From Acidobacteriota bacterium (GTDB lineage Bacteria > Acidobacteriota > Terriglobia > Acidiferrales > UBA7541): a stretch of DNA of 64,000 nt. The DNA lies in contig JABDEK010000002.1 of assembly GCA_013287135.1 (NCBI GenBank), positions 1 through 64,000 of the forward strand. Direction: 5' to 3'. The translations under genes and the position numbers were made by a program. Positions within the stretch are counted from its first letter, which is position 1; every line of letters starts with the position of its first letter. Under the pieces are notes generated by a model. It was not told the DNA's origin and made no database searches. It saw only the letters and a program-made list of their open reading frames with translations. This document shows positions 1 to 64,000 of the stretch, piece after piece.

Positions 1-192
1 AACGTGACATTAGCTCAAATCCAGCCGGGCCAGACGATTTCGGCGCAAGGAGCTCCATCAGAATTGGATTCGGGAGGGTGGAAGCCTGCGCGGCTCCGCG
101 TTTTTAATCAGCAGGGAGAATTGATGGCGATTGCCGAGCCAGTGGTGCCACGCACGTACCAGCCAGTGGTAGTTCTCGAAGCAATTTCTTAG
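1..192 (+). CDS. truB: tRNA pseudouridine synthase B, C-terminal end (partial)
   Basis: Only the last 63 codons are present; the frame is open through the left edge and stops with TAG. The visible end, with a short strand reading VFNQQGELMAIAEPV followed by YQPVVVLEA, resembles the small PUA-like C-terminal domain that closes TruB, the enzyme that makes pseudouridine 55 in the T-loop of tRNA. The catalytic domain lies outside the window, so the call rests on this tail alone. Another PUA-domain protein is possible. It converges on the secretin gene, with about 50 bases between the two stops. Confidence 0.5.
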   Translation, partial: NVTLAQIQPGQTISAQGAPSELDSGGWKPARLRVFNQQGELMAIAEPVVPRTYQPVVVLEAIS

Positions 193-244
193 AGCCAATT
201 CTAATTTCAGATCCGCAGGAAGCCTCTTATCGGCCGGCGCGCGG

Positions 245-3200
245 CTATTGCGGCTGTTCAGGCGGTTGAGATGGTTCGGGCTGCGGCTGCTCGGGCTCCG
301 GTTGAGGCTGTGGTTGCGGCGGTGGCTGAGGCTGTAGCTGAGGCCGCGGCTGCGGAGGTTGAGGCTGGGGCTGAAACGCGGGCGGAAGCTGGCGTTCCTC
401 TCGTGTTGGACCTTGCGAGCCTGGACCTTCCGGAGCGCCGCGCCCTGCATAGATAACATGATCTTGCCGCGGAGAAAGCGCAACCATTCGCGGGGTGACG
501 AGTATCAACACTTGGGTGTCCTGGTTCTGAACGTCTTCGGTAGCGCCTAACAATCCCGCGCCGGCAACTTCTCCCAAATACGGCAGGCCATTCAGACTCT
601 TCTGATACTGCGGAGAACGAAATCCCGCCAATGCCGCGGTTTCATTCGTTTTCACGCGAACGGTCTGATGCACTTCTTCATTTGAAACTACAGGTATGTT
701 GTTCAGAATCGTTCCGGTGAGACTGGTGATGTCGAATTCGAGCTGCAAGGTAACCTCATCGTTCTGATGAATGCGCGGGGTTGCTTTCACCTTAACGCCG
801 AGGTCGATATATTCGGCATTCGGAAATTGCGTGCCGGGCGTGGTGGTACCGAGACCGCCACTGGCAAATGCCGAAGAATTAAGGATCACCGATACGGTAT
901 TGGAGCCCTCATTGGCGACTGCCAGATCCGGCTGTCCTGAAGTTGAAAACACATTGGTGACCGATGAAACTGGATTTGTTTGAACGGGGAATTCGAAGAG
1001 CGGAGCAAACGTTCCATCACCAAGACCCAGGAGCAAAGCCACAGAGTTGTCAGACTGCGCGGTGACCGCCAAATCCGGAAAGCCGTCAACATTGTAATCC
1101 GCAATAGCGATCGACGTGGGGCCGTTTCCCGCCGGGAAATTCGTCGTGGTGCCGAAGGTGCCATCGCCGTTGCCCAGTAAAATTGAGACGGAGTCTCCCG
1201 AGTTGGTGGAAGTCGCGGCGCCATTATTTGCAACCGCGAGATCCAGGATGTTGTCGCCGTTAAAGTCGGCGGACGCCACATAGACCGGAGCTTGGCCGGT
1301 AGCAAAGCTAACCGGCTTACCGAAGGTGCCGTCGCCATTTCCCAGATAAATCCATACTGTATTGTCGTTCTGATTGGTGACGGCTAGATCTAACTTGCCG
1401 TCATTATTGAAATCCGCGACCGTGAGCCCGGTAGGCGCATTGCCCGTCGGATAGTTTACGGCGGGCATGAAGGTGCCGTCGCCATTGCCCAGGAAGACGG
1501 AGATCGTATTGTCTTTCTGATTCGCGACGATCAAGTCAGTTTGTCCACCAGCGACTAGTGTAGCCGGAACGACGAAGGTGGGACGGTTTCCGGTCTTAAT
1601 GGGCGACCCGGAAGCTGCGGTGAAAGTACCGTCGCCATTGCCGAGCAGAATGGTGAGCGAATTTCCTAATTGGTTCGCCACCGCTAGATCGATATTCGTG
1701 TTGTTCTTCGCGTCAAACGTGCCGGTCGCGATAGAAACTGGCCCTGCCCCAGTGGTAGGCGCCGGCGTGAGCGGATTCTGAAAGGTGCCATCGCCATTGC
1801 CTAAAAGAATTGACAGAGTGTTGTCTGTTGAGTTGGCCACGATGAGATCTTGAAAATTATCCGCGTTCACATCTACCGAGCTCACGAAAGAAGGCCCGTT
1901 ACCCGTAGGATAATTTGTTTCCGGCAAATTGCCGAAGCTCAGCCCAGGAATGCTGACGCCGGCCGGGGTAGTAGTTCCGCTTCCCAGGCTGTTGGAATAT
2001 TGAGCGAGCGAAACTGGAAAACGTTCACCCACGAAAAATGTGGCAGGCTGATTATCTTCAGCGCGCAGCAAAATACGGCGGCCATGACGGACCAGTGAAA
2101 GCATGTCTGAGAAACTCGCTGCAGCGCCGGGCAGGGTGTACAGAAACGTAGATGCTCCTCCACCGAACGCGAGCAGCGGAGGAATCAGCGAACCAACATT
2201 TACCTGACCTGATCCCAGTAATCCGGCTAGTTGAGTTGGATTGAGTCCACCGAGTGCGGAACTTCCGAAGATTTGAGTGAGCACGGAAATTAATCCAGGA
2301 AGGCCGGACTCCGCTTCCGCGACGGCATTGGAAGGGATTGTATAGAGTTTTGCGCTGTTTGGCGGAGTGATACCGAGCTTGCGCTCGGCATCGCGATCCA
2401 TCTCCAGTATCTCAATTTCCAGAACGAGTTCGCCAACCGGATGATCGAGGTCCTCGATCACTCCGCTAGCCAGCGCAATGGCTTGCGGGGAGGCGCGCAT
2501 GGTGAGCGTTCGGCTGTGAGTGTCAAGCTGGCTGCGACTGACACCTGCGATATCGCGGACCAGATGAGACATCTCGGTCATCTGTTCGTTAGTTTCGGTT
2601 CCAGAAAAGAGAACGGTGCGCACAATTGAAATATCGTAGTCTTTGCGTTTTTGTGGGGTGTCGTCGCCTACGAAAAAGAGGTTCTTAGTCAAAGGCCGCC
2701 AGAAAGTGTGAGTTTCTTCGCCCAGCAGCCGCATCACGGTAGCAAAGTCAAGGTCATCTGCGTCCAGACGAACCTGGCGCGATCGTAAGTCCACGTCGAA
2801 TGCTACTTCCACGCCGAACCGCCGCGCGATTTCTTCATATGCAGATTGTGTATTGCCGCGCAGCTTGAAGTTTTGTTTGCCAGGCAAATGTGCCAGGTGC
2901 ATTTCGTGTTGAAGTTCCGGGGCGGCCACAAGTTCTTTTTCGTGCCTCGGATCCAGGGCGGATAGTTCGATCAGCCGTTCGCGTATAACTTTATTGGAGG
3001 GATCAAGTTCGCGGGCTTCGCGCAAAATTCGCAAGGCTGCCGGAATTTCGCCGGATATGGCGTGGCGCTCGGCGAGATCGGCTTTCATCTGAACAACATG
3101 ACTCTTGGCTATTTCCCGTTGAGCAAAGTAATCGGTATCGTGAGGCGCCCAGTTCACCGCATCGACATAGGCTTGGTAGGCCGCTTGCCAATCGCCACTC

Positions 3201-3508
3201 TGTTCCGCGCGGAGACCTTGTTTCTCGGCTTGCTTTGCTTTCTTTAGATCGGCTTTTATGGTCGGCGATTTCGAAGAGGTCGTAGAGTCAGGCGATCCCG
3301 GCGCAGCTTGCTTGGCATCCGTGGCGGAAGAGTTGGCGGGCTGAGGCTGTTTCTCTTGCGGCTGTGTGGCAGTAGCCGACTGAGATTGGGTCGCGGCCGG
3401 CGATCGCGGATTCGCCGCCAGCCTACCGAACAGAGAAATTGTCAGGATCCAGACCAACGCGATGGCTAGGTTAAACAGCCTCGGTCGGCGTGGAAGCGGC
3501 ATAAGCAT
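245..3508 (-). CDS. Secretin-family protein with FG-GAP repeats inserted in the secretin domain
   Basis: A 1087-residue exported protein related to GspD/PilQ secretins, which form outer-membrane rings for type II secretion or type IV pili. Order: membrane/signal segment (about 12-30), low-complexity linker (40-80), TPR-like helices (85-190), an STN/secretin N-domain-like region (205-285), a short N1-like domain (290-355) and the start of the secretin domain (LVLEIEILEMDR, 361-372). Residues about 530-878 are FG-GAP/VCBS-type repeats with six GDGTF motifs and a degenerate seventh unit. The secretin domain then resumes (VKVKATPRIH; VRVKTNETAALAGF; VLILVTPRMV) to about 1010. The tail 1041-1087 is rich in Pro, Gln and Glu. 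No other secretion genes lie beside it. A start at the second Met, two codons later, is equally possible. Confidence 0.85.
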   Translation of the reverse strand: MLMPLPRRPRLFNLAIALVWILTISLFGRLAANPRSPAATQSQSATATQPQEKQPQPANSSATDAKQAAPGSPDSTTSSKSPTIKADLKKAKQAEKQGLRAEQSGDWQAAYQAYVDAVNWAPHDTDYFAQREIAKSHVVQMKADLAERHAISGEIPAALRILREARELDPSNKVIRERLIELSALDPRHEKELVAAPELQHEMHLAHLPGKQNFKLRGNTQSAYEEIARRFGVEVAFDVDLRSRQVRLDADDLDFATVMRLLGEETHTFWRPLTKNLFFVGDDTPQKRKDYDISIVRTVLFSGTETNEQMTEMSHLVRDIAGVSRSQLDTHSRTLTMRASPQAIALASGVIEDLDHPVGELVLEIEILEMDRDAERKLGITPPNSAKLYTIPSNAVAEAESGLPGLISVLTQIFGSSALGGLNPTQLAGLLGSGQVNVGSLIPPLLAFGGGASTFLYTLPGAAASFSDMLSLVRHGRRILLRAEDNQPATFFVGERFPVSLAQYSNSLGSGTTTPAGVSIPGLSFGNLPETNYPTGNGPSFVSSVDVNADNFQDLIVANSTDNTLSILLGNGDGTFQNPLTPAPTTGAGPVSIATGTFDAKNNTNIDLAVANQLGNSLTILLGNGDGTFTAASGSPIKTGNRPTFVVPATLVAGGQTDLIVANQKDNTISVFLGNGDGTFMPAVNYPTGNAPTGLTVADFNNDGKLDLAVTNQNDNTVWIYLGNGDGTFGKPVSFATGQAPVYVASADFNGDNILDLAVANNGAATSTNSGDSVSILLGNGDGTFGTTTNFPAGNGPTSIAIADYNVDGFPDLAVTAQSDNSVALLLGLGDGTFAPLFEFPVQTNPVSSVTNVFSTSGQPDLAVANEGSNTVSVILNSSAFASGGLGTTTPGTQFPNAEYIDLGVKVKATPRIHQNDEVTLQLEFDITSLTGTILNNIPVVSNEEVHQTVRVKTNETAALAGFRSPQYQKSLNGLPYLGEVAGAGLLGATEDVQNQDTQVLILVTPRMVALSPRQDHVIYAGRGAPEGPGSQGPTREERQLPPAFQPQPQPPQPRPQLQPQPPPQPQPQPEPEQPQPEPSQPPEQPQ
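875..1921 (-). repeat. FG-GAP/VCBS-type coding repeats inside the secretin gene
   Basis: About seven units of roughly 50 codons. Each has a calcium-site-like acidic loop (for example DFNNDGKLD or DFNGDNILD), then LAVAN or a variant, and six end in GDGTF; the last unit keeps only DLAVAN and NTVSVIL. In beta-propeller proteins such loops bind calcium and the units form blades, so seven units could make one complete propeller. The repetition visible in the DNA is explained by the protein. Confidence 0.85.
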
Positions 3509-3616
3509 TCAGATGCGGCGAACCCTCTGTTCGTTAGCAAGAACCGGAACACGAAATGGTGCGCTAAAGATATATTGTACAGGGAATTAAGCGTCGCCGA
3601 GCAGGTCTAGAATTGC

Positions 3617-3645
3617 TTGCTATTGGGTTTGCACAGAGATACACT
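3617..3645 (+). promoter_or_regulatory. Candidate sigma-70-type promoter of the iron-uptake operon
   Basis: TTGCTA (3617-3622) and TACACT (3640-3645) are separated by 17 bases, about 40 bases before the FTR1 start, in the gap between divergent genes. Each hexamer departs from consensus at two positions. I see no clear Fur-type palindrome in this gap. Confidence 0.35.
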
Positions 3646-3684
3646 GGGAATGCTAGTTGAAACAAGTTTACAACTGGGATTTTG

Positions 3685-4947
3685 ATGCTATCTGCGCTTC
3701 TTGTGGCACTTCGTGAAGGCGTTGAAGCCGCGCTTGTCGTTGGTATCGTCCTCGTTTACCTAAATCGTACTGGACGCCGCGCACTGACGTCGTACGTCTG
3801 GGGCGCGGTGATTCTCGCCTCGGCTGCCAGTTTTGCTGCTGCATTGTTGCTACAGCGCTGGCATATCAGCGAAGACGGTTTTGAAGGTTTGTTGATGCTG
3901 GCCGCCGCTGTTCTGGTGGTCACCATGATTGTGTGGATGAATCGTGTGGCGCGCCATTTGAAGAAAGAGATCGAGCAGCGCGTGGAAAGCTATGCGCAAA
4001 AATCCACAAGGGCCGCCGGTTGGGGCATCGGATTCTTTGTATTTCTAATGGTGTTGCGTGAAGGAGCTGAACTGGTTTTAATCCTGCGCGCCGTGGAGCT
4101 ATCGAGCGTGGGTGTGCAAGTATGGATTGGAACCGGACTGGGAATTGCGATAGCGATTGCCGTTGGTCTCTTCTTTTTTCAAGGCACGTTGCGGATTCCT
4201 CTTCATCGATTTTTCGCAGCCACCAGCGCAATTTTAATGGTGGTGGCATTTCAGCTTTTGCTTACCGGCGTGCACGAATTAAGCGAAGCTATGTGGATTC
4301 CGTCGAGCAAGACAGAAATGGCGACGATCGGACCGATTGTGCGCAATGAGGTTTTCTTTTTCGTGGTGATACTCGGTGTGGCGGCGCTGGTGGTATTGCG
4401 CGAGTGGTTCAGCGCGAAGAAGCCTGCACCCTCCGAACCAGCCAACCCGGCTGAGCGGCGGATGCGGGAATGGGAATTTCGCCGGCAGCGGCGTTGGAGT
4501 TTCGCTGCGGCTGTATTGTGCGTGGCGGTTGTTTTATCGTTTGCCGCAGAGTATGTGTACGCGCGTTCGGCGGCTGCGCCTTCCCCAGCGCAGGCTCTGG
4601 TGGCACAGAATGGGCAAGTGCGCATCCCGCTTTCTGAACTTAACGATTCGAGTTTGCATTTTTATACGGCTGATGTGAACGGGAACGTCATACGGTTTAT
4701 GGTGATTCACAAACAGAATGGCGATTATGCCACGGCGCTGGATGCTTGCCAGATTTGCGGCAGGGCAGGGTATCGCCAGGAAGGCCAGAACGTGATCTGC
4801 CGGAATTGCGCCGCGGCGATTTATATTCCCTCCATTGGCGAATCAGGCGGTTGCAATCCAATCGCGGTCACATCTCGAGTTCAAGCTGGAGAAGTGGTTG
4901 TGGATCTATCGGCGCTAGGCGATTCCGCCTCCAGGATTCATTCCTAA
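3685..4947 (+). CDS. FTR1-family iron permease fused to a DUF2318 (Fe-S-membrane) domain
   Basis: High-affinity iron transporter of the inner membrane. The FTR1 part has about seven membrane helices and both REXXE iron-translocation motifs: REGVE at 10-14 in the first helix and REGAE at 125-129. After a further helix (about 272-295) a soluble domain carries CQIC (355-358) and CRNC (372-375), the cysteine pairs of DUF2318, a domain often fused or linked to FTR1 permeases. A TTG codon directly before the ATG is an alternative start. Two ABC permeases and an ATPase follow within three bases or by overlap, as in the Campylobacter p19/FTR1 and E. coli fet-type iron systems. The periplasmic iron protein P19 is not in this operon. 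Confidence 0.9.
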   Translation: MLSALLVALREGVEAALVVGIVLVYLNRTGRRALTSYVWGAVILASAASFAAALLLQRWHISEDGFEGLLMLAAAVLVVTMIVWMNRVARHLKKEIEQRVESYAQKSTRAAGWGIGFFVFLMVLREGAELVLILRAVELSSVGVQVWIGTGLGIAIAIAVGLFFFQGTLRIPLHRFFAATSAILMVVAFQLLLTGVHELSEAMWIPSSKTEMATIGPIVRNEVFFFVVILGVAALVVLREWFSAKKPAPSEPANPAERRMREWEFRRQRRWSFAAAVLCVAVVLSFAAEYVYARSAAAPSPAQALVAQNGQVRIPLSELNDSSLHFYTADVNGNVIRFMVIHKQNGDYATALDACQICGRAGYRQEGQNVICRNCAAAIYIPSIGESGGCNPIAVTSRVQAGEVVVDLSALGDSASRIHS

Positions 4948-4950
4948 CAA

Positions 4951-6273
4951 ATGTTCGGCCGCCTGGTAAAAGAATCCTTCGTCCGTAATCCGCGCCGGAA
5001 ATTGCTTACCGCTGCCGCGCTGGTTGTGGGCATGGCGGTGGCGACTTCAACGTTAACCATTGCGCTAGAAGTGGGCGACAGGCTAGCCCGAGAGTTTCGC
5101 AGTCTTGGCGCGAATTTGCTCGTCACCCCTCAGTCGGACACGCTTCCAGTAGAAATTGGCGGCGTGGATTATCGTCCGGTGAATGAAGGCGCGTATTTGA
5201 GCGAAGCTGATCTCGGAAAGATGAAAACGATATTCTGGCGGCACAACGTATTGGGTTTTACTCCATTTCTGGATGTTCCGATCGCGATCCAACAATCTGA
5301 AAACGCTGCACCCACGCGCACGATGCTGATCGGCACATGGAATGCAAAAGAAGTGCCGGTGCCGGATGGAACAACGTTTAAGACTGGGGTGAGCGTAACG
5401 CATCCCTGGTGGAAAATTCGTGGCCGCTGGTTTCGTGATGGCGCGAACGAATGCGTAATCGGAGCGGCGCTGGCGAAGACGATGCCCGGAATAGTTCCGG
5501 GAAAAGTTATTTACGTTAGCGATGAAACGGGTGTGAATTCCGTACAGGACCACTCGACCCTTGCGAAGGGAACTCCTCTGGAAGTGGTTGGCATCGTTTC
5601 CACGGACGACGCGGAAGATAAAGCGGTTCTCGCGCCACTGGAAATTGCTCAAAACATATCCGGTCATCCCGGAAAGTTTCGTCAGCTATTCGTTAGCGCC
5701 TTGACAAAACCCGCAGATGCGTTCTCTGAACGCGATCCGTTGAAAATGACGCCGACGGAATACGATCGCTGGTTTTGCTCACCCTATATTTCTTCGATTG
5801 CTTTTCAAATCAAAACCGTATTGCCCGGCACAGAGGTGCGCACGATTCGTCGCGTGGCTGACACAGAAGGAAACATTCTGTCGCGTGTGAGTACGTTGCT
5901 GTGGATTGTCACGCTCACGGCTCTGATAGCTGCGGCTTTGGCGGTAGCGGCAACGTCAGCCACCACCGTGCTCGAACGGCGCGGGGAAGTCGGTGTGATG
6001 AAGGCTCTGGGAGCAACCAATACTCTGGTCGCAGGAATATTTTTGGCCGAACAACTCCTTCTGGCCATTGCTGGAGCTTCCATGGGCTTTGTTCTAGGCG
6101 CGCTGTTGGCCAGGAGTCTCGGGTCCAGCATTTTTGGCACGCCCGCGTCGCCGCGCCTGATTTTATTTCCAGTGGTTCTTGGCCTTGCTGCGATTGTGGC
6201 GTTTACCGGAAGCTTGATTCCTCTACGACGCGCAGCGCACTTCAATCCCGCACCGATTCTGCGGGGCGAATAA
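4951..6273 (+). CDS. FtsX/MacB-type ABC permease, first of the iron-uptake pair
   Basis: A 440-residue inner-membrane permease. It has an N-terminal helix (about 20-42), a large periplasmic domain (about 45-310) and three C-terminal helices (about 315-435) with the conserved coupling region GEVGVMKALGAT, ending in LRRAAHFNPAPILRGE as in FtsX-like permeases. It begins three bases after the FTR1 stop and its stop overlaps the next start by one base (TAATG), so it should be translated in series with its neighbours. Known FTR1-linked ABC systems include two such permeases. The molecule they move is not settled, so I infer only a part in iron uptake or reduction. Confidence 0.85.
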   Translation: MFGRLVKESFVRNPRRKLLTAAALVVGMAVATSTLTIALEVGDRLAREFRSLGANLLVTPQSDTLPVEIGGVDYRPVNEGAYLSEADLGKMKTIFWRHNVLGFTPFLDVPIAIQQSENAAPTRTMLIGTWNAKEVPVPDGTTFKTGVSVTHPWWKIRGRWFRDGANECVIGAALAKTMPGIVPGKVIYVSDETGVNSVQDHSTLAKGTPLEVVGIVSTDDAEDKAVLAPLEIAQNISGHPGKFRQLFVSALTKPADAFSERDPLKMTPTEYDRWFCSPYISSIAFQIKTVLPGTEVRTIRRVADTEGNILSRVSTLLWIVTLTALIAAALAVAATSATTVLERRGEVGVMKALGATNTLVAGIFLAEQLLLAIAGASMGFVLGALLARSLGSSIFGTPASPRLILFPVVLGLAAIVAFTGSLIPLRRAAHFNPAPILRGE

Positions 6274-7406
6274 TGTTTTGGCGCCTGCTTTGGAAACTTT
6301 TGCGCGGAAGCGGTGGCAGATTAGCTGTGGCGATTCTCGCGCTAGTTAGCTGCGCAATGGTTGTCTCCGCTCTGTTGAATCTGGAATTTGACATCGAGCG
6401 CAAACTCACACAGGAATTCCGTACCTTGGGAGCGAACTTATTGATTTCGCCCCGGAACGCGCAAATCACCGGCAGCAGCCCAGCCGAAGTGATGATCGAG
6501 AGCGAAGTATCGGCCGCGATTCAAAGTGTAAAAGATCCTAATGTCATGGCGGCAGCGCCCTTCCTCTACGTTGTCGGAAGCGCCCAGAACACAGCGGTGG
6601 TTATCGCAGGGACCCATCTCGAAGAATTGCCGAAACTTGAGCCGGCTTGGAGGATAGAGGGCGAGTGGAAATCGTCCCAGGCCCAGCAAACCGCGTGCTT
6701 GGTGGGACGTAACGTCGCGCAGCAGCTAAAGCTTGCTGTTGGCAGCTCAGTCAGTCTGACCTACTTGAAAAAAAATGCGCAGCTTAAGGTGGCCGGAATC
6801 ATAGATGCGGGCGGAGCGGAAGATAACCAAGTTTTCCTAGAGCTGGCGGAAGCGCAAGACCTCGCAGGCCTTCCCGGACAAATCAGCTTCGCGCAATTGA
6901 GCGTGAGCGGAACGACAACGGGCATTTCGCATTATGCCGCGCGGCTCGCCGCTGCATTGCCGGCTTATGAAGTAAAACCAATTCGCCAAATCACAGAAGC
7001 GGAGGGCGACCTGCTAAGCCGCATCCGCTTGCTCATCGTTTCCATGATTGTGCTGATCTCCGCGTTGACGGCTCTTTGCGTTTTAGGAACGATGGCGGCG
7101 CTAGCTATGGAACGCCGGCAGGACGTGGGCCTGATGAAGGCGCTGGGTGGGTCGATCGGACGCATCGTTACATTATTCATGGCTGAAGTGGGAGTGCTGG
7201 GCGCGGCGGGTGGATTTATCGGTGCGATCTTAGGCTTAGAGCTTTCACGCTGGATGGGCCAGCGCGTTTTTGGCCAGGCAATTTCGTCGCGTTGGGAAAT
7301 CTTTCCATGGACGATCATTCTTACGGTGGCCATCGCACTTGCGGGAGCGCTTCCATTGCGGCTGCTGGGCAAAGTAAAACCGGCCATAATTTTTCGGGAG
7401 CAATGA
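6273..7406 (+). CDS. FtsX/MacB-type ABC permease, second of the iron-uptake pair
   Basis: A 377-residue paralogue of the preceding permease: an N-terminal helix, a periplasmic domain that opens with FRTLGANLLISPRNA (the first permease has FRSLGANLLVTPQSD), and three C-terminal helices with QDVGLMKALGGS. I chose the ATG at 6273 because it overlaps the upstream stop as TAATG and starts directly with the membrane segment; the longer open frame to the left lies inside the previous gene. The gene ends one base before the GTG start of the ATPase. The two permeases very likely form a heterodimer, inferred from pairing and similarity. Confidence 0.85.
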   Translation: MFWRLLWKLLRGSGGRLAVAILALVSCAMVVSALLNLEFDIERKLTQEFRTLGANLLISPRNAQITGSSPAEVMIESEVSAAIQSVKDPNVMAAAPFLYVVGSAQNTAVVIAGTHLEELPKLEPAWRIEGEWKSSQAQQTACLVGRNVAQQLKLAVGSSVSLTYLKKNAQLKVAGIIDAGGAEDNQVFLELAEAQDLAGLPGQISFAQLSVSGTTTGISHYAARLAAALPAYEVKPIRQITEAEGDLLSRIRLLIVSMIVLISALTALCVLGTMAALAMERRQDVGLMKALGGSIGRIVTLFMAEVGVLGAAGGFIGAILGLELSRWMGQRVFGQAISSRWEIFPWTIILTVAIALAGALPLRLLGKVKPAIIFREQ

Positions 7407-8096
7407 GTGGCGACGCTCGTACGAGTGGATGACCTGCGCAAAGAATTCGGAAAGGTGCGCGCGCTTGCGGGCGTGTCGTTCAACGTGGAAGCGGGCGAAT
7501 GGATCGCCATCATGGGACCTTCGGGCTCAGGAAAGACGACACTGATTAATATTTTAGGCGGCCTGGACACGCCCACTTCAGGACAAGCGATTGTGGACGA
7601 AGTAGATGTTGCGCGGCTGGACGAATCCGGACTCACTCGTTTTAGAGCGCAAAAGATTGGATTTATTTTTCAACAATTTCATCTGGTGCCATATCTGACG
7701 GCGGTTGAAAACGTGATGTTAGCTCAATATTTTCATAGCGCCACGGATGAAAAAGAAGCGCAGCTAGCGCTTGAACGTGTGGGCTTGGCCGATCGCATCG
7801 AGCATCTTCCCGGGGCCTTGTCCGGAGGCGAGCAGCAACGCGTGGCCGTCGCGCGTGCGCTGATCAATCATCCGAAACTGATTCTGGCCGACGAACCTAC
7901 GGGAAATCTCGACGAAGCGAATGAAGAGACCGTGATCCAGCTTTTTCGGGAATTGCACAGCGAGGGACACACGATCCTGATGGTGACGCACGATCCTGCC
8001 ATCGGAAATCTTGCGGATCGTCGCATCGAATTCGCGCATGGCCGTTTGGTGAAAGTCACGCCCTCGAATGATGCGTCGCGGAACGCTTACAGATAA
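7407..8096 (+). CDS. ABC transporter ATPase (LolD/MacB class) of the iron-uptake operon
   Basis: A 229-residue nucleotide-binding subunit with every expected motif: Walker A GPSGSGKTT (about 36-44), Q-loop region FIFQQFHLVPYLTA, signature LSGGEQQRVAVARAL (about 137-151), Walker B LILADEPTGNLDE and the H-loop VTHDP. It belongs to the class that drives FtsX-like permeases, matching the two permeases before it. The start is GTG, directly after the upstream TGA. It closes the four-gene run. The neighbouring peptidase gene is convergent. Confidence 0.92.
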   Translation: MATLVRVDDLRKEFGKVRALAGVSFNVEAGEWIAIMGPSGSGKTTLINILGGLDTPTSGQAIVDEVDVARLDESGLTRFRAQKIGFIFQQFHLVPYLTAVENVMLAQYFHSATDEKEAQLALERVGLADRIEHLPGALSGGEQQRVAVARALINHPKLILADEPTGNLDEANEETVIQLFRELHSEGHTILMVTHDPAIGNLADRRIEFAHGRLVKVTPSNDASRNAYR

Positions 8097-8127
8097 CTGC
8101 CCGTTAGCCAGGCCGCAAGCAGTCGAT

Positions 8128-10314
8128 TTAGTTCGCCTTCACTCCAAGTTCCAGGAAGAGAAAACTAACCATATTGGTTTCCTCTTCGATTTGCTTCGTA
8201 AGAGAACCTCCCTGAGAATGCCCCGACTTCGTATCGTAAAGCAATAAAATTGGACGATCCGAAGCAGTGGCCGCTTGCAGGCGCGCAGCCATTTTGCGAG
8301 CGTGCAGCGGCGCGACACGCGTATCTCCATCGCCCGTCATCAAAAGGACCGCAGGATACTTCACGCCAGCTTTCACATTATGATAAGGCGAGTAAGCGTA
8401 TAAATATTTGAACTGCGCGGGATCATCCGCGGCACCAAACTCGGGTACCCAAAAAGGTCCGTCTTCGAAAATCTGGTATCGCAGCATGTCAAGCACGGGG
8501 TAAGCACAAACGACGGCTTGAAACAGTTCCGGTTTTTGCGTGAGCGCCGCCCCCACCAAAATCCCGCCGTTGCTGCCGCCTTCAATCGCCAGTTTTTTCG
8601 GATTGGTGTAACCCTTTGCGATCAGCCATTCCGCCGCGGATTCGAAGTCGTCAAAGACATTTTGTTTTTTTTCCAGCATTCCGTTGCGATGCCATTCTTC
8701 CCCGAATTCTCCGCCGCCGCGGAGATTTGGTTGTGCAAATATTCCGCCAGCCTCTACCCACGCGGCTGCGCCCTCAAAGAAGTAAGGAGTGAGGTTGTAA
8801 CCAAATCCGCCATACCCGGTGAGCCAAACGGGACGCGCGCCGTCGCGAACGATTCCTTTTTTGTAAAAAAGAAACATGGGCACTCGCGTTTTGTCCTTGG
8901 ACTCATACCAAACCTGTTCAACGGTGTAGCCTTTCCCGTCGAAGGGTACGTGCGGACTGGCCCAAGATTCCATCTTTCCGTTTTTTAGGTCATAGATATA
9001 AATCGTTGCAGGGACATTGAACGAGTGAAAATTCACAAAAACATTCTGCTCGGCCCAGTCGCCGCTTGAACCGGCCACAGCTCCAATACCAGCGAGTGGA
9101 ACATCAGCGGCGGCTTTGCCGTCTGTTTCAAACACCTTCAGTTGCGAAGAAGCATTGCGCACGTACTGCACCAGCAGCTTTCCGCCGACCAGGCTGACCT
9201 TTTCAATTGCGGCGTCGGTTTCAGGGATGATTTCTTTCCAAGCTTCCGGCGCGGGATTTTGCAAATCCACGCGAAAGACGTGCCAATGGGGAGCTTTCCA
9301 ATTGGTGGAAATGTACAATGCGCCGCCTTGAATCTCCCCATAGAAAAGGGCAGGAACATCTTTTACGACGGTCCGTATCGGACCGGCAGTTTGCAAATCC
9401 TGAAAATGAAGCTCGGATTGCGCACCGAACAACACTCTGATGAGGAGATAGCGGCCGTCTTCGGATAACTGCAGACCGATGTCTCTATCACGCCCATAAC
9501 CTTTGCCGAAGATTTCCTTATCCTCAGTGACAGGGGTGCCCAACACGTGGTGGAAGATGCGCATGCCTTCGGGCTGCATGCGCGAGTAATAGACGCCAGT
9601 GTTGTCGCGCTGGAAGGTAACTCCGCCGAGGTCTCCGTAAAGTCCCTTGGGAAGCTGCTCTGGCAGTTCTTTGTGCGTTGCAGTATCGAGAAAATGGACG
9701 AGTACTTCGTCTTCGCCCCCGAATCGCACGCCGTAAGCCAAAAGTGAGGCGTCATAGGAAACATCGAGCAGTTCGACGCTGAGCGAGTGCTCCGCGCTCA
9801 GTGGGTTAGGATCCACCATTACTTCGTCAGCGCCCTGAAGACCGTGGCGACCGTAGATAACTGATAAATCCTGGTCCCCACGGCGCTTCGAGAAAAAATA
9901 ATAGCCGTTGCGAGCGACAGGCACGTCGAATGAGTCAACCTTCATTAATTCGCTGAGACGTTTTGTGATTTCTCCGCGCTGCGGCACGGCATCGAGCAGC
10001 GCAGCAGTGCAACGATCCTGTGCTTCAATCCACGCGCGCGTTTCGGGGCTATGCTGATCTTCGAGCCATCGATAGGGGTCTGCGATCGAGACGCCGTGGA
10101 TTGTGTCTACAACGTCATCCTTGCGAGTCGGCGGAGGACATTTCTTGTCCGCAGAATTTGACTGGCCGTTGATGAGACCGGGATTGAGCCCCAGCACAGC
10201 CGCAAAGCTGAGTATGCTGAGTATGAAGATCAAGCGACGAATGCTGGCGGACAGGTGAAACGGTAGTGACCGAATCACAAAATGAGGGCGAGCGCATTCT
10301 TGTAGCGAGCCCAT
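8128..10314 (-). CDS. Secreted prolyl oligopeptidase, family S9A
   Basis: A 728-residue serine peptidase that cuts short peptides after proline. The catalytic triad is readable: Ser581 in GGSNGG, Asp664 in GDGDTRV and His699 in SGHSQGG. The N-terminal half (about 60-440) has the beta-propeller repeats that gate the active site, and YRWLED near residue 80 is typical of the family. Residues about 25-50 form a hydrophobic signal segment after a long basic stretch, so I infer periplasmic or extracellular action. The ATG at 10314 has AAGGAAGG a few bases upstream. The gene stands alone, convergent with the iron operon. Confidence 0.92.
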   Translation of the reverse strand: MGSLQECARPHFVIRSLPFHLSASIRRLIFILSILSFAAVLGLNPGLINGQSNSADKKCPPPTRKDDVVDTIHGVSIADPYRWLEDQHSPETRAWIEAQDRCTAALLDAVPQRGEITKRLSELMKVDSFDVPVARNGYYFFSKRRGDQDLSVIYGRHGLQGADEVMVDPNPLSAEHSLSVELLDVSYDASLLAYGVRFGGEDEVLVHFLDTATHKELPEQLPKGLYGDLGGVTFQRDNTGVYYSRMQPEGMRIFHHVLGTPVTEDKEIFGKGYGRDRDIGLQLSEDGRYLLIRVLFGAQSELHFQDLQTAGPIRTVVKDVPALFYGEIQGGALYISTNWKAPHWHVFRVDLQNPAPEAWKEIIPETDAAIEKVSLVGGKLLVQYVRNASSQLKVFETDGKAAADVPLAGIGAVAGSSGDWAEQNVFVNFHSFNVPATIYIYDLKNGKMESWASPHVPFDGKGYTVEQVWYESKDKTRVPMFLFYKKGIVRDGARPVWLTGYGGFGYNLTPYFFEGAAAWVEAGGIFAQPNLRGGGEFGEEWHRNGMLEKKQNVFDDFESAAEWLIAKGYTNPKKLAIEGGSNGGILVGAALTQKPELFQAVVCAYPVLDMLRYQIFEDGPFWVPEFGAADDPAQFKYLYAYSPYHNVKAGVKYPAVLLMTGDGDTRVAPLHARKMAARLQAATASDRPILLLYDTKSGHSQGGSLTKQIEEETNMVSFLFLELGVKAN

Positions 10315-10452
10315 TTTGCCTTCCTTCGCCTCAGCCGGTTAGCTAGCACCCATGCGTACCATCCTGGACTTGAGAATTATCGCAAAAGCCTTCACAGGTT
10401 CCAATTGGCAGGAGCGCAAAGGTACTGGCGCGAGTCTGCTAGAATTGAAGGA

Positions 10453-10851
10453 ATGCCGATACCACACGATGTGCGAAAAAAACCGATGGACGTGAAAGTG
10501 CGCGTCACAACGGGCGAGGGCGTTGACGTTACATGGTCCGATGGCCATACCAGCCACTTCGATTTTCCTTATCTGCGAGAAAATTGTCCGTGCGCTCTGT
10601 GCAATGATGAGCGCGAGAAAAAAGCGCGAGTGGCCTCTTCGAGCGGCGGAACTGCTCCAAGCGCCGTGCTGCCGATGTTTAAACCTCGCGTAACGGCCAA
10701 GAGTGCTACGGCAGTGGGCAACTATGCCGTGCAGATCGAATTTTCCGATAGCCATGCGACCGGAATCTACAGCTTTGAACATTTGCGCGAAATCTGTCCG
10801 TGTGAGGCGTGTCAGCGTGAGTTTCGTCCCGTAGCAAAAGAAACTTCCTGA
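10453..10851 (+). CDS. DUF971 (gamma-butyrobetaine hydroxylase N-terminal-like) protein
   Basis: A 132-residue cytoplasmic protein made of the DUF971 fold found at the N-terminus of gamma-butyrobetaine hydroxylases and as a stand-alone bacterial protein. Visible signs are WSDGHTSHFDFPYLRENCPCALC near the front and YAVQIEFSDSHATGIYSFEHLREICPCEAC near the end. Their CPCxxC clusters could bind a metal or iron-sulfur cluster; that is inference. Stand-alone copies often sit near Fe-S carrier genes, but none is adjacent here. The ATG at 10453 fits the family start; a longer frame exists upstream without support. Confidence 0.75.
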   Translation: MPIPHDVRKKPMDVKVRVTTGEGVDVTWSDGHTSHFDFPYLRENCPCALCNDEREKKARVASSSGGTAPSAVLPMFKPRVTAKSATAVGNYAVQIEFSDSHATGIYSFEHLREICPCEACQREFRPVAKETS

Positions 10852-10963
10852 TGCCTATAAGGACTGCGCGCTTTTTCGGCACTCTTAACGGAAAAAAAGT
10901 TGGAACGACACTTTGTTTTTGGGCGGAATTCAACGTATAGTTCTTCAACTTACTTCATAACGC

Positions 10964-13267
10964 ATGTCATCTGACTCCACCGGCCACATTTTCACCCCAG
11001 GTAGGGTACGTCCCGTAGCGAAGGTCCTGGTTGCCACTACGGCCATGCTGGCGTTTATTTCTTTCTGGCGGGCCGCGGCGATCGTTCTGAATGACCTTGC
11101 CTCGTCGGCCTATTACGCCGGCGGCGAGGCCGAGCAATTCATCGGCAAGACGGCTCCGTGGTTCATCCTCGGCATCATGCTGTTCTCGTATGCTGTGCGC
11201 GCGATTTACGTTGAAAGCTGCAGCATGTTTGTCCGTGGCGGCGTGTACCGCGTGGTGAAAGAAGCGCTGGGCGGCACGCTGGCAAAGTTTTCCGTTTCCG
11301 CGCTGATGTTTGATTACGTACTCACCGGACCGATCAGCGGTGTTTCTGCGGGCCAATATCTCGTAGGTGTGCTCAACGAATTATTTGTGTTCGCGCATCT
11401 TCCCATTCATCTCCACGTGAACGGTACTGCGGCCGCAGTTGCCATCGTAATTACGCTTTATTTCTGGTGGGAAAATATCAAAGGCGTCCCGGAATCGAGT
11501 GGAAAGGCGCTGCGTATCATGCAGCTCACCACCATCATGGTGATTGTCCTGATCGGATGGTGCTTCTACACCTTGTATGCTCGTGGTGGCTGGCACCTTC
11601 CTCCGGCACCGTTGCCGCGGAACATGAAGCTCGACAAGGGATCGCTTGGGTGGCTTGATCGCTATCAATGGGCGCACGCGATCACGCTGATCGCAATTCT
11701 TGTAGGGCTGGGGCATTCGGTGTTGGCCATGAGCGGTGAAGAGTCGCTTGCGCAGGTTTACCGGGAAATCGAACATCCCAAGCTGCGCAATCTGAAAAAG
11801 GCCGGGCTGATCATCTTTATTTACAGCTTGGTCTTCACTTCGCTGGTTTCGTTCTTCGCTGTGATGATCATTCCTGACGATGTGCGCGGAAAATTCACCG
11901 AGAACTTGATCGGTGGATTGTCCATGCACCTTGTTGGGAGTTTTCCTGTACGACTGGCGTTTCACGTGTTCGTAGTGGTTGTCGGCACCCTGATCCTTGC
12001 GGGAGCCGTGAATACCGCGATTGTAGGTTCCAACGGCGTGTTGAACCGTGTGTCGGAAGACGGCGTGCTGACCGATTGGTTTCGTCACCCGCATTCAAGA
12101 TTTGGAACTACTCATCGCATCATCAACATGGTAGTGGCGTTTCAGATCATCACCATTCTCGCCAGTCGCGGCGACGTAACTTTCCTGGGAAACCTTTACG
12201 CATTCGGTGTGATTTGGAGTTTTGCGATGAAGGGCATCGCAGTTCTGGTGCTGCGTTATACGCATCCGCAGGATCGCGAATACCGCGTGCCGCTGAATCC
12301 CGTGATTTTCGGTGTGGAGATTCCCATTGGTCTGGGACTCATCACTCTGGTCTTGTTTGCTATTGCGGTGATCAATTTATTTACGAAGCCCGATGCGACC
12401 ATGGCGGGAATCACATTTACTTTAATACTTTTTACCGTGTTCGAAATTTCCGAACATCGCATGCACAAGCGCCAAGCGGGCGCCGCGCACGTGGAGCTCG
12501 ATCAATTCAATCTCACGAAGGAAGCCGAGCTTACACCTACCAGCGTTGGCGTTGCTCCAGGCAATATTCTTGTTCCGGTGAGCACGTATTACGCTTTGTA
12601 CCACCTGGAAGCTGCTTTGAAGCGCGTAAAGGGACTCGACGCTGAAATCGTAGTGTTGCACGTGCGCATGCTACGCCGCGCGGCTTCGGGTGAATATGAC
12701 TTGGATGCCGATCAACTCTTCAGCACCATCGAGCAATTATTGTTCACGAAAGTTCTGGCCATCGCGGAAAAAGAAGGCAAGCCGGTGCGCTTGGCGGTGG
12801 CTGCGGCGAACGATTTGTGGGAAGGTATTCTGCGGACGGCTATGAATCTTCAGTCGAGCACGATTGTCAGCGGAAGTTCGTCCAAGATGCCGGTTACCGA
12901 GCAGGCGCGCGAGATTGGATTAGCCTGGGAACGTATGCCGGAACCTCGGCCTCGCCTGACCTTGGAAATTTTCACGCCCGCTGGGCAAGAATACATTTTC
13001 TATCTCGGACCGCACGCGCCGCGCCTTACGCCGAAAGAAATCGATGTGCTGCACAAAATGTGGCTGCAGTTCAGCGAAAAACTGCCAGGCGAGGAACTGC
13101 ACCACCACGACATCATCCATTTCGCTCTTACCGAATTAGAGCGGGAAATTGCGGCAGGTCAAGGTGACGAAGTCCTTGAGAGGCTCCGCCAGCATCTCCG
13201 TGAAATTCAGTCGCGCCGGTTGAATCCGCCAGAAGGCCAGCTGAATTTACCTGCCAAGCGGAATTGA
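10964..13267 (+). CDS. APC-family amino acid permease with universal-stress-protein-like C-terminal domain
   Basis: A 767-residue inner-membrane transporter. Residues about 20-500 hold twelve or so membrane helices of the amino acid-polyamine-organocation superfamily, including a helix-1 region ending SSAYYAGGEAEQF and GVSAGQYLVG. Residues about 530-680 form a soluble domain starting GNILVPVSTYYALYHLEAALKRV, which resembles the UspA fold of several bacterial APC transporters. The remaining tail is charged and probably helical. The substrate cannot be read from the sequence. The gene stands alone, about 110 bases after the DUF971 gene. Confidence 0.85.
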   Translation: MSSDSTGHIFTPGRVRPVAKVLVATTAMLAFISFWRAAAIVLNDLASSAYYAGGEAEQFIGKTAPWFILGIMLFSYAVRAIYVESCSMFVRGGVYRVVKEALGGTLAKFSVSALMFDYVLTGPISGVSAGQYLVGVLNELFVFAHLPIHLHVNGTAAAVAIVITLYFWWENIKGVPESSGKALRIMQLTTIMVIVLIGWCFYTLYARGGWHLPPAPLPRNMKLDKGSLGWLDRYQWAHAITLIAILVGLGHSVLAMSGEESLAQVYREIEHPKLRNLKKAGLIIFIYSLVFTSLVSFFAVMIIPDDVRGKFTENLIGGLSMHLVGSFPVRLAFHVFVVVVGTLILAGAVNTAIVGSNGVLNRVSEDGVLTDWFRHPHSRFGTTHRIINMVVAFQIITILASRGDVTFLGNLYAFGVIWSFAMKGIAVLVLRYTHPQDREYRVPLNPVIFGVEIPIGLGLITLVLFAIAVINLFTKPDATMAGITFTLILFTVFEISEHRMHKRQAGAAHVELDQFNLTKEAELTPTSVGVAPGNILVPVSTYYALYHLEAALKRVKGLDAEIVVLHVRMLRRAASGEYDLDADQLFSTIEQLLFTKVLAIAEKEGKPVRLAVAAANDLWEGILRTAMNLQSSTIVSGSSSKMPVTEQAREIGLAWERMPEPRPRLTLEIFTPAGQEYIFYLGPHAPRLTPKEIDVLHKMWLQFSEKLPGEELHHHDIIHFALTELEREIAAGQGDEVLERLRQHLREIQSRRLNPPEGQLNLPAKRN

Positions 13268-13305
13268 TCAGAGTTCGGAAGTAAGCCCGGCCGCGTCCAG
13301 AATCC

Positions 13306-13740
13306 TCATGCTCGAAGTTCCGAAGTGCAATTCGGGCAGCGCGTGGCTTTGATCGAGATTGCCGAAAAACAATAGGGACATTCCTTGGTCGCCGGCGCCG
13401 CAGCCGGAACTGGCTTTTTCCAGCGATTCACCTGGCGGATTACCAGGAAGATCACGAAAGCCACAATCAAAAAATCGACCGCGTTATTCAGGAACAATCC
13501 GTAATTGATGGTGGGCGCTCCGGCCGCTTTTGCGGCCGCCAATGAGTCGTAATGCGCGCCGGAGAGGTTCAGAAAAAGGCTCGAAAAGTCCACTCGCCCG
13601 AGGATAAGTCCAATCGGCGGCATGATCACGTCGCTTACCAGCGAGGTGATGATCTTTCCGAAAGCGGCGCCAATGATGATACCTACCGCCATGTCCAGCA
13701 CGTTGCCTTTCATCGCGAATTCTTTGAACTCTTTCAGCAT
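13306..13740 (-). CDS. mscL: Large-conductance mechanosensitive channel with C-terminal zinc ribbon
   Basis: A 144-residue channel that opens under membrane tension to release solutes during osmotic downshift. The start [30 protein letters not shown] and the first transmembrane helix are classical MscL, and the second helix is at about 84-104. After residue 115 the usual amphipathic bundle helix is replaced by a short treble-clef-like zinc ribbon: Cys121, Cys124, Cys135 and Cys138. Two Cys pairs of this spacing normally hold one zinc. The gene stands alone, convergent with the APC permease. Confidence 0.93.
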
Positions 13741-13893
13741 GGTCCGATCCTTTTGACGCTGATGTTTGTGTCGTCCAGGTCAGGCGGTATTTCCTGCCTT
13801 AGACGGACTGGGGATTAAATTGATGAGGCTGACGTTATCCATAAGCGGGCCGACTTGCAAGAGAGAAGCATTTCGTCCTCTCAACGAAAGGAC

Positions 13894-14271
13894 TCACGTC
13901 TGCGGCCGCAATTCCTTACTCCGCGCGAAGAGGATGACGCCGAGAATGCCGCGAAATACTAAAACCACTCCCGCGCTCCCAAGTAGCGTTGGGATATAGC
14001 GCAGAGGAAGGAGCGGAATGCCAAGAACAAGCAAGCCGACCAATACAAGCGAGCCAGCGCGTATTTTGGCCGGAACGGAATTGGAGGGAGGTTCGCGACG
14101 CACCCATGCTCGCGCGCCCCAGTAAAGAAAAATAACTCCGAGAGCGATCAAAGCCGCGGGGCGCGTCGGCAATCCCACGCGCCCGGAAATAGCTAGCAGA
14201 ATCAAAAGCGCTCCGAGAAGTAAAACGATGGCCTCATTGAGAAGTTGAAAGAGCTTCGCGGTTGTCGGCAT
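13894..14271 (-). CDS. Small integral membrane protein, unknown function
   Basis: 125 residues with four predicted membrane helices (about 10-28, 36-52, 68-86 and 92-112) joined by short basic loops, including RAWVRREPPSN after helix 2 and a tail ARSKELRPQT. I recognise no family. The hydrophobic pattern and the positive charges near the helix ends support a real inner-membrane protein. It is divergent from trxB, with about 170 bases between the two starts. Confidence 0.6.
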   Translation of the reverse strand: MPTTAKLFQLLNEAIVLLLGALLILLAISGRVGLPTRPAALIALGVIFLYWGARAWVRREPPSNSVPAKIRAGSLVLVGLLVLGIPLLPLRYIPTLLGSAGVVLVFRGILGVILFARSKELRPQT

Positions 14272-14444
14272 ATTGTTTTCTTCGCCAGCTCGCTATTACA
14301 CAGCGACCATGTTGATCGAATATCTCGCAATCACACTCTCGCCCACGAGCCGCCGTGGCCCTAGCGCCCTGGACATGGAATGATACAATTAAACTTTTGG
14401 CGTGTCGCACTGCCGGCTGCAAGCTATCGTTCAGGGAGAATTCA

Positions 14445-15368
14445 GTGCATAAAGTGATCATCATCGGAAGCGGATGCGCCGGCCTTACCGCCGCAATCTA
14501 TGCAGGGCGCGCTGATTTGAAACCGCTGGTTCTAGATGGGTATGAGCCCGGCGGGCAACTCGCCTTGACCACCATGGTGGAAAATTTCCCCGGGTTCCCG
14601 GATGGCATCCTAGGACCGGAACTCATCGAGAATACGCGCAAACAAGCTCAGCGCTTTGGGACCGAGTTTCGCTCAGGCGCGGTGACTTCGGTGGACCTGA
14701 GCAAGCGCCCCTTTAAAATTGAGGCAGGAAAAGAAAGCTACGGATGCGAGGCGCTGATTGTTGCGGCCGGCGCTTCGGCGCGTATGCTCGGAATCGAATC
14801 CGAAGGTCACTTGCTCGGGCACGGGGTTTCCACTTGCGCCACCTGCGATGGCTACTTTTTCCGCGGACGCGACATTCTGGTAATTGGCGGCGGCGACACG
14901 GCGATGGAGGAGGCTACTTTCCTCACAAAATTTGCCAAGACCGTGACTATCGTGCACCGGCGCAACGAATTTCGCGCCACCAAAATTATGCTGGATCGCG
15001 CCCGTGCAAACGAGAAAATCAAGATTCTTACTCCTTACGTCATTGACGAAGTTCACGACGTGGACAAAAAGTCGGTCGAGATGGTCACGCTTCGAAACGT
15101 GGATACCGACGAGAAGAAAACCATGGCCACCGAGGGAGTCTTCGTGGCGATTGGGCACGATCCCAACACAAAAGTATTCAAAGGTCAGCTAGAGATGGAT
15201 GAGGCGGGTTATCTGCTTACCCACGATGGCTCGAAGACGAACGTGGAGGGCGTTTTTGCCGCCGGGGACGTGCAGGACCATCATTACAGGCAGGCCGTCA
15301 CCGCGGCAGGTTCAGGCTGTATGGCGGCTATTGATGCCGAAAAATTCCTTGCTAGGCTCGAAAAATAG
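14445..15368 (+). CDS. trxB: Thioredoxin-disulfide reductase
   Basis: A 307-residue flavoprotein that passes electrons from NADPH through FAD to thioredoxin. It has the FAD dinucleotide motif near the start (GSGCAG, 8-13; the usual third-position Pro is Cys), redox cysteines in CATC (131-134), the NADPH motif GGGDTAMEEA and the FAD-closing segment GVFAAGDVQD. The GTG at 14445 follows AGGGAGAA and puts the FAD motif at the correct distance; the longer upstream reading is unsupported. The proline dehydrogenase gene follows about 85 bases later. Some family members use ferredoxin or have other partners, so the exact partner is inferred. Confidence 0.9.
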   Translation: MHKVIIIGSGCAGLTAAIYAGRADLKPLVLDGYEPGGQLALTTMVENFPGFPDGILGPELIENTRKQAQRFGTEFRSGAVTSVDLSKRPFKIEAGKESYGCEALIVAAGASARMLGIESEGHLLGHGVSTCATCDGYFFRGRDILVIGGGDTAMEEATFLTKFAKTVTIVHRRNEFRATKIMLDRARANEKIKILTPYVIDEVHDVDKKSVEMVTLRNVDTDEKKTMATEGVFVAIGHDPNTKVFKGQLEMDEAGYLLTHDGSKTNVEGVFAAGDVQDHHYRQAVTAAGSGCMAAIDAEKFLARLEK

Positions 15369-15453
15369 TGCGTTCGCTTCGCTTGCAGCACAATCTCCAG
15401 ACCACGAACTTTCGATCGTTCTCCATACGCATATCGGGGCAAGCTGCTTTCTG

Positions 15454-16383
15454 ATGCGCTCATTTCTTTTACATCTCTCCGAGAACAAACGTCTCGCGCC
15501 GTTGATTATCAACAATTCAGTGAGCCGCCGTGTGGCCCGCCGGTTTGTCGCTGGCGAGACGCTGGATGACGCCGTCGAAGCCGCCCGGAACCTAAATCGT
15601 GAAATGCGATTGGCCAGCCTGGACTTGCTAGGTGAAAACGTTTCAGATGAAGCTGGCGCGCGTCGAGCGGCGGAAAACTACCTTTCGATTTTCGGGCGGA
15701 TTGAGCTCGAAAAGCTGGATGCCAACGTATCGCTCAAGCTTACCCAACTGGGACTAGATTTAAGCGAAGCGCTCTGCCAGGAACTTCTGGAGAAGATCGT
15801 TGCGCACGCCACGACCCACGGGAATTTCGTGCGCATCGACATGGAAGGTTCCGCCTACACCGAACGCACCGTGGAATTGACCAAGCGGGTTCGCGCCAAG
15901 TTTTCTGGGGTAGGTACGGTGATGCAGGCCTATTTATACCGCGCTGAAAAAGATGTCCTGGATTTGCTGGCAGTAGGCTGCCGGCTTCGCCTTTGCAAAG
16001 GCGCGTATCAAGAGCCGCCGGACGTCGCGTTTCCGAAGAAGTCCGATGTAGATGCCAATTATGTGAAATTGATGAAACTAATTTTGCCGAGCGGAATTTA
16101 CCACGGCATTGCCACTCACGACCCCGCCATGATTGACGCCACCAAAGCGTTCGTTCGCGAGAAAAATATCAACCGCGAACAATTCGAATTTCAGATGCTT
16201 TACGGGATTCGCACGGATCTGCAACAACAGCTTGTTCGAGAAGGCTACCGTCTTCGAATTTATATTCCCTACGGTACCGACTGGTTTCCTTATTTCATGC
16301 GCCGTCTGGCTGAACGTCCTGCAAACTTAACTTTCTTTTTACGCAACCTGCTCCCCAGAAGTTCACAACCTTCATCTTCCTAA
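15454..16383 (+). CDS. Proline dehydrogenase (monofunctional)
   Basis: A 309-residue FAD enzyme that oxidises proline to pyrroline-5-carboxylate. The barrel signatures are visible: LDANVSLKLTQLGLD, FVRIDMEGSAYTERT, CRLRLCKGAYQEP, the substrate and flavin segment EFQMLYGIRTDLQ, and the closing YIPYGTDWFPYFMRRLAERPANL with its conserved arginines. Its length matches short bacterial ProDH rather than bifunctional PutA. The ATG at 15454 starts the family N-terminus. No pyrroline-5-carboxylate dehydrogenase gene is in the window. Confidence 0.9.
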   Translation: MRSFLLHLSENKRLAPLIINNSVSRRVARRFVAGETLDDAVEAARNLNREMRLASLDLLGENVSDEAGARRAAENYLSIFGRIELEKLDANVSLKLTQLGLDLSEALCQELLEKIVAHATTHGNFVRIDMEGSAYTERTVELTKRVRAKFSGVGTVMQAYLYRAEKDVLDLLAVGCRLRLCKGAYQEPPDVAFPKKSDVDANYVKLMKLILPSGIYHGIATHDPAMIDATKAFVREKNINREQFEFQMLYGIRTDLQQQLVREGYRLRIYIPYGTDWFPYFMRRLAERPANLTFFLRNLLPRSSQPSSS

Positions 16384-16440
16384 TTCCGGAACGCAAGCGA
16401 AGTCAATTTATGATTTATAAAGTTTGCCAAGTGCCGAGGC

Positions 16441-17070
16441 TTAAGACTTGCGGCAAACCGCGACGCCATCGCGCAGAGGAATAATGATCGGAAAGAGTTC
16501 CGACGATGAATATATGAGCTTGTTGAACTGCTGGATCGCTCGCGTCCGCGGATCGTTCGTTTTCCGCGTAACTCTGCCGGACCACAGCACGTTGTCCGTG
16601 AGCAGCAATCCGCCCGAGCGCAGTCGCGGAACCGCCTTGCGCAAAGCCTCTGGATATTGGTGTTTATCTACATCGATGAAAATCAGATCGAACACGCCGG
16701 GCACTTGGTCAATTAAATTCACGGCGTCGCCGGTCATAATCTGAATACAATTTTCAACTCCGGCACGTTTGAAGTAGCCACGAGCGCGGGTGGCGTTGGC
16801 GGGGTCGCCATCTGTGTAATAAACTTCCGCGTCCGCGCCCGCCGCGCGTGCCAGCCAGATCGTGGAATAGCCGATGGCCGAACCCATCTCAAAGATCCGT
16901 TTGGCTCCGGAAATTTGCGCCATTAGGTAAACCATTCGCGCAACAACGGGGCCGATGATCGGCACGTCATGTTGCTTGGCGTAGCGCTCCATTTCCGAAA
17001 TGACTGCATCACGCTTGGGCAACAGATCCGCGAGGTACTCTTGGACCTTTGCATTCAAAATACCAGGCAT
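16441..17070 (-). CDS. Class I SAM-dependent O-methyltransferase
   Basis: 209 residues of the catechol/caffeoyl-CoA O-methyltransferase type. The SAM pocket is seen in FEMGSAIGYSTIWLA (about 60-74), an acidic strand end DGDP, and the metal and catalytic region FIDVDKHQYPEAL (about 131-143). LLLTDNVLWSGRV is also typical. GGGAG lies seven bases before the ATG. The substrate is unknown; relatives act on phenolic hydroxyls with a divalent metal. The gene follows the UPF0173 hydrolase on the same strand, so the two may be co-transcribed. Confidence 0.85.
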   Translation of the reverse strand: MPGILNAKVQEYLADLLPKRDAVISEMERYAKQHDVPIIGPVVARMVYLMAQISGAKRIFEMGSAIGYSTIWLARAAGADAEVYYTDGDPANATRARGYFKRAGVENCIQIMTGDAVNLIDQVPGVFDLIFIDVDKHQYPEALRKAVPRLRSGGLLLTDNVLWSGRVTRKTNDPRTRAIQQFNKLIYSSSELFPIIIPLRDGVAVCRKS

Positions 17071-17100
17071 TCGTTTCTCTCCCAGAAAAGAATGAAACGT

Positions 17101-17814
17101 CTAACCGAGCGTATCTCCCGGTTTCATGTCGTGAATCTCAAGACCCGAAATATCTTTCGTCAGCCGCCTAAGTTCATCGGGCGTGCCTACCAACACAGGA
17201 AATGTTCCAAAGTGCATCGGAATTACGTGGCGAACGCCGAGCAGGCGTATGGCCATGGCTGCTTGCCGCGGGTCCATCGTGTAGTAGTCACCGATCGGCA
17301 AGAGCGCCACGTCCGGGGAGTGGAGCTCGCCAATAATTTTCATGTCGCCAAAGACGGCCGTGTCACCGGCATGATAAATCTTAAATCCGCCCGGAAGACG
17401 AACGATGTAGCCGCATGCTTCTCCGCCGTAAACGATTTTCTTGCCGTCCTGAATTCCGCAGGAATGGATCGCGTGGACCATGGTGGCCTCAATCTCGCCT
17501 ACCCTTTGAGTGCCGCCTTTATTCATTCCATGCGTATGGCGCACGCCTTTTGATTCAAGCCACGCGCACGTTTCAAAGATTCCCACAACTTGCGGCTTGT
17601 GCTTTTTCGCCAGGGTCACCGCGTCAGCGATATGATCGAAATGACCGTGTGTAATAAGCATAGTGTCAATGCGGCTGAATTTCTTCAGTGGCTTAGGACA
17701 CATCGGGTTGGTTCGCACCCAAGGATCGAGAACGATTACTTTTCCAGATGGCGTGGTGATGCGAAACGTCGCATGACCGAGCCACGTGAGTTTATTTCCT
17801 CGCGTTTCGAGCAT
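17101..17814 (-). CDS. UPF0173 metal-dependent hydrolase (metallo-beta-lactamase fold)
   Basis: A 237-residue cytoplasmic hydrolase. The zinc-binding signature HGHFDH sits in the loop near residue 57, with further likely ligands in IYHAGDTAVFGD and VIPMHFGTFP. The opening LTWLGHATFRI is characteristic of UPF0173 (UlaG-like). GAGGG precedes the ATG by eight bases. The substrate is unknown; UlaG, a relative, is a lactonase. It lies 30 bases upstream of the O-methyltransferase on the same strand. Confidence 0.88.
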   Translation of the reverse strand: MLETRGNKLTWLGHATFRITTPSGKVIVLDPWVRTNPMCPKPLKKFSRIDTMLITHGHFDHIADAVTLAKKHKPQVVGIFETCAWLESKGVRHTHGMNKGGTQRVGEIEATMVHAIHSCGIQDGKKIVYGGEACGYIVRLPGGFKIYHAGDTAVFGDMKIIGELHSPDVALLPIGDYYTMDPRQAAMAIRLLGVRHVIPMHFGTFPVLVGTPDELRRLTKDISGLEIHDMKPGDTLG

Positions 17815-17855
17815 GCATGATTCCCTCGTTATGAATTTAACTTTGGCCGGCTATA

Positions 17856-18455
17856 TTAAGGGCCGGCAACCGATTTATTCTGCGCAGCGGATTTTGTAAG
17901 AAGATCGCGGAACGCTTGTTCGAAGACCGGGCGAGGACGCGTACCTAAAAAATACAGATTGATGCGGCCGTCGCGCGTATAAAAAATAGTTTGCGGCATC
18001 GTGCCATTCCAGGCCGGATTTACGCCGCGGTAGAACCCATCGAGATCAATACCTGGTTTCTGCCGGTAATTAGGAAAGTGTGGCTGCGTGCGCGCAAGGA
18101 ACCGGCGAACTAGGTTCATGTCGGAATCGTCGTCCATGTTTATGCCAATCACGCTGATGCCTTGCGATTTGAATTCGGCGGCCAGCTCAACAATTAGCGG
18201 ATATTCGTCGCGACAAGGTTCGCACCAGGTAGCCCAGAAATTTACGGCCAGCGGCTTCCCGCGGGACTTCGTGAGCAGCTGCTGATACCCCGCCAGGTCG
18301 ATGACTTGCGGATCAGGCGTCTTCGTCGAGGATTGAGCGGTGACAGTCAAAGATTTCGCTGGCGAACCATGTGTACGCGCCAGATCAACTGAGGTAAACA
18401 AAAATAGCAAAGCTAAAGCGAAGATCAGGGATGGAAATTGCTGTCTGCGTTTCAA
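17856..18455 (-). CDS. Exported TlpA-like thioredoxin
   Basis: A 199-residue periplasmic thiol-disulfide protein. A hydrophobic signal segment spans about 8-22, and the thioredoxin fold carries its active site as WCEPC (Cys78, Cys81). SVIGINMDDD and the Pro-containing TMPQTIFYTRDG, where the cis-proline should be, complete the fold. TlpA and ResA relatives keep periplasmic cysteines reduced for cytochrome or copper-site assembly. The start is TTG, since no ATG or GTG lies between the upstream GAGG and the signal segment. A CuA-like cupredoxin is encoded about 1 kb away on the other strand. Confidence 0.82.
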   Translation of the reverse strand: MKRRQQFPSLIFALALLFLFTSVDLARTHGSPAKSLTVTAQSSTKTPDPQVIDLAGYQQLLTKSRGKPLAVNFWATWCEPCRDEYPLIVELAAEFKSQGISVIGINMDDDSDMNLVRRFLARTQPHFPNYRQKPGIDLDGFYRGVNPAWNGTMPQTIFYTRDGRINLYFLGTRPRPVFEQAFRDLLTKSAAQNKSVAGP

Positions 18456-18644
18456 ATGCCACCGTCCTCAATTGGCCATTCTAGCGGGTCTGGGGCTTGC
18501 CGCCAACCTCTACAAAAGAACAAGATAAGGACGATGGCCTGCGCTTGTACCTGCTATTATTTGATGGTATAAAAAATGGATAACGTTTGTTGGCAATACT
18601 CCCGGACTATCCGGGGTGCGTGATCTCTTTGAGGAGAACGGGAA

Positions 18645-18914
18645 ATGGCCTACGTAATCGCTGAACCCTGCATCGGCACAAAAGATACCGCCTGCGTTGA
18701 CGTCTGCCCGGTGGACTGCATTCACCCGCGCAAAGACGAGGCGGAGTTCGAAGCCGAAAAAATGCTTTATATCAGCCCCGATGAATGTATTGACTGCGGA
18801 GCTTGCGTCCCGGTGTGTCCGGTAACCGCGATTTTCGCTTTGGAAGATTTGCCGGAGAAATGGGCTGGCTTCACACCGATCAACGCGGATTGGTACAAGA
18901 ATAAGAAGGCTTAG
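18645..18914 (+). CDS. fdxA: 7Fe ferredoxin (3Fe-4S plus 4Fe-4S)
   Basis: An 89-residue electron carrier. The cysteine pattern matches Azotobacter-type ferredoxin I: Cys9, Cys17 and Cys58 would hold the 3Fe-4S cluster, Cys21, Cys48, Cys51 and Cys54 the 4Fe-4S cluster, and Cys25 is free. The tail [16 protein letters not shown] is typical of FdxA. GAGGAG stands shortly before the ATG, and a good rho-independent terminator follows, so this is probably a single-gene transcript. Confidence 0.92.
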
Positions 18915-18946
18915 AAGCGCACGCTGGCAAAACGCCAGATTCGTTG

Positions 18947-18973
18947 CGGCGGATCATTTGGTCCGCCGTTTTT
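18947..18973 (+). terminator. Rho-independent terminator of the ferredoxin gene
   Basis: Seven-base stem CGGCGGA (18947-18953) pairs with TCCGCCG (18962-18968) around an eight-base loop, followed by five T residues. A smaller hairpin, CTGGC-AAAA-CGCCAG, lies just upstream at about 18923-18938. Confidence 0.8.
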
Positions 18974-18986
18974 GTCGGCGAAGTAG

Positions 18987-19295
18987 TTAGGCTTCGAGAC
19001 CGAGCACTTTGCGTCCCTCCGGAGTGATCCTGCTCGGATTCCACGCTGGTTCCCACACGATTTCAACTTTCACGTCGCGCACTTCCGCAATCGAGGCAAT
19101 CCGGGCCCGAACTTGTTCCGGAATCGCCATGGCAGAGGGGCATCCTTGAGTCGTCAGCGTCATTTTCACTGCGACGTTTCCCTCGGTGTCGGACTGCGCG
19201 TCATAAATAAGGCCCAGATCAACAATGTTGATAGGGATTTCCGGATCGTAGCACTGCCTCAACGCGTTCATAATCTGTTCACGCTCGACCGTCAT
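18987..19295 (-). CDS. MIP18-family (DUF59) iron-sulfur cluster assembly factor
   Basis: A 102-residue protein of the PaaD/SufT/MIP18 family, which helps insert iron-sulfur clusters into target proteins. Family signs are LRQCYDPEIPINIVDLGLIYD, MTLTTQGCPSA with the conserved cysteine, and the closing VEIVWEPAWNPSRITPEGR. AGGAG precedes the ATG. It converges with the ferredoxin gene, itself a likely kind of client. Confidence 0.88.
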   Translation of the reverse strand: MTVEREQIMNALRQCYDPEIPINIVDLGLIYDAQSDTEGNVAVKMTLTTQGCPSAMAIPEQVRARIASIAEVRDVKVEIVWEPAWNPSRITPEGRKVLGLEA

Positions 19296-19507
19296 TTACG
19301 TTCTCCTTGCCTGAACTCTTCCTGTTGATTCGATGCTGCCGGGCGCAACCGTTGCGATCAACGTTGTTCCAGCGTTTCATAGCCTTCCGCGTGTGTCAAT
19401 CGCATCCGACGCTTGCGCCGCGCGCCCTCACTGATACACTACGACTTCGCAATTTGACCGAGCCGCACTCGTCGCCGAAGAACAAATTGCTTGGGGAGGC
19501 GAAGATT

Positions 19508-19942
19508 GTGAAAGCTAAATTCCTTGTCTCGCTGACAGCCGCGCTGGTTTCATTGTTTCTCTTCGCGGCAGGGCTAGAGGCGCAGCATGTAACCCACGAT
19601 GACAACGGCCCGCCGGCGAAGAGCCTTACCTTGACCGCAAAGAATTTTCAGTTTGATCCAGCGATAATTCACATCAAGGTTGGCCAGAAAGTCCGCCTGT
19701 ACGTCACCGCCCCTGACTCTACGCTAGGACTCAGAATCAACTCGTTTCCTGACGGTGCTACGGCAGCAACTCCGCCCGGTTTGTATTTTGTGTTTGGTGA
19801 GGACTGCTGGAAACTCAGAAAAGGTGAAACTCTTCCGATTGATGTTGTGGGCGACACGCCGGGCACCTATACGTACACGTGCTGCAAGGGATGCGGAAAA
19901 GAGCACAAATCGATGAAGGGCCAACTCATCGTCGATCCTTAG
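19508..19942 (+). CDS. Secreted cupredoxin with CuA-type C-terminal copper motif
   Basis: A 144-residue exported protein: signal peptide to about residue 25 (cleavage near GLEA-QH), then a single cupredoxin domain. The C-terminal loop Cys125-x3-Cys129-x3-His133-x2-Met136 has exactly the spacing of the CuA site of cytochrome oxidase subunit II and nitrous oxide reductase. The histidine that CuA proteins have on the earlier strand is not seen; that stretch reads STLGLRINSF (71-80). Cys126 and Cys100 are extra. The GTG at 19508 lies next to the signal segment. The 3' end overlaps the convergent DUF309 gene by 17 bases. It could be a copper carrier or a small electron-transfer protein. Confidence 0.75.
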   Translation: MKAKFLVSLTAALVSLFLFAAGLEAQHVTHDDNGPPAKSLTLTAKNFQFDPAIIHIKVGQKVRLYVTAPDSTLGLRINSFPDGATAATPPGLYFVFGEDCWKLRKGETLPIDVVGDTPGTYTYTCCKGCGKEHKSMKGQLIVDP

Positions 19943-20330
19943 CTTTTGAGCCATCAAACTTGCTATCAGTTTCGCTGAAACGTAGTCGTGGAATCTCTGA
20001 CCGCTTTGGATTTTCACCCTTGCCAATATTTCTCGCCCACTGCTTCGCCGCGGAGCGCAACTCGTCGACAGCAAGACCGCGATGATTTGCAGGGAAGCGT
20101 GACAATTTGACGATGCCAGCAGCGAGCAGGGTCTCGGTCCCATCGGTGTTTTCCCTGCAATAGTGATGAAACGCAGCCGCGATTTGAATGATTCCCTGTA
20201 GAAAGGTTTTCTCCGGTTCGGTTTCCTCCAACCATATCTCTTCCCACACCTCATGGGCTTCAAAAAATTCACCCGCGTTAAAATATGAGATGCCGCACTG
20301 AAATTTTTCGTCCTTGTTCATGGATTCCAT
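19926..20330 (-). CDS. DUF309 domain protein
   Basis: A 134-residue helical protein with the DUF309 signature YFNAGEFFEAHEVWEEIW (about 16-33) followed by EKTFLQGIIQIAAAFHHY. The His and Glu residues of this helix pair are conserved in the family and could form a metal or active site; no function is established. Its last 17 bases overlap the end of the cupredoxin gene, tail to tail. A second Met three codons in is an alternative start. Confidence 0.8.
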   Translation of the reverse strand: MESMNKDEKFQCGISYFNAGEFFEAHEVWEEIWLEETEPEKTFLQGIIQIAAAFHHYCRENTDGTETLLAAGIVKLSRFPANHRGLAVDELRSAAKQWARNIGKGENPKRSEIPRLRFSETDSKFDGSKAKDRR

Positions 20331-20407
20331 CGCGTGAATGTTCTTTTCTCGTTAAACTTCTTATGTAGCGAAACATCATAGCAGGCCCATCAGGAGCAAG
20401 CAGGCGA

Positions 20408-21064
20408 ATGGAAATCAATATTCAGTTGCCGGAGGTTAAACTTGGCACGGTTGAGGCCGACGGAGTACACGTGGCGCCTGGCAACCAAGAATTACCGCAA
20501 TTGCTAGCTGAAGTCTGCGAACGCAAACGCCGCGACTCCACGTTGGAATCGTTGGCCGAGGAAAAATCGGTTCGCGACGTTCGTGCAATGTTTCGCGCCT
20601 GGGGAATGGACCCTTCGAAATATCGTCCGTCTTCGGAAGCTCTACTCCGCCGCGTGGTGCAAGGGAAGGGCCTTTATCGCGTTTCAAATGTCGTTGATAT
20701 CGGAAATCTAGGGTCGATCGAGACAGGCTGGCCCTTCGGTTGTTACGATCGCTCCCAGATTCGGCCTCCTATAGAATTTCGGCACGGCGCTTCGGGCGAG
20801 AAGTATGAAGGTATTGGCAAGCAAACCTGGCATCTTCAAGGGCGTCCGCTACTCGCTGATCCCCTGGGGCCATTCGGCAGCCCAATTAGCGACTCGACTC
20901 GAAGCATGATCACGGAAAGTGCGCGCGATATTCTCGTCGTTTTGTACGTACCCGCCGGCGTGCCTGATACATCCATAGAAACGGCAATGAAACGGCTCAG
21001 CGAACGCCTCGCTCTCTTTGCGGGAGCGTCAGAGACGCGCACCGGAATCTGTCGCGCGAGCTAA
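20408..21064 (+). CDS. B3/B4 tRNA-binding-domain protein (PheT-like)
   Basis: A 218-residue protein related to the B3/B4 domain of the phenylalanyl-tRNA synthetase beta subunit, here free-standing. The match is clearest in KYRPSSEALLRRVVQG (about 77-92), LYRVSNVVDIGNLGSIETGWPFG (about 94-116) and the late strand GKQTWHLQGRPLLADPLGPFG. Stand-alone relatives are thought to bind or edit mis-charged tRNA or free amino acids, but the role is unproven. It is divergent from the DUF309 gene, with about 80 bases between. Confidence 0.75.
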   Translation: MEINIQLPEVKLGTVEADGVHVAPGNQELPQLLAEVCERKRRDSTLESLAEEKSVRDVRAMFRAWGMDPSKYRPSSEALLRRVVQGKGLYRVSNVVDIGNLGSIETGWPFGCYDRSQIRPPIEFRHGASGEKYEGIGKQTWHLQGRPLLADPLGPFGSPISDSTRSMITESARDILVVLYVPAGVPDTSIETAMKRLSERLALFAGASETRTGICRAS

Positions 21065-21177
21065 ACAGAAACGCTTAGCTTAGTGGGCTGAAGAAATTCA
21101 CATTAATGTTCTTGCCTTGTCGTCTGTGAAGTTCGGCTGATTCAGGTTATTCTGTTAACTTCCATTGAGGTTTGGTA

Positions 21178-23304
21178 GTGGCGAAATTTCAACTTGCCCT
21201 TCTCATTCACGCGCACCAGCCGGTCGGAAATTTCGACGATGTTATCGAGCGCGCCTATCAACATTCCTATTTGCCCTTCGTAGAAACTTTGGCACGTCAT
21301 CCTTCGATTCACATGGGTCTACACTATTCGGGCGTTCTGCTCGAATGGTTGGAACGCGCGCACCCGGAATATTTCGAGCTGCTTCGCACGCTGGTGAAGC
21401 GTGGACAGATAGAAATCGTCGGTGGAGGTTTTTACGAACCGATCCTGGTTGTAATTCCGTCGGAAGACTGTTTCGAGCAAATCACCAGGCTTGCGGACTA
21501 CATTGAAAAGCATTTTGGTCGTCGGCCGAAAGGCGCATGGCTCGCGGAACGCGTATGGGAACCGCAGCTGCCCTCATCGCTCGCGGCGGCAGGAGTTGAA
21601 TACACGCTGGTTGATGACAACCACTTCCTCGGCGCGGGATTTGAGCTGGACCAGCTCTTTGGGTACTTCACTGCTGAGGATCAATGCCGCTCGGTGAAAG
21701 TTCTGCCAGGCCTGAAAGCGTTGCGCTATCTGATCCCATTTCGGGGAGCTGAAGAAACGTCGCAATTCTTGCGGCGCGCCGCGGGTGAACACTCGGGCAG
21801 TTTTGCCGCCATGGGCGACGACATGGAGAAATTCGGCGTTTGGCCCGGAACTTACGACCATTGCTATCGCGATCATTGGCTCGAGAATTTCTTCACCGAT
21901 CTGGAACGCAATTCCGACTGGCTGGAAACGAGCACGCCGATTGACGCTGTAAGTTCGCACGGGTCATTGGGACGCGCCGATCTTCCCACTGCCTCCTACA
22001 GCGAGATGATGGAATGGTCTCTGCCCACGCTGGCGCGGAACCGCTACCACGCCTTGACTGTGGAGTTTGGTAATCGTCCCGCGGAATTGCCTTTCTTGCG
22101 CGGCGGTATTTGGAGGAATTTCTTCTCGAAGTATTGCGAATCGAACTTGCTGCACAAAAAAATGCAGCACGTTTCAGCCAAGGTTCGCCGTCTGGAGCAA
22201 ATCAGCCGCCCAAACAAATCCTTTCGAGCGGTTCGGGAGGAAGCCAAGACTCTGGTGCTGCGAAGCCAATGCAATGACGCGTACTGGCATGGAGTTTTCG
22301 GCGGCCTCTATTCACCGCATTTACGCACCGCGCTTTGGCGTTCTTTAGTGCAAGCGGAATCCAGCGCAGACTCGTTGGCACATCGCGGACGTCGATATGC
22401 CACCGTGGAATCCATCGATTTTAATGCCGATAGCCGTGACGAAATCTATTTCTGCTCGGATCGCTATGCAGCTCTGCTTTCCCCTGACGACGGCGCCACG
22501 ATTTCCGCGCTCGATTGCCGTCAATCGAATGCTGCGTTGATTAACTCGCTCTGCCGCCGGCCAGAGTCTTATCACGCAGCCTTGAAGAATCTTTCTGCGA
22601 AGAAGGCTTCCGACGTCCAATCCATTCACGAACAAACACGCACAAAAGAAGCCGGCCTTGAACGTTTTCTCCACTACGACCGTTGGCCGCAGAATGCCTT
22701 TCGTTTAAAACTATTTGGCCGCGCCAAGAATTACGAAGATTGCACGACGGTACGATTGGAAGAAAACTTCGGTCTGGCAGGTGGCCGTTATCGTCCCACA
22801 GATGTCACTGCGACAAAGGCTACGTTCGTAGCGGAAGAAAGCAACGATTGGCCGGCTGAAAAAACATTTTCGTTTTCAGCCCTCCCGCAAGGCTTCCAAA
22901 TTATCTGCGACGTTATCCTGCAGCGCACAGCGCCGGGAGCAGCCTCCATGTTCGTAGGGATCGAGTTGGTCATCAACTTCCTCGCGCCTTCGGCGCCGGA
23001 CCGTTATTTTGAAACGCATGGGCAGCGCTATCCGCTTCGCTGGGGTGCCTCCACACCCGCATCCGAGTTGCGAATGGTGGATGAGTGGCAAGGAGTAAGT
23101 GTGACGCTTGACGCCCCCAACGCGCAGGATTTTTGGGTAACGCCGATCGAGAGCGTCTCAGAATCGGAAGAAGGCTTTGAGCGCATCTATCAAGGCTCGC
23201 AAATTATGGCTGTATGGCCAATCGAGCTCGCGCCTGGAGCAAGGTGGACTGGTAGATTAGGATTGAAAGTGGAACAGGTGGCGCAAGAAAAGAAGACTGA
23301 ATAG
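21178..23304 (+). CDS. Glycoside hydrolase family 57, 4-alpha-glucanotransferase type
   Basis: A 708-residue enzyme that transfers or cuts alpha-1,4-glucan chains, probably in glycogen or maltodextrin metabolism. The GH57 barrel starts with LLIHAHQPVGNFDD; the nucleophile region is WLAERVWEPQ (about 121-130) and the probable acid lies near GVWPGTYDHCYRD (about 221-233). After the barrel come DUF1925- and DUF1926-like regions (about 300-700), the order seen in Thermococcus litoralis glucanotransferase, and the length is similar. No signal peptide is seen, so it is cytoplasmic. I chose the GTG at 21178 because GAGG lies eight bases before it; an in-frame TTG two codons earlier is possible. Confidence 0.88.
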   Translation: MAKFQLALLIHAHQPVGNFDDVIERAYQHSYLPFVETLARHPSIHMGLHYSGVLLEWLERAHPEYFELLRTLVKRGQIEIVGGGFYEPILVVIPSEDCFEQITRLADYIEKHFGRRPKGAWLAERVWEPQLPSSLAAAGVEYTLVDDNHFLGAGFELDQLFGYFTAEDQCRSVKVLPGLKALRYLIPFRGAEETSQFLRRAAGEHSGSFAAMGDDMEKFGVWPGTYDHCYRDHWLENFFTDLERNSDWLETSTPIDAVSSHGSLGRADLPTASYSEMMEWSLPTLARNRYHALTVEFGNRPAELPFLRGGIWRNFFSKYCESNLLHKKMQHVSAKVRRLEQISRPNKSFRAVREEAKTLVLRSQCNDAYWHGVFGGLYSPHLRTALWRSLVQAESSADSLAHRGRRYATVESIDFNADSRDEIYFCSDRYAALLSPDDGATISALDCRQSNAALINSLCRRPESYHAALKNLSAKKASDVQSIHEQTRTKEAGLERFLHYDRWPQNAFRLKLFGRAKNYEDCTTVRLEENFGLAGGRYRPTDVTATKATFVAEESNDWPAEKTFSFSALPQGFQIICDVILQRTAPGAASMFVGIELVINFLAPSAPDRYFETHGQRYPLRWGASTPASELRMVDEWQGVSVTLDAPNAQDFWVTPIESVSESEEGFERIYQGSQIMAVWPIELAPGARWTGRLGLKVEQVAQEKKTE

Positions 23305-23386
23305 CAGTTGATCCAACGGAAATGCCGCGGTTGCGCTAAATCGCTAAGCTCTGCTACATTGCGCCATAAGAAAAAACGGAGGAAAA

Positions 23387-23560
23387 ATGGCTCTATCCAA
23401 GGAATTGCTCGATATTTTAGTCTGCCCGCTGGATAAAACGCCCGTGAAATTGACTCCAGACGGTAGTGGACTGAAGTGTTTCGCTTGCCGGCGCGTCTAT
23501 CCGATTCGCGACGACATTCCAGTGATGCTCATCGACGAAGCGCGTATCGAAGCTCAGTAA
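23387..23560 (+). CDS. Trm112-like small zinc protein (UPF0434 family)
   Basis: 57 residues with a perfect GGAGG four bases before the ATG. The first part, LLDILVCPLDKTPVKL, and the later CFACRRVYPIRDDIPVMLIDEA are the core of the Trm112/UPF0434 family, a one-zinc fold. Here Cys13, Cys32 and Cys35 are present, while the usual second cysteine of the first CPxC pair is Asp15, so the site may be altered or zinc-free. In eukaryotes Trm112 activates methyltransferases; bacterial copies are poorly understood. It lies about 80 bases after the GH57 gene. Confidence 0.82.
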   Translation: MALSKELLDILVCPLDKTPVKLTPDGSGLKCFACRRVYPIRDDIPVMLIDEARIEAQ

Positions 23561-23605
23561 ACGGCTGGTCGATTAACGAACGTTGGATCGCGTCGTGCGG
23601 CGCTT

Positions 23606-24055
23606 CTATGGCGGAAAGCCAAGCGACTGGTCTTTGAATTCCACCCAAATTTTCACTTCTTTTGTCTTACTCTGCTTTGCGGCGTCGCTATCTTCGGGAA
23701 ACGGCTGGTAGGGGCTGAGCTCAACGGTGGCAACAACTCCGGACGCATTCGGTTTGGTTTTTTCCATGTGTTCCAAGTGGAAGCTTTTTATAGGGCCGTA
23801 ATACCCATCCGGCCCCCAATCTTCCTGAAAATCCTTGAAGGAATACGTCTCCGACGGCTTCCATATCCGGTACGCCTCGTCCATACGTCCGGCAATTACC
23901 GCATCCATGAAATGCCGGATTGTTTTTTCTTCGGTGTGAAAGCGAAGCTGATACGCGACGAAGGCCACAATAAGCGCAACAAAAACTAATCCCGTAATAA
24001 TGTAACGCAGCACCTTCGATGGCGGATGCTCTTCGGTAGAATCAAACAGTCCCAC
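23606..24055 (-). CDS. Membrane-anchored protein of unknown function
   Basis: 149 residues: a short cytoplasmic start, one membrane helix (about 17-38), and a soluble periplasmic domain starting HTEEKTIRHFMDAVIAGRMDEAYRIW. This opening resembles the alpha-beta folds of NTF2-like or DUF4878-type anchored domains, but I cannot assign it. The start is GTG with AGGAG seven bases before. It lies 15 bases after the ABC-2 permease on the same strand, so it may be the last gene of the efflux operon. Confidence 0.65.
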   Translation of the reverse strand: MGLFDSTEEHPPSKVLRYIITGLVFVALIVAFVAYQLRFHTEEKTIRHFMDAVIAGRMDEAYRIWKPSETYSFKDFQEDWGPDGYYGPIKSFHLEHMEKTKPNASGVVATVELSPYQPFPEDSDAAKQSKTKEVKIWVEFKDQSLGFPP

Positions 24056-24070
24056 GAACGCTCCTTGGAA

Positions 24071-25189
24071 TTACAACTGGCGTTTGAATAGTATCAGGCA
24101 GCCGGCAATCATCACCGCTGAAATACCCAGCAAAACTATCACGTCCATGTAGATTCCTTCAATGCCGGTGCCTTTCAGCGTGAGATTGCGCAAAGCGTGC
24201 ACTGTGTATGTGAAAGGATCGATCACCGCAATCCAGCGAAGCCAGCGAGGAAAAGCTTGAATCGGATAGACCGCTCCGGAAGGGAAGAATAATAGCGTAT
24301 TCAAAACGCCGAATGTGGCACGGGGCACCAGCGGGTCGTCCACGCGAACCATCAGCAAAAACATAAAACTCATCATTGCGATCGCCGCACAAGTAACCAC
24401 GATTGCGAGATAAAATAGGCGTACCGGATCCCAAATCCGTGGAATTCCTGCAATCATTCCACCAATGATGGTCAGCACCATGCCGGCCATCAATCCCTTG
24501 ACCGTTCCTGCGCCGATAAGTCCGGCCACCAATTCGGATTTCTTGATCGGCGTTACCAGATACCCTTCGTGAAGTCCGCGCGCTTTGTCGTCAATGAATG
24601 TTATTCCGCCACCGATCATGGCCACCACAAATATCGAAAGCGCGATTGAGCCCGCCAACAAATATTTTATGTATTCGATATAAGGATAAATCTCCACCGT
24701 GTTCAATTGAATTTGGCTGGCCAACCGCGGCTCTACATCGGGCGCGTTGAGCTGTTCCACCATTTGCTGCACCCGCTCCAGAATTGCGTTGGAGATGAAT
24801 TGGTCGGTGTTGTCCTCCATAAAGGCGATTCGCGGACGGTCGCGATGGTAATAGCGCTGCGAGAAATCCTTTGGAACGTAAACCACTGCCCGGACATAGC
24901 CGTTGCGCAGATCTTCACTAGCCTTTTGCTCTGAATCATAGTCAATCACATGAAAGGTCCGCGCATTTGCAGCAATTCCGTTGAACATCTCGCGAACCTT
25001 GAGCGATTCCACAGAATGATCCATGTCCACGAAAGCTACTTGAACGCCCGTCACTTTGCCGCCGAAGGCGTAACCCAGCACGACTAATTGCATCAACGGA
25101 AACACCATGGAGGTCATCATCAGCGCGGGGCTGCGGAAAAATTTGCGCAGGTCGCGCTCGATAAGCGCCCATGTACGGTTGAAATTCAT
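24071..25189 (-). CDS. ABC-2 type transporter permease
   Basis: A 372-residue inner-membrane subunit of the YbhS/YbhR class: one N-terminal helix (about 20-40), a large periplasmic domain (about 45-170) and five C-terminal helices (about 175-365). FINDKARGLHEGYLVTPIKKSELVAGL-like and FFPSGAVYPIQAFPRWLRWI segments are typical of ABC-2 exporters. It follows the ATPase and adaptor genes, so it probably exports a drug-like or lipid-like compound across the envelope. A homodimer is implied, since there is only one permease gene. Confidence 0.88.
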   Translation of the reverse strand: MNFNRTWALIERDLRKFFRSPALMMTSMVFPLMQLVVLGYAFGGKVTGVQVAFVDMDHSVESLKVREMFNGIAANARTFHVIDYDSEQKASEDLRNGYVRAVVYVPKDFSQRYYHRDRPRIAFMEDNTDQFISNAILERVQQMVEQLNAPDVEPRLASQIQLNTVEIYPYIEYIKYLLAGSIALSIFVVAMIGGGITFIDDKARGLHEGYLVTPIKKSELVAGLIGAGTVKGLMAGMVLTIIGGMIAGIPRIWDPVRLFYLAIVVTCAAIAMMSFMFLLMVRVDDPLVPRATFGVLNTLLFFPSGAVYPIQAFPRWLRWIAVIDPFTYTVHALRNLTLKGTGIEGIYMDVIVLLGISAVMIAGCLILFKRQL

Positions 25190-25239
25190 GCTGCCGCGCT
25201 CTCCACTGATTCTCCACTGATTTCCTGAGCTCTTTACGC

Positions 25240-26223
25240 TCAGCGATAAAGATGACCAATGTCATAACGTGCGCCGGCGTTCGACGCATCGCGCAAATCG
25301 CTTCCGGTGTAATGCACGAAAACGTCATCAAGCGTAGTGCTCTGCACCGAAACTCGTTTCACGCCCACGCCTTCCGAGCGCGTCAAATCCATCAGCGCTG
25401 CAATGGTTGCAGGCCCGTCGCTCGAAGTGATATGCACAACGTCTTCACGCTGCGTCACCCCAGTAACGTGGGGCAGTGCCTGTAGCCGGGAAATCCAATC
25501 ACTTGGCGCATTCACGAACTCAGCTTCCACGGTATCTATGCCGGAAATGCTGTCCTTCAGCCGCGTAGGTGTGTCCAGCGCCGCGAGCTTTCCGTGATCG
25601 ACAATTGCGATGCGGTCGCAAAGCTTGTCGGCCTCTTCCATGTAATGCGTGGTGATTAATATGGTGAGCTCGGAACGCTCGCGCAGTTTGCGTATCATCT
25701 GCCAAACGTTAGTTCTGGAAACCGGATCCAAACCAGTCGTCGGCTCGTCCAGAAACAAAATCTTTGGCGAATGGATCAGTCCGCGCGCTATTTCCAGCCG
25801 CCGTCTCATGCCGCCCGAAAAAGTGCGCACCAAGGCGTCTTTGAATTTGAGTAGGTCCACCGATTCGAGCAAGTCGTGGATGATCTGTCCCCGTTGCTGG
25901 CGGGGCACTCCGTAAAGTTTCGCGTGGACTTCCATGTTCTCAACGGCAGTAAGTTCAGGATCGGAAGTCAGCGCTTGAGGAATCACTCCCATGGCGAAAC
26001 GCACTCCGTTAGCGTCTTCGCGAATATCATGTCCCGCGATTCGCGCGGTGCCGGAAGTCGGAGGCGTCAAGGTGGTCATCATACGAATCAGCGTGGTCTT
26101 TCCCGCGCCGTTTGGCCCCAGCAAACCAAAAATCTCCTGTTGCGCGACATTGAAGCTGACGTCGTTGACGGCCACCAAATCTCCAAACTTTTTTGTAAGA
26201 TGATCCACTTCGATCGAATTCAT
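25240..26223 (-). CDS. ABC transporter ATPase (ABC-2 / DrrA-like)
   Basis: A 327-residue ATPase with Walker A GPNGAGKTT, signature FSGGMRRRLEIARGL, Walker B ILFLDEPTTGLDP and H-loop ITTHYMEEAD. After residue 220 comes the C-terminal extension common in DrrA/YbhF-like exporters. I start it at the internal ATG, giving MNSIEVDHLTKKFGD, the usual family opening; a GTG four codons upstream would nearly abut the adaptor gene. With the HlyD adaptor and the ABC-2 permease it forms a tripartite exporter under the TetR gene. Confidence 0.9.
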   Translation of the reverse strand: MNSIEVDHLTKKFGDLVAVNDVSFNVAQQEIFGLLGPNGAGKTTLIRMMTTLTPPTSGTARIAGHDIREDANGVRFAMGVIPQALTSDPELTAVENMEVHAKLYGVPRQQRGQIIHDLLESVDLLKFKDALVRTFSGGMRRRLEIARGLIHSPKILFLDEPTTGLDPVSRTNVWQMIRKLRERSELTILITTHYMEEADKLCDRIAIVDHGKLAALDTPTRLKDSISGIDTVEAEFVNAPSDWISRLQALPHVTGVTQREDVVHITSSDGPATIAALMDLTRSEGVGVKRVSVQSTTLDDVFVHYTGSDLRDASNAGARYDIGHLYR

Positions 26224-26242
26224 AGTTTCGTCCACACCTGCA

Positions 26243-27316
26243 TTACAGTCGCGCGAACCAGCTTTTCTTCGCCGGTGGAGGCAGCAGCACCGTCGCGGTC
26301 ATTCCCGTAAACAGTCGCCGGCCGGGATTTGGAATGGCCACTTTGATGGCGAAAGTTTTGATGTCGCGCTTCGTGCGGCTCACGTCTCGCTGTGTTGCGA
26401 AGTCGTTTTCGACACCCTTGAAATATACCGGCCCCTCGATCACGTCCCCAGAAGGCAGCTTTACTCGCAATTGTTGTCCGAACGAAATGGAGTCGATGTA
26501 AGACTCTTCCACGTCGGCATGCACCCACAGATGATCCACATCTACGACCACCACGATCGGCGAGCCTTGCGCCACAACTTCTCCTTGCTTGGCTACTCGT
26601 ACGGACACAATCCCGTCAATCGGAGCGTAAATTTTCGTGTAACTGAGTTGCGCGGACACTTGCGCCGCGGTAGCGCGCGCCTGTTCTAACTGCGCCATTG
26701 TCGTGTTGATTGCGCTCTTGCGCGCATCCATTTGTTTTCTGTTCGCCTGCGCCACATCTTGTGCTGCAGCTTCCGCTTTTACCGCTTGTTCCAACGCCGT
26801 TACCGTCGCTTTCGAAATCTTCACCGCAGCTTCCGCGTGATCGCGGTCTTGCGCCGAGACTTCTCCCTTCGCGAATAGCTGCTGCAGGCGCTTGAGGTCG
26901 TCTTGGTCGCGTTCCAATTGCGCGCGTGCGGGAGCCAGTTGCGCATCTGCGGAGATGACTCTGGCCTGCGCCTCGGTCACCGACGCGCCTGTTTGGTTGT
27001 CCATCCAGGAGTAGTTATGGTTTGCTTCGTTCACTTGTTCTTCCAGGCTAATAACGTTCGCTTTCGCCGCGGCAAGACTTGCGTTCAATTCCGCGGGGTC
27101 AAGTTCAGCGATCAGATCGCCTTTTTTCACCGAGCTGCCTTCGTCCACCGTTAAATTAATAATGCGTCCAGTAATTTGCGGGCTGACCACAAACTCATTT
27201 CCGTCCACGACGCCGATCAGCGGAATAGCATTTCCTTGCGGCGTTGTGAAGTAGTACACCACGCCGCAAATTACAAAAATCACCGCGATAAACATCAGGA
27301 ATTTGCGTCCAGTCAT
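26243..27316 (-). CDS. HlyD/EmrA-family membrane fusion protein
   Basis: A 357-residue periplasmic adaptor with an N-terminal helix (about 5-23), a split biotinyl-lipoyl domain (VSPQITGRIINLTVDEGSSVKKGD, about 44-67, and KIYAPIDGIVSVRVAKQGE, about 225-243), and a long alanine- and glutamine-rich coiled coil between (about 70-215). The beta-barrel domain follows. It links the inner-membrane ABC complex to an outer-membrane channel, for which no gene is present here. The ATG overlaps the TetR stop by four bases (ATGA), which shows translational coupling. Confidence 0.9.
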   Translation of the reverse strand: MTGRKFLMFIAVIFVICGVVYYFTTPQGNAIPLIGVVDGNEFVVSPQITGRIINLTVDEGSSVKKGDLIAELDPAELNASLAAAKANVISLEEQVNEANHNYSWMDNQTGASVTEAQARVISADAQLAPARAQLERDQDDLKRLQQLFAKGEVSAQDRDHAEAAVKISKATVTALEQAVKAEAAAQDVAQANRKQMDARKSAINTTMAQLEQARATAAQVSAQLSYTKIYAPIDGIVSVRVAKQGEVVAQGSPIVVVVDVDHLWVHADVEESYIDSISFGQQLRVKLPSGDVIEGPVYFKGVENDFATQRDVSRTKRDIKTFAIKVAIPNPGRRLFTGMTATVLLPPPAKKSWFARL

Positions 27317-27951
27317 CGCTGCCTCGTTTCTCCGCGCATCAGTCCATAATCCAAAAAATCAAGAAGTGCGTGCTTTCGCTCCTTCAACGACTGGGGAGAA
27401 AGCACGTTGCGGCCTGACACCTGGCTCATCACCGGAGCGGCCGCGAAGTAAAAAACTGTCATGCCCAACAAGGTGAAAACAGTTTGATGCGCATCCACCT
27501 TGCGAAACTCCCCGCAAGCCACTCCCTCTTCGATCAAGCTTCTAAGCCTCTTGTGAAACGGCCGGAAATATTCGCGCACGATCCATTCGAACTTCGGCGC
27601 CGTGTCCATTACTTCTCGCTGAACCAGACGCGGATAATTCGGATGCGTGGCGAAGAAATCGAAATAGCCGTTCACCCATCCGATCAAGCGGTCTCGCGAA
27701 CTCGTCTTAGCCGCTAACGGAGCGAACGCGGCATTGCGGAGTTGCCGCAGAAGATTTTTCATCACCGCTCGGTGCAGCCTTCTCTTATCCCCAAAGTAGT
27801 AGTAGAGCATCGCTTTGTTGGCGTGGGCGGCCGATGCAATTTCCTCCGTTCGCGCGCCGGCCATTCCTTGGTCCGCAAAATGCTCCTCCGCCGCGGCCAA
27901 GATGCGCCTCGCGGTCAACGGATTCTTTACTTTCCTTCGTCCTGCTCGCAT
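27313..27951 (-). CDS. TetR/AcrR-family repressor of the efflux operon
   Basis: A 212-residue regulator. The DNA-binding helix-turn-helix is AAEEHFADQGMAGARTEEIASAAHANKAMLYYYFGDK (about residues 19-55, TetR signature), and the C-terminal half is a ligand- and dimer-forming helical domain. The gene is first in a run with HlyD, ATPase and permease genes, and a perfect palindrome of TetR-operator type lies just upstream. I infer auto-repression that is released by the exported compound. Confidence 0.9.
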   Translation of the reverse strand: MRAGRRKVKNPLTARRILAAAEEHFADQGMAGARTEEIASAAHANKAMLYYYFGDKRRLHRAVMKNLLRQLRNAAFAPLAAKTSSRDRLIGWVNGYFDFFATHPNYPRLVQREVMDTAPKFEWIVREYFRPFHKRLRSLIEEGVACGEFRKVDAHQTVFTLLGMTVFYFAAAPVMSQVSGRNVLSPQSLKERKHALLDFLDYGLMRGETRQR

Positions 27952-27981
27952 TTCAGTTACCTATTCCCGTTATTAATATTT

Positions 27982-27997
27982 AACTAACTGGTTAGTT
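27982..27997. promoter_or_regulatory. TetR-type operator palindrome
   Basis: AACTAAC-TG-GTTAGTT is a perfect 7+2+7 inverted repeat about 30 bases upstream of the tetR start, within an AT-rich stretch (TTATTAATATTTAA). Its size and position fit autoregulation. Confidence 0.72.
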
Positions 27998-28135
27998 TAA
28001 TTGCCACATTCCCTGGCTGTCAAGTTCTTCAAGCCAAGAGTTGCTTGAGACCATACGGCGCGACACGGTGCGCCGAACTCCCCCCCCCTTTCAGAGCCTT
28101 CTTGGATTAATATGATTGCGAGTGGAGAATTGTTA

Positions 28136-29269
28136 CTAGGTGGTCAGCGCGCCACCCGCGCCTTCAGGAAGTTCAATGGAGTATTTGGTTCGGGACTTCT
28201 CGCGATGCAGTTCGAGACCCAGGTCGATCAGCCGGTCGATCAGTTGAGTGTAGGGAAGCCCAGAAGCTTCCCATAGTTTCGGATACATGCTGATAGATGT
28301 AAACCCCGGAATCGTATTCAACTCGTTGACGAAAATCTTGCCGCTGCGACGCTCGAGGAAAAAATCGCAACGCGCCATACCGCATCCATCGATCGCCCCG
28401 AAGGCCCGTACGGCGTAATCCTGAAAGCTCTTGATTTGTTTCTTGTTCAGAGGCGCAGGGATCAATAAATCTGTTCCTCCCTCGAGGTACTTTGCCGTGT
28501 AGTCGTAATATTCCCGATGCGGAACGATCTCGCCTGGAATTGAAGCGCGCAATTCATCGTTGCCGAGCACGGCAACTTCAATTTCTCGCCCGGCTATACC
28601 ACGCTCAATCACTATTTTCAATGCGAATTCAGCCGCCAGATCCATCGCACCGGAAATTTCGTTGGCCGTCTTCACGCGCGTCATGCCAACCGAAGAGCCG
28701 AGCGTGGCTGGCTTCACGAAAAACGGGAAACGGAAGGTCTTTTTAATCGCTTTCAATGTTGCCGCGCGTTTGTGTTCCCATTCTGACCGTCGTACGGTCA
28801 TGAACGGAACGATTGGCAATCCAGCCTGTTCGAACAGTCGCTTCTGCACATCCTTATCCATGCCGACAGCCGAAGCCAGAACTCCTGCGCCGACATACGG
28901 CAACCCGGCAAGCTCCATCAGCCCTTGCACTGTGCCATCTTCCCCAAATGTACCGTGCAGGACGGGGAAAATAACATCGACCATGATGCTGGGGCGTCCA
29001 GCGACGGGCACGAGCGGAACCAATGTGGCAGCGGTGGGATCCGGCGGAAGAATTACGCGATCTCCCGATTTCAAAACGTCCGCAAGCAGCTCCTGTGCGC
29101 CTCGGCCCACCAGCCAGCGGCCTTCTTTCGAAATGCCGATCGGCACAGCTTCATACTTCTCCGGATCGAGCGCGCGGATTACAGACGCGGCAGATGCCAG
29201 CGAAACTTCATGTTCGCCGGAGCGCCCGCCGAACAGCACGCCTACGCGTAATCGTTTACTGGAAACCAC
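28136..29269 (-). CDS. ddl: D-alanine--D-alanine ligase
   Basis: A 377-residue ATP-grasp enzyme that makes the D-Ala-D-Ala dipeptide of peptidoglycan. Visible signatures are [17 protein letters not shown] at the front, [25 protein letters not shown], the [18 protein letters not shown] segment and the metal-binding [24 protein letters not shown]. The start is GTG. It follows the arginase gene on the same strand, 30 bases after its stop. The vancomycin-type D-Ala-D-Lac specificity cannot be excluded by eye, but no resistance partner genes are nearby. Confidence 0.93.
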
Positions 29270-29299
29270 GTTATTGCCCAGCCTTCAGCAGTGCGCAGT

Positions 29300-30211
29300 T
29301 CACAGAATTTTCTTTCCCAGTCCAGATAAGACGAGTTCGACGCCCAACAAAGCGGTCGTGTTGTGCAAATCGATGACCGGATTAACTTCTACAAGCTCGA
29401 ACGAAACCATCGAGCGGCTATCTGCAATCATTTCCAAAGCGAGATGCGCCTCGCGATATGTGACGCCGCCGCGAACCGGCGTTCCAACGCCGGGCGCGTC
29501 GGTAGGATCAACAAAATCCATATCCAGACTCACCGAAATTCCCGCAGTATCGTCGCTCGCAAATCGCAAAGCGTCGGCCATCACTTCGCGCATTCCTCGT
29601 TCGTCGATGTCGCGCATGGTGAAAATGTGAACGCCTGATTCTTTCACCAAACGACGCTCTTTGGCGTCGAGATCGCGTATACCGACTAATGCCACGTTGC
29701 GTGGTTCCACCATCGGCTTGATACCGGCGAGTTCGGTCAACTCCGGAGGTCCGTATCCCATGATCGAAGCGAGCGGCATGCCGTGAACGTTTCCAGACGG
29801 CGAAGATTCCGGTGTATTCATATCGCCGTGCGCGTCTAGCCAAATTACCCCGATGCGCTTGGATTCTTTGTTGAAGTGCGCCGCCGTGCCCGCCGTAGTT
29901 CCCACCGCAATGGAGTGGTCACCACCCAAAATCAGGGGCACCATATCTTCATCGAGCGTTTTCTGAACCGCATCCGCCAGACCTTTGCAGGCTTGCGCAA
30001 TTTCGTCGAGATATCTGGCGCGTTTTTCGCCGTAGGGTTGTTCTTCAGGCTGCGGGACGTCCACGTTCCCGATGTCTTCCACCTGGCGGCCAAGCTGTTT
30101 GAGCCGCGCATGCAATCCTGCCACACGCAACGCCGACGGGCCCATGTCCACACCGCGGCGGCTTTGTCCCAAGTCCATCGGCACGCCGATGATTCTTATT
30201 TTCTCTGGCAT
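29300..30211 (-). CDS. rocF: Arginase
   Basis: A 303-residue ureohydrolase that splits arginine to ornithine and urea at a two-manganese centre. The metal motifs are [10 protein letters not shown] (about 104-113), [23 protein letters not shown] (about 130-152) and [22 protein letters not shown] (about 231-252). The [10 protein letters not shown] loop favours arginase over agmatinase. It lies about 65 bases after asnS on the same strand and before ddl. Confidence 0.92.
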
Positions 30212-30277
30212 TTTGTTGTGGTCTTTCGCGCCCTATATCGGGGTGACCCCCATGGTCGACCCCTTAACAAAGGGACA

Positions 30278-31603
30278 CTAAGGATAGACGCGATACAGCA
30301 TCCGAGGGAAGGGAATCACTTCGCGAATGTGCTCCGTTCCGCAAATCCAGGCCACGGTGCGTTCCAGCCCCAGGCCGAAGCCAGCGTGAGCCACGCTGCC
30401 GTAGCGACGCAAGTCAAGGTACCACTGGAAGGATTCTTCCGGCAGGTTGTGTTCACGGAGTCGTTTCAACAGCGTCTCGTAATTTGACTGGCGCTCGCCG
30501 CCTCCGATAATTTCACCATACCCTTCCGGGGCAATCATGTCGAAACTCAAAGACAGCTCGGGCCTCTGTTCGTCCGTGGCCATATAGAATGCCTTCATCG
30601 CAGCGGGGTAGCGATGAATGATGACCGGCGTATCGAATTCCTTGGAGATGATGGTTTCTTCGTCTCCGCCGAAGTCGTCGCCCCATTTCGCCGGGTTTCC
30701 GGCCTTCTGCAAAACCTTGATAGCCTCGTCGTAGGTCACGCGTGGGAAGGGCGGAACGATTTTTTCCAGCTTCGCTACGTCGCGCTGAATGGTAGCTAGT
30801 TCGCGAGGGCGATTTTTAACCACGGACCGCACCACGGCGCTCACCAGGCCTTCTCCGAGTTGCATCATGTCTTCCAGATGCGCGTAAGCTGCTTCCGGCT
30901 CCAACATCCAAAATTCGGTCAAGTGTCTGCGAGTCTTGGATTTCTCCGCTCGAAATGTGGGGCCGAACGTGTACACCTTGCCGAGCGCCGCCGCCGTGGC
31001 TTCCACATAAAGCTGGCCTGATTGCGTCAGATAGGCCTTCTGATCGTCAATATAATTCACTTCAAAAAGCGTGGAAGTCCCTTCGCACGCTGCCGGGGTG
31101 AAAACAGGCGCGTCCGTGAGCGTGTAGCCCTGGCCATCCATGTAATTGCGCGCAGCGCGTTCCACTTCCGCACGAATGCGTAGAATAGCAGCCTGCCGCG
31201 GCGTACGAATCCACAGGTGTCGACGGTCGAGGAGAAAATCCACGCCGTGCTCTTTAGGTTGAATCGGATAGGGCTCTGAATCAGATACGCGATGCACCAC
31301 TTCGACGCCGCTAATGTGCATTTCGAAACCGCCCGCGGCGCGCGCTTCGGCGCGAACGGTGCCTGTGACGATTACACTCGATTCACGCGTCAGTCCCTTT
31401 AGCGCCTCGAATGCTTCCGGTTGCTCTTTTTGCGACACGACGCCCTGGAGTACGCCGGTGCCGTCGCGAAAAATCGGGAAAAGAAGTTTGCCGGATTCGC
31501 GCTGGTTGTAAAGCCAGCCTTGGATCGTCACGGTGCTATCGACGTGCTCACCGGCATGTTCGATGGTGATGATGGTTCTAGCTGCATGCTGTGGCTGAGT
31601 CAT
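30278..31603 (-). CDS. asnS: Asparaginyl-tRNA synthetase
   Basis: A 441-residue class IIb synthetase. The N-terminal OB-fold binds the anticodon ([24 protein letters not shown]), and the catalytic domain has motif 2 [21 protein letters not shown] and motif 3 [15 protein letters not shown]. It charges tRNA-Asn with asparagine; AspRS paralogues are longer and have an inserted domain, which is absent here. Having AsnRS means the cell need not rely on the amidotransferase route for Asn-tRNA. It is followed by rocF and ddl on the same strand. Confidence 0.93.
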
Positions 31604-31632
31604 TTACCTGCCTGTTTTCTCTTTTAAGTGGT

Positions 31633-32487
31633 TCAGGAACGCGAGGTACGCCCGCGCTTTGCCTCGAAATTCTCTTCCAGCTTATCAAATGTCGCGCGAA
31701 CTTGTTCGAGCGTTGGGCCGCCATTCGACTGGGCTTTCAATTCGAGCACGATTGCGACCAGCTCCGGAGCGGTTGCGATTGCGGCGAGTCCGGCGTCCCA
31801 ATTTATGGCGCCTTCGTAGGGCAGCAGGTGTTCGTCCTTCTCGCCATGATTATCGTGAATGTGCGTGGTTGCCACGCGTTCGCGCATGATATCGAAACTC
31901 ACCTCCACGCCTTCTTCGATATGCGCGTGGCCTATGTCGAAGCAAAGACGCAAATCGTGCAGGTGCGTGTCGGTGATGAAATGTTGCAGTGAAGCGGGCG
32001 CGCCGAGCTCGCTAGGCGTGTTTTCCAACGCGATAGTCACGCCACGCGCCTTCGCGAAAATGCAGAGATGTTCGAGCGAGCTGAAAGCTGCATCCAGTTT
32101 TCGCGGATCCGCGGCCTGGCGGCCGTGCCCGATGTGCTGCACCAGGAAATGGAACGGAATGCGTTCAGCCACTTCCAGCGTCCGCTTCACTTCGTCGACA
32201 GCGTCGAGGCGCCTGATCCGTTCGGTATCGGAAATCGATACGGGCACGCCGCTTTCGCGTCCAGGAGAAAGGTCGCGTTCCGTGGGTGAATGCAAGGAAT
32301 GCAATTCCAAGTGATATTCGCCAAGCGCGTCAGCCAATTCACGCACCGCCTGAGGTTCGCGATAGTTGAAATGCCGCGGCGAGCAAAAGATCTCAATGCT
32401 GGCGATTCCGGCCTGAGAAATCTCGGCCAGCAATGCAGCTCCCAGCGGTTGGTTGACATAGCGGTAGGTCGAAAGTACGCGTTGCAT
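31633..32487 (-). CDS. Sugar phosphate isomerase/epimerase-like TIM barrel
   Basis: A 284-residue member of the xylose isomerase-like / AP endonuclease 2 superfamily. Barrel strands end in metal-ligand candidates: IALENTPSE, LRLCFDIGHAHIEEG, THIHDNHGEKDEHL and IVLELKAQ. Such proteins bind a divalent metal and isomerise or epimerise sugars, or cleave DNA; this one looks like the metabolic kind. The substrate is unknown. It precedes asnS by 29 bases. Confidence 0.82.
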   Translation of the reverse strand: MQRVLSTYRYVNQPLGAALLAEISQAGIASIEIFCSPRHFNYREPQAVRELADALGEYHLELHSLHSPTERDLSPGRESGVPVSISDTERIRRLDAVDEVKRTLEVAERIPFHFLVQHIGHGRQAADPRKLDAAFSSLEHLCIFAKARGVTIALENTPSELGAPASLQHFITDTHLHDLRLCFDIGHAHIEEGVEVSFDIMRERVATTHIHDNHGEKDEHLLPYEGAINWDAGLAAIATAPELVAIVLELKAQSNGGPTLEQVRATFDKLEENFEAKRGRTSRS

Positions 32488-32630
32488 TCAGCTCCCGTGC
32501 GGTTCGCAGTAAAGAATTACTATGGTCGATGGAAAACGTGGTTCCGTCAATAGGCGTGAAAGATTGAGGTGAAAACAATACTTCGGCCAGATTCAAATAA
32601 TCGAACGGCAGCTTTTCATTGGATGAAAGT

Positions 32631-32777
32631 TCAATCGGAGATAAGGACCACTAATACCAGGGCGATCAGCGCGCCGAGCAGAAGTGCAAGAGCGAGCCAC
32701 ACCCATATCGGACGGCGTTTGCGCATTAATCCAGGGGGCGGGGGAACAATTTCGGGAAGAAGGGGTTCGAGGGTCAC
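32631..32777 (-). CDS. Small single-span membrane protein
   Basis: 48 residues, GTG start: an N-terminal Pro-rich part (LLPEIVPPPPGLM), a basic stop-transfer-like RKRRP, then one membrane helix of about 23 residues (WVWLALALLLGALIALVLVVLI) and a two-residue tail. It fills the 390-base gap between the metE C-half and the isomerase gene and points the same way. No clear Shine-Dalgarno is seen, so the evidence is the ordered charge, proline and hydrophobic layout only. No homologue is recognised. Confidence 0.42.
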   Translation of the reverse strand: MTLEPLLPEIVPPPPGLMRKRRPIWVWLALALLLGALIALVLVVLISD

Positions 32778-32878
32778 GGTTTTTTTATTTTGATGAATTG
32801 GGCGCAGGCCAGGGTAGGGTTCGAGCTCGTCTCATTAGCGAAAAAGTCTTCGCGCATCGTGCGATGCTAGCACCACCG

Positions 32879-33874
32879 CTAGGCGTTGCGAAATGATTTA
32901 GCGGCGGTTACGCAGGCGCGCAGTTTTTCGATGGCCTGTTCTACTGTGCGGGTTTTGAGGCCGCAATCAGGGTCCACCCACACTCCTTCCTTGGGAAGAA
33001 TGGTCAGCGCCTGTTTGATCCGTTCGCGGACGACTTCGCTGCTGTCCGTACGGTGCGAATGGACGTCCACAACGCCGAAGCTGATGTCTTTTGTAAAAGG
33101 ATGGCCGCGGAAAAGTTCGAGCAGGTCCAAATCGCTGTTGGACATTTCCAGGTCAAAATTATCAACGGCCAGGTCGAGCATACCGGGATAAATTTTGTCA
33201 AATTCGCCGTAGCAGGCGTGCGTGATGAAGTAGGCATGCTGGCCGGTGGTGGTAAATTCCATGGCTTCCAGGGCGATCGGCAGTTCTTCCGGCCGCACGG
33301 AAAGGGCGGGCTCGTCTATTTGAATGATTTTGCAGCCTGCGGCGATAAGCGCTTCCACTTCTTTGCGGACCACTTTTGCCAGCGCTAGAGCCGCGCTGCG
33401 GCGGTCCGGATAAAATTCGTTGAAGCTCCAGTCCAGGATGGTGTAGCCGCCCGTCAGCATTCCTTTGACCGGTTTTTTTGTAAGACTTTGGGCATACTTC
33501 CACCAGTCAACGGTGAGCGGGCTGCGCCATGCGACCTCGCCGGAAATGATGGGCTTGTGGTAGTAACGATTTCCGTAGCTGCGAACCAAACCGCTGATGG
33601 AAAAGCCAGGCAAGCGCTCCGCGAAGTAAGCGACCATATCGCCGCGATACATTTCGCCGTCCACCAGCACGTCGATGCCTAACCTTTCCTGTTCTTCGAT
33701 CCAGAATGCGGTGGCTTTACGTTCCAAATCGTGGAGGTCTTTTTCGGACATTTGTTTTTTATTAAATTCGGCGCGAGCTTTCGTCAGATAGTCCGGTTTG
33801 GGAAAGCTGCCCACCGAAGTGGTGGGGAAAAGAGGCAGCTTCAGACCGAGACTTTCCAATTTTTGGCGGCTCAT
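32879..33874 (-). CDS. Cobalamin-independent methionine synthase, catalytic half (MetE C-domain type)
   Basis: A 331-residue TIM barrel equal to the C-terminal half of MetE, which transfers a methyl group to homocysteine. All four zinc ligands are in place: His219 and Cys221 in THACYGEF, Glu243 in DLEMSNSD and Cys304 in PDCGLKTR. Also present are the GMLTGGYTILDWSF and IQIDEPALS segments. The ATG overlaps the stop of the preceding N-half gene by four bases (ATGA). Such short forms (core MetE) are known and in Dehalococcoides take the methyl group from a corrinoid protein instead of folate, so the methyl donor here is uncertain. Confidence 0.88.
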   Translation of the reverse strand: MSRQKLESLGLKLPLFPTTSVGSFPKPDYLTKARAEFNKKQMSEKDLHDLERKATAFWIEEQERLGIDVLVDGEMYRGDMVAYFAERLPGFSISGLVRSYGNRYYHKPIISGEVAWRSPLTVDWWKYAQSLTKKPVKGMLTGGYTILDWSFNEFYPDRRSAALALAKVVRKEVEALIAAGCKIIQIDEPALSVRPEELPIALEAMEFTTTGQHAYFITHACYGEFDKIYPGMLDLAVDNFDLEMSNSDLDLLELFRGHPFTKDISFGVVDVHSHRTDSSEVVRERIKQALTILPKEGVWVDPDCGLKTRTVEQAIEKLRACVTAAKSFRNA

Positions 33875-34947
33875 GGGCGTTTTTGGCCTTCCAGTTCTGC
33901 GCGAACCTTCGACAGCAGTTCGAGTTTTGTAACGGCGCGATCGCGCGGGAGATATTCGAGGCCGGAAGAAGGCCCGAGGAAGGCGCGTTGGTCTTTGATT
34001 TTTGGCAGCATGCGTTCAACCTGGCGCGCGATCTGCACGGGATCTTCCAATTTTGTATTTCGGCCGTCGATGATGCCCAGTCCAAGCCATTTCGGAGAAC
34101 CGGTTGAAGCTACGAGATCCACGAGTTTCGGAGAATACGTAAAGTCCAGGCCGACGATATCGACCGGCAGAGTGAGGAGTTTTTCGTAGAGCGGTGCGCA
34201 GTCGTGGAAATAAACGTAGAGGGCGAGTTCGACTTTGCGTCCGCTCTTACGGATTTTGTCGTGGGCTTGCATCAAAGGGGCCAGCGAAGCTTCGAAAATC
34301 GCCCAGTCATTTGGATATTTAATCGCGGCGGGCTCGTCGATTTGAATCAGCTCCGCGCCCGCTTGGGAAAGCGGTTCGAACTCGCTTGCAAGAATCTCGG
34401 CGTAGGCTTCGACGCGTGCTTCCAGTGAGGCGAAAGCTTTGGACGATCCGTGGCCGGATTGTTCGCTCAGGGAAAATTTTCCGAGGGTGTAAGGACCGGT
34501 CAGGACAGGCTTAAGGCTGAGCTTTCCGGCTTTGCCTTGCGGAGTCGGCAAATGTCCTAGGGCATTTCGCGCGAAGCTGTATTCGCCGGCGACTAGATTA
34601 CCCCGCTTTATGGGCGCTCCGACGAAGACCGGTTGCCGAAAATAGGTATTGGTGTCGAAGAATCGAACGAGGCCTTTGATTTCAATGTTGTCCAATTTTC
34701 CTGCGAGGTGAGAGATGGGGTCGTACCAGCGAATCAAGCCGTCGGTGGTTACGTCGAGGCCGGCCTTCACTTGCTCGGCGATCACGTGGCGGGTGACTTC
34801 GTTTTGTACGTCGAGAAGATCGGCGTGGGATCGTTCGCCGCGATCGAGCGCGGCAATCGTTCGGCGGAGGGCTTGCAATTCCGGGGAATCGCCGATGCGC
34901 GGGTAGCTTCCCGTACTCGAGAGATAGAGGCCGGTAGTCGCACTCAT
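33871..34947 (-). CDS. MetE-like protein, N-terminal-half type, partner of the preceding catalytic half
   Basis: A 358-residue paralogue of the MetE barrel. It has the family opening STGSYPRIGDSPELQALR, KPVLTGPYTLGKFS, IQIDEPAAI, LGLGIIDGRNTKLED and LGPSSGLEYLPRDRA. Of the zinc site it keeps His248-x-Cys250 (YFHDC), but the last cysteine is replaced by serine (PSSG, about 326-329). In canonical MetE this half is fused to the catalytic half and binds folate; here the two are separate, overlapping genes in the N-to-C order. It may form a complex with its partner or be a second methyltransferase. Confidence 0.82.
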   Translation of the reverse strand: MSATTGLYLSSTGSYPRIGDSPELQALRRTIAALDRGERSHADLLDVQNEVTRHVIAEQVKAGLDVTTDGLIRWYDPISHLAGKLDNIEIKGLVRFFDTNTYFRQPVFVGAPIKRGNLVAGEYSFARNALGHLPTPQGKAGKLSLKPVLTGPYTLGKFSLSEQSGHGSSKAFASLEARVEAYAEILASEFEPLSQAGAELIQIDEPAAIKYPNDWAIFEASLAPLMQAHDKIRKSGRKVELALYVYFHDCAPLYEKLLTLPVDIVGLDFTYSPKLVDLVASTGSPKWLGLGIIDGRNTKLEDPVQIARQVERMLPKIKDQRAFLGPSSGLEYLPRDRAVTKLELLSKVRAELEGQKRP

Positions 34948-35516
34948 TTGGAGCCGCCAGCCTGAAAAACGGGAAAATGGTTTGGTTCAAAGTTCGCGAT
35001 TAGAAGGGGTCGCCGGTGTTTGTTTTCAGTAAGTTGCAGAATTTCTAATCCCAAGAGTTCGCCATCAGAAATGGGGGGGTCGCTCTCTTCGATTAATGAA
35101 CTGGTCCTGGATGAGGCGCGAAGGTTTTGAGTCGAAATTTCATTTTTGCAAAATTGTTTTTTTTGGCGATTTGACGAGTTCGCCGTTGTTTGTCTTCTGA
35201 GAGTTACAGGAGATTCTAGTCCAGGAATTGGGCGATTTAACTTGCGGAAATAAGGGCTGGTTTCGCTCCACCTGTGGGCTTTTGATCGGGGGTAGCTCTG
35301 CGTGATGGACCAAGAGTTTTTTAGCGGTTGGCTATCAACCTCCCCAGCGCCGTCACCACTTATCGTTCTCAGCCGCATCTTTTCCTCTTACTACAAACCT
35401 GGAGTGTAATCAGAAGCCGTTGCGAGAAGCAAGGAAATGCAATCGAACGGGTGAAATCTAAACGCGAGATTCGAGAATCGAGGGGTGAAAAAACAGAAGA
35501 TCACCAACGCAGATAG
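34948..35516. other. Non-coding stretch upstream of the split metE
   Basis: About 570 bases without a supportable gene. It holds the 60-base direct repeat listed separately and a run of seven G near 35071. The minus strand is open for 144 codons across both repeat copies, but the translation has no fold-like pattern. I find no SAM-I, SAH or cobalamin riboswitch consensus on the strand that leads into metE. Confidence 0.5.
34995..35224 (-). repeat. Imperfect 60-base direct repeat, 170-base period
   Basis: Copy A (34995-35054) and copy B (35165-35224) share CGATT, TCGCCG, TGTTTGT, AGTT and a TTCTA-TCC block in the same order with roughly three-quarters identity and one single-base gap. Both lie in the leader side of the split metE. 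The spacing between copies is filled with AT-rich sequence. Confidence 0.6.
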
Positions 35517-35669
35517 CTATTCGTATTTCAAAGCGACGATGGGATCGACGTGCATAGCCCGCCGCGCGGGAAGGTAACAGGCGACAAACGCAACGAACGT
35601 TAACAAGTGGGCGACCCCGAAAAATGTCAACGCGTCAGTGGGACTTACGCCGAAGAGCAGGTTCGACAT
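35517..35669 (-). pseudogene. Remnant of a MacB/ADOP-type ABC permease (C-terminal end only)
   Basis: The last 50 codons encode LLFGVSPTDALTFFGVAHLL, then a helix and CYLPARRAMHVDPIVALKYE, the hallmark C-terminus of acidobacterial duplicated orphan permeases. The rest of the roughly 800-residue protein is absent; upstream sequence becomes unrelated and then runs into the pseudokinase gene. A full gene has therefore been lost here by deletion, leaving its tail. A functional 50-residue peptide is unlikely. Confidence 0.78.
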
Positions 35670-35725
35670 ATGGCGCGGCCGCACAGTTGTTTGGGTGAGG
35701 CGCTCCGTCATCCGACGGAATGGCG

Positions 35726-37285
35726 CTAGGGGGCGGTTTGCTTGGGATAGACGGTGGTCATGGCAGGATCGATTTCGAAGTATAGGAGCCATTGGCTTGG
35801 GACGTTGCGGCCGTCGATTTTGGCAGGAGCGAATTTCCAGAGTTGGGCGGCTTGAAGTGTGCGGTCGGCAAAATATTGGCTTGGGCCGGGAGCATCGAGG
35901 GTTGCTTGAGTCACGTTGCCGAATTCGTCTACGTTTACTTTCACACTGAGCCTGACTTTGCCTCGGATGGTGTCTCGGGCCTTTTGCGGCGCGTCGGGCA
36001 AGACTTGCTGAACTACTTTGCCGCGAACCATACTATTGCTCGCCCCCGTTGCGGGTGCCTCGGATCGAACCGGCGGCGCCAATTGAGCAGGGTTATTGGC
36101 TGTCAAGTGTTTCTCACTAGATTTTTTCTGGGAAGATTTCGAGGAACTGGCCACGGACTGCGGGGCTGATGGTGGCACAGCATGTTGTTGGGGTGTGGGC
36201 TTCGTGACGAGTGGAGTCCGTTGCGGCGTCGCCGGAACTGGCAAACGCGGTGTGGCGGACATCACGCGCTTGTTCTCGGGTTTTGGCTTTTCGTTTGGCG
36301 CCACTGGAGCCTGGACTCCTTGCTGAGTTGACGATTGATTTGGCGCGTGCTCAACTGCAGTTGCCGGCGCGGGCTGAGTCTGCGAAGGGCGTTTGAAAAG
36401 TCGCGGACCTACGATGATTGCTACTAGTGTCAGAACGGCTAGTACGGCTGCGCCGATCGCACGCGGGCTTGCGAACGAAGGCTGCGGATTCGGAAGCATC
36501 TGTTTTGGCGGCGCTGGCGAATTCGATTGCAGGCGGGCGGCGATGTCGGCGACGGTCCAACGCATTTGCGGGTCGCGGCGCACGCAGTGCCGCGCTAGAT
36601 CGAGAATCTCCGGCGGAAGATTCGATGGTAGCGAGGGTTCGGCCTGGTTGGTCCGCTCCCAGACGGGCGAGCGCTGGGTGAGCGCTTCGGTCAAAGTCAT
36701 GCCCAGGGACCAAACATCGCCGGCCGGGGAAATTCTTCCGCCGGACGCCTCGGGCGGATCATAAGCTCCCGGTTTTCCCGGACTGCCGCTGGATTCGCCG
36801 ATGCGGCAAAGTCCATCGCTCGAAATTTTCAGAAGATCGTCGTCGGCCATGATGTTCGATGGTTTCAGGCGGCAATGAACGAGTCCCTGGGCGTGAATGT
36901 AAGCAAGCGCGTCGACGACAGGGCCGAGAAGGGCGCGAGCTTCGTCTGGCTCGAGAGGTCTGCGCGCAATTACTGCGGACAGATTTTCCTCGGCGTATTC
37001 CATCACCACGTAGAGCACGTCGGCGTGATCGATCTGGCAGCGTCCCATTTCGAGCAGGCGAACCAAGTGGGGATGAGAAAGTTTTGCAGCCTGTTTCCAG
37101 CGAGATAGTTGGGCGAGGGCATCGACGGAATCCGCGGGGATTAGTTTGATTGCGGCTTTTTTAACTGGCTGGCCGTCGTATTCGGTGAGGAATACGGCGG
37201 TGCGTTGAGTGCGACCTACTAACTGGCCGAGGCGGAATTTTCCGTCGACGACTTGGTCGATCTGTTTTGTGCCAGCCTCAGTCAT
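35726..37285 (-). CDS. Degenerate protein kinase domain fused to a TonB C-terminal domain
   Basis: 519 residues: kinase-like domain (about 15-255), one membrane helix (about 277-296), a long Pro/Gln/Ser linker (about 297-420) and a TonB-type domain (about 420-510; VRLSVKVNVDEFGNVTQATL and LWKFAPAKIDGRNV). Lys47 of AAIK is kept, but the catalytic HRD is HCR (137-139; Asp to Arg), and the DFG motif reads SDG (156-158). The activation segment is short. It probably binds a partner or nucleotide rather than phosphorylating. The layout puts the kinase fold in the cytoplasm and the TonB domain in the periplasm. The ATG at 37285 follows AGGGGG; an earlier in-frame Met lacks one. Confidence 0.85.
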   Translation of the reverse strand: MTEAGTKQIDQVVDGKFRLGQLVGRTQRTAVFLTEYDGQPVKKAAIKLIPADSVDALAQLSRWKQAAKLSHPHLVRLLEMGRCQIDHADVLYVVMEYAEENLSAVIARRPLEPDEARALLGPVVDALAYIHAQGLVHCRLKPSNIMADDDLLKISSDGLCRIGESSGSPGKPGAYDPPEASGGRISPAGDVWSLGMTLTEALTQRSPVWERTNQAEPSLPSNLPPEILDLARHCVRRDPQMRWTVADIAARLQSNSPAPPKQMLPNPQPSFASPRAIGAAVLAVLTLVAIIVGPRLFKRPSQTQPAPATAVEHAPNQSSTQQGVQAPVAPNEKPKPENKRVMSATPRLPVPATPQRTPLVTKPTPQQHAVPPSAPQSVASSSKSSQKKSSEKHLTANNPAQLAPPVRSEAPATGASNSMVRGKVVQQVLPDAPQKARDTIRGKVRLSVKVNVDEFGNVTQATLDAPGPSQYFADRTLQAAQLWKFAPAKIDGRNVPSQWLLYFEIDPAMTTVYPKQTAP

Positions 37286-37694
37286 CGGATCCCCCTGCGT
37301 GTTTGCGGCGCTAATTGGAAGCACGCCGCTCTAGCGCGCGCGTTCGATTCGACTTCAAATCGAAGCGTACTGCGTCAGAGATAGGACTCCGCGGTTCGTG
37401 TTCCTGGGTATCAGGCTGGGTGCTGCGCTCCAGGCCCTCTTGCAGAACATTTTGCAATATTTGGGGGCGTCCGGCGCGGGAAAGTTATGTTTAGGTTGCC
37501 AAACAGCACCCCGGTACTTCCGTTCGCAGATGAACGCGCTGCGATGAGCTGCCAGTCTCCAGTTCGATACACGGTTACGAAATTCTTAATGCAAAGTTTG
37601 GCTAGATGATGAATTTTATGGGGTCGCAAACAGGACGGAAACGTTTAGGCGATTCAAAATTCCTGCGGCAAGAAGATTGAGGTCAACGGAGAAA
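37286..37694. other. Intergenic region between divergent pseudokinase and thymidylate-kinase genes
   Basis: About 400 bases with no supportable gene. A perfect seven-base inverted repeat, TTCGATT (37343-37349) and AATCGAA (37358-37364), lies about 60 bases upstream of the pseudokinase start and could be an operator or hairpin. Nothing else stands out. Confidence 0.5.
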
Positions 37695-38444
37695 ATGGAA
37701 ATTACGTCTGGCAATGGATTCGGACCGTTTGAAGTATTTCTGCCTACTCACTCGGCTGCGCCAAAATATCAGCAGCACGGCGAGTTTCCCGGGCGGTTGT
37801 TCATCGTGGAAGGAATAGACGGCTCGGGAAAATCCACGCAACTGAGCTTGCTGCACAAATGGTTGGAATCGAAAGGGTATGGAGTAGTGTTCAGCGAGTG
37901 GAATTCTTCGCCGCTGGTGAAAGACACCACGAAATTCGGGAAGAAAAAGAAAATGCTGACGGCGGCGACGTTTTCGCTCATTCACGCGACCGATTTTGCC
38001 GACCGGACGGAGAAGAGCATTCTGCCGCTGTTGAAAGCGGGAGCGGTTGTGCTGTGCGACCGCTACGTCTATACGGCTTTCGCACGAGACGTGGCGCGCG
38101 GAATGGATCGCGAATGGGTACGCGAACTCTACGGATTTTCCGTGAAGCCGACGGTGGCTTTTTATTTTCGCGTGCCGCTGGAGACGGCGATTGGCCGGCT
38201 GCTGGATGGGCGCAATGGGTTCAAATATTACGAAGCAGGGATGGATTTGGAACTGAGCGACGACCCCGAAGAAAGTTTCCGGCTGTTTCAGGGCCTGATT
38301 TTAAGAGAATACGAAGACATGATTCCTGAATTTGACTTAACGGTGATTGACGCTACTTTGCCGATCGAGGTGCAGCAAGCGCAAGTGAGACAGATTGCGA
38401 AAGCGCATCTCGACAAAGCAACGAACGTAAGGGTGCAACGATGA
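37695..38444 (+). CDS. Thymidylate kinase-like protein, first of a tandem pair
   Basis: A 249-residue P-loop kinase with the canonical GIDGSGKST loop (40-48), the CDRYVYTAFARDVARGMD base-binding region and a lid-like GRLLDGRNGFKYYEAGMD. Thymidylate kinase makes dTDP from dTMP. The protein is longer than standard Tmk (about 210) because of a 30-residue N-terminal extension and tail. The ATG at 37695 has CGGAG in front. Its stop overlaps the next start by four bases (ATGA), so the pair is co-translated. Confidence 0.82.
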   Translation: MEITSGNGFGPFEVFLPTHSAAPKYQQHGEFPGRLFIVEGIDGSGKSTQLSLLHKWLESKGYGVVFSEWNSSPLVKDTTKFGKKKKMLTAATFSLIHATDFADRTEKSILPLLKAGAVVLCDRYVYTAFARDVARGMDREWVRELYGFSVKPTVAFYFRVPLETAIGRLLDGRNGFKYYEAGMDLELSDDPEESFRLFQGLILREYEDMIPEFDLTVIDATLPIEVQQAQVRQIAKAHLDKATNVRVQR

Positions 38445-39304
38445 GACAGACGTATGGAAAGCTTTTGCCGGGGATGAGGATTTCAGATCTTAGCGGCAAG
38501 TTGATTGTGATTGAAGGCACTGATGGCGTTGGACGGAGCACGCAGATCAACCTTTTGAAGCCCTGGCTCGAGGAACAAGGGCACGCGGTGCTGGACACGG
38601 GCATGACGCGCTCCCCGCTGGCGGGTGAAGGCATACGCCGCGCGAAGGAAGGAAATAATCTCGGGCGCGTGACGCAGAGTCTTTTTTACGCGACGGACTT
38701 CGTGGATCGTTTGGAAAACGAAATTGTTCCGGCTTTGCGATCGGGATTTATCGTGCTGACCGACAGATATGTGTATTCGCTGATGGCCAGAGCGTTCGTT
38801 CGCGGCATGGACTCAAAATGGATTCGCAGCATTTACAGCGTAGCATTGAAGCCGGACGCGACATTTTATTTGCGTCTGAGCATCGATCAGCTGGTGCCGC
38901 GCGTGGTTTTCTCGCGAGGATTCGACTACTGGGAATCGGGCATGGATGTTTATCCGGGGCGCGACATGTACGACAGTTTTTGCAATTATCAGACGGCGCT
39001 GCTCGCGGAGTTCGATCGGCTCAGCGAAGAATATAAATTTGAGGTGATTGAAGCGTCGGCGGATGCTGGACAGGTGTTTGAGCATCTCAAGGCGGGAATT
39101 TTTAATATCCTTGAAGCCGATTCGAAGAAACAGTTCATCTCCACTCGTGACACCAAGACATTATCTATTTCCGCGGCGACTGGAAAAGGGAAGATCGCTC
39201 CGGAGCCTCAGAGCACTAACCCAACCGAGTTTGAACAGGTGTTGCGATCGATCATGGCTCACGCGACCAACGGAAACGGCAAAACCGCGCTTCATCACAA
39301 GTAA
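38441..39304 (+). CDS. Thymidylate kinase-like protein with altered P-loop, second of the pair
   Basis: A 287-residue paralogue of the upstream kinase. Shared landmarks are ATDFVDRLENEIVPALRSG and LTDRYVYSLMARAFVRGMDSKWIRSIYS, which match ATDFADRTEKSILPLLKAG and CDRYVYTAFARDVARGMDREWVRELYG. The P-loop reads GTDGVGRST (26-34) with Arg32 where the catalytic Lys should be. A C-terminal extension (about 225-287) is polar and probably disordered. It may be an inactive or regulatory partner in a heterodimer, or use another substrate; this is inference. Confidence 0.82.
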   Translation: MRQTYGKLLPGMRISDLSGKLIVIEGTDGVGRSTQINLLKPWLEEQGHAVLDTGMTRSPLAGEGIRRAKEGNNLGRVTQSLFYATDFVDRLENEIVPALRSGFIVLTDRYVYSLMARAFVRGMDSKWIRSIYSVALKPDATFYLRLSIDQLVPRVVFSRGFDYWESGMDVYPGRDMYDSFCNYQTALLAEFDRLSEEYKFEVIEASADAGQVFEHLKAGIFNILEADSKKQFISTRDTKTLSISAATGKGKIAPEPQSTNPTEFEQVLRSIMAHATNGNGKTALHHK

Positions 39305-39328
39305 TATCCGCACACTACAATTTTGAGA

Positions 39329-42300
39329 TTATTGCTGCGGCTCGGGTTGGTCGCCGACGGTGAAATATGTGCAATCGGGATGGTGGAAAACGAGGGCGCT
39401 GACGCTCGCTTCGGGGTCCATCATCATACCTTCGGTGAGATGCACGCCGATTTCTTCGGGACGCAGGAGCATCCATATGCCGGCCTGGTCGTCGAGATTG
39501 GGGCAGGCGGGATAGCCGAAGCTGTAGCGTTTGCCGCGATAGCGCGAAGTAAAACGGTCGGCCATGGTCATCGTGGGCGGATCGGGGAAGCCCCAATCTT
39601 CGCGGATGCGGCGATGCAGCCATTCAGCGCAGGCTTCGGCGGTTTCGATGGCGAGAGCTTGGAGGCCGTGGGAGAAAAGATAACGGCCGGCGGCTTTGGC
39701 TTCTTCGGCGCGTCCGCGGACCTCAGCTCCGGCGGTGACTACGAAAAGTGCTAGATGATCGCGAAGGGAATTTTTTTGGTCCGAACCGTTGTTCGTGTAG
39801 GGAGCGGAGACCGGAGGCAGGATGTAGTCGCTTAAGCAGAGCTTGTCGCCGACGCGCTGGCGTTGGAAATGAAATTTGTGGATGGGCGAGGATTTTCCCG
39901 GTTCGAAGAGCGCGATGGAGTTGCCTTCGCGTTCAGCTTCGAAGAACTGCCACACAGCTGAAATGTTCATGAACGATTCAGCTTCACGCTTTACTTCTTC
40001 CATACTGTGAAAAAGTTCAAGGGCGCGAGGGTCGCGTTCTTTCAGGGCTTTTTCAAAATTTCCGCGGAAGCCCATGTGACGTCCAAAAATCATGTAAGGA
40101 TTTATGTAGCTCCAAATTTCGTTGCGGTCGGGAAGGGAGCGGGCTTTGCGGTCAAGGTCGGCGACCGGCGGAATTGGAAGATCCGTACGAATTTTCGGCG
40201 AGCGTTCTTCACCGGCGGGACCTGCGGGTAGCAGCGCAGGTTCGTCGATGGCGATGGTTCCGGCGTGTGTGTTCTCGCGCAGTACGGCTTGGCGCTGCGC
40301 GGGATCGCTTAGATAATTCATCAGGCGCAGGCCGGTCATGGCGTCTTTTGCGTAACAGACAGCGGTTGAATACTGCGGAGCGATCTTTGAACGCGTGAAT
40401 CTTTCGGAGAGCGCGGCGCCTCCTACAAGCAGCGGAACGTCAATGCCGGCTTCGCGCAGGTCTGTGGCGGTAGTGACCATTTGCTGCGCGCTTTTTACGA
40501 GCAAGCCGGAAAGCCCGATGGCGTCGGGCTGATGTTCGCGATGGGCGCGAATCAATTCCTCGGGCGGGACTTTAATGCCGAGATTGATGACCTCGTAGCC
40601 GTTATTTTTCAAGATGATCTCGACGAGATTCTTGCCGATGTCGTGGACGTCGCCCTTCACTGTTGCGAGCATTACTTTTGCGCGCTTTTCGGTGTCGGCT
40701 TTCTCCATGAATTGTTCGAGGTGGCTGACCGCGGCTTTCATGGCTTCAGCGGATTGCAGCACTTCCGCGACGATCAGTTCATTGTTGTTGAAGAGGCGGC
40801 CAACCTCGGCCATGCCGGTCATCAGCGGGCCGTTGATGATGTCGAGTGGCGCGTTACCTTCGGCGCGTTTGCGATTCAGATCGTCGACCAGGCCGTCTTT
40901 GGAGCCTTCCAAAATATAATTTGCGAGGCGCTGATCGAGGGGCAGGTCGGCGGCGCGTTCTTTTTTTCGCGAGCCGGAGGCCCGAAAGTGGTCGGTGATG
41001 GCGGCGATATGGTATTGATTGATCGCGGCTTTCTGCTCGGGCGACTGATCGCGCCAGTCTGCTGGCGCGTTGCGCAGATGTTGGGCTTCCGCGTGCTCTT
41101 CGGGCACTGATTTTGGCGGAGTATTGAAAAGAAGGTCTTCGGCGAGTTTTCTTTCAGCCTCCGGAATTGAGCCGAAGCGCTCGATGCGCTCGGCGTTGAC
41201 GATGGCGAGGTCCAATCCTGCTTTTGTGCAGTGATAGAGGAAAACGGAATTCACTACTTCGCGCGCGCCGGGTGGCAGGCCGAAGGAAACGTTCGATATT
41301 CCAAGAACTGTGCGGACGTGAGGAATTTCTTTCTTGATCAAGCGCACGCCTTCGATGGTTTCGAGCGCGCCGCCAATGTAATTCTTGTCGCCGGTGCCGC
41401 AGGGGAAAACCAGCGGGTCGAAGATAATATTTTCCACGGGAATTCCGAATCGTTCGGTAAGCAGGTGGTAGGAGCGCTCGGCAATTTCGAGCTTGCGCTC
41501 GCGAGTAAATGCTTGCGCTTGTACCGGATCTTCGTCGATACAGCCAACGATGACCGCCGCGCCATAGCAGCGCGCGAGCGGGCAGATGCGTTCGAATTTT
41601 TCTTCGCCATCTTCAAGATTGATGGAATTGATGATGCTTTTGCCCTGACAATACGTGAGCGCGAGCTCGACGGCGCGTGGATCGGTGGTATCGATCATGA
41701 TGGGCGCTTTGATTTTGCGGATGAGCTGATCGTAAAAAGGCGGAATGTCGGCCATTTCATCGCGGTCCGTGCTTTGCAGGCAGACGTCCACGATGTGCGC
41801 GCCGCTTTTCACCTGGCGCCGCGCGATTTCGGTAGCTTCTTCCCAAAGTTCAGCAGCTACCAAATTTTTGAATTGACGCGAGCCGATCACGTTGGTGCGC
41901 TCGCCAACGATGAGCGGACGCGTGCTTTCCTCGGCTTCGATGACGTCGATGCCGGAGTACACCGCGCGGTGAGTAGCATCAGCGGGGTGTCGGGGCGACT
42001 TGCCTTGAACCATTTGGGCGATGGCGTGAATGTGTTTTTCGGTAGTGCCGCAACAACCGCCTACCATGTTGAGCCAGCCGCGATCGACGAAGCGCTCGAG
42101 CTGTTGCGCGAGGGAGGTTGGCGTTTCCTGGTAGAGACCTTCTTCGTTCGGAAGACCAGCGTTGGGATAGCAGGAGACGAAGCCGCTGGTGAGCGACTGC
42201 AGTGTGCGCACATGATCGGTCATGAACTCGGGGCCGGTGGCGCAATTTAGGCCGAGCGAAATTAAATCCACGTGATCGAGAGAAGACCAGAGTGCTTCGA

Positions 42301-42937
42301 TGGACTGGCCGGCGAGCATGGTGCCCATGGGCTCGATGGTGACCGAAACCATGAGCGGAATGGGCTGGCCGAGATCGTGGCTTAGCTGCTGAACGGCCAG
42401 GATGCCGGCTTTAATGTTGCGCGTGTCCTGACAGGTTTCAAGAAGCAGGACGTCGGCGCCGCCTTCAATCAAACCTTGTGCTTGCTCGTGATAATTATTT
42501 CGAAGCTGTTCGAAAGTAATGCCGCCGGTGACGCTGATGGCTTTTGTGGTGGGGCCCATCGCGCCTGCCACGAAACGGGGTTTGGCCGGGGTGGAAAAAT
42601 CGTCAGCGGCTTTGCGCGCGAGCGCGGCGGCGATTCGGCTGATTTCGCGAGCGCGTCCTCCGAGTCCATATTCCGCGAGGACGACAGGCGTGCTGCCGAA
42701 GGAATTCGTTTCAATAATGTCAGAGCCAGCTTCAAGATATTTTCTGTGAATGGTGCTGACAACATCGGGCCGAGTGATGACCAGATTTTCATTGCAACCT
42801 TCGAGCTGAGGGCCGCCAAAATCTTCAGCAGTGAGATTGGCTTGTTGCAGCATGGTGCCCATTGCGCCATCCAGTACCAAGATGCGCTCGCGCAAAAGCT
42901 CTCGAAGGGCCAAGCCCTGTTGAATGAAATTCCTCAT
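39329..42937 (-). CDS. metH: Cobalamin-dependent methionine synthase
   Basis: A 1202-residue enzyme, close to the E. coli length of 1227. It carries homocysteine-, folate-, cobalamin- and SAM-binding modules in the usual order. Signs are LNCATGPEFM and GGCCGTTEKHI (zinc cysteines), GERTNVIGSRQFKNL (pterin domain), the cap region before residue 750 and the B12 motif DVHDIGKN with His as axial ligand, and the activation domain DRFTSRYRGKRYSFGYPACPNLDDQ near the end. The methyl group passes from methyl-THF via cobalamin to homocysteine. A split cobalamin-independent enzyme is encoded about 5 kb away. The gene converges with the thymidylate kinase pair. Confidence 0.95.
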   Translation of the reverse strand: MRNFIQQGLALRELLRERILVLDGAMGTMLQQANLTAEDFGGPQLEGCNENLVITRPDVVSTIHRKYLEAGSDIIETNSFGSTPVVLAEYGLGGRAREISRIAAALARKAADDFSTPAKPRFVAGAMGPTTKAISVTGGITFEQLRNNYHEQAQGLIEGGADVLLLETCQDTRNIKAGILAVQQLSHDLGQPIPLMVSVTIEPMGTMLAGQSIEALWSSLDHVDLISLGLNCATGPEFMTDHVRTLQSLTSGFVSCYPNAGLPNEEGLYQETPTSLAQQLERFVDRGWLNMVGGCCGTTEKHIHAIAQMVQGKSPRHPADATHRAVYSGIDVIEAEESTRPLIVGERTNVIGSRQFKNLVAAELWEEATEIARRQVKSGAHIVDVCLQSTDRDEMADIPPFYDQLIRKIKAPIMIDTTDPRAVELALTYCQGKSIINSINLEDGEEKFERICPLARCYGAAVIVGCIDEDPVQAQAFTRERKLEIAERSYHLLTERFGIPVENIIFDPLVFPCGTGDKNYIGGALETIEGVRLIKKEIPHVRTVLGISNVSFGLPPGAREVVNSVFLYHCTKAGLDLAIVNAERIERFGSIPEAERKLAEDLLFNTPPKSVPEEHAEAQHLRNAPADWRDQSPEQKAAINQYHIAAITDHFRASGSRKKERAADLPLDQRLANYILEGSKDGLVDDLNRKRAEGNAPLDIINGPLMTGMAEVGRLFNNNELIVAEVLQSAEAMKAAVSHLEQFMEKADTEKRAKVMLATVKGDVHDIGKNLVEIILKNNGYEVINLGIKVPPEELIRAHREHQPDAIGLSGLLVKSAQQMVTTATDLREAGIDVPLLVGGAALSERFTRSKIAPQYSTAVCYAKDAMTGLRLMNYLSDPAQRQAVLRENTHAGTIAIDEPALLPAGPAGEERSPKIRTDLPIPPVADLDRKARSLPDRNEIWSYINPYMIFGRHMGFRGNFEKALKERDPRALELFHSMEEVKREAESFMNISAVWQFFEAEREGNSIALFEPGKSSPIHKFHFQRQRVGDKLCLSDYILPPVSAPYTNNGSDQKNSLRDHLALFVVTAGAEVRGRAEEAKAAGRYLFSHGLQALAIETAEACAEWLHRRIREDWGFPDPPTMTMADRFTSRYRGKRYSFGYPACPNLDDQAGIWMLLRPEEIGVHLTEGMMMDPEASVSALVFHHPDCTYFTVGDQPEPQQ

Positions 42938-43016
42938 ATATCTGAAAATAGTGCTCCTAGAATTTTAGCAGGGAAGAGGGAACCGCCGCGAAAGTGAATC
43001 GCGAAACGGTGCGAAA

Positions 43017-43916
43017 CTACAGATTTTGAGCCGCATGCGACGGGGTAGCCCCGTCGTTGCTGCTTAAAAATTCTATAGGTACCGACGGCGGAAGCATGCC
43101 GATGGCGGCGCCCCGCGCAAGCAACTCGCGGACGGCGCGGCGTCCTTCCTCGCCATAGTCGAGGGTCCAGCGATTCACGTACATGCCCACGAATTTGTCG
43201 GCCAGCACTGGATCCATGTCGCGGGCGAACTGCAACGCATAATTCAGCGCGGACTCGCGATGTTCAAGGGCATAGGAAACGCTCTCGCGGATGACGCGCG
43301 CGATCTGCCGGCCGAGCTCAGCACCGAGCTTGCGACGAATTGCGTTGGCGCCGAGCGGCAGAGGCAGTCCGGTGCTCTCCTGCCACCATTGCCCGAGATC
43401 AACGACGCGATGAAGTCCCATTTGAGAAAAAAGCAATTGCCCTTCGTGAATCAAGAGGCCGGCTTCGACTTCCTTGGATTGCACCGCCGCTAGAATTTTA
43501 TCGAACGGCATGGTGACCGTTTCCACGTTGGGCTCGAAGAGCTTCAGAGCGAGATAGGAAGTGGTGAGCTTGCCGGGGATGGCGATCTTGCGTCCGGCCA
43601 AATCCGTTTTCTTGATGGGATGGCCCGCGACCACGATAGGGCCGTAACCTTCGCCGAAACTAGCGCCGCAATCGAGCAAAACATATTTGTCGGCGACGAA
43701 AGGATAGGCATAAAAGCTGATCGCGGTCACGTCATAGACTTCGTTTCGCGCGGCTTGATTCAGCGATTCGATGTCGGACAAAACGTGATTGAACTTCACT
43801 CCGGGCAAACGGACTTTGCCGGTGGCCAGAGCGTAAAACATGAAGGCGTCGTCGCTGTCGGGCGAATGCGCGAGGCGAATTTCCGCCGTCTTGGGCAGGG
43901 CTGCAGGTGTGGACAT
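43017..43916 (-). CDS. mqnD: 1,4-dihydroxy-6-naphthoate synthase-like protein (MqnD, futalosine menaquinone pathway)
   Basis: 299 residues with the periplasmic-binding-protein fold. The opening LAHSPDSDDAFMFYALATGKV is of the MqnD kind, and QSKEVEAGLLIHEGQLLF and LPLPLGANAIRRKL also match the MqnA/MqnD family. MqnD cleaves cyclic dehypoxanthine futalosine to give the naphthoate for menaquinone. MqnA has a different opening, so MqnD is preferred. Other mqn genes are outside the window. Downstream of it, without a gap, is metH on the same strand. Confidence 0.78.
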   Translation of the reverse strand: MSTPAALPKTAEIRLAHSPDSDDAFMFYALATGKVRLPGVKFNHVLSDIESLNQAARNEVYDVTAISFYAYPFVADKYVLLDCGASFGEGYGPIVVAGHPIKKTDLAGRKIAIPGKLTTSYLALKLFEPNVETVTMPFDKILAAVQSKEVEAGLLIHEGQLLFSQMGLHRVVDLGQWWQESTGLPLPLGANAIRRKLGAELGRQIARVIRESVSYALEHRESALNYALQFARDMDPVLADKFVGMYVNRWTLDYGEEGRRAVRELLARGAAIGMLPPSVPIEFLSSNDGATPSHAAQNL

Positions 43917-44168
43917 GCTGGGTCCGTCCTGGCGCTCACGGAAAACGTTCCCATCGGCTTAGGGAAGAGAGTAGCGATACTCGTACCCGTCGCGATGAAA
44001 GTGAAACCGATGTGGGCGTTCCGGCGTGAGTGCCGAATGTTTCGTCCAAGAGAATAACATAAGGCGGTAGTTTGGGTACAGAGTCGCGAGGATATCCGCA
44101 GGGCCAAAAATTCATGTGAAAATTAATGGTGGCGCGGTTAGGGAAATACGGGATTTAAGACGTGCTTG

Positions 44169-44603
44169 TTACTGCACCGTGGAATGAGCCGGATTGGGAA
44201 GCGGTGAGGCGTGATGGGCGACCAGCAGCCAACCTTGTTCGCCGAGGACAAATATATTGGTGGCTTGGACCATGGAGTCGTCGAAACCATCGGCAAACGC
44301 GGTGGTGATGTGCTCGGTGCAAGCTACCCATCCGACGTTGCCTTCAATTCGCACCCAGACCGAACTTAGGGCGATGCGGACGCGACGCGCGTTGGCGAAA
44401 AGACGGGCCCAGCGGTCGTGCACTTCTTCCCAGCCGAGCAAGAGTTCCCAGCCAGGGTGAACACACTGCACTTCTTCGTCGTGCGCCCATACTGCTTCCA
44501 TCTGAGCGAGATCGAGAGATTCGAAGGCGGTGTAAAAATGCGTGTTTGCAGCTTGAAGAGCATCTTCGGGAGTTTGTTTTTGCGGCATGGTTTGCGTGGA
44601 CAT
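44169..44603 (-). CDS. SnoaL/DUF4440-type NTF2-like protein
   Basis: A 144-residue protein with a cone-like NTF2 fold: helix LQAANTHFYTAFESLDLAQMEAVWAHDEEVQCVHPG, then strands VRIEGNVGWVACTEHITTA and MVQATNIFVLGEQGWLLVAHHASPL. This shape is used by ketosteroid isomerase-like enzymes and many stand-alone binding proteins. Active residues cannot be named, so no substrate is proposed. It stands alone; the ATG five codons into the frame is an alternative start. Confidence 0.75.
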   Translation of the reverse strand: MSTQTMPQKQTPEDALQAANTHFYTAFESLDLAQMEAVWAHDEEVQCVHPGWELLLGWEEVHDRWARLFANARRVRIALSSVWVRIEGNVGWVACTEHITTAFADGFDDSMVQATNIFVLGEQGWLLVAHHASPLPNPAHSTVQ

Positions 44604-44672
44604 GTTAAAGGCTGGAAACTTCGCGTCGCAAAAAGTTCACTCCAGATTCAACTTAAGAATCTGGCCCGATCG

Positions 44673-45305
44673 TTAGCGCTCGGACAATGGACTACGATTC
44701 CGATTCTTGCCGCGCGCAAATTCCAGACCGCCTACAGCGGCTATGATTAACGCCATCTTGATTACTTCGCCGGGCAAAAATGGCAGAGCGCCGAGGCGCA
44801 GGGAGTTGATCCATCCGAGCCGCATGACTGAAGCCAGCCACGCGCAACCGCCGATGAAAATTATTGTCTCGCCGGCCATTAAAGCGATCAGAAGTTTCAC
44901 GGAATTGGATTGAATTCTGAAATAAATGCGCAGCGGGACCGCACCGCGCTGAACGATCCAGCCCGCAATAAATGCCGCGGGAGCGTACGCCAGGAGATAT
45001 CCCGCGGTAGGGCCGAGGAATCGTGCGGGGCCCTGCAGCCCAAGAGGCTGAAAAACTGGAAAGCCGGCGATTCCTTCGAGCAAATATAAACCGAGAGTGA
45101 GGGCGCCGCGGCGAGCGCCGAGCAGAACGGCTACCAGGAGAACGCCAAAAGTTTGTCCGGTGATTGGCACGGGTGTCCACGGCAAAGGCAGCACGATGTG
45201 CGCACAGAGCACGAGCAAAATGTTTGCAGCGGCAATGCGGACTACATCTGCGGCGAGGCCTTCGGTCGGATAAATTCGGTCGGCGAGAACTCTGGAGTGT
45301 GACAT
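44673..45305 (-). CDS. bioY: Biotin transporter BioY
   Basis: A 210-residue S-component of an ECF transporter with six membrane helices. Family signs are LPLPWTPVPITGQTFGVLLVAVLLG, LGLYLLEGIAGFPVF and GPTAGYLLAYAPAAFIAG, with LPFLPGEVIKMALIIAAV in the last helix. It takes up biotin, alone or with ECF energising subunits encoded elsewhere. The promoter next to it overlaps an inverted repeat, and none of the BirA, BioR or BioQ operator patterns that I know is visible. Confidence 0.92.
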   Translation of the reverse strand: MSHSRVLADRIYPTEGLAADVVRIAAANILLVLCAHIVLPLPWTPVPITGQTFGVLLVAVLLGARRGALTLGLYLLEGIAGFPVFQPLGLQGPARFLGPTAGYLLAYAPAAFIAGWIVQRGAVPLRIYFRIQSNSVKLLIALMAGETIIFIGGCAWLASVMRLGWINSLRLGALPFLPGEVIKMALIIAAVGGLEFARGKNRNRSPLSER

Positions 45306-45328
45306 CCACGCCCCTCAGGGATTAGTTA

Positions 45329-45357
45329 GGCCAGCTTTTTAGCTGACCGGCATTATA
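45329..45357 (-). promoter_or_regulatory. bioY promoter with inverted repeat at the start site
   Basis: On the minus strand a perfect TATAAT (45357-45352) is followed four bases later by GGTCAGCT-AAAA-AGCTGGCC (45348-45329), an eight-base inverted repeat with one mismatch. The transcript would begin within the repeat, so a protein bound there would block initiation. The -35 region is weak. Confidence 0.45.
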
Positions 45358-45375
45358 CCCGAAGCAGACGGCTTG

Positions 45376-46272
45376 CTAGGGCGACTTTTCGGAGTCGATT
45401 ACGGGATCGTCGGAAGTAGCCACAGTGCCGTGTTTGTCTGCGCCATGGATTTTTCCGGCCGCATCGAGAAAAAATGATCGGCGACCCTTTTGTGATGATT
45501 CGGGCGTAGCGGCCAATTCAAAATTCGTGTCGTTGCCAGCTGGGTCGGGCACGATGCGATAGCGAAACAGATATCCGTTCTGCTTGCCGCTGGCGAGGTC
45601 TGCACTTATCAGCGAGGCTTGATCGGGAGAAATTTGGCCTTTCGGCGCAGGGCGGAGGTCGGCGAGAGATTCGGGTAGTTTGCCGAAGGCACGATTATAA
45701 GTCTGAATTGCCTCGGCCAGGTTATGAAGCGTATCGAGGGTGGAATCCTCGCTTGCGCGCAAATCGTCTTGAGCCCACTGCCCGGCAAGCTGGGGGATAT
45801 CCAGCAGCAGCAGACCGAGCGACAACAGGCGCCATCCGCCGTTTTCGCGCACGAGGCCAAATACCGCTTGCTCTCCATCGACAACGCTAACGGGAATAAA
45901 CGCGAGATTTTCGTGAACGCGCGCGGCACCGAAATGATATTGCACCGTCCCGCTTGGAGTTTGGCAAAGAAGCACAGCGTGATTCTGCTGGTCCGTGGAA
46001 CTTAGCGGCTTGCCGGGCATATCGGAAAGCGAGAAGCGTTTCAAAAACGCAGCGCGCTGTTCAGCGGGGAGGGCACGAAAAGCGGCGGCGTTATCGGCAG
46101 TGAAGTAGTTTAGGAATTGAGCTTCGTTATCGCGGCAAGCGGCCACGATTGCAGCCGAAAGCGCTACGACGGGATCGGTGGGTTCCTGAGCGCTCGACGT
46201 GGGAGCGTTCGGAACGAGCAGCGAAAGAGCAACGATCGCCGCGAGCGCGGCGGAATAAAGCCTTTTTGTCAT
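45376..46272 (-). CDS. Secreted protein with pseudopilin-like C-terminal part, unknown function
   Basis: 298 residues from the ATG at 46272: signal peptide (about 1-28, AALAAIVALSLLVPNAPTSSAQ), an alpha-helical region, a strand-rich middle (about 90-160) and a C-terminal part reading YNRAFGKLPESLADLRPA and FRYRIVPDPAGND, like the globular end of type II secretion pseudopilins, ending with FFLDAAGKIHGADKHG. Its ATG overlaps the stop of the receiver-domain gene (ATGA). The longer frame upstream lies inside that gene. Confidence 0.7.
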   Translation of the reverse strand: MTKRLYSAALAAIVALSLLVPNAPTSSAQEPTDPVVALSAAIVAACRDNEAQFLNYFTADNAAAFRALPAEQRAAFLKRFSLSDMPGKPLSSTDQQNHAVLLCQTPSGTVQYHFGAARVHENLAFIPVSVVDGEQAVFGLVRENGGWRLLSLGLLLLDIPQLAGQWAQDDLRASEDSTLDTLHNLAEAIQTYNRAFGKLPESLADLRPAPKGQISPDQASLISADLASGKQNGYLFRYRIVPDPAGNDTNFELAATPESSQKGRRSFFLDAAGKIHGADKHGTVATSDDPVIDSEKSP

Positions 46273-46694
46273 GTGGTTTCGGATTTCGCGCCGGCGAGGA
46301 TAGTGGCCAGGTCTTTGGTGAATTTTGAACGCGTCATCACTTCGCTGCAACCGGCGGCTCGAGCTTGCTCGGCGAGGTCGGTTTGGACGTGCGAGAGAAA
46401 GCCTACCAGGGGAACGCCCGCGGCGAGCGATTGCATGCGTTGAACGGCGTCAAGCGGTTGGTTGTGCGCGTTGAGGTCCACGACCACAAGATTGGGCGTG
46501 GCTTTCGATATTTCAGCAGCCAAGGCATCAGGCGTGGTGCATATCTTTAAGTCCACGCCAACGTGACGAGCGGTCTCAATAATCTTGGACTGAAAAAAAA
46601 GGTCATCCAGCATCGCTAGTACTTGCGCCAAGCTCAATACCTCTCTTTCCGGTTTACCACGCACTCCATCGCGGCACAAGGTCCCTTCTTCCAC
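46269..46694 (-). CDS. Response-regulator receiver-like domain protein
   Basis: Up to 141 residues of CheY-like fold with no output domain. Receiver landmarks are kept: an acidic pair in AMLDDLF, the phospho-acceptor Asp in LVVVDLNA, Ser in VGFLSHVQ and Lys in MTRSKF. A start near VLSLAQVLAMLDD, 20 residues in, fits the fold better than the far upstream Met. The gene overlaps the secreted-protein gene by four bases. No histidine kinase is nearby. The short spacing suggests a phospho-relay partner or an inactive receiver. Confidence 0.68.
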   Translation of the reverse strand: MEEGTLCRDGVRGKPEREVLSLAQVLAMLDDLFFQSKIIETARHVGVDLKICTTPDALAAEISKATPNLVVVDLNAHNQPLDAVQRMQSLAAGVPLVGFLSHVQTDLAEQARAAGCSEVMTRSKFTKDLATILAGAKSETT

Positions 46695-46747
46695 TTCGGC
46701 CAGAGCCTAAGGTATAAATGCGAAGTGATTATTTTTCGGAGGTCTTA

Positions 46748-47281
46748 ATGGCTGCTACCCCAACTCCTGACGCGTTGCCGGGTTTGGCCGTACTCGAGCA
46801 GACGCCCATCATCATTGAAAAAATCGTATGGTCCGCTAACGACGAACAAATGCATTGGAAGCCGTCGATGGATCGGTGGTCAATCGGCGAAGTGTTGGCG
46901 CATCTTGCCGACGTAGAAGTGCTAGGCTTTCGCGAGCGCATCCAGAAAATGATTGAGAAAAACAATCCGGTATTGGAACCATACGATCAAAACGCGGCAT
47001 ACGCCGCGGGGAAATATTCGAGCGGCAAGGCTCGCGAATATCTGAAAGTTTTTTGCCATGAACGCGACCGCAGCTTGTCGATGCTTCGTTATGTGCCGGC
47101 GCACGCGGTTGCGCGCATCGGGCAACACGGAAAAATCGGTCAGATTTCAATCGGACAATTAATGCACGAATGGGCCTTCCACGATTTGGGCCACATCCGG
47201 CAAATTGCGGAGTTGTTCCGGTCGAGAGCGTTTTATCCCGCGATCGGGCCATTCCAGCAGTTCTACACGATCAAACCGTAA
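46748..47281 (+). CDS. DinB-family metal-binding protein
   Basis: A 177-residue four-helix bundle protein of the DinB/YfiT superfamily. The three histidine metal ligands are at conserved places: VLAHLADVE, then HEWAFHDLGHIRQI. Relatives are thiol-S-transferases or stress-linked enzymes; no activity is claimed here. A perfect GGAGG lies five bases before the ATG. The glutaredoxin gene follows after 22 bases. Confidence 0.85.
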   Translation: MAATPTPDALPGLAVLEQTPIIIEKIVWSANDEQMHWKPSMDRWSIGEVLAHLADVEVLGFRERIQKMIEKNNPVLEPYDQNAAYAAGKYSSGKAREYLKVFCHERDRSLSMLRYVPAHAVARIGQHGKIGQISIGQLMHEWAFHDLGHIRQIAELFRSRAFYPAIGPFQQFYTIKP

Positions 47282-47303
47282 ACAAGGCGAAACCACCGAC
47301 TCC

Positions 47304-47774
47304 ATGGAAACCATAATCAGCAAAAAAATTCTGTCAACTTACGATCAACTGGAAAAGGATTCTCTGGATTTGCACACACTATTTGAATTTGTGGGTGGCA
47401 ATGCACCGGTTGAACGGGAAGCGGTGCTGGATGCGGTGGCCGATCTGGCGCAGAGAGGTTTGCTTCGCGAAGAGAGCGCCGACTTTTACAGCCGGACAGA
47501 GAGCGGCCGGCTGGCAGTGGCGAGCCCCCGTGAAGTTACGATGTACACGCGCGAAGGATGTCACCTTTGCGATCAAGCGAAATCGGCGATGGCGCCTTTA
47601 CTTTCTGAATACGGAGCGAAGCTTCGCGAAGTGGATATCGACGATGATCCTGTTCTGTTTGAGCGCTACACCGACGATGTGCCGGTGATTTTCATTGGCG
47701 GACATTTATTTGCGCAGCATCGAATCGATCCTGTTTTGTTGAGGGAGCGGCTGGAAGAAACGAAGAGTTCGTGA
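47304..47774 (+). CDS. Glutaredoxin-like protein with N-terminal winged-helix-like region
   Basis: 156 residues. The first 75 residues look like a helical, MarR/winged-helix-type module (LEKDSLDLHTLFEFVGGNAPVEREAVLDAVADLAQRGLL). The rest is a glutaredoxin (DUF836-type) fold with CHLC near residue 89, IDDDPVLFERYTDDVPVIFIGG containing the cis-proline, and a short end. It could act on disulfides or link them to regulation. It follows the DinB gene by 22 bases, the same operon. Confidence 0.75.
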   Translation: METIISKKILSTYDQLEKDSLDLHTLFEFVGGNAPVEREAVLDAVADLAQRGLLREESADFYSRTESGRLAVASPREVTMYTREGCHLCDQAKSAMAPLLSEYGAKLREVDIDDDPVLFERYTDDVPVIFIGGHLFAQHRIDPVLLRERLEETKSS

Positions 47775-47835
47775 CACGGCGAGCCTGGTGTTAAGTTGAG
47801 GAATATTTCCTGGTGATGCGGAGAAATTGCCGCGG

Positions 47836-48276
47836 TTAATGCTTTATTTCTTCTTCCACGCCCGCGCTTTCATCGGGGACGTCGCCGGCACGGCCTTTTA
47901 CGCGGTCGTACATGCTGATTTGGCAAGTGGAGCCTATCGCCTCGTTGTAGTAGGTGGGAACTCCGAGGGCAGTTCGCAACTCTTCATTGAATTTGCGCAG
48001 GTCAACGAGCTGGTTTTTGTGGGCGGGGACTTTTCTCTTGTCGTGGGTTAGCAGGAATTTCTGATAGCCCGCGTCCCATAGCAGCGCGAACTGGCCTTGC
48101 AGCATGATGCAGGGAATTTCGGTCATCTGAAAATTGTCGCCGGCAGTCTTGCGGAGTTCGGCGCCGCAATTGTATTTCTCAATGCGGACGACTCCGCCGG
48201 AACTGCGAACCAGGAAACCTTTAGCGGACAGAGATTCCACCTGGGCCTGGTTGAATAGTTTGTTGACGTACCACAT
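47836..48276 (-). CDS. Protein of unknown function
   Basis: 146 residues from MWYVNKLFNQAQVESL. It starts with a helix, then strands GFLVRSSGGVVRIEKYNCGAEL and IPCIMLQGQFALLWDAGYQKFLLTHD, and ends acidic (EESAGVEEEIKH). I do not recognise a family. The codon pattern and the alternation of polar and hydrophobic residues support a real gene. Longer N-terminal extensions of the frame exist but are basic and unstructured, so I use the internal Met. Confidence 0.55.
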   Translation of the reverse strand: MWYVNKLFNQAQVESLSAKGFLVRSSGGVVRIEKYNCGAELRKTAGDNFQMTEIPCIMLQGQFALLWDAGYQKFLLTHDKRKVPAHKNQLVDLRKFNEELRTALGVPTYYNEAIGSTCQISMYDRVKGRAGDVPDESAGVEEEIKH

Positions 48277-48576
48277 CTTGTCCAGAGTATTGAGTTGGCA
48301 CGGGTTGTGTAAAGCGAAAAATTGGATGCGCGCGGGTTTGAAAGAGCGGGTGAGCGAAAGACGGAATGATTCTGCTAGACTGGGTTTGAAATTGTTGAAT
48401 ATGCACCGGCTTCGTCGCATCTAATTGCTTGGATTGAGTTTGTTCGTTCGACGCCGAACGAGAGGCGCAACAGAAAGATTCCGGCGAAAGCCCCGGCGCT
48501 ACATTTATACCGAAAGCGAATTCGCGATCGGGTCGGACGACCCTGCGCGGAAGCGGTATTTGGCGGCCATAAAGAT
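48277..48576. other. Intergenic region before the cysteine cluster
   Basis: 300 bases between divergent genes. It contains the perfect hairpin listed below and an AT-rich TTTATACC at about 48513, which may be a -10-like element. No gene is visible. Confidence 0.5.
48444..48461. promoter_or_regulatory. Perfect inverted repeat upstream of cysM
   Basis: TCGTTCG-ACGC-CGAACGA has seven-base arms and a four-base loop, about 115 bases before the cysM ATG. It could be an operator or an RNA hairpin. No T-run follows, so it is not a terminator. Confidence 0.45.
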
Positions 48577-49545
48577 ATGAATGCTGTGAACAAACAAACG
48601 ATTTCGACGGCGATTGCGGGCGAGCGCGGGCGGATCGGGCAAAACCTTCTGGAACGCATCGGGAACACGCCGCTGCTGCGTCTTGAGCGTATGGGCGCGG
48701 ATTTTCCCAATGCCAAGTTTTATGCGAAGGCTGAATGGTTTAATCCCGGAGGTTCGGTAAAGGATCGCGCGGCTTATTCCATGATTCGGGAGGGGGAACG
48801 AACAGGCGCGCTTCAGCCGGGCAAGATAATTCTGGACGCTACCAGCGGAAACACCGGGATTGCGTATGCGATGATTGGGGCGGCGCTAGGGTATCGCGTG
48901 AAACTCTGCCTTCCGTCGAGCGCTTCGCCGGAACGCAAACAAATTTTGGCAGCGTATGGAGTAGAGGTCGTGATCACCCCGGGCGAAGAAGGAACGGACG
49001 GTGCGATCCGCCGGGTGCGGAAAATTTATGAAGACGAGCCGGCGAAATATTTTTACCCTGATCAATATAGCAATGCAGCGAATCCGGCAGCGCATTATTC
49101 CAGCACCGCTCCGGAGATTTGGGAGCAGACCAAGGGCGAGATTACGCATTTCGTGGCGGGGTTGGGGACTAGCGGGACGTTTGTGGGTACCACGCGGCGT
49201 TTGAAGGAGCTGAATCCTGCGATTCGTTGCATCAGCATGCAGCCGGATTCAGGGTTTCACGGCTTGGAAGGCTTGAAACATATGGCCACGGCGATTGTGC
49301 CGGGAATCTATGACGCGGACCTGGCGGACCAGGATATTGCGGTTCGTACGGAAGATGCGCATCGCGTGACGAAGCAACTGGCTGGTCAAGAGGGAATTCT
49401 GGCAGGAGTTAGTTCGGGCGCGGCGCTTTTTGCTTGTTTTGAAGTAGCGCGGAGTTTACCGAGTGGGCAGCGGGCCGTGATCGTTACAGTATTTCCGGAT
49501 TCCGGCGAAAAATATTTGAGCGATCGATTTTGGAGCGAGCCGTGA
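48577..49545 (+). CDS. cysM: Cysteine synthase, CysM-type
   Basis: A 322-residue PLP enzyme. The PLP lysine is in PGGSVKDRAAY (about 65), and the substrate loop is ATSGNTGIAYAMIGAALGYRV; the phosphate-binding GLGTSGTFVGTTRR is typical of the fold. Next to it lie genes for a JAMM peptidase, a CysO-like carrier and a MoeZ-like activator. In Mycobacterium tuberculosis this set makes cysteine from O-phosphoserine and CysO thiocarboxylate, so CysM is the likely identity. CysK using free sulfide is the alternative. The stop overlaps the next GTG start (GTGA). Confidence 0.88.
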   Translation: MNAVNKQTISTAIAGERGRIGQNLLERIGNTPLLRLERMGADFPNAKFYAKAEWFNPGGSVKDRAAYSMIREGERTGALQPGKIILDATSGNTGIAYAMIGAALGYRVKLCLPSSASPERKQILAAYGVEVVITPGEEGTDGAIRRVRKIYEDEPAKYFYPDQYSNAANPAAHYSSTAPEIWEQTKGEITHFVAGLGTSGTFVGTTRRLKELNPAIRCISMQPDSGFHGLEGLKHMATAIVPGIYDADLADQDIAVRTEDAHRVTKQLAGQEGILAGVSSGAALFACFEVARSLPSGQRAVIVTVFPDSGEKYLSDRFWSEP

Positions 49546-49991
49546 GCGGGACGGCGCTGCGGATCTCGGATGCGCTCGTTCGCCGAATACAGGCGCACGG
49601 AGTGGAGACATATCCGCACGAATGCTGTGGGGCGCTGCTGGGAAATGACAGCGAAGCTGGGCGTGAGACTTTGGACTTGGTTCCGCTGGCCAACCGGAGA
49701 AATGATTCGCCGCGCAATCGTTTTGAAGTGACGCCAGAAGATGTTCGAATGGCGGAGAAGAAGGCGAAAGATTTGAAACTCGAAGTGATCGGCTGGTATC
49801 ACTCGCATCCAGATGCACCAGCTCGACCGAGCGAATTCGACCGCGAACACGCCTGGCCGTGGTATAGCTACATCATCGTGAGCGTGCAGCAGCGGGAGCC
49901 GCGCGATACGAAGTCATGGCGGCTGCGCGACGATCGCGCGGCGTACGATCCGGAAGCGATTGAATCCGTGGCCCAATCTGCAAGCATCTAA
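49542..49991 (+). CDS. mec: JAMM/MPN+ metallopeptidase (Mec type)
   Basis: A 149-residue zinc peptidase. The JAMM site is complete: Glu in HECCGALLG near residue 28, and HSH-x10-D in GWYHSHPDAPARPSEFD. In the CysO pathway this peptidase releases cysteine from the CysO-cysteine adduct. I chose the GTG at 49542, with GGAG six bases before; it overlaps the cysM stop (GTGA). A TTG four codons earlier has no such support. It could also trim the C-terminus of the carrier encoded next. Confidence 0.88.
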   Translation: MSGTALRISDALVRRIQAHGVETYPHECCGALLGNDSEAGRETLDLVPLANRRNDSPRNRFEVTPEDVRMAEKKAKDLKLEVIGWYHSHPDAPARPSEFDREHAWPWYSYIIVSVQQREPRDTKSWRLRDDRAAYDPEAIESVAQSASI

Positions 49992-50015
49992 TCGAACAGT
50001 CGAGGAGACCACAGA

Positions 50016-50300
50016 ATGGCAGTGAAAGTAATTATCCCTACGCCGTTACGTCCTTATACCAGCAAGAAAGAAAGCGTGGAACTGCAGGCTGCGACCGTAA
50101 GCGAAGCGCTGGCGTCTCTTACAACGCTTTTTGGGGAGCTGAAAAAGCATCTTTACTCGGACGATGGAAAGCTGCGGAGTTTCGTGAACGTTTACGTAAA
50201 CGATGAAGATATACGTTACCTGCGCGGGGATCAGACGCCCTTGCGCGAGGGAGACATACTAAGCATCGTGCCGTCGATTGCAGGCGGAACGCAGAATTAG
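50016..50300 (+). CDS. cysO: ThiS/MoaD-like sulfur carrier (CysO type) with residues after the GG
   Basis: A 94-residue ubiquitin-like beta-grasp protein. The start VKVIIPTPLRPYTSKKE and middle GELKKHLYSDDGKLRSFVNVYVNDEDIRYL are of the CysO family. The carboxyl end is SIAGG (87-91) plus Thr92-Gln93-Asn94. The active form of such carriers must end in GG, so the last three residues must be removed first, as the QbsD peptidase does for QbsE. The adjacent JAMM gene is the obvious candidate. GAGGAG precedes the ATG. Confidence 0.88.
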   Translation: MAVKVIIPTPLRPYTSKKESVELQAATVSEALASLTTLFGELKKHLYSDDGKLRSFVNVYVNDEDIRYLRGDQTPLREGDILSIVPSIAGGTQN

Positions 50301-50316
50301 ATCAGGAGAATTTTTC

Positions 50317-51513
50317 GTGGCAACTAATACAAGAATTTCGAACTTGCCGGAATCGGCGAATGCAAACGCGACGCTGTCAAAAGAAGAGGTGATGCGCTAT
50401 AGCCGCCATCTGATCATGCCTGAAGTGGGCATGGATGGGCAGTTGAAGCTGAAGCAGGCAAAAGTTCTTTGCATTGGCACGGGCGGTTTGGGCGCGCCAC
50501 TGGGTTTGTACCTTGCGGCTGCGGGAGTAGGCAGAATTGGTTTGGTGGATTTTGATTCGGTGGATTTGACGAATTTACAGCGGCAAATCCTTTTCGGCAC
50601 CAGTGATATCGGGCGGCCGAAGATTGAAGCTGCAGCGGACCGTCTGCGATATCTGAACCCGGATATACAGATCGATCAGTTCGAGACGCGGCTGACAAGC
50701 GAGAATGCGCTCGATATTCTGAAGAACTACGACATGGTGGTGGATGGCACGGACAATTTTCCGACGCGCTACCTGGTGAACGATGCTTGCGTGATCCTGG
50801 GAAAATCCAATGTTTATGGGTCAATCTTTCGCTTCGAGGGACAGATTACGATTTTTGGCGCGCCGGGCGGTCCTTGCTACCGGTGCCTGTATCCTGAGCC
50901 GCCTCCGCCGGGATTAGTGCCTTCGTGCGCGGAAGGCGGAGTTCTCGGAGTGCTGCCGGGAATCGTAGGAGCCATTCAAGCCGCGGAGACTTTGAAGCTG
51001 ATCATCGGCAAAGGCGAGCCGCTTATTGGACGACTGCTTCTCTTTGATGCGCTGGCTATGCGCTTTCGTGAATTGAAATTGAGGAAAAATCCAGAGTGCC
51101 CTGTTTGCGGCGAGCATCCGACGATTACCAAACTAATCGACTATGCGGAATTCTGCGGCGTTCGCGGCGAAGAAGCTGCTAACCCGGCGCAAAATACGGT
51201 GCCCGAAATTGCTCCGCGCGAATTAAAGGCGCGGTTGGATCGCGGCGACGATCTTTTCGTTCTGGACGTTCGCGAGCCGCACGAATACCAAATTTGCAAT
51301 CTTGGCGGACACTTGATTCCGCTAGGCGAGCTTTCGCGGCGGGTGCACGAGCTGGATAGCTCGCGCGAAATCGTGGCGCACTGCCGCAGCGGGAAGCGCT
51401 CTGCAGAGGCTGTCGAGTTTTTGCGTAGCGCAGGGTTCCGCAAGGTGTTGAACCTGAAGGGTGGTATCCTTGCATGGTCGGATGAAGTGGACGCTTCAGT
51501 TCCCAAGTACTGA
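50317..51513 (+). CDS. moeZ: MoeZ-like sulfurylase: E1-type adenylating domain plus rhodanese
   Basis: A 398-residue protein that activates the carrier and loads it with sulfur. The E1-like ATP site is GTGGLGAPLGLYLA, the zinc pairs are CYRC and CPVC, and the adenylation-domain cysteine is in SCAEGGVLG. A rhodanese domain (about 295-398) has the persulfide loop HCRSGKR. It adenylates the carrier's terminal glycine and transfers sulfur to form the thiocarboxylate. The start is GTG at 50317 with AGGAG nine bases before. It is the fourth gene in the cluster, 16 bases after cysO. Confidence 0.92.
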   Translation: MATNTRISNLPESANANATLSKEEVMRYSRHLIMPEVGMDGQLKLKQAKVLCIGTGGLGAPLGLYLAAAGVGRIGLVDFDSVDLTNLQRQILFGTSDIGRPKIEAAADRLRYLNPDIQIDQFETRLTSENALDILKNYDMVVDGTDNFPTRYLVNDACVILGKSNVYGSIFRFEGQITIFGAPGGPCYRCLYPEPPPPGLVPSCAEGGVLGVLPGIVGAIQAAETLKLIIGKGEPLIGRLLLFDALAMRFRELKLRKNPECPVCGEHPTITKLIDYAEFCGVRGEEAANPAQNTVPEIAPRELKARLDRGDDLFVLDVREPHEYQICNLGGHLIPLGELSRRVHELDSSREIVAHCRSGKRSAEAVEFLRSAGFRKVLNLKGGILAWSDEVDASVPKY

Positions 51514-51588
51514 ATGTTCCCGAACCTGTTAAGCACTGCGAATCAAATCCAATAGTAAAAGTTCCACGCGTTGCGATCGGAGGATCGA

Positions 51589-51819
51589 GTGTCTGACGTT
51601 AAAGTAACGGTCGTGAATAACGGCCCGCTGCTCATCGATGGAGAAATACAGATTGTGGATCAAGAAGGAAAAGCTTACGGTTTGGCGGGCCGCACGAAGA
51701 TCGGGCTGTGCCGCTGCGGTTTTTCGGAGCGCAAACCCTTTTGCGACGGATCGCATAAGAGATCGAACTTCCAGAGCGTTGTGCAAGCGCATGAACTGCC
51801 TCCCCCTAATCCGAAGTAA
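51589..51819 (+). CDS. CDGSH-type iron-sulfur protein
   Basis: A 76-residue protein with the 2Fe-2S binding signature C-x-C-x(8)-C-x3-H in CRCGFSERKPFCDGSH. Such proteins (mitoNEET-like) hold a labile 2Fe-2S cluster and act in redox or cluster transfer. The start is GTG at 51589, five bases after GGAGG. It follows moeZ by 75 bases on the same strand, so it may belong to the same transcript. Confidence 0.88.
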   Translation: MSDVKVTVVNNGPLLIDGEIQIVDQEGKAYGLAGRTKIGLCRCGFSERKPFCDGSHKRSNFQSVVQAHELPPPNPK

Positions 51820-51864
51820 TGGGTAGGGGCCTAGCCACTCGGTAACATTTTCACCCCTCCTCTA

Positions 51865-51893
51865 GGGCTGAATCTCTTGGGAGCCTTCAGCCC
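51865..51893 (+). other. Hairpin downstream of the CDGSH gene
   Basis: GGGCTGAA (51865-51872) pairs perfectly with TTCAGCCC (51886-51893) around a 13-base loop. No T-run follows, so it is at best an imperfect terminator or mRNA-stabilising element. It lies 46 bases after the stop. Confidence 0.45.
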
Positions 51894-51940
51894 AGATCCT
51901 CAAGCTCGCTATCTATATTAGTAAGTTTATTATTTTCATT

Positions 51941-51950
51941 TAGTTAACTA
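51941..51950. promoter_or_regulatory. AT-rich palindrome before the GGDEF gene
   Basis: TAGTTAACTA is a perfect ten-base palindrome within a larger TTAGTTAACTAGTACTAA, about 80 bases upstream of the diguanylate cyclase start. The core TTAACTA is shared with the tetR operator and the site before the NRAMP gene. Chance is possible in AT-rich DNA. Confidence 0.3.
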
Positions 51951-52026
51951 GTACTAAAACCATGTTCTGGAACGGTACAGAAGTTGCTGATTCCGTGTGG
52001 GGCGAAATGCGTTTTAGGGGATTTTT

Positions 52027-53334
52027 GTGGGCCGACCGGCGAAGATTTGGGGGTTTTTGCATCGTTTTCGTCTCGTCCTATTGTGGACGATAGCAGGGGC
52101 GTCCTACCTCGCCTTGCTTTTGGTCCTTCGCAGCTCTTCCTACCTAGCGGATCCTTTGCTCGACACCTATCTCGAGATGGCGGGGAGTTTGATTGCGTTC
52201 ACTTTTGCTGCGAATGCGCTGGTTCGGTTTCGTGGAACGCACGATCGAATTTCTCTGATATTGGCGTTCGGTTTCGTCCTGGCGGGGCTGATCGAAGCCG
52301 GGACGAGCATGACGTTCTATCGCGGAATGCTCGTTACCACCACTCCGGGAAATTATATTTCAATCGGATGGCTCGCCGGACGGACGCTGTTGGGAATTTT
52401 ACTACTGGCTGCCCTGGTGGTGGAGCGGCGCATTCCTGTGGCGCGCGAGCCCGCCAAAGAGATGGCCGGGTCGACGTTGATCGTGGGCGCGGTGGCGTAT
52501 TTGACCAGCGTGTTTTATTTCATGCTGCCGAATGCTCCGAAGATTCATCCGGGCGCAATTATTCCGCGACCTTGGGATCTGCTGCCGGCAGCGATTTATG
52601 TGGCGCCAACAATTGGATACGCGTGGCGTTTGCGTCGTGGAAATTCTGACTCGTCGCTGGATCGAGCGCTGTTTTTTGCAGCAGCGTTAAATGTAATTTG
52701 CCATATCACGATCAGCCAGTCGCAGCGTGTTTTCGACGCGGCGTTCACGCTCGCGCACGTTACGATGGACCTGAGTTACGTGGTTGTGCTGGGCGGCACG
52801 CTTCTGGACAACGCGCAACTTTTCGATCAGGTGAGCCGCTTGGCTGCTTCCGATTCGCTCACGGGACTGGCCAATCATCGCCGGCTGCTTGAAGTGCTGG
52901 AAAATGAAATTCAGAGGTCGCGGCGAACGGGACGTAGCTTTGCAGTGCTCCTGTTCGACCTCGATGATTTAAAAAAGATCAACGACAAGTATGGGCATCT
53001 GACGGGGAGCCGCGCGATCAAACGCCTTGGGACGGCTTTGCGCAATGATTGCCGAACGATTGATACGCCCGCGCGATATGGTGGCGATGAGTTCGTGCTG
53101 ATCCTTCCGGAGTCGGGCGAAGAGGAAGGTCGCAAGGCTGCTCTGCGCATCTGCGAGAGGCTCGCGCGTGATGGGCAGGAACCGCCCGTGACCGTGAGCG
53201 CCGGGTTGGCTGTTTATCCGAACGATGGCACCACCATCGAAAAGCTTTTGGGCGCGGCCGATCACGCGCTCTATCGCATGAAAGGGCGGAGTGAAAAGAA
53301 ATTTCGTCTGAGGCATGTAGCGGCCTGTTTGTAA
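52027..53334 (+). CDS. Diguanylate cyclase with membrane sensor domain
   Basis: A 435-residue protein. Residues about 15-240 hold seven or eight membrane helices (MASE-like sensor), followed by a linker helix and the GGDEF domain from DSLTGLANHRR (about 275) onward. The active site is GGDEF (352-356), and the product-inhibition I-site RTID (343-346) is present, so cyclic-di-GMP synthesis with feedback control is expected. The helix HLTGSRAIKRLG has Ser in place of the common Asp. The start is GTG. The PilZ gene follows after 13 bases. Confidence 0.9.
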   Translation: MGRPAKIWGFLHRFRLVLLWTIAGASYLALLLVLRSSSYLADPLLDTYLEMAGSLIAFTFAANALVRFRGTHDRISLILAFGFVLAGLIEAGTSMTFYRGMLVTTTPGNYISIGWLAGRTLLGILLLAALVVERRIPVAREPAKEMAGSTLIVGAVAYLTSVFYFMLPNAPKIHPGAIIPRPWDLLPAAIYVAPTIGYAWRLRRGNSDSSLDRALFFAAALNVICHITISQSQRVFDAAFTLAHVTMDLSYVVVLGGTLLDNAQLFDQVSRLAASDSLTGLANHRRLLEVLENEIQRSRRTGRSFAVLLFDLDDLKKINDKYGHLTGSRAIKRLGTALRNDCRTIDTPARYGGDEFVLILPESGEEEGRKAALRICERLARDGQEPPVTVSAGLAVYPNDGTTIEKLLGAADHALYRMKGRSEKKFRLRHVAACL

Positions 53335-53347
53335 AAGGGGGGACGCG

Positions 53348-53680
53348 ATGCGATTTGGGATGGGGGTCCCCAAGACGTTGGCGGAGCGTCGCGAGACGCG
53401 CATTCCGATGGAAGTGGGAGTTCAGATTACGGGACATCCGGCGTTACCCGGAACAGAAACGACGTTTACCGAAAATGTAAGCGCGCGTGGCGCTCGCGTT
53501 TTGAGCAGCCGCCGGTGGAGAACGGGTGACCGCCTCACGATTGCAACGCTAACAGGGTCGTTCAAAGCGGTTGCGCGCGTAGCCTACTGCCAATTGGTCC
53601 CTGAAGCTGGCTTCGCGGTCGGGTTGGAGTTTCTCGAGCCGAGCGCCGGTTGGGTTGTCGCGGATATGCCGGCAGCCTAA
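53348..53680 (+). CDS. PilZ-domain protein (cyclic-di-GMP receptor)
   Basis: A 110-residue protein with both PilZ binding motifs: the arginine motif ERRETR (RxxxR, about 13-18) and NVSARG (NxSxxG, about 43-48). It should bind cyclic-di-GMP made by the cyclase encoded just before it. A GGGGGG run lies shortly before the ATG. It has no output domain, so it would act by contact with a partner that I cannot identify. Confidence 0.88.
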   Translation: MRFGMGVPKTLAERRETRIPMEVGVQITGHPALPGTETTFTENVSARGARVLSSRRWRTGDRLTIATLTGSFKAVARVAYCQLVPEAGFAVGLEFLEPSAGWVVADMPAA

Positions 53681-53685
53681 TTATT

Positions 53686-54000
53686 CTACTGCACGAATCC
53701 TACATTGGGCTCTGGACCTGGACCAGGGCCCTCCGGAAGCGTTCCAAACTGAGCTTCGAAGCGAGCGATATTTTCCTGCAGAGCTTTGGCAAGGCGCTTG
53801 GCATGGGCGGGACTGAGTATCAAACTCCCGACTAATTTGCCTTGTGGGACGCTGGGAAAAAGATAGATAAAATTGAGCGTGAACTCTTCCGCGTTATGAT
53901 GAACCACAACTAAATTTGCATACTGGCCGAGCAATTCCTTCTCGTCAGCCTTTATTTGAACTTGCTGTTGCTGCGGTTGCTGTTTCGGCGTTTCAGCCAT
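53686..54000 (-). CDS. DUF3467 domain protein
   Basis: 104 residues: a Gln-rich start (QQPQQQQVQ), then the DUF3467 core LLGQYANLVVVHHNAEEFTLNFIYLFP, VGSLILSPAHAKRLAKALQENIARFEAQFG and a Gly/Pro-rich end. The function is unknown. It converges with the PilZ gene, five bases between stops. Confidence 0.82.
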   Translation of the reverse strand: MAETPKQQPQQQQVQIKADEKELLGQYANLVVVHHNAEEFTLNFIYLFPSVPQGKLVGSLILSPAHAKRLAKALQENIARFEAQFGTLPEGPGPGPEPNVGFVQ

Positions 54001-54126
54001 CGCTTATTCTCCCAAAAAGCTTTTTTAACTATAGCAGAACAGGGAATAGCGGCTCGACGATTTTTGGAACAATACTGTGTGGGGGCGATTGACCTAAAAA
54101 CTAGTTAAGCGTAGTTTATATACAGA

Positions 54127-54143
54127 GTTTAACTAGATTAACC
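54127..54143 (+). promoter_or_regulatory. Imperfect palindrome directly before the NRAMP gene
   Basis: GTTTAA-CTAGA-TTAACC has six-base arms with one mismatch, only three bases before the ATG. A second related stretch, CTAGTTAAG, lies at 54101-54109, with a TATA-like TTTATATAC between them. This would fit a metal-responsive repressor site, but no regulator gene is adjacent. No ribosome-binding site is visible there, so the transcript may be leaderless. Confidence 0.4.
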
Positions 54144-54145
54144 TC

Positions 54146-55579
54146 ATGCACAGACCGAAAACCGACGTCACCTCTGCCCCTTACGTTACCGCGCACCCCA
54201 CCACCGAATCCGCCGCCGCTTCTTCCGATGCGCCGGCGTTAGCCGACCTTTTAACTCATGAGGATGTAGATCGCGCGCGCGACCGCTGGGAAGTGGCCCG
54301 CGCCCGCTGGAAAGGCCGCGGAGCGAAAAAATTCCGCGGCGTACGGTTGCTATGGCTTTTGATCGGGCCTGGAGTGCTGGTTTTTCTCGGAGAGAACGAC
54401 GCGCCCAGCATGCTTTCGTATTCGGCCGACGGCGCCCGCTATGGAATCGGATTTTTCATTCCGTTCGTTGTGCTCACATTCGTGATGGGATTCGTGGTGC
54501 AGGAAATGACGGTGCGCCTGGGGGCGGTCACTCATCGAGGTCACGCGGAACTGATCTTCGACCGATTCGGAAAGTTCTGGGGATTTTTCGCCATGGGCGA
54601 CTTGGTTGTGGGAAATTTCCTGACGCTGGTAACGGAATTTATCGGCGTGCGCGCGGGGCTGGGCTTTTTCGGTATTCGTCCCACGATAGCGATTGGCGGG
54701 GCGCTGGTTATGGTGGCGGCTGCAATCACTACGGGGCGCTATTGGACTTGGGAAAGAATCACCATGGGCCTTGCGATCTTCAACGGGCTTTTTATTCCCG
54801 CCGCAATCCTGGCTCGCCCGAATTGGCATGCGGCGGGCCACGCGTTGGTGACGTGGAAACCCTTCCCGAGCGGAAACCATTACGAGATTCTTTTGCTGAT
54901 TCTGGCTACGATTGGTGCGACGGTAACGCCGTGGATGCTTTTCTTTCAGCAGAGCGCCGTGGTGGACAAAGGGATGCAGCCGCGCGATATCAACGCTGGA
55001 CGCTTCGACACACTTCTCGGTGTGCTGTTGGCCTCTGTATTCGCTATTGCTGCGATTCTGGCAACCGCACCGCTATTTCATCACGGAATCAACGCTGCGG
55101 ATTTTCAAGCGGCGCAGTTCGCGGAAGCCCTGGAACCGTTGATTGGACATACCGGTGCGGCGCTTTTCGCGCTCGGAATTTTCGAAGCGGGAATTGTGGC
55201 AGCGATTGCAATTTCTACGTCTTCCGCTTACGCATTCGGCGAGGTGTTGCAAACAGGACATAGCCTGAATCGTCCGCTCCGGGATGCGTGGCCTTTTTAT
55301 TTGGTGCTGTTGGGTTCTGCGTCCGCTGCAGCGGCACTCGTGTTAATTCCAAACTTCCCATTGGAATTCGTCGTTCTAACCGTGAACGTAATCGCGGTTC
55401 TGGCCATGCCTCCTGCGCTGGCATTCCTTCTGCTGCTAGTGAACGATCCGGAAGTGATGGGGGAATATGTGAACGGCACATGGGCCAACGTGGCCGGCAT
55501 TGGAGTTACACTGCTTTTGATTATTGCAGGACTGGGATTTGGTCTTGCAACTGTGTTTCCGAAATGGCTGGGCGGCTGA
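54146..55579 (+). CDS. NRAMP-superfamily divalent metal transporter with atypical metal site
   Basis: A 477-residue transporter with about eleven membrane helices (from about 68 to 470) after a 65-residue cytoplasmic N-terminus rich in Arg and Ala. In classical NRAMP the first helix holds DPGN and the sixth MPHN. Here the corresponding places read DAPS (85-88, in GENDAPSML) and TPWM (261-264, in ATVTPWMLFFQQSA), so both metal-contact motifs are changed, including the selectivity methionine. Some clades, such as the NRAMP-related magnesium transporters, have altered motifs. The ion is therefore not predictable. Confidence 0.82.
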   Translation: MHRPKTDVTSAPYVTAHPTTESAAASSDAPALADLLTHEDVDRARDRWEVARARWKGRGAKKFRGVRLLWLLIGPGVLVFLGENDAPSMLSYSADGARYGIGFFIPFVVLTFVMGFVVQEMTVRLGAVTHRGHAELIFDRFGKFWGFFAMGDLVVGNFLTLVTEFIGVRAGLGFFGIRPTIAIGGALVMVAAAITTGRYWTWERITMGLAIFNGLFIPAAILARPNWHAAGHALVTWKPFPSGNHYEILLLILATIGATVTPWMLFFQQSAVVDKGMQPRDINAGRFDTLLGVLLASVFAIAAILATAPLFHHGINAADFQAAQFAEALEPLIGHTGAALFALGIFEAGIVAAIAISTSSAYAFGEVLQTGHSLNRPLRDAWPFYLVLLGSASAAAALVLIPNFPLEFVVLTVNVIAVLAMPPALAFLLLLVNDPEVMGEYVNGTWANVAGIGVTLLLIIAGLGFGLATVFPKWLGG

Positions 55580-55624
55580 GTTTCGATTAATAGAATATTA
55601 TTTTTTTGACGCATTGTTGAGTTT

Positions 55625-55909
55625 GTGAGGTTGGAATTGAAATCGGATTTTTCAGAACTGAGCGTTAGCGCTCCTGGCGTTGAACCTATTCCTGCGGATG
55701 GTGCACAGCCGCATTTGGAAGACCCTCGTGTTGTGTTGTCTCTTCTGGAAGCGGACCAGGTGGTCGCGGCGAAAGAGCAGATGCGTTTCGGGCGGCAAAA
55801 ACTGTCGCGAGGCGTCCGCATATTGCTGTGGGGCTTGCGGATTTATGTTGTATCGATGATGGTCATCGTCCTCATTTCGGTGCTTCGCGCGGTTCACCTA
55901 ATCCAATGA
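55625..55909 (+). CDS. Small membrane protein, unknown function
   Basis: 94 residues with a GTG start: an acidic, probably disordered N-terminus (about 1-45), a positively charged stretch QMRFGRQKLSRGVR, and one helix LLWGLRIYVVSMMVIVLISVLRAV (about 67-90). The tail is only four residues. It follows the NRAMP gene by 45 bases on the same strand, which suggests a linked role, but no family is recognised. Confidence 0.55.
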   Translation: MRLELKSDFSELSVSAPGVEPIPADGAQPHLEDPRVVLSLLEADQVVAAKEQMRFGRQKLSRGVRILLWGLRIYVVSMMVIVLISVLRAVHLIQ

Positions 55910-56013
55910 GCTTGTTCTGACTGATACCCTGACGGCTGGATTTTGAAATCGTCAGAGTGCATGCGAAAATCCTTCCGCAAAACTGATTGTCCGGAGAATT
56001 TGAAATCCCATCC

Positions 56014-56493
56014 ATGAATTCGGAAACAAGAGCGCGAGCCGGTAAGAATAATCTGCTATCTAAGGTTGCTGTCTTATTCGTGATCGTGGCGGCTGGTGGC
56101 GCGATTTTTCTTTACTACCATCGCGATTGGAACGCTCCAGCGGCGGCGAAGAATCTTCGGAATCCCCTTCCGGCGACGGATGATTCCATCGCGATGGGGA
56201 GAATGAATTACTCCACTCATTGCCAGAACTGCCACGGCGACAAGGGAGATGGAAAAGGGCCGCGCGCCGATAGCCTTTCCATCGCGCCATCTGATTTTAC
56301 CGACGCACACGCCTTGGGTTTAGTGACGGATGGCGAGCTTTTCTGGAAGATTTCGCATGGGCGGCGCCCTATGCCGGCCTTTCAGTACAAACTTACGGAG
56401 ACTGAGCGCTGGCAGTTGGTGGACTTCATCCGCACTTTCGCACAAAAACCTAATGCGGGCGTGGCGCCTGCCGCAAATTCTCCTTCACCGTAA
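56014..56493 (+). CDS. Membrane-anchored c-type cytochrome
   Basis: 159 residues from the ATG at 56014: one membrane helix (about 15-33) then a class I cytochrome c domain. The heme site is CQNCH near residue 70, followed by DGKGPRADSL, and the axial Met is probably in RRPMPAF (about 121). It carries electrons at the outer face of the inner membrane. A TTG nine codons earlier is an alternative start; neither has a strong Shine-Dalgarno. It converges with the peroxiredoxin gene. Confidence 0.85.
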   Translation: MNSETRARAGKNNLLSKVAVLFVIVAAGGAIFLYYHRDWNAPAAAKNLRNPLPATDDSIAMGRMNYSTHCQNCHGDKGDGKGPRADSLSIAPSDFTDAHALGLVTDGELFWKISHGRRPMPAFQYKLTETERWQLVDFIRTFAQKPNAGVAPAANSPSP

Positions 56494-56548
56494 ACAGACG
56501 CCACACCGATGTGCAAAGCCTGAAAATGCGGCTTCGTCACGATTCAAG

Positions 56549-57013
56549 CTAATTCTTAACTTTCGAAAGGGCTTCAGAAACTTCCTTGATGTCTGGCAGA
56601 GTTGGAATATCATAATTTTTGAACCAGGCGATTTTTCCGGAGCGGTCAACGATAGCGATCGCGCGGCCGGTGATGCCTTTGTCGGGCAGAAACACGCCGT
56701 ATTTTTCACCAACCGCGCCACGCGGTTGAAAATCCGCGAGCAACGGATACTTGATGCCCATCTTCTCGGCGAACGCTTTATGGGACCAAGCGCTGTCCAC
56801 GCTCACACCGAGCACTTGCGCATCGAGCTCGTCGAAACGTTTCATGTCATTCACTAAGCAGGTATGTTCGTTGGTGCAGACCGGACTCCAGTCCAGAGGA
56901 TAGAAGATGAGGACCACATTTTTCTTGCCTTGAAATTCTGAAAGCTTCACCTCTTTCTGGCTCTGATCCTTCAATGTAAAATCCGGGGCTGTTGCGCCGA
57001 CTGAGAGTGCCAT
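56549..57013 (-). CDS. Peroxiredoxin (AhpE/BCP-like)
   Basis: A 154-residue thiol peroxidase. The peroxidatic cysteine is Cys46 in [10 protein letters not shown] and a second cysteine, Cys52, lies six residues on, close to the spacing in [22 protein letters not shown] and [12 protein letters not shown] are family-typical. It reduces hydrogen peroxide or organic peroxides. GGAGG stands eight bases before the ATG. It is convergent with the cytochrome gene and divergent from the unknown pair to its right. Confidence 0.9.
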
Positions 57014-57197
57014 GCACGATCCTCCTGTCCGCTGTCGCGAACTATATTAGAAGAGATTTCATCCAATCGAATAATGATAGCCGAAGGCGCCTAAGCAAAC
57101 AAACATCTGTGAACGTCGGCTCGCTGGCTCCTGCTAATCGCGCTATTCAGTTTGCAATCTGCTACGATAATTTTTGGTATAAGAAGCAGGTGACGAA

Positions 57198-57818
57198 GTG
57201 GCGCGAGTATCCTACGAAGAGGCTTATCCCGGACTGGAGTACTTGCCGCGTAGCCGGAATTGGTGGGCGCGCCTGAAGGGAACCGCTCCAGAGTGCATAC
57301 ATTTAGGCGACGACATCAGTTGGATCGCGGCGGTGTTGCCGGACACGCTCTATCTGCAGGGGAAAAGGGCGAATCGACGCGAGCGCGTTCGTCCGGAAGT
57401 TTCACTGTGTTTCGAGTGTCTAAGCGAAACTTTCGCTTCGGAGCTTGAATCGTTTAGCGGGAGCGTGATAGCTTTTGAGCCGGACCCAGCGTTATTCACA
57501 CAGTATTTTTTCGTGGCGACGCCGGATTTCGATGCTGCAGGGCTGGCTCTGGAAACTTCCGGTGCGATTAACGCCCGGCTGAGCCAAAGCTTTGGGACCT
57601 GCCGGGAGTGCTCTCGCGAAGCGACTTGGCTTTGGTTCTCTCGTGAACAGATTCAAAGTCTTGATGAAGTTGAGCTGATTAAGACGGCAGCCGGCGAAGC
57701 TTTTTGCGGCAGGCACGGCGCTCGAAAACTCTTGGCTTCGTTCGACAAACTGTCCGAGGCCAACATTTTTTATATGAATCTTCCTTACGGCGAAGCAGGC
57801 GCGTACGTTTGGATTTGA
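57198..57818 (+). CDS. Putative zinc-binding protein of unknown function
   Basis: 206 residues, GTG start. Cysteine pairs CFEC (about 72-75) and CREC (about 134-137), together with FCGRHGARKLL (about 166-176), suggest one or two zinc sites. Between them are mixed strands, with many aromatic residues (WWARLKG, YFFVATPDF, WLWFSREQ). I do not recognise a family. It precedes the small gene below by two bases, so the two are co-translated. Confidence 0.6.
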   Translation: MARVSYEEAYPGLEYLPRSRNWWARLKGTAPECIHLGDDISWIAAVLPDTLYLQGKRANRRERVRPEVSLCFECLSETFASELESFSGSVIAFEPDPALFTQYFFVATPDFDAAGLALETSGAINARLSQSFGTCRECSREATWLWFSREQIQSLDEVELIKTAAGEAFCGRHGARKLLASFDKLSEANIFYMNLPYGEAGAYVWI

Positions 57819-57820
57819 AC

Positions 57821-58075
57821 ATGACGCTTAAAGATCTAGTTGAAAAATATCTGGCAGCCTCTGGGGGTTTTGGTAAGACGGTTCCGATCACCGCTTTAGA
57901 ACTTTCGCGCGAAGAGACGGAGCGGGTCTTTGACATTCTGGATGAGGACTACCACATAAGCCGGTTCTTTCATTTTCAAAATGCGGCGGGCGCGGGATCT
58001 GGCGCTAGTTTTCAGATCAACGGATTTCCGCAGACGCACATTTCCATCGATTCCGAAATCCGCGAAATTCTATAG
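57821..58075 (+). CDS. Small protein of unknown function, partner of the preceding gene
   Basis: 84 residues: MTLKDLVEKYLAASGGFGKTVPITALELSREETERVFDILDEDYHISRFFHF, then a Gly/Ala-rich loop and IDSEIREIL. The first part could be a small winged-helix-like or helical bundle; the second is strand-like. No homologue is recognised. It starts two bases after the stop of the zinc-binding protein, which argues for a shared role. Confidence 0.6.
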   Translation: MTLKDLVEKYLAASGGFGKTVPITALELSREETERVFDILDEDYHISRFFHFQNAAGAGSGASFQINGFPQTHISIDSEIREIL

Positions 58076-58098
58076 CCGTACGACTACGGCTGATCAAC

Positions 58099-60171
58099 CT
58101 ACCAGACGTGACAAATCTTCTCCGTCGGTTTCACCATGGGCTGCCCTACTTTGCACGAAAACGCGCTGCCAAATTCCGGCATATTCACCACGACTCCGTT
58201 GATGCGATATTTTCCGGGCGAGTGCGGGTCAGTAATTGCGTTCACGCGCTCATTTTCAGGGCGATTATTCTCGCAAGCCCACTGCGCCAGGCCAATGAAG
58301 AAGCGTTGATCGGGCGTAAGGCCGTCACGATCTTGCAACGTCATATCCTTCGTGGCATCTTTCCACGCGATGTAGGCCAGGATCGTTCCGCCGAGATCGG
58401 CGACGTCCTCGCCCTCGGTGAGCTTGGAATTGATGTGGACGTCGTCCACCACAACATATTGGGCGTACTGATCGACCACGCAGTCGGCGTGCCTCACGAA
58501 CTGATCGGCATCCTCTTTGGTCCACCAATCTTTCAGATTGCCCTTTGCATCGTACTGGCGGCCTTCATCGTCAAAGCCATGCGTGAGTTCGTGCCCGATG
58601 GTGGAACCGGTGTTGCCGTAGTTTGGAGCGTCGTCCATTCTTGAGTCGTATAGAGGCGGCTGCAAAACGCCGGCGGGGAAGTTGATGTCGTTCATCTGAT
58701 CGTTGAAGTATGCATTGACGGTGGGCGGCGTCATATCCCACTCGCCGCGATCCACGGGTTTTCCCACTTTGTTCAACTGGCGATGCGATTCAAACTCGAT
58801 CGCGCGCAGATTGTTACCGTAAAAATCAGTGGAAATAATTTTTACTGAGCTGTAATCGCGCCATTGATCCGGGTAGCCAATTTTGTTGCGAATGGCATGC
58901 AGCTTGGTGAGCGCTTGCTGCTTGGTCGCCGGGGTCATCCAAGCCAGCTGTTGGATACGAATAGCCATGGCATCTTCGATGCGACGCGTCATATCCAAGG
59001 TGGCAGCCTTCAACTCAGGCGAAAAGGTTTTACGGACATAGGTCTGCCCCAAGGCCTCTCCTAAATCGCGGTCGACGTAACGCACGCAACGTTTCCAGCG
59101 AGGCTGAAGCTCCTTTGCGCCGCGCAAATACTTGCGGTAAAAATCGAAGTCTTCGTTGACGAAAACGGAGGAAAGGTATGGCGCGCGAGAATTGGCAATG
59201 TGAAACCGGAGATAGATTTTCCAATCCTCCAGCGAATCCGATTTCAACTGGGAATCGACGTCCTTGAAGAAATCCGGCCAACCGACGTTCAGTACCTGGA
59301 ATTTAGGGATGTCGCTCGCAGCGAAGTAGGCATTCCAATCAAAATCCGGCGCGACTTTATAGAGTTCGGCGACGGTCATTTTATGCTTTTGTTTGTAGGG
59401 GTCGCGCCGCTCCACACGGGTGAGAGAAGCTTTCGCCAGACTGGTTTCCATGCGCATCACGATCCCAGCATTATTTTTCGCAGCATCGGGTGAGTCTTCG
59501 AGGAGCTCAAATATTTTCTGAACATGCTGAAGGTAGTGCTCGCGCGTCTCTTTCGATTTAGCGTCGTCTTTCAGATAGTAATCGCGATCCGGCAGCCCTA
59601 GTCCGCCTTGCGAAACATTTACAATCACTTCGTCGGAATCGTCGGGGTCCTGCGTGGAGCGAGAGTTAAAAACACCAGGGATTCCCTGGAGATGCAGAGT
59701 CGCAATCAATGTCGCAAGGTCTTTCGTGCTCGCGAGATTGTGAATAGCGGTCAGGTCCGCTTGAAGCGGCTTGGCGCCGAGCTTTTCTACTTCCGTTTCA
59801 TCCATGCAAGCGGCGTAGTAGTCCCCGATTTTCTGCGTGACCGCATCGCGGTCTTTTGCGGTGGAGGCTTGTCCAAGAATGCCTCGCAGGTAGTTCAGAT
59901 TGTCTTCGTAAAGTTTGCCGTAAACGCTCCAGGAAGTTTGATCGGATGGAATCGGGTTCATTTTTTTCCAGCCGCCGCAGGAGTACTCGTAAAAATCCAC
60001 GCACGGATCAGAAGTGCGGTCCATGGCGGAGGGATCGAGGCTTGGAGTGTAGGGAAGCACGAGTTCCGTTTGGTGTTGAGAGGTGGGTTCGGTGTTGGCC
60101 GGCTTTGTTTGTTGAGCGCACGTGACGATGGCGAAAAGCGCAGTCAGGCAGAGAGCTTTTTTGAGTGCCAA
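58099..60171 (-). CDS. Secreted M13-family metallopeptidase (neprilysin/PepO-like)
   Basis: A 690-residue zinc endopeptidase of small peptides. The zinc motif HELTH lies at about 527-531, the third ligand Glu in GEDVAD (about 588), and the substrate-binding NAYF with NDINFPAGVLQPPLYD sits upstream. The end CHVW is the family signature. I start it at TTG 60171, seven bases after GGAGGG, giving MALKKALCLTALFAIVTCAQQ, a lipoprotein-like signal with Cys18 as the probable lipid site; an ATG six codons earlier has no better support. It follows pckG on the same strand, 100 bases after its stop. Confidence 0.9.
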   Translation of the reverse strand: MALKKALCLTALFAIVTCAQQTKPANTEPTSQHQTELVLPYTPSLDPSAMDRTSDPCVDFYEYSCGGWKKMNPIPSDQTSWSVYGKLYEDNLNYLRGILGQASTAKDRDAVTQKIGDYYAACMDETEVEKLGAKPLQADLTAIHNLASTKDLATLIATLHLQGIPGVFNSRSTQDPDDSDEVIVNVSQGGLGLPDRDYYLKDDAKSKETREHYLQHVQKIFELLEDSPDAAKNNAGIVMRMETSLAKASLTRVERRDPYKQKHKMTVAELYKVAPDFDWNAYFAASDIPKFQVLNVGWPDFFKDVDSQLKSDSLEDWKIYLRFHIANSRAPYLSSVFVNEDFDFYRKYLRGAKELQPRWKRCVRYVDRDLGEALGQTYVRKTFSPELKAATLDMTRRIEDAMAIRIQQLAWMTPATKQQALTKLHAIRNKIGYPDQWRDYSSVKIISTDFYGNNLRAIEFESHRQLNKVGKPVDRGEWDMTPPTVNAYFNDQMNDINFPAGVLQPPLYDSRMDDAPNYGNTGSTIGHELTHGFDDEGRQYDAKGNLKDWWTKEDADQFVRHADCVVDQYAQYVVVDDVHINSKLTEGEDVADLGGTILAYIAWKDATKDMTLQDRDGLTPDQRFFIGLAQWACENNRPENERVNAITDPHSPGKYRINGVVVNMPEFGSAFSCKVGQPMVKPTEKICHVW

Positions 60172-60292
60172 GATGGAACCCTCCAGCAAAGTTGTGAGAA
60201 TAACAGCGGCGTGCTTTCTGCGCTAGCATGCGAACGGGTAGCCGAAAGGCAACGAAACAACGATTTAGCCACTGTAGCGCTGCAAAGCCATA

Positions 60293-62056
60293 TTACTCGG
60301 TAGCAACGCTGTCGCGTTGGAGGCGGTCAGCCAGAGCTTTGTGCTCCGTGCGAATCTCGTCGGGCAAGCGATCGCCGAATTTCTCGAAAAACTTTTCAGT
60401 GGCAGAAAGTTCCTCGGTCCAATCGGCTGGATCAACTGCTAACAATTCGTCCAGATTCTTGCGGGGAATGGAAAGGCCATCGAGATCGAGCGAAGCAGGA
60501 GTGGGGACGTCGCCGATAGGCGTTTCGTTGGCTTGAGCGCGGTTCTCGATGCGATCCAGCATCCATCTCAGCACGCGCACGTTCTCGCCATAACCGGGCC
60601 ACAGAAATTTCCCATTTTCATCTTTGCGGAACCAATTCACATGGAAAATCTTTGGCGCATTCTCCATCTTTCGTCCCATCTCGAGCCAATGCCGGAAGTA
60701 ATCGCCCATGTTGTAACCACAGAAAGGAATCATGGCCATGGGATCGCGGCGCGTTACACCAACAGCGCCGGTGGTAGCAGCCGTGGTCTCAGAGGCCATC
60801 GTGGCGCCGACAAAAACGCCGTGCTGCCAATCGCGCGATTGATAAACCAGCGGCGCAACACGCGCGCGACGACCGCCAAAGATAATCGCAGATATTGGTA
60901 TGCCTTCGGGATCTTCCCAATGAGGCGAAATCGAGGGCGATTGCTTTGCCGCAACGGTGTAGCGCGAATTAGGATGCGCCGCCGGACCCATGCTCGGATT
61001 CCAATTTTCACCTTTCCAATTGATCAACGGTTCGTCTGGCGCGCCATTGATGCCTTCCCACCAGGGCTCGCGCGAGTTGGCAGTGATGGCGACATTCGTG
61101 AATATGGCGTCATGTTGCAACGCAGTTCTCACGTTCGGATTCGTTTTCGCATTGGTGCCAGGGGCAACACCGAAAAAACCGGCTTCCGGATTGATGGCTC
61201 GCAAGGTGCCATCCGCAGCGAGGTGCATCCAGGCAATGTCGTCGCCCACGGTCCATACACGATAGCCTTTGCTTTCTAGCGCCGAGACCATCATAGCGAG
61301 ATTGGTTTTTCCGCATGCGCTAGGAAACGCGGCAGCCATGTAGGTTACTTTTCCGGAGGGATCTTCGAGGCCGAGAATCAACATGTGCTCGGCCATCCAA
61401 CTTTGTTCGCGCGCCATATAACTGGCGATTCGCAAGGCAAAACACTTTTTACCCAAGAGAGCGTTTCCGCCGTAGCCGGAGCCTACGCTCCAGATCAATT
61501 TTTCTTCGGGAAAGTGCAGGACAAACCGTCGATCCGGGTTTAGATCTCCCAGCGAATGCAGGCCGGGCACGAAATCGTCCGAGCTTCCCAAACGGTCAAG
61601 CGCGGCCTGTCCCATGCGGGACATGATTCGCATGCTTGCCACCACGTATGGCGAGTCGGTGATCTCTACGCCCACTTTGCTATAAGGAGATTTCACCGGA
61701 CCCAAAATGTAAGGCATCACGTACATCGTGCGGCCCTTCATCGCGCCGTCAAAAAGCGGGCGCACTTTCTCTTTGGCTTCCTGCGGAGACATCCAGTTAT
61801 TGGTGGGACCGGCGTCTTCTTGTTGTCGGGTGCAGATAAAGGTGATGCTTTCCGTGCGCGCTACATCATTGGGATTACTGCGGTGGAGATAGCAGTTCGG
61901 GCGGGTCTTCTGATTTAACTCGATATACGTGCCGTCGCGGAGCATGTCTTGCACAAGGCGCTGGTTTTCCGCTTGCGAGCCATCGCACCAAACGATTTTG
62001 GAAGGCTTTGTGAGGCGTGCTGATTCGTCAACCCATCTTTCCAGTGGCGTAGACAC
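60293..62056 (-). CDS. pckG: Phosphoenolpyruvate carboxykinase (GTP)
   Basis: A 587-residue enzyme that converts oxaloacetate plus GTP to phosphoenolpyruvate, starting gluconeogenesis. The nucleotide loop [13 protein letters not shown], the [12 protein letters not shown] metal-binding region and [13 protein letters not shown] match the GTP class; length also fits (about 600, against 530 for the ATP enzyme). The start is GTG with GGAGG five bases before. It is divergent from the MarR operon and shares a 250-base control region with it. Confidence 0.93.
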
Positions 62057-62184
62057 CGAACCTCCGATAATTTCCGGCGGGGAGTATGCCTTGCGGTGGC
62101 TTCACCCGCTTATATAGCTTATTTCGATATTTAATATCTAAAAATTCTAGGGTACCAGGGACTTAAAAGCAAGATAACCGGCGC

Positions 62185-62229
62185 GTCCAGGGTCCTCTAG
62201 TTTTGGCCTGAACGAGGATAAACCTGGAC
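62185..62229. other. Two-part stem-loop in the pckG/marR control region
   Basis: GTCCAGG (62185-62191) pairs with CCTGGAC (62223-62229), and inside it TCCTC (62193-62197) with GAGGA (62214-62218), leaving a 16-base loop. It could be an RNA structure or paired protein sites. It lies in the leader side of pckG, about 130 bases upstream of its start. Confidence 0.45.
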
Positions 62230-62287
62230 AGAAAAAATACTACCCCTGGGAGGGCAGGAGCTGCTAAGAATCTTGCATCCCTTAAAC

Positions 62288-62299
62288 ATGTATATACAT
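62288..62299. promoter_or_regulatory. MarR-type operator palindrome
   Basis: ATGTATATACAT is a perfect 12-base palindrome ten bases before the marR start. Its place fits autorepression by the MarR-family protein encoded there. Confidence 0.55.
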
Positions 62300-62309
62300 C
62301 TATCTAGGC

Positions 62310-62750
62310 ATGAATATGAGTGAGCCAGCCATAGCGGTTCTGCCGTGCCTATGCGCTAATCTCCGCCGGGCGTCGAGGGCGCTTACCCACTTGTACGATA
62401 AATCGTTGAGACCACTCGGATTGCAGGCGACGCAGTTCACTGTGCTGCAGGCGCTCTCGCTGACCGGAGAAATACCCCAAAAAGGGCTGGGGCGAATTCT
62501 GTCAATGGACAGCACCACTCTTACGCGGACATTGGAGATCCTACTCCGGAACGGGTGGATTGCAATCCGCCGCGGCAGGGACAGGCGTGAACGCTTGCTG
62601 CGCTTGTCCTGGGCGGGCGAAGCGCAACTTAAGCGGGCAGTGCCGCGTTGGGAAAAGGTTCAAGCGCGGTTGCGCCGCAAGTTTGGAATGGATGGCTGGG
62701 ACAATCTTCTGAAGTTGACTAATGAAGTGACGAAAGTAGCTACGGAATAA
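62310..62750 (+). CDS. MarR-family transcriptional regulator
   Basis: A 146-residue winged-helix regulator. The DNA-binding part is QATQFTVLQALSLTGEIPQKGLGRILSMDSTTLTRTLEILLRNGWIAIRRGRDRRERLLRLS (about 36-97), with the wing in RRGRDRRERLL. N- and C-terminal helices form the dimer. A Met two codons in is an alternative start. The membrane protein gene follows after 12 bases, so it is a likely target. The ligand is unknown. Confidence 0.87.
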   Translation: MNMSEPAIAVLPCLCANLRRASRALTHLYDKSLRPLGLQATQFTVLQALSLTGEIPQKGLGRILSMDSTTLTRTLEILLRNGWIAIRRGRDRRERLLRLSWAGEAQLKRAVPRWEKVQARLRRKFGMDGWDNLLKLTNEVTKVATE

Positions 62751-62762
62751 AGGAGACTGGTT

Positions 62763-63401
62763 ATGACAAACGCACAATATGGCAAGCTAACTGTGTCGCT
62801 GATCGTCGCCTGGTTTATGTTTTGTCTTCTGGCTTCGGGCATGAAAATATTCAGCCTTAACCCTTCTCGTCCACCCATCTTACTCGGGCTGGCGGCGTTG
62901 ACGCCGATCATCGTGTTTGCCGTGTGGTCGGCAGCTTCGGAAAGATTTCGCCAGTTTACTCAGTCTTTGAACCCGCGCCTTTTGACCATGGTGCAATCTT
63001 GGAGGATAGCCGGTTACGTATTTCTCGTTTTGTATCAGTACAGGATCTTGCCGGGCGCTTTTGCATTGCCAGCCGGATGGGGCGACGTTGCGATTGGATT
63101 GACAGCGCCGCTAGTGGCGATGACGCTTGCCAAGCCGGAGCACAACAAAAGTTTCATCCTGTGGCAAGTGCTCGGAATTTCAGATTTGGTGATAGCGGTG
63201 GCGATGGGCACGACTTCCCGGCTAATTTCTCCGCACGGGATCGCGACTAGCGCCATGACTGCGCTGCCACTGAGTTTGATTCCAACCTTCGCCGTACCGC
63301 TTTTTATGATTTTGCATTTCATTTGCATTGCTCAGGCCAGGCAATGGACTGTGCGGGCGCATTCACATTTTGCAGAGCCGGCACCCTCTTCTGCTCTGTG
63401 A
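62763..63401 (+). CDS. Integral membrane protein of unknown function, linked to MarR
   Basis: 212 residues with about six membrane helices, at about 8-26, 36-54, 78-96, 102-122, 134-150 and 165-195. The region LNPRLLTMVQSWRIAGYVFLVLYQY has basic residues at helix edges. I cannot place it in a family. AAAGGAGA precedes the ATG and the gap from marR is 12 bases, so the pair is one operon, presumably under MarR control. Confidence 0.7.
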   Translation: MTNAQYGKLTVSLIVAWFMFCLLASGMKIFSLNPSRPPILLGLAALTPIIVFAVWSAASERFRQFTQSLNPRLLTMVQSWRIAGYVFLVLYQYRILPGAFALPAGWGDVAIGLTAPLVAMTLAKPEHNKSFILWQVLGISDLVIAVAMGTTSRLISPHGIATSAMTALPLSLIPTFAVPLFMILHFICIAQARQWTVRAHSHFAEPAPSSAL

Positions 63402-63447
63402 GCGTGGATGGCTGGTCTATTTGGCTCGATGCTATACTTGCGGCGGA

Positions 63448-63711
63448 ATGTTTGCGCGAAAACTTCTGGTAGACGTATTAGTGGACGGCGAGAGAAAAGC
63501 GGCCCCTTTGGAGTGGCTGGACAGTTTTTGTATGCGAAATTTTACGGGCTCGGCGGAGTTCGATGACACTTTGCCAACTGGCGAGGGAACGCTGGAAGCC
63601 GGGCTGAACGTTGACCCGGCGCGGCTTGCCGCGGCGATTGGCGAATGGGCTACGAAACGCGGCAAAGGAAATGGCAAGCCAGTAACTGTGGAAATCCGCT
63701 CGGCCGCATGA
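63448..63711 (+). CDS. Small protein of unknown function
   Basis: 87 residues from MFARKLLVDVLVDGERKAAPLEWLDSFCMRNF, with further SAEFDDTLPTGEGTLEAGLNVDPARLAAAIGEWATKRG. Its mixed strand and helix pattern is protein-like. A longer reading of the frame starts inside the preceding gene and is less likely. No family is recognised. The reverse strand is open here too, but its translation is Ser/Pro-rich without a fold pattern. Confidence 0.5.
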   Translation: MFARKLLVDVLVDGERKAAPLEWLDSFCMRNFTGSAEFDDTLPTGEGTLEAGLNVDPARLAAAIGEWATKRGKGNGKPVTVEIRSAA

Positions 63712-63810
63712 CCTATTTTTGCAAACTCGCCCGACAATCCTAGTAAACCAGTTTTCCTCTTGAAATTCGGATTTGCAGACTATGAAATTAGGGAGTATTT
63801 TCCTCGGGAA

Positions 63811-63879
63811 GAAGAGCCGAACTCTCTTACGTATGACTGGGGCGTTGCAGCGGTCACCGCACTAGAAATTCGGCTCTTC
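63811..63879. other. Eleven-base inverted repeat enclosing a hairpin
   Basis: GAAGAGCCGAA (63811-63821) pairs perfectly with TTCGGCTCTTC (63869-63879) across 47 bases, inside which GCGG-TCA-CCGC (63850-63860) forms a small hairpin. It lies in the 240-base gap after the last complete gene. It may be a structured RNA or a bidirectional terminator, but no T-run follows. The rest of that gap shows nothing. Confidence 0.45.
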
Positions 63880-63952
63880 ACAATTAATTTGACGAGAAAT
63901 CGCAGGGATAGTTAGCAGGATTTGAGCCTGGAGACCGCGCCTCACGAGCTGC

Positions 63953-64000
63953 CTAAATCTCCTTGGCCGCCCGAGATGCTTCCCGTTCGGCTTCGATCTT
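63953..64000 (-). CDS. C-terminal end of an unidentified protein (partial)
   Basis: On the minus strand the last 15 codons, reading KIEAEREASRAAKEI, are followed by TAG. The charged, alanine-rich helical pattern is protein-like, but the fragment is too short to identify. The rest lies beyond the right edge. Confidence 0.3.
   Translation of the reverse strand, partial: KIEAEREASRAAKEI

What the first reader, a model, noticed from the sequence alone, without database searches (positions are those of the whole stretch)
875..1921. FG-GAP repeats spliced into the middle of a secretin domain
The secretin domain starts normally (LVLEIEILEM at 361-370), is interrupted by about 350 residues with six GDGTF motifs, then resumes with VKVKATPRIH and VLILVTPRMV. 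Seven units could make one closed beta-propeller, so the ring would carry 12-15 extra adhesive or calcium-binding blades sets on one face. I know of FG-GAP domains in adhesins and integrins, and of secretins with extra domains at the ends, but I do not know of this internal arrangement. Basis: domain order is read from sequence; the propeller in a pore is inference.
Basis: partly seen in the sequence, partly recalled or inferred. Interest (0 to 1): 0.72.

Follow-up and report, generated by a model that had tools for sequence, protein, structure and literature searches.

The report
Propeller built into a secretin's gate
A group of soil bacteria makes a large outer-membrane channel protein whose small central gate loop holds a whole integrin-like seven-bladed propeller, which may be a new way to close such a pore or to put binding heads on it.

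Summary
The 1087-residue protein (window 245-3508, minus) is a secretin whose secretin domain is split by about 400 residues holding seven FG-GAP units. AlphaFold2 predicts one seven-bladed propeller (pLDDT mostly above 90) with the fold of integrin alpha heads. The insert lies between G494 and G904, which align with the two pivot glycines that bound the central gate (Gate 1) of XcpD and pIV. It therefore sits inside the gate loop: 409 residues between pivots, against 34-48 in measured relatives without it. It is not an assembly error: it was seen in 38 of the 40 family genomes read, at a syntenic locus (TruB/IF-2/NusA on one side, an FTR1 iron cluster on the other), under purifying selection (insert dN/dS 0.05-0.16). 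The secretin tree needs two changes, which fits one gain and one loss. No paper on the combination was listed in the searches made. Function is inferred: by rough geometry 12-15 propellers cannot sit side by side in the pore at gate level, so a tethered plug or crown of binding heads at the pore mouth is favoured.

The parts
245..3508 (-). Gene of the gate-propeller secretin, 1087 aa
   Evidence: Open frame; Pfam; orthologues
3410..3508 (-). Probable Sec signal peptide, residues 1-33, no lipobox seen
   Evidence: Read from sequence; helix 14-24 in the model; inference
2954..3247 (-). TPR-like helical domain, residues 88-185
   Evidence: Helices, mostly pLDDT 84-92; TPR_14 E 7e-4, below its cut-off; TPR_2 in 13 of 34 members of A1
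2609..2896 (-). N0-like periplasmic domain, residues about 205-300
   Evidence: Predicted alpha/beta elements; some whole-secretin matches of the insert-less orthologue's model (6w6m, 5tcr) begin at its residue 164
2438..2632 (-). N3/Secretin_N-like domain, residues about 293-357
   Evidence: Secretin_N below cut-off in the window protein, present at E <= 0.001 in 8 of 34 members; fold alignments from residue 244 in L072
2006..2434 (-). Secretin domain, first part, residues 359-501, ending in the strand that leads into the gate
   Evidence: Strands 473-484 and 489-500
2027..2029 (-). G494, first pivot glycine of the central gate
   Evidence: Glycine in 34 of 34 rows of A1; its counterpart G445 in L072 aligns with the first pivot of XcpQ/XcpD 5wln (PMC10550240 passages)
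1922..2005 (-). Linker 1, residues 502-529
   Evidence: pLDDT under 50 at 502-518; mean identity 37% over 30 orthologues
869..1921 (-). Seven-bladed FG-GAP propeller, residues 530-880
818..868 (-). Linker 2, residues 881-897
   Evidence: pLDDT under 50 at 884-897; mean identity 27% over 30 orthologues
797..799 (-). G904, second pivot glycine of the central gate
   Evidence: Glycine in 34 of 34 rows of A1; counterpart G485 in L072 aligns with the second pivot of 5wln
476..817 (-). Secretin domain, second part, residues 898-1011
   Evidence: PF00263 positions 37-168; strands 898-913 to 990-1011
248..475 (-). Proline/glutamine-rich tail, residues 1012-1087
   Evidence: Sequence; mostly pLDDT under 50
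3682..4947 (+). Divergent neighbour: FTR1 iron permease with FtrD-like domain
   Evidence: Pfam; neighbour in part of the loci; not shown to act with the secretin
1..192 (+). End of a truB-like gene running towards the secretin gene
   Evidence: Frame read; identity inferred from synteny, L050 neighbour = TruB_N; the fragment itself was not searched

Best explanation
The protein is an outer-membrane secretin in which a seven-bladed FG-GAP propeller has taken the place of the tip of the central gate (Gate 1). Each subunit of the ring would carry one propeller on two flexible linkers that start near the gate pivots. Shown here by sequence and prediction: the architecture, the insertion point, its conservation and its descent. 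Inferred: the propellers are too large to lie side by side in the lumen at gate level, so they gather at the extracellular mouth as a tethered plug or crown. There they would obstruct the pore in place of the usual hairpins and expose ligand-binding faces. Cargo passage, or ligand or calcium binding, would swing them aside on the pivot glycines.
For: Both pivots are glycine in 34 of 34 rows. In one search the insert-less orthologue L072 aligns to 5wln_G so that the stretch from one glycine to the other is 31 residues long, as long as gate residues 466-496 of XcpD, with a T and an S at the positions of T477 and S480, named as the gate tip (PMC10550240 passages). pIV Gate 1 also runs between two glycines, 267 and 297, and is modelled to pivot upwards and outwards (PMC8563730 passages). 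Distance between pivots: 383-605 in 33 rows with the insert, 34-48 in 14 rows without; 13 of 60 rows could not be measured by the motif. Propeller pLDDT is mostly above 90, the linkers under 50. One insert-bearing relative carries He_PIG Ig domains between its FG-GAP units (L074), which suggests an exposed domain. Geometry: a 355-residue propeller is about 45 A across and at most 2 fit side by side in an 80 A disc by a crude estimate; VcPilQ pivots are about 80 A apart (PMC7545093 passages).
Against: The placement of the propeller relative to the barrel is unknown: monomer pTM 0.43, no multimer modelled, no coordinates were available to me. A 17-residue linker spans at most about 58 A (my arithmetic), while a flat ring of 15 propellers needs a radius of about 108 A, so a flat crown is unlikely and a compact or staggered cluster is needed. 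The periplasmic chamber is not excluded. No ligand, cargo or partner is known, and ring formation is untested.
Confidence: 0.42

Rival explanations
1. Surface display: the secretin serves mainly as an anchor and the propellers are adhesin or receptor heads; gating is incidental.
For: FG-GAP propellers are the heads of integrins, and a free relative in the same genome is a protein of 13 FG-GAP stretches plus Big_3_5 Ig-like domains. No inner-membrane platform gene was seen among the recurrent neighbours of the secretin.
Against: The strands around the pivots are the best conserved of the eight regions compared (76% and 69% mean identity), which suggests that gate motion still matters; a display system would not need the gate position.
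Confidence: 0.27
2. Periplasmic filter: the propellers hang into the periplasmic chamber and select or hold cargo before release.
For: The periplasmic chambers of solved secretins are wide (74 A at N3 in pIV; 60-90 A in VcPilQ). The propeller enters the periplasm with the chain.
Against: In known or modelled open states Gate 1 swings towards the outside. The estimated packed volume of 15 propellers is about 1.1 million cubic A.
Confidence: 0.2
3. The ring no longer conducts anything; the propeller is a decoration tolerated at a permissive loop.
For: One genus (2 of 2 genomes read, L072 and L073) lacks the propeller and keeps the gene, by the tree a loss. In the three pairs among the window and its two nearest kin the insert has a higher dN/dS than the flanks, up to about twofold.
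Against: Selection on the insert is still strongly purifying (dN/dS 0.05-0.16 in six pairs), and the insert is present in 38 of 40 genomes read.
Confidence: 0.08
4. Assembly or annotation artefact joining two genes.
For: None beyond repeats being hard to assemble; a few copies are broken in draft genomes (L076, G070).
Against: The junction recurs in dozens of assemblies, in open frames, with synonymous divergence between them.
Confidence: 0.01

Closest known systems
T2SS secretins GspD/XcpD (5wln, 5wq7, 6i1x)
   Different: Gate 1 is 31 residues in XcpD; 409 residues lie between the pivots here; NCBIfam GspD model scores 78.4 against a cut-off of 351.35; no T2SS gene seen alongside
Filamentous phage secretin pIV (7ofh)
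   Different: No room for a propeller in Gate 1 (31 residues from Gly267 to Gly297); chain of 414 residues
Vibrio-type GspD with top (cap) gate
   Same: Extra module that helps close a secretin (PMC10550240 passages)
   Different: The cap gate is made of beta-hairpins at the apical extremity, not a folded propeller inside the central gate
Integrin alpha head / FG-GAP propellers
   Different: 16% identity; tethered at both ends inside a pore subunit; no integrin partner known
Amuc_1098-type secretins and RcpA/TadD
   Same: A module before the secretin like that of Amuc_1098: residues 76-182 match profile 26-134; RcpA-TadD 8odn is among the matches of the insert-less model, TadD being a lipoprotein studied with RcpA (abstract start)
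   Different: 29.7 bits against the Amuc_1098 cut-off of 750; I did not compare their gate loops

Membership tests
Secretin superfamily (PF00263) | Profile match above the curated cut-off | tested here: met
   85.4 bits against 27.5; 33 of 34 members of A1 at E <= 0.001
Secretin superfamily (PF00263) | Secretin strand order with N3 domain | tested here: met
Secretin superfamily (PF00263) | Two pivot glycines bounding Gate 1 | tested here: met
   G494 and G904, glycine in 34 of 34 rows; mapped onto 5wln through L072
Secretin superfamily (PF00263) | Short Gate 1 hairpin (31 residues in XcpD and pIV) | tested here: not met
   409 residues between pivots. This is the variant feature; profile, predicted strands and pivots still place it among secretins
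Secretin superfamily (PF00263) | Ring of many subunits in the outer membrane | not testable with these tools
   Needs cryo-EM or native gels
T2SS GspD (TIGR02517) | Equivalog cut-off | tested here: not met
   78.4 against 351.35
Type IV pilus PilQ (TIGR02515) | Subfamily cut-off; AMIN domain | tested here: not met
   52.7 against 284.35; no AMIN, whereas another secretin of the genome, L119, has AMIN
T3SS SctC (TIGR02516) | Equivalog cut-off | tested here: not met
   42.9 against 238.45
FG-GAP / integrin-like seven-bladed propeller | FG-GAP profile above cut-off | tested here: met
   150.9 bits against 26.9
FG-GAP / integrin-like seven-bladed propeller | Seven blades in one propeller | tested here: met
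FG-GAP / integrin-like seven-bladed propeller | Calcium bound in DxNxDG loops | not testable with these tools
   A loose loop motif (recalled) found 4 times in the window protein and 1-7 times in the 31 insert-bearing rows of A1; binding not tested

The most novel reading that the evidence does not exclude
The propeller turns the central gate into a ligand- or calcium-responsive valve: a receptor-gated secretin, in which binding at the cell surface moves the plug and opens the pore.
Probability: 0.2. Interest if true: 0.88.

Novelty: new variant of a known kind. Interest (0 to 1): 0.66.

Why it matters
The central gate is the feature that lets secretins open wide without leaking. A family that put a 350-residue domain into that loop, kept it, and apparently once lost it again is a natural experiment on how much gate a secretin needs. 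It offers orthologues with and without the domain for cryo-EM and leak assays, and a natural precedent for engineering sensors into large pores.

Tried and rejected
Chimera or assembly error: rejected. Terminal appendage: rejected. Ordinary T2SS, T4P or T3SS secretin: NCBIfam cut-offs not met. Operon with pilus genes: none among the recurrent neighbours (only neighbours named by Pfam there were identified). Seven genomes each hold two double-domain T2SSF/PilC proteins, G073 with two further matches, and two to four secretins over the cut-off (three or more in six of seven; the window's own 79%-complete genome two), so no platform can be assigned to this one. Spread beyond the family: a junction query in 149 genomes of the phylum gave, among the listed rows, no unbroken frame aligned over both the secretin strands and the first blade other than the window's own (the list was cut and weak relatives could be missed). 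One row (G435, 39-223) did span it but with three stops inside; one row (G470, 139-223, 1213-aa frame) starts only at about the pivot, and one 1020-aa row (G165, 1-160) ends soon after it; none of the three was followed up.

Plasmid collection: 42 records, none covering 80% of the query; the 10 listed match in and just past the repeats. Single origin of the insert judged from the propellers alone: undecided; the tree of 30 inserts and 15 free propellers (of 19 candidates named in the script) has a weak backbone and needs three changes, one origin not ruled out. Secretin tree: 55 rows, two changes, drawn with a midpoint root; left out: L076, L136 and L053 (truncated or broken) and L059 and L082 (second pivot not found by the motif). 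L074, L077 and L078 were left out for their extra length. The 11 relatives from two other families of the class showed none of the syntenic neighbours, so I do not claim that they are orthologues.

Literature: searches listed no paper on a secretin with a propeller. Searches found nothing; two searches listed 20 of 46 and 20 of 42 papers. Of these listings I saw titles and abstract starts only, except PMC10550240 and PMC8563730, of which I read passages; I also read passages of PMC6532946 and PMC7545093. Most papers of subscription journals, and preprints, are not in the library.

Full report
WHAT IS THERE. The minus-strand frame 245-3508 encodes 1087 residues: a probable signal peptide, a low-complexity stretch, a TPR-like helical domain (88-185), N0- and N3-like domains, the first secretin strands (359-501), an insert of about 400 residues, the remaining secretin strands (898-1011) and a proline/glutamine-rich tail. 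Pfam sees FG-GAP_3 at 150.9 bits and Secretin at 85.4 bits. There are six GDGTF motifs and a seventh unit without one.

DISTRIBUTION AND DESCENT. A query with the part before the insert matched 93 of 95 genomes of the order, 89 of the 95 being of the window's family. I read the gene in 40 of those 89, the window included, mostly the better-scoring ones: 38 carry FG-GAP units after the first secretin part. In 32 of these 38 both pivots were found by the motif; in L059, L064, L067 and L082 the insert is read through to a second secretin part though the motif missed a pivot, and L076 and L136 end before it. Two, both of one genus (L072, L073), lack the insert. The copies read from two other families of the order (L085, L086, L089) and 11 related secretins of two other families of the class lack it too. 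The pivot-to-pivot distance is 383-605 in 33 rows (the 32 and L003) and 34-48 in 14 rows; 13 of 60 rows escaped the motif. On a tree of the secretin parts (55 rows) the label needs two changes, and the two insert-less rows of the family sit among insert-bearing ones with starred support, which fits one gain and one loss. A tree of the propellers themselves does not settle a single origin. In the class, 397 of 399 genomes matched the N-terminal query; the listed rows outside the order have frames of mostly about 600-890 aa, one of 991 aa being a cohesin-type secretin-like frame without FG-GAP motifs.

SELECTION. In six pairs of orthologues dN/dS of the insert is 0.05-0.16, that of the secretin parts 0.06-0.16 where computable; in one pair the second secretin part was saturated. 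Among the window and its two nearest kin the insert is the higher, up to about twofold; in two of the other three pairs it is not higher than the first part. Synonymous sites of the window pairs are near saturation, so these values are rough. The strands at the two pivots are the most conserved of the eight regions compared (76% and 69% mean identity to the window protein) and linker 2 the least (27%; linker 1 37%).

SURROUNDINGS. The gene lies between a divergent FTR1-FtrD / two MacB-FtsX permeases / ABC ATPase cluster and convergent truB, followed by genes for IF-2 and NusA (Pfam). Among 40 loci with a located gene (39 of L050-L089, and L003), the FTR1 cluster member appears upstream in 21, FtsX/MacB in 28 and the ATPase in 23; downstream TruB in 25, IF-2 in 28 and NusA in 19; contig ends and my longest-frame rule lower these counts. 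No pilus or secretion gene was seen next to it. Seven genomes searched hold two double-domain PilC/T2SSF proteins each, with two further matches in G073, and two to four secretins over the cut-off. Two other kinds were read here: a PilQ-like one with AMIN (L119) and a TPR-secretin-cohesin one next to a gene with an N_methyl pilin motif (L120). So the gate-propeller secretin has no obvious platform of its own.

HOW IT MAY WORK. Shown: architecture, site, conservation. Inferred: in a ring of 12-15, a propeller of about 45 A diameter would need a circle of radius about 87-108 A for a flat layer, and by a crude estimate at most 2 fit side by side in an 80 A disc. The propellers therefore cannot all sit at gate level; they must gather above or below it. 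Gate 1 swings upwards and outwards in known or modelled open states, and one relative carries Ig domains (He_PIG) between its FG-GAP units (L074; L078 by sequence), so I favour the outside: a tethered plug or crown that takes over the sealing role of the hairpins and offers binding faces. Display of adhesive heads and a periplasmic filter remain open.

NOVELTY. Searches of the paper library for secretin with FG-GAP, VCBS, propeller, domain insertion or Acidobacteria terms listed no such protein (two of the lists were cut). The protein remains a secretin by profile, predicted strands and pivots, so I call it a new variant of a known kind.

Noticed in passing
window 3682-8096: FTR1 permease fused to an FtrD-like Fe-S domain, two MacB/FtsX permeases and an ABC ATPase form a divergently transcribed cluster that recurs beside the secretin; it resembles ferrous-iron uptake clusters known from other bacteria (recalled).
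   Followed up: partly
L120:9713-12052; L121:8036-10477: A second kind of secretin in these genomes has TPR, secretin and a C-terminal cohesin domain (Pfam on L120; L121 by sequence); in L120 it lies next to a gene with an N_methyl pilin motif.
   Followed up: partly
L074:5752-9597 (also L077, L078): Two He_PIG Ig domains lie between the FG-GAP units inside the gate insert, a domain within a domain (for L074; L078 read from sequence; L077 inferred from its pivot distance of 603).
   Followed up: partly
L150:577-3378 (G000 contig 20): A free 934-aa protein of 13 FG-GAP stretches and Big_3_5 Ig-like domains in the same genome is 46-58% identical to the propeller over six stretches, a possible source of the insert.
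   Followed up: partly
L076; L005 / G070 contig 42: A few orthologues are broken or hold runs of N in draft genomes, within or near the repeats; likely assembly trouble, not tested.
   Followed up: no
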